A stretch of 5,905 nt of DNA from Anaerolineales bacterium (lineage in GTDB: Bacteria > Chloroflexota > Anaerolineae > Anaerolineales > UBA4823): contig JAFGBV010000030.1 of assembly GCA_016932955.1 (NCBI GenBank), positions 1 to 5,905 of the forward strand, given 5' to 3'. Within the stretch, counting starts at the first letter, position 1. The number at the start of each line of letters is the position of its first letter. This document shows, one piece after another, positions 1-5,905 of this stretch. Below the pieces are notes generated by a model that was not told where the DNA came from, did not search any database, and saw nothing but the letters and a program-made list of their open reading frames with translations. The translations under genes were made by a program, and so were the position numbers.

Positions 1-1385
1 CCCTCGTCAACGATTTGCTGCACTTCCCAATCCAGAAGATGGTAAGGCAGCCTGTGCGGCGGAATGCCGACTCGCATCATGCCGCCCGCCACAGGCAAGC
101 TGTCGAAGACGGTGGCTTTGTGCCCGATGCGCACCAGGTCCAGCCCGGCGGTCAACCCGGCAGGACCAGCGCCGATGATGGCAATTTTCTTGCCGGTGGG
201 GTGAGGATGGTGAGTGAAGGGAGTGCCGATCAACGATTTGTCGTGCATGTTGGGCAGCTCATCACGATGGGCATAAGCCCAATCGGAGACGAAGCGCTTG
301 AGCGCCATGATATTGACCGGCTCATCCACCTTGCTGCGAGTGCAGGCAACTTCGCAAGGGTGGTTGCAGACACGCCCGCAGACGGAGGGGAAAGGATGCT
401 CACGGCGGATCGCCCAATAGGCATCCGCGTAGCGTTTTTCACGGATCAGGGCAATATAGCCCTCCACACGCTGGTCGGTGGGACAGGCAGAGCGGCAGGG
501 TGCCAGGCCGCGTTTCTCGATCACAAAAGCGCCTGGCACAGCCTGGGCAGAGTTTCGATAAGTCGCTTTGCGCTTGCTCAGGCCTACATCGAAGGGATTG
601 ATGACCTCCACAGGGCAGACTTCAGCACATTTTCCACAGCCTGTGCACAGACTCTCGTCAATATAGCGCGCCTTGCGGCGGATACGCACCTGATAGTTTC
701 CCACATAGCCGGTGACGGCTTCGACCTCGCTGTAGCTGAGCAGCTCGATGTTTTGGTGGCGTCCAACGGACACCATTTTCGGGGTAAGAATTCAAGCCGC
801 ACAGTCGAGCGTGGGGAAGGTCTTGTACAACTGGGCCATATGCCCGCCGATGCTCGGCTCGCGTTCGACCAGAAAGACCTTCTTCCCGGCGTCCGCCAGA
901 CGTAAGGCAGCTTCGATGCCGGCAATCCCACCACCGACGATCAAGGCCTCCTGCATCATCTCCACCGGACGCGTGCTGAGCGGCGCATGATAACGCACCC
1001 GGCGGACAGCAGCACTGACCAGGCTACTGGCTTTGCTGGTTGCCTGCTGGCGGTCATCGATGACCCACGAGCAATGCTCACGGATATTGGCCATTTGCAG
1101 GAAGAAGGGGTTCAAGCCGCCTTCCTCCAGCGCCCGGCGGAAGGTAGGCTCATGCATCAGCGGTGAGCAGGAAGCCACGACCACCCGGTTCAAGCCGTGC
1201 TGTTGGATGTCCTGCTTGATCAAATCCTGCCCGGGGTCGGAACACATATACGTGTAATCACGGGCCAAGACCACACCCTCTAAAGTTTGAGCATACTCCG
1301 CTACCGCCTCGACATCGACTTTGCTGGCGATATTGGTGCCGCAGTGACACACATAGACACCCGTGCGCACTTTGGTCAGATTCAT
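1..1385 (-). CDS. HdrA-GltD fusion selenoprotein, 3' end beyond window
   Basis: Putative cytoplasmic iron-sulfur flavoprotein joining an HdrA-type N-terminal half to a GltD/NfnB-like NAD(P)H oxidoreductase. The visible 461 aa show, in order: the HdrA N-terminal domain (CHCGTN, residues ~13-18; MCSDPGQ; ASCSPLMHEPTF); an FAD-binding Rossmann motif GGGIAGIEAA; TLDCAA followed by in-frame TGA (codon 198) and ILTPKM; a ferredoxin motif C247-C250-C253-C257; GltD-type cysteines C297, C301, C336, C340, C344, C348; and a second Rossmann motif IIGAGPAGLTAG at ~403-414. The frame stays open through base 1. ATG at 1385 overlaps the upstream hdrA stop (ATGA) and has GGAGG seven bases before it, so the two are probably translationally coupled. 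The first ~290 aa closely duplicate the neighbouring HdrA, then homology switches to GltD. One Cys pair usual in the first GltD cluster is not seen. The HdrA and GltD family calls are secure. The selenocysteine reading is a strong inference, and the substrate is unknown. Confidence 0.9.
757..775 (-). promoter_or_regulatory. Bacterial SECIS-like hairpin after fusion-gene TGA
   Basis: Same 8-bp stem as in hdrA (UGGUGUCC with GGACGCCA) at the same distance from the UGA, with loop GUU in place of GUC. All synonymous third positions inside the stem are kept. Several codons around it differ between the two genes (ACG/ACC, CCC/CCG and the loop codon GTC/GTT). This is what selection on the RNA hairpin would give, although the sample is small. 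Confidence 0.7.
792..794 (-). other. Selenocysteine codon (in-frame TGA) in HdrA-GltD fusion
   Basis: The codons read GAC TGT GCG GCT TGA ATT CTT ACC CCG AAA ATG, with the same D-C-A-A-stop-I-L-T-P-K-M context as the upstream hdrA. The frame beyond it is open for a further 263 codons to the window edge and encodes ferredoxin and GltD-like motifs. The second, independent occurrence at the homologous codon makes sequencing error or decay very unlikely. Confidence 0.92.
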
Positions 1386-3409
1386 GTGACTACCTCCTCT
1401 TGCTGTGATGGAATCTTCGATGACAGATCCAAAGCTCCAACCATTAACATCCCATCGATCTCAGCAAAAATTTGCTGGTCGGTAAAGCCATTTTGTAGCG
1501 CAGCGCCTGCCGGGCAGGCCGCCACACAAGCCCCACAGCCCTTGCAAAGGACTTCATTGACCTGTGAAACCATCTTGTTATTGATCTCCACCACCTGGAT
1601 AGCGTGATAGGGGCAAAGACCAACGCAGGTGAGGCAGCCACAGCAGCGGGCGGGGTCAATATATGCCGTAAATGGCTCGAGAAAGACATGACCGGCATCC
1701 ATGAGGGAGAGTGCAGCGGCAGCCGCAGCGCCGCCCTGGGCGACACTGTCAGGGATATCTTTAGGTCCCTGGCAGGCGCCTGCCAGGTAAACACCGTCGG
1801 TAGCCGTATCGACGGGGGCAAGCTTGGGATGCTTTTCAAGGAAGAACCCGTCGGGGCTGCGGCTGACGCCAAAGGTGGCTGCCACGTGTTGGGCGTCTGC
1901 CTGGGCTTCCATTCCTGTGCTCAACAAGACCATGTCAACGGGCACCTCATCCAGGTCGCCGGTGTAGACATTAACGGACGAGACGATGAGCTGACCATCC
2001 CGCTGGCTGACCTGGATATCCTCGTCAAAGCGATAAAATTGCACGCCAGACTGGCTGACGCGGGTGTAGAAGCCCTCATAATCCTTGCCAAAGGCGCGCA
2101 TGTCGCGGTAGAACTCGTACACCTCGGCGCCGACGTAGTCGCGGATGAGCTGGGCAATCTTGAGCGAATACATACAGCAGACCCGGGAGCAATATTCGTG
2201 GGTGTCGAGATTGCGGCTGCCGACGCAGTGCAGGATGGCGATCTTTTGCGGGGTACGCCCATCCTTCAGGCGCACCTGACCGGAGGTTGGCCCGCCAGAG
2301 TTGATCATGCGCTCGAGCTCCATGCTGGTGAGCACATTGTCCAGCGTGCCATAGCCATATTGGGGCAGGCGGCGCGGATCAAAATCTTGGAAGCCTGTAG
2401 CCAGAATAATGGTGCCGACTTCCAGCTCGACATAGGTCTCTTTTTGGCTGAAATCGATCGCACCGGTGGGACAGAATTTTTCGCAGGCGCGGCATTTGCC
2501 CTTTTGAAAGTAAGCGCAGTTATCCGTATCAATAACGGGCACGCGCGGCACTGCCTGTGGGAAGGGGAAATAAACGGCAGAACGGTTTCCCAGCCCCATA
2601 TCAAACTCGGAGGGGATCTTCTTCCAGGGACACTTTTCAACGCAGGTACCACAACCGGTGCAGGCATCTTCGTTCACGTAGCGCGGCTTGCGCTTGACCT
2701 GTACGGTGAAATTGCCTACAAAGCCAGAGACAGATTCAACCTCACTGTAGCTGAGCAGCTTGATGTTCGGGTGGCGTCCGACGGACACCATTTTGGGCGT
2801 AAGAATTCAAGCCGCGCAGTCCAGCGTGGGGAAGGTCTTGTACAGACGCGACATGTGCCCGCCGATGCTCGCCTCACGCTCCACCAGGTAGACCTGTTTG
2901 CCAGCATCCGCCATGCGCAGGGCAGCTTCGATTCCAGCAATCCCTCCCCCAACCACCAGGGCTGATTGCTTGACGGGAGCCTGGCGGGAATCCAGCGAAC
3001 CGTGGTAGTGGACACGGTGAACTGCCGCAGAGACCAGGGCCTTAGCTTTCTGGGTCGCCATGCTGCGGTCCTCAGACACCCAGGCACAATGCTCGCGGAT
3101 GTTGGTCATCTGGAACAGGAAGGGATTGAGACCCGCTTCAGCGCAGGCACGGCGGAAAGTGGGCTCGTGCATCAGCGGAGAGCAAGAGGCTACGACGACA
3201 CGATCCAGGCCCTCTTCGCGGATATCTTCCTTGATGAGGGCCTGACCAGGGTCTGAGCACATGTAGGCATAATTGCGAGCCAGCACAACACCGTCCAGTT
3301 GAGCAGCGTAATCTGTCACAGCCTGCACGTCAACCATAGCTGCAATGTTGGTCCCGCAATGACAAACGTAAACGCCAATGCGGGGACTACCTCTGGAATT
3401 TGATCTCAT
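1382..3409 (-). CDS. hdrA: HdrA, heterodisulfide reductase subunit A-like selenoprotein
   Basis: Full-length HdrA-type protein (675 aa with the TGA read through; HdrA is usually about 650-680 aa). HdrA is the FAD-bearing, electron-bifurcating hub of cytoplasmic HdrABC complexes, passing electrons between low-potential ferredoxin, an electron donor module and HdrBC. Seen in order: N-terminal CHCGTN (C16, C18), MCSDPGQ and ASCSPLMHEPTF; FAD-binding GGGIAGIEAA; DCAA, in-frame TGA at codon 201, then ILTPKM; ferredoxin motif C250-x2-C-x2-C-x3-CP; a second Cys group (CRACEKFCP); GFQDFDP and HCVGSRN/CSRVCCMYSLK; GVYLAGACQGPKDIPDSV for FAD; and two C-terminal ferredoxin motifs (~589-599 and ~622-632). 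The start is set at ATG 3409, with GGAGG eight bases upstream; a TTG five codons earlier would lie across that site. The stop overlaps the next gene's start. A conventional caller would report pieces 2807-3424 and 1382-2791. HdrB and HdrC are not in the window, so the oxidised substrate is unknown and need not be CoM-S-S-CoB. Confidence 0.93.
1393..1397 (-). promoter_or_regulatory. Ribosome binding site of fusion gene
   Basis: GGAGG (within GAGGAGGTA) lies seven bases before ATG 1385, inside the last codons of hdrA. The stop and start codons share four bases (ATGA, 1382-1385). This supports re-initiation or coupled translation of the two HdrA proteins. Confidence 0.85.
2772..2790 (-). promoter_or_regulatory. 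Bacterial SECIS-like hairpin after hdrA TGA
   Basis: In the mRNA, UGGUGUCC pairs with GGACGCCA in 8 bp (one U-G wobble), closing a GUC loop. The loop begins 25 nt after the UGA (24 nt between). Bacterial SECIS elements lie within the coding region just downstream of UGA and typically have a small apical loop with G at its first positions, often GU, which SelB recognises. This hairpin fits those rules as I remember them. Folding was done by eye, with no energy computed. Confidence 0.7.
2807..2809 (-). other. Selenocysteine codon (in-frame TGA) in hdrA
   Basis: The codons read GAC TGC GCG GCT TGA ATT CTT ACG CCC AAA ATG, that is D-C-A-A-stop-I-L-T-P-K-M. HdrA proteins normally have Cys at the TGA position, and the downstream 474 aa continue the HdrA fold in the same frame with no shift. 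HdrA is a known selenoprotein in methanococci and some bacteria, with Sec at this motif. Sec is therefore the best reading. A nonsense mutation is unlikely because the neighbouring paralogue has TGA at the same codon. Confidence 0.92.
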
Positions 3410-3417
3410 TCGTTGAA

Positions 3418-3422
3418 CCTCC
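3418..3422 (-). promoter_or_regulatory. Ribosome binding site of hdrA, decides start
   Basis: GGAGG with an eight-base spacer to ATG 3407-3409. This favours the ATG over the in-frame TTG at 3424, whose use would place the site inside the coding region. Confidence 0.85.
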
Positions 3423-3448
3423 AATTTTCCACCTGATCTCCTCGATGT

Positions 3449-3466
3449 TTGTTAAAAAAAGCACAA
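3449..3466. promoter_or_regulatory. Candidate Rex-like operator upstream of hdrA
   Basis: The 18 bases TTGTTAA-AAAA-AGCACAA form an imperfect dyad. They match the recalled Rex consensus (TTGTTAA/TTGTGAA, 4 bases, mirrored) perfectly in the left half and at the outer ACAA of the right half. Rex senses NADH/NAD+ and often controls anaerobic energy genes, which would suit this locus. The A-rich setting makes a chance match likely, and no clear -10/-35 promoter was found beside it. Confidence 0.25.
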
Positions 3467-3475
3467 CTCGAAGGT

Positions 3476-3504
3476 AAAAAAAATTCCTGCACGAATACTT
3501 CTGC
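3476..3504 (-). terminator. Weak terminator-like stem plus T8
   Basis: Just after the TAA at 3514, GCAGAA pairs with TTC-G-TGC (six pairs, one bulge, GTA loop), and five bases later comes a run of eight T (3483-3476 on the minus strand). The stem is short and AT-rich in part, so termination would be inefficient at best. Together with the site at 3449-3466 it hints at a transcription boundary before hdrA. Confidence 0.25.
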
Positions 3505-3513
3505 CTGCCCCAC

Positions 3514-4893
3514 TTAACTGAGATAGGCATCAATTGTATACGCAGCTTTCCTGCCGGCAAGCATAGCATTCACCACCATATCAGGACCGGTAACAATGTC
3601 GCCGCCAGTGTAAACACCAAAGCGGCTGGTGGCGCCAGTGGCGGGGTCGCCTACGACCAGGCCCCATTTATGGGTCAGGAGGCCAGGGGTGGTGGCGCTG
3701 ACAATTGGATCGGGGTAATAACCTGCTGCGACGATCACGGTATCGGCGCGGATATGAAACTCAGTTCCTTCGACAGGGTGTGGGTGGCGAGCGCCTTCAC
3801 TATCGGGCTCGCCGATCTCGACATGCACACAGTCCACGCCCGCCACATGGCCTTTCTCACCTGCGGTCAGGCGCTGCGGGATGGTCAGGTAGCGGAACTC
3901 AACGCCTTCTTCTTCAGCCCATTGCCGGTCATGACCGCGCCCCGGAATCTCCTGCGCGGTATAGCGGTAGAGGCAGGTGACGTTGCGAGCGCCCAGACGG
4001 ATGGCAGTGCGTGCGCAGTCGGTAGCGGGGTCACCGCCGCCGATGACGACCACACGGTCGCCGATTTCGGGGAAAACTCGCTGGCGGGTGGTAAGATTCT
4101 TCTTCTCTACATTCGTGCGAACCAGAAAATCGGTGGCAAAGTAAACGCCAGGCAGCTTCTCACCGGGGATGTCGAGAGGCTGGTCGATACCACTGCCCAT
4201 ACCCAGGAAGATCGATTCAAAGCCCTGGGCGAAGAGATCGTTAACGGTTGTTTTCTTTCCGATGGTCGTATGAGGGACAAAGGTGACCCCGGCCTCCAGA
4301 ATGCTTTTGATAATATCAGTCACAAGGTGGCGAGGCAGTTTAAAAGAGGGGAAGCCGTAAGTCAAAGCTCCTCCCAGGGCTGCATGGTTGTCGAAGATGG
4401 TGACCCAATGACCCATACGCGCCAATTGCTCAGCGCAGGCCAATCCACTGGGGCCACCACCCACAATAGCAACCTTGCATCCGGTTGGTGGTGGGACAGG
4501 GATGTGGTAACCAACGGTACGGCGCTCGTACTCGGTGACAAAGGCTTCCAGAGCGCCGGTTGGCACCGGGTCGCCGCGGCGGTTGCGCACGCAGGCGCCT
4601 TCACACAGCTTTTCCTGCGGACAGACACGCCCGCAAATTTCCGGGAAAGTGGTCGTTTTGCGGTAGACTTGTGCAGCTTCGAGAAATTTTCCCTGCTCGA
4701 TATACAGCATTGCCTGGGAAATATCATTGCCTGCCGGGCAGGCTTGCTGGCAGGCAGGGCGATTATAGCAATGGAGGCAGCGGGAAGCTTCGTATCTAGC
4801 CCATTTCTCATCCCCCAAAAAGATTGTTTCATTAAAGTCGCCTACGCGCTCAATCACAGGCCGCACGAGCAACCCCTGCGACTTCAAGCGCAT
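3514..4893 (-). CDS. GltD/NfnB-like FAD-dependent NAD(P)H oxidoreductase
   Basis: Member of the glutamate synthase small subunit / NfnB family: soluble flavoproteins that take electrons from or give them to NAD(P)H and pass them through FAD to [4Fe-4S] clusters. The 459 aa from ATG 4893 show eight cysteines for two N-terminal clusters (C39, C42, C48, C52; C87, C91, C97, C101), FAD motif VGGGPSGLACAEQLA (~144-158) followed by GGALTYGFPSFKLP, NAD(P)-binding IGGGDPATDC (~284-293) and a C-terminal FAD motif TGGDIVTGPDMVVNAMLAGRKAA. With no GltB-type large subunit visible and HdrA genes just downstream, its partner is more likely an Hdr-type complex than glutamate synthase; this is inference. The NAD(P)-specificity region reads LYRY where the family usually has YRR. 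The start is uncertain: the frame is open upstream to 4941, the added residues include an IDRKARM stretch that resembles the N-terminus of relatives from memory, and the best ribosome site (4947-4951) precedes an ATT at 4939-4941. ATG 4893 has only a weak TAAGG. Stop is TAA. Confidence 0.92.
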   Translation of the reverse strand: MRLKSQGLLVRPVIERVGDFNETIFLGDEKWARYEASRCLHCYNRPACQQACPAGNDISQAMLYIEQGKFLEAAQVYRKTTTFPEICGRVCPQEKLCEGACVRNRRGDPVPTGALEAFVTEYERRTVGYHIPVPPPTGCKVAIVGGGPSGLACAEQLARMGHWVTIFDNHAALGGALTYGFPSFKLPRHLVTDIIKSILEAGVTFVPHTTIGKKTTVNDLFAQGFESIFLGMGSGIDQPLDIPGEKLPGVYFATDFLVRTNVEKKNLTTRQRVFPEIGDRVVVIGGGDPATDCARTAIRLGARNVTCLYRYTAQEIPGRGHDRQWAEEEGVEFRYLTIPQRLTAGEKGHVAGVDCVHVEIGEPDSEGARHPHPVEGTEFHIRADTVIVAAGYYPDPIVSATTPGLLTHKWGLVVGDPATGATSRFGVYTGGDIVTGPDMVVNAMLAGRKAAYTIDAYLS

Positions 4894-4946
4894 GCGCGCC
4901 TTACGGTCAATCTGCAGTGCACCACCCGCTTGCTCTGTAATTCAAA

Positions 4947-4951
4947 CCTCC
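4947..4951 (-). promoter_or_regulatory. Strong ribosome site lacking a standard in-frame start
   Basis: GGAGG is followed after five bases by ATT (4939-4941), which is in frame with the gene at 3514-4893 and directly follows an in-frame TGA. No ATG, GTG or TTG in that frame lies between here and ATG 4893. The site is therefore either used with an ATT start, as E. coli infC uses AUU, or is not used. Confidence 0.5.
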
Positions 4952-4978
4952 GCTTAACAAAAAGCTGCCTAAAATGGT

Positions 4979-5006
4979 ATGGGCGATCCCAGGCAGGGTC
5001 GCCCAT
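4979..5006 (-). terminator. Intercistronic hairpin, possible weak terminator
   Basis: A perfect 8-bp inverted repeat (ATGGGCGA / TCGCCCAT) is extended inward by CCC/GGG around a TGCCT loop with one bulged base. It lies 40 bases after the TAA of the 5046 gene and before the next ribosome site. On the minus strand it is followed by ACCATTTTAGG, not an unbroken T-tract, so it is a poor intrinsic terminator. It may instead be an RNA-stabilising or attenuating hairpin within an operon. The structure is clear; the role is not. Confidence 0.45.
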
Positions 5007-5045
5007 CTCCGCTAACAGCAACGATGCAGTAAGAACGGCAACCGG

Positions 5046-5905
5046 TTACTTATTTTGTTTCAGATACTCATCGATCCCCGCGGCAGCCTTGCGGCCTGCC
5101 ACGCTCGCAGTGACTACCAGGTCAGGGCCGGTGACGCCATCGCCGCCGGCAAACACACCCGGGCGGGAGGTGGCACCTGTTTTGGGATCCGTGATGATCA
5201 AGCCATACTTGTGCGTCTTCAAGTCGGGAGTGGTCTCGCCAATGACCGGGTCAGGCCAGTAGCCCAAAGCCAGGACAGCGCTGTCGGCGTCGACGATGAA
5301 GTTCGAGCCTTCGATTGGGACGGGGCGGCGGCGGCCTTTGGCATCTGGCTCGCCCAATTCCATCTTGATGCACTCCACCTGCGCCAGGTGCCCTTGCTCG
5401 TTGGCAATGAAGCGCACCGGCTGGGTGAGGAACTGATAGTGGGCGCCTTCTTCCAGGGCAAGCTCGCGGTCTTTGACACCACCGGGCATTTCTTTGATCG
5501 TGCGGCGATAGAGGCAGGTGACTTCGGTGGCACCGAAGCGCAAAGCAGTGCGCAGGCAGTCGGAGGCGGTGTCACCGCCGCCGATCACGACCACGTTCTT
5601 GCCGATCTCAGGGCGGGAGCGCCAATGCTCAGGAAGCAGCTCCAGGGCGACATTACAACGCGCCAGGAATTCGGTGGCTTTGAAGACGCCGGGCAGGTCC
5701 TCGCCGGGCACTTCCATCGGGGCATCCACTTCAGAACCAACGCCCACGAAAACAGCCTCAAATCCCTCAGTAAAGAGATCATCAATGGTTTTGTCTTTGC
5801 CGATATAGGTATTGTAGACGAATTCCGCACCGGCATCTTCCATGTCACCCACGCGGCAGAAGACGATCTCCTTGGGAATCTTGAAGGGAGGAATGCCATA
5901 AACCA
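5046..5905 (-). CDS. GltD/NfnB-like oxidoreductase, 5' end beyond window
   Basis: C-terminal 285 aa of a second GltD/NfnB-family flavoprotein. The frame is open to the window edge. The first visible residues, VYGIPPFKIPKEIV, match the segment that normally follows the FAD-binding Rossmann fold, so the GTG near 5852 is internal and not the start. Visible parts are the middle region (VGVGSEVDAPMEVPGEDLPG), NAD(P)-binding VVVIGGGDTASDCLRTA (~104-120 of the partial protein), YRRTIKEMPGG with the double Arg that in this family sits near the NADPH 2'-phosphate, and C-terminal FAD-binding FAGGDGVTGPDLVVTASVAGRKAA. It is clearly paralogous to the next gene downstream, domain for domain. Stop is TAA. 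About 150 bases separate it from ATG 4893, and that gap holds a strong hairpin. The presumed role is NAD(P)H-linked electron input or output for the Hdr-type system. A true glutamate synthase small subunit is possible but not favoured by the neighbours. Confidence 0.92.
   Translation of the reverse strand, partial: VYGIPPFKIPKEIVFCRVGDMEDAGAEFVYNTYIGKDKTIDDLFTEGFEAVFVGVGSEVDAPMEVPGEDLPGVFKATEFLARCNVALELLPEHWRSRPEIGKNVVVIGGGDTASDCLRTALRFGATEVTCLYRRTIKEMPGGVKDRELALEEGAHYQFLTQPVRFIANEQGHLAQVECIKMELGEPDAKGRRRPVPIEGSNFIVDADSAVLALGYWPDPVIGETTPDLKTHKYGLIITDPKTGATSRPGVFAGGDGVTGPDLVVTASVAGRKAAAGIDEYLKQNK

Follow-up and report, generated by a model that had tools for sequence, protein, structure and literature searches.

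Two adjacent genes on the minus strand of a 5,905-nt stretch of Anaerolineales DNA (the window, by which we mean the whole stretch analysed) encode proteins of the HdrA type, and each carries a TGA triplet at the same place in its coding sequence. This raises the question of whether the two triplets are translated, into which residue, and what the two products might do together. The features concerned, all read on the minus strand of the window, are:

3514..4893, minus strand: gltD-like NAD(P)H/FAD oxidoreductase of 459 aa, upstream of hdrA and on the same strand (context only)
5046..5903, minus strand: 3' part of a second gltD-like gene, 54% identical to the gltD-like gene at 3514..4893 (context only)
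1382..3409, minus strand: hdrA, HdrA-type flavin/iron-sulfur protein, 675 aa, with selenocysteine (Sec) very likely as residue 201
2807..2809, minus strand: in-frame UGA of hdrA, very likely read as Sec, aligned with Cys197 of 5odc_A
2772..2790, minus strand: bacterial SECIS-like hairpin that follows the hdrA UGA by 16 bases, with an 8-bp stem and a GUC loop
1382..1385, minus strand: ATGA overlap, the hdrL start codon over the hdrA stop, with GGAGG at 1393-1397
3..1385, minus strand: 5' part of hdrL, at least 461 aa, in which the N-terminal half of HdrA leads on to an NAD(P)H domain of the GltD type
792..794, minus strand: in-frame UGA of hdrL, very likely read as Sec, within DCAA-U-ILTPKM
757..775, minus strand: bacterial SECIS-like hairpin that follows the hdrL UGA by 16 bases, with an 8-bp stem and a GUU loop

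Both triplets (TCA on the plus strand) lie in the context DCAA-U-ILTPKM, and each frame contains one internal TGA if TGA is counted as a residue. A preliminary description of this DNA had reported the two triplets in this context with homology continuing in frame, which is confirmed by the sequence and by alignments to 5odc_A and NF040770. The interval it gave, 792..2809, is right for the UGAs but not for the extent of the genes, as hdrA starts at 3409 and the fusion gene leaves the window at base 3. For hdrA we prefer the ATG at 3409, which has GGAGG ahead of it at 3418-3422 and is the Met at which the database copy P0003 begins; the alternative TTG at 3424 would give 680 aa with Sec as residue 206. 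The hdrL frame starts at the ATG at 1385, making its Sec residue 198. The 4-base overlap between the two genes is also found in 8 of the 11 pairs examined in relatives. A tRNA scan of the window found none.

Residues 13-660 of hdrA align to 3-650 of the solved HdrA chain 5odc_A (E 1.6e-221), a full-length homology comprising the N-terminal cluster domain, the FAD domain, and two ferredoxin domains. Against the NCBIfam HdrA2 model NF040770, hdrA scores 828.7 bits, below the curated cut-off of 1100, and we therefore describe it as HdrA-like rather than as a member by that cut-off; its match stops at 641 of 777 model positions, and in L012 the remaining positions 644-774 are matched by a separate MvhD-type protein. 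In hdrL, residues 7-304 match NF040770 and GltD-type models match from about residue 290, so that one of the two proteins is indeed a fusion, as had been proposed. The hdrL-type proteins of L012 and L004 contain both GltD-type and C-terminal ferredoxin domains, and unbroken hdrL relatives whose contig includes both gene ends measure 1132-1158 aa (1166 and 1214 aa for L011 and L002, where the script picked an earlier start). Homology runs on through the UGA in both proteins, and the site aligns with Cys197 of 5odc_A; another solved chain, 9sfi_A, prints X there, as does the entry 9t1s. According to PMC9012536, Cys197 of one HdrA in the dimer ligates the N-terminal cluster of its partner HdrA. 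The N-terminal cysteines 21, 23, 56, and 81 are conserved in 39-40 of the 40 aligned rows having a letter there, and E371 and K422, equivalent to the flavin bifurcation residues E356 and K409, are found in 36/36 and 35/35 of the rows reaching these positions. The hdrA of the window has both, and its hdrL is cut before them.

Related loci and genomes supply another 27 copies with an in-frame UGA at this codon, 29 with the two of the window, and 13 copies have TGC or TGT in this column. The presence of Cys in these 13, together with published Sec-HdrA, agrees with the earlier statement that HdrA normally has Cys at the site and that Sec forms exist. States were read from the sequence at the codon itself; one in-frame TGA in a search listing was rejected as a sign of Sec, as L092 and L094 have Cys at the site. 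The comparison took 24 of the 34 loci found, and among the ten left out (L018-L021, L024, L025, L027, L029, L032, and L034) eight show Cys, with L024 and L032 unmatched by the motif. Both codons of a pair could be read in 14 loci or genomes, of which 11 are Sec/Sec, three are Cys/Cys (L004, L005, and L010), and none is mixed; L001, L007, L015, L023, L026, and L030 were not counted as pairs, their partner being unreadable. The two-Sec pair is thus usual in its lineage, and the hedged claim that such a tandem is uncommon does not stand, Sec-HdrA, Sec-HdrL, and tandem hdr genes also having been published.

In a tree drawn with a midpoint root and without L031 and L033 (support for the HdrA group 83/91), the Cys forms of L004, L005, and L010 are placed within the HdrA group and likewise within the HdrL group. 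The three Cys/Cys genomes cluster together, and the matched state therefore amounts to one joint change and shared retention. The row L003_12522 has out-of-frame residues upstream of a break and a long branch, and L003_6984 lacks the N-terminal part. HdrL-HdrA-HdrL triples are found in L003, where a frame break in the HdrL copies takes away one N-terminal cysteine region, and in G169, whose third copy (L091, outside the 29) has TGA and 8/8 pairs. A search outside Chloroflexota, in 148 genomes from the phylum to which G260 belongs (locus L032, titled Desulfobacca), matched 78, from which 30 loci were fetched; the motif matched in 24 of these, with Cys in 23 and TGA in one (L119).

The full 8-bp stem with its GUN loop is present in 28 of the 29 UGA copies and in none of the 13 Cys copies, one aligned row with Val at the site (L031 5624) being excluded. 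The Cys copy of L005 (12565) has no complete stem, although its peptide MVSVGRH is identical. Covariation was dropped as proof of the hairpin, as the stem is almost invariant, and the fixed codons and the comparison with Cys copies took its place. The copies also share ancestry. Codons are fixed where the pairing requires them: among the UGA copies GGA, TCC, and CGC each occur in 29/29 and GTG in 28/29, compared with 0.13 (of Gly codons), 0.25, 0.46, and 0.36, respectively, elsewhere in the same genes, and the third loop base is free (T in 14, C in 5, G in 10). The changes seen in the stem are one U-G to C-G (L030) and one broken outer pair (L011). In the UGA copy of another group, L119, a stem of different sequence stands at the same place. 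As a positive control, we folded the SelD UGAs of 16 relatives, and for 15 the best fold includes a hairpin with a GUN loop. A search of the window against Rfam gave no SECIS-type match up to E 5, and its sub-threshold matches (two lncRNA families and one snoRNA family) were taken as chance.

The Sec machinery was searched for in relatives, which are MAGs, some without parts of the set. SelB exceeds the cut-off in 16/20 genomes, tRNA-Sec reaches at least 59 bits in 17/20, SelA exceeds its cut-off in 17/18, and SelD does so in 16/18, the best match of each of these 16 having one TGA; 14 control genomes gave 2, 5, 1, and 2 over the respective cut-offs. SelB is below the cut-off in G007, G009, G019, and G006, where it is split across contigs, tRNA-Sec scores weakly in G009, G018, and G004 (47.7 bits against a gathering score of 47), SelA is only a fragment in G019, and no SelD over the cut-off was found in G009 or G019. 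The hairpin with its fixed codons, the Cys of the homologues, and the machinery in most relatives searched all support Sec at both UGAs, as originally suggested; we regard this as very likely, and infer that the organism inserts Sec.

The best overall explanation, with a probability of roughly 0.85, is a coupled Sec-HdrA/Sec-HdrL pair that forms an NAD(H)-linked bifurcating core and uses Sec as a Cys197-type ligand. The overlapping selenoprotein genes hdrA and hdrL would probably be translationally coupled, and SelB would decode each UGA as Sec under the guidance of the hairpin that lies 16 bases further on. HdrA and HdrL would together bind the flavin at the core of an NAD(H)-linked complex of the HdrA type that bifurcates (or confurcates) electrons, and in which the Sec of each subunit probably corresponds to the ligand given by HdrA Cys197 in the solved methanogen complex. 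In relatives, the genes that come next code for proteins of the MvhD type, the AsrA/HydB type (iron-sulfur), and the AsrB/HydG type (NAD-binding); three downstream genes were profiled, in L012 only, and none has an HdrB-type (CCG) domain. The composition of the complex, bifurcation, and ligation across subunits are our inferences. HdrA and HdrL may form a heterodimer whose subunits swap selenolate ligands, and a further, tentative idea, which we consider rather doubtful, is that this reciprocal exchange tunes two routes for electrons in a double bifurcating unit.

The strongest rival, if still somewhat short of an even chance, is that both UGAs encode Sec but HdrA and HdrL belong to separate homodimers or complexes, the matched state reflecting no more than shared descent and a change in selenium economy across the lineage. 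HdrA and HdrL each keep their own N-terminal cysteines and their own Sec/Cys, which makes homodimers possible, and a homodimer is the arrangement in the solved methanogen complex (PMC9012536). The matched state, moreover, represents one joint change only, and the triples of L003 and G169 are not predicted by a strict one-to-one HdrA/HdrL pair. Separate complexes are nevertheless at odds with the adjacency of the pairs and their mostly 4-base overlap, and a change in selenium economy with the Cys/Cys genomes, which still keep SelA, SelB, and a UGA-containing SelD and have thus not given up selenium use.

We reject as very improbable that the UGAs are true stops of split genes, with a restart at the ATG six codons past the UGA. 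This ATG does open the C-terminal frame in both genes of the window, and N-terminal pieces are recorded as proteins in databases: among listed relatives of the N-terminal piece, the best 120 of 8000 scored in a search whose length limit favours such pieces, 120/120 end in DCAA, at the UGA, as expected from the earlier remark that annotation breaks such genes. However, the break falls within the conserved CxxC/U motif, the Cys orthologues are unbroken, and the ATG overlaps a stem whose codons are fixed in UGA copies only and is replaced by ACG in one L011 copy. Genome-wide reassignment of UGA to an amino acid, which would also leave the frames open, is less probable still and likewise rejected, as hdrA itself terminates in UGA (1384-1382), where homology ends and hdrL begins, Cys is the aligned residue in homologues, and TGA ends many ORFs in the loci of relatives. 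Assembly or sequencing error at both UGAs has a negligible probability given the 27 further UGA copies with the same codon in other assemblies and the 120 database pieces ending there.

In anaerobes, the FlxABCD-HdrABC system joins HdrA to a module of the MvhD type and to NAD(P)H-linked ones. The present locus differs in having two HdrA-type genes, one of them GltD-fused, and in that the three genes profiled downstream in L012 yielded no HdrB-type domain; the system is named in PMC6687939. Sec-containing HdrA is known from methanogens, Deltaproteobacteria, and Clostridia (PMC1794560, PMC13188914) and shares the CxxU motif described in PMC13188914, from whose text 'Chloroflex' is absent. Syntrophobacter fumaroxidans has seven Sec-HdrA, and the hdrA-hdrA arrangement of clustered genes in the bacterial operon resembles the present pair, although those Sec-HdrA operons carry frhD-frhG-frhA (and glpC); a two-Sec hdrA tandem may already have been shown there for Deltaproteobacteria (PMC1794560). 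The HdrL of Desulfobacterium autotrophicum HRM2 is likewise an Hdr/glutamate-synthase fusion with mvhD adjoining, for which NADH was proposed as the donor, and one locus (VIII) is a tandem hdrL/hdrA; Sec is reported in hdrL1, hdrL3, hdrA1, and hdrA2, whereas the tandem partner is apparently hdrA4, outside that list, and here both partners have UGA (PMC2702500). Type III HdrA also has GltD inserted in HdrA, retains E356/K409, and has NADH as its proposed electron carrier, but its nine sequences come from methane-metabolizing archaea and the account of them in PMC12054007 mentions no Sec. Adjacent HdrA genes are also found in ANME, with heterodimers through Cys197 proposed (PMC9012536); the ANME copies show complementary loss of the N-terminal domain or Cys197, whereas both copies here keep the N-terminal domain and the site, with Sec replacing Cys197.

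Sec-HdrA, Sec-HdrL, tandem hdrL/hdrA, and clustered hdrA-hdrA are thus already published (PMC2702500, PMC1794560), and the new part seems to be the Anaerolineales two-Sec pair with its matched Sec/Cys state. The matched pair leads to a testable idea on the mutual dependence of the two subunits. If the proposed reading is true, selenium would be needed at one equivalent site in two subunits of one complex, which would provide a natural test of the role of Sec as an iron-sulfur ligand in flavin-based bifurcation, with the Cys/Cys lineage as a ready comparison. Because gene callers cut at the UGA, the HdrA and HdrL genes of uncultured Anaerolineales are probably often recorded as fragments, and the energy metabolism of these organisms is thereby hidden.

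Two tandem genes of the window, hdrA and the overlapping HdrA/GltD-type fusion gene hdrL, each contain a single in-frame UGA in the same context, DCAA-U-ILTPKM, as the preliminary description had claimed. The genes are arranged as follows:

5903-5046, minus strand: gltD-like gene, end part, first in gene order
4893-3514, minus strand: second gltD-like gene, preceding hdrA
3409-1382, minus strand: hdrA, with one in-frame UGA at 2809-2807
1385 to the window edge at 3, minus strand: hdrL, first 461 codons, with one in-frame UGA at 794-792

The best start of hdrA is the ATG at 3409, with a GGAGG at 3418-3422, which yields a product of 675 residues that has the UGA as residue 201 and matches HdrA profiles over almost its entire length. 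The start codon of hdrL overlaps the hdrA stop codon (ATGA, 1385-1382; GGAGG at 1393-1397), and the profile matches of its product comprise an HdrA part running into a GltD-type NAD(P)H/FAD domain. We refer to it as HdrL because this name is used in the literature (PMC2702500); PMC12054007 terms the same HdrA-GltD pattern type III HdrA. The 4-base overlap recurs in 8 of 11 relatives' pairs; in locus L003 the overlap is 8 bases, whereas in L002 and L022 the two genes are separated by 38 and 92 bases. The two gltD-like genes (3514-4893 and 5046-5903, minus strand) lie side by side, precede hdrA on its own strand, and are 54% identical to each other; at E <=1e-30, nothing in 34 related loci matches them except HdrL, in its GltD parts (30-31%), and one place in L031 (38-42%). 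Annotation was expected to break the UGA genes, and when at least 8000 candidates from a protein database were scored against the N-terminal piece, the best 120 indeed all ended in DCAA. This search admits only proteins of a length similar to the query, so that it demonstrates an abundance of DCAA fragments rather than an absence of full-length records.

The 34 loci came from a scan of genome contigs; 21 are Chloroflexi by record title, mostly Anaerolineales, and the best is 75% identical. The codon was read in the window, in 24 of these loci, and in three other genome pieces, one aligned row with Val at the site (L031, 5624) being left out of the codon and hairpin counts. Alignment with Cys and Sec homologues, which the preliminary description had proposed as a check, placed TGA in 29 copies and TGC or TGT in 13 at one position. 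Sixteen bases after each of the 29 TGAs lies the hairpin TGGYGTCC-GTN-GGACGCCA (the first L011 copy begins CGG...), with all eight pairs formed in 28 copies and seven in the first L011 copy. The complete stem is found in none of the 13 Cys copies, which form 4 to 7 pairs. The stem codons are nearly invariant in the UGA copies compared with their use elsewhere in these genes: GGA 29/29 versus 0.13 of Gly codons, TCC 29/29 versus 0.25, CGC 29/29 versus 0.46, and GTG 28/29 versus 0.36. The loop codon, on the other hand, varies freely at its third position (T14, C5, G10), and a Cys orthologue (L005, 12565) encodes the identical peptide MVSVGRH with different codons. Although the UGA copies share ancestry and are not independent trials, the fixed stem set against the free loop base, together with the Cys control, speaks for selection on the stem codons at the RNA level.

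The Ile codon next to the UGA (window 789-791 and 2804-2806) is ATA in 22, ATT in 7, and ATC in none of the 29 copies; elsewhere in these genes, ATA makes up 0.05 and ATC 0.66 of Ile codons, and the 13 Cys copies have ATC in 8 and ATT in 5. This codon may act as 3' context in the decoding of the UGA. In the phylum of L032, one genome has an HdrA copy with the UGA (L119, 2101) that is followed by a hairpin of quite different sequence, GGAUGCC-GGUC-GGCAUCC.

Selenocysteine machinery is common in the genomes behind the loci, which are MAGs and may be incomplete. SelB exceeds the cut-off in 16 of 20 genomes, the others being G006 (split across two contigs), G007, G009, and G019, and tRNA-Sec reaches at least 59 bits in 17 of 20 (not in G004, G009, and G018) and the gathering score in 18 (adding G004 at 47.7 bits). 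SelA is over the cut-off in 17 of 18 genomes (not in G019) and SelD in 16 of 18 (not in G009 and G019). Among 14 control genomes, the corresponding numbers are 2 for SelB, 5 for tRNA-Sec, 1 for SelA, and 2 for SelD. The best SelD hit of each of the 16 relatives has one TGA, and, as a positive control for the hairpin, the same GUN loop appears in the best fold of 15. By inference, Sec insertion in this organism is almost certain.

The two-Sec pair, tentatively considered uncommon in the preliminary description, turned out to be the prevailing state within the lineage. Among 14 loci or genomes with both codons readable, 11 are Sec/Sec (the window, L002, L003, L006, L008, L009, L011, L012, L022, G133, and G169), three are Cys/Cys (L004, L005, and L010), and none is mixed. 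L003 (6984, 10589, 12522) and G169 (L091: 11241, 7569, 5587) have HdrL-HdrA-HdrL triples with a UGA in every gene. Both L003 HdrL copies share a frame break (6452-6658/6657-7262 and 11995-12192/12192-12800) with loss of about 20 residues in the VVVASCSP region, reflecting a real deletion, conversion between copies, or an assembly fault. Of 120 genomes sampled from the family of G003, 69 gave matches in a protein search; 13 have an orthologue of at least 71% identity (by direct reading of the codon, 10 Sec and 3 Cys), and 67 of the 69 have a more distant homologue of 53-57%. Within the order, 4 of 151 genomes matched a strict pattern for the UGA and hairpin, and none matched its reversed control.

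In a midpoint-rooted tree of 40 rows, which omits two rows and includes two imperfect ones from L003, the HdrL copies form one group (support 99/98) and the HdrA copies another, less sure one (83/91); L004, L005, and L010 have their Cys copies nested within both. Three state changes are needed, at least two of them forced by well-supported branches. On the simplest reading, Sec would predate the HdrA/HdrL split in this group, and one lineage would have gone to Cys in both genes. The Cys/Cys genomes (G004, G005, and G010) all keep SelA, SelB, and a UGA-bearing SelD, and so have not abandoned selenium altogether.

By residue count along the alignment, the UGA site corresponds to Cys197 in 5odc_A, a solved HdrA from a methanogen; Cys197 is reported to bind the N-terminal cluster of the partner HdrA in a dimer (PMC9012536). 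In the solved chain 9sfi_A, the aligned residue is given as X, presumably Sec. HdrA and HdrL copies alike also retain the N-terminal cysteines (C21 39/40, C23 40/40, C56 40/40, C81 39/40, among rows with a letter at the position); the broken L003 copy accounts for the exception at both C21 and C81. E371 (36/36 rows) and K422 (35/35) correspond to E356/K409, a pair linked to bifurcation in PMC12054007. In L012, the pair is followed by MvhD-, AsrA/HydB-, and AsrB/HydG-type proteins by profile match, the latter two below curated model cut-offs; an HdrB-type domain was not found in these three genes, and other loci have similar downstream starts by eye. The L012 MvhD-type protein (15512-16993) carries a long extension at its C-terminus, and the end of this extension matches the C-terminal portion of beta subunits from F420-type formate dehydrogenases (8rvu_E, E 5e-20).

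Sec-HdrA is already established as a family of selenoproteins (PMC1794560, PMC13188914). Desulfobacterium autotrophicum is described as having a Sec-containing HdrL and a tandem hdrL/hdrA locus (PMC2702500), and Syntrophobacter-type operons as having clustered hdrA-hdrA genes (PMC1794560). The kind of system is therefore known, and either source may already show a two-Sec tandem. The matched two-Sec pair in this lineage looks new, as no description from Chloroflexi was found in the partly accessible literature searched, which excluded most subscription papers. A heterodimer with exchanged Sec ligands is possible, if somewhat doubtful. The best supported reading, with a probability of roughly 0.8 for bifurcation, is that the products of the two overlapping selenoprotein genes would form the flavin core of one NAD(H)-linked, HdrA-type electron-bifurcating complex.
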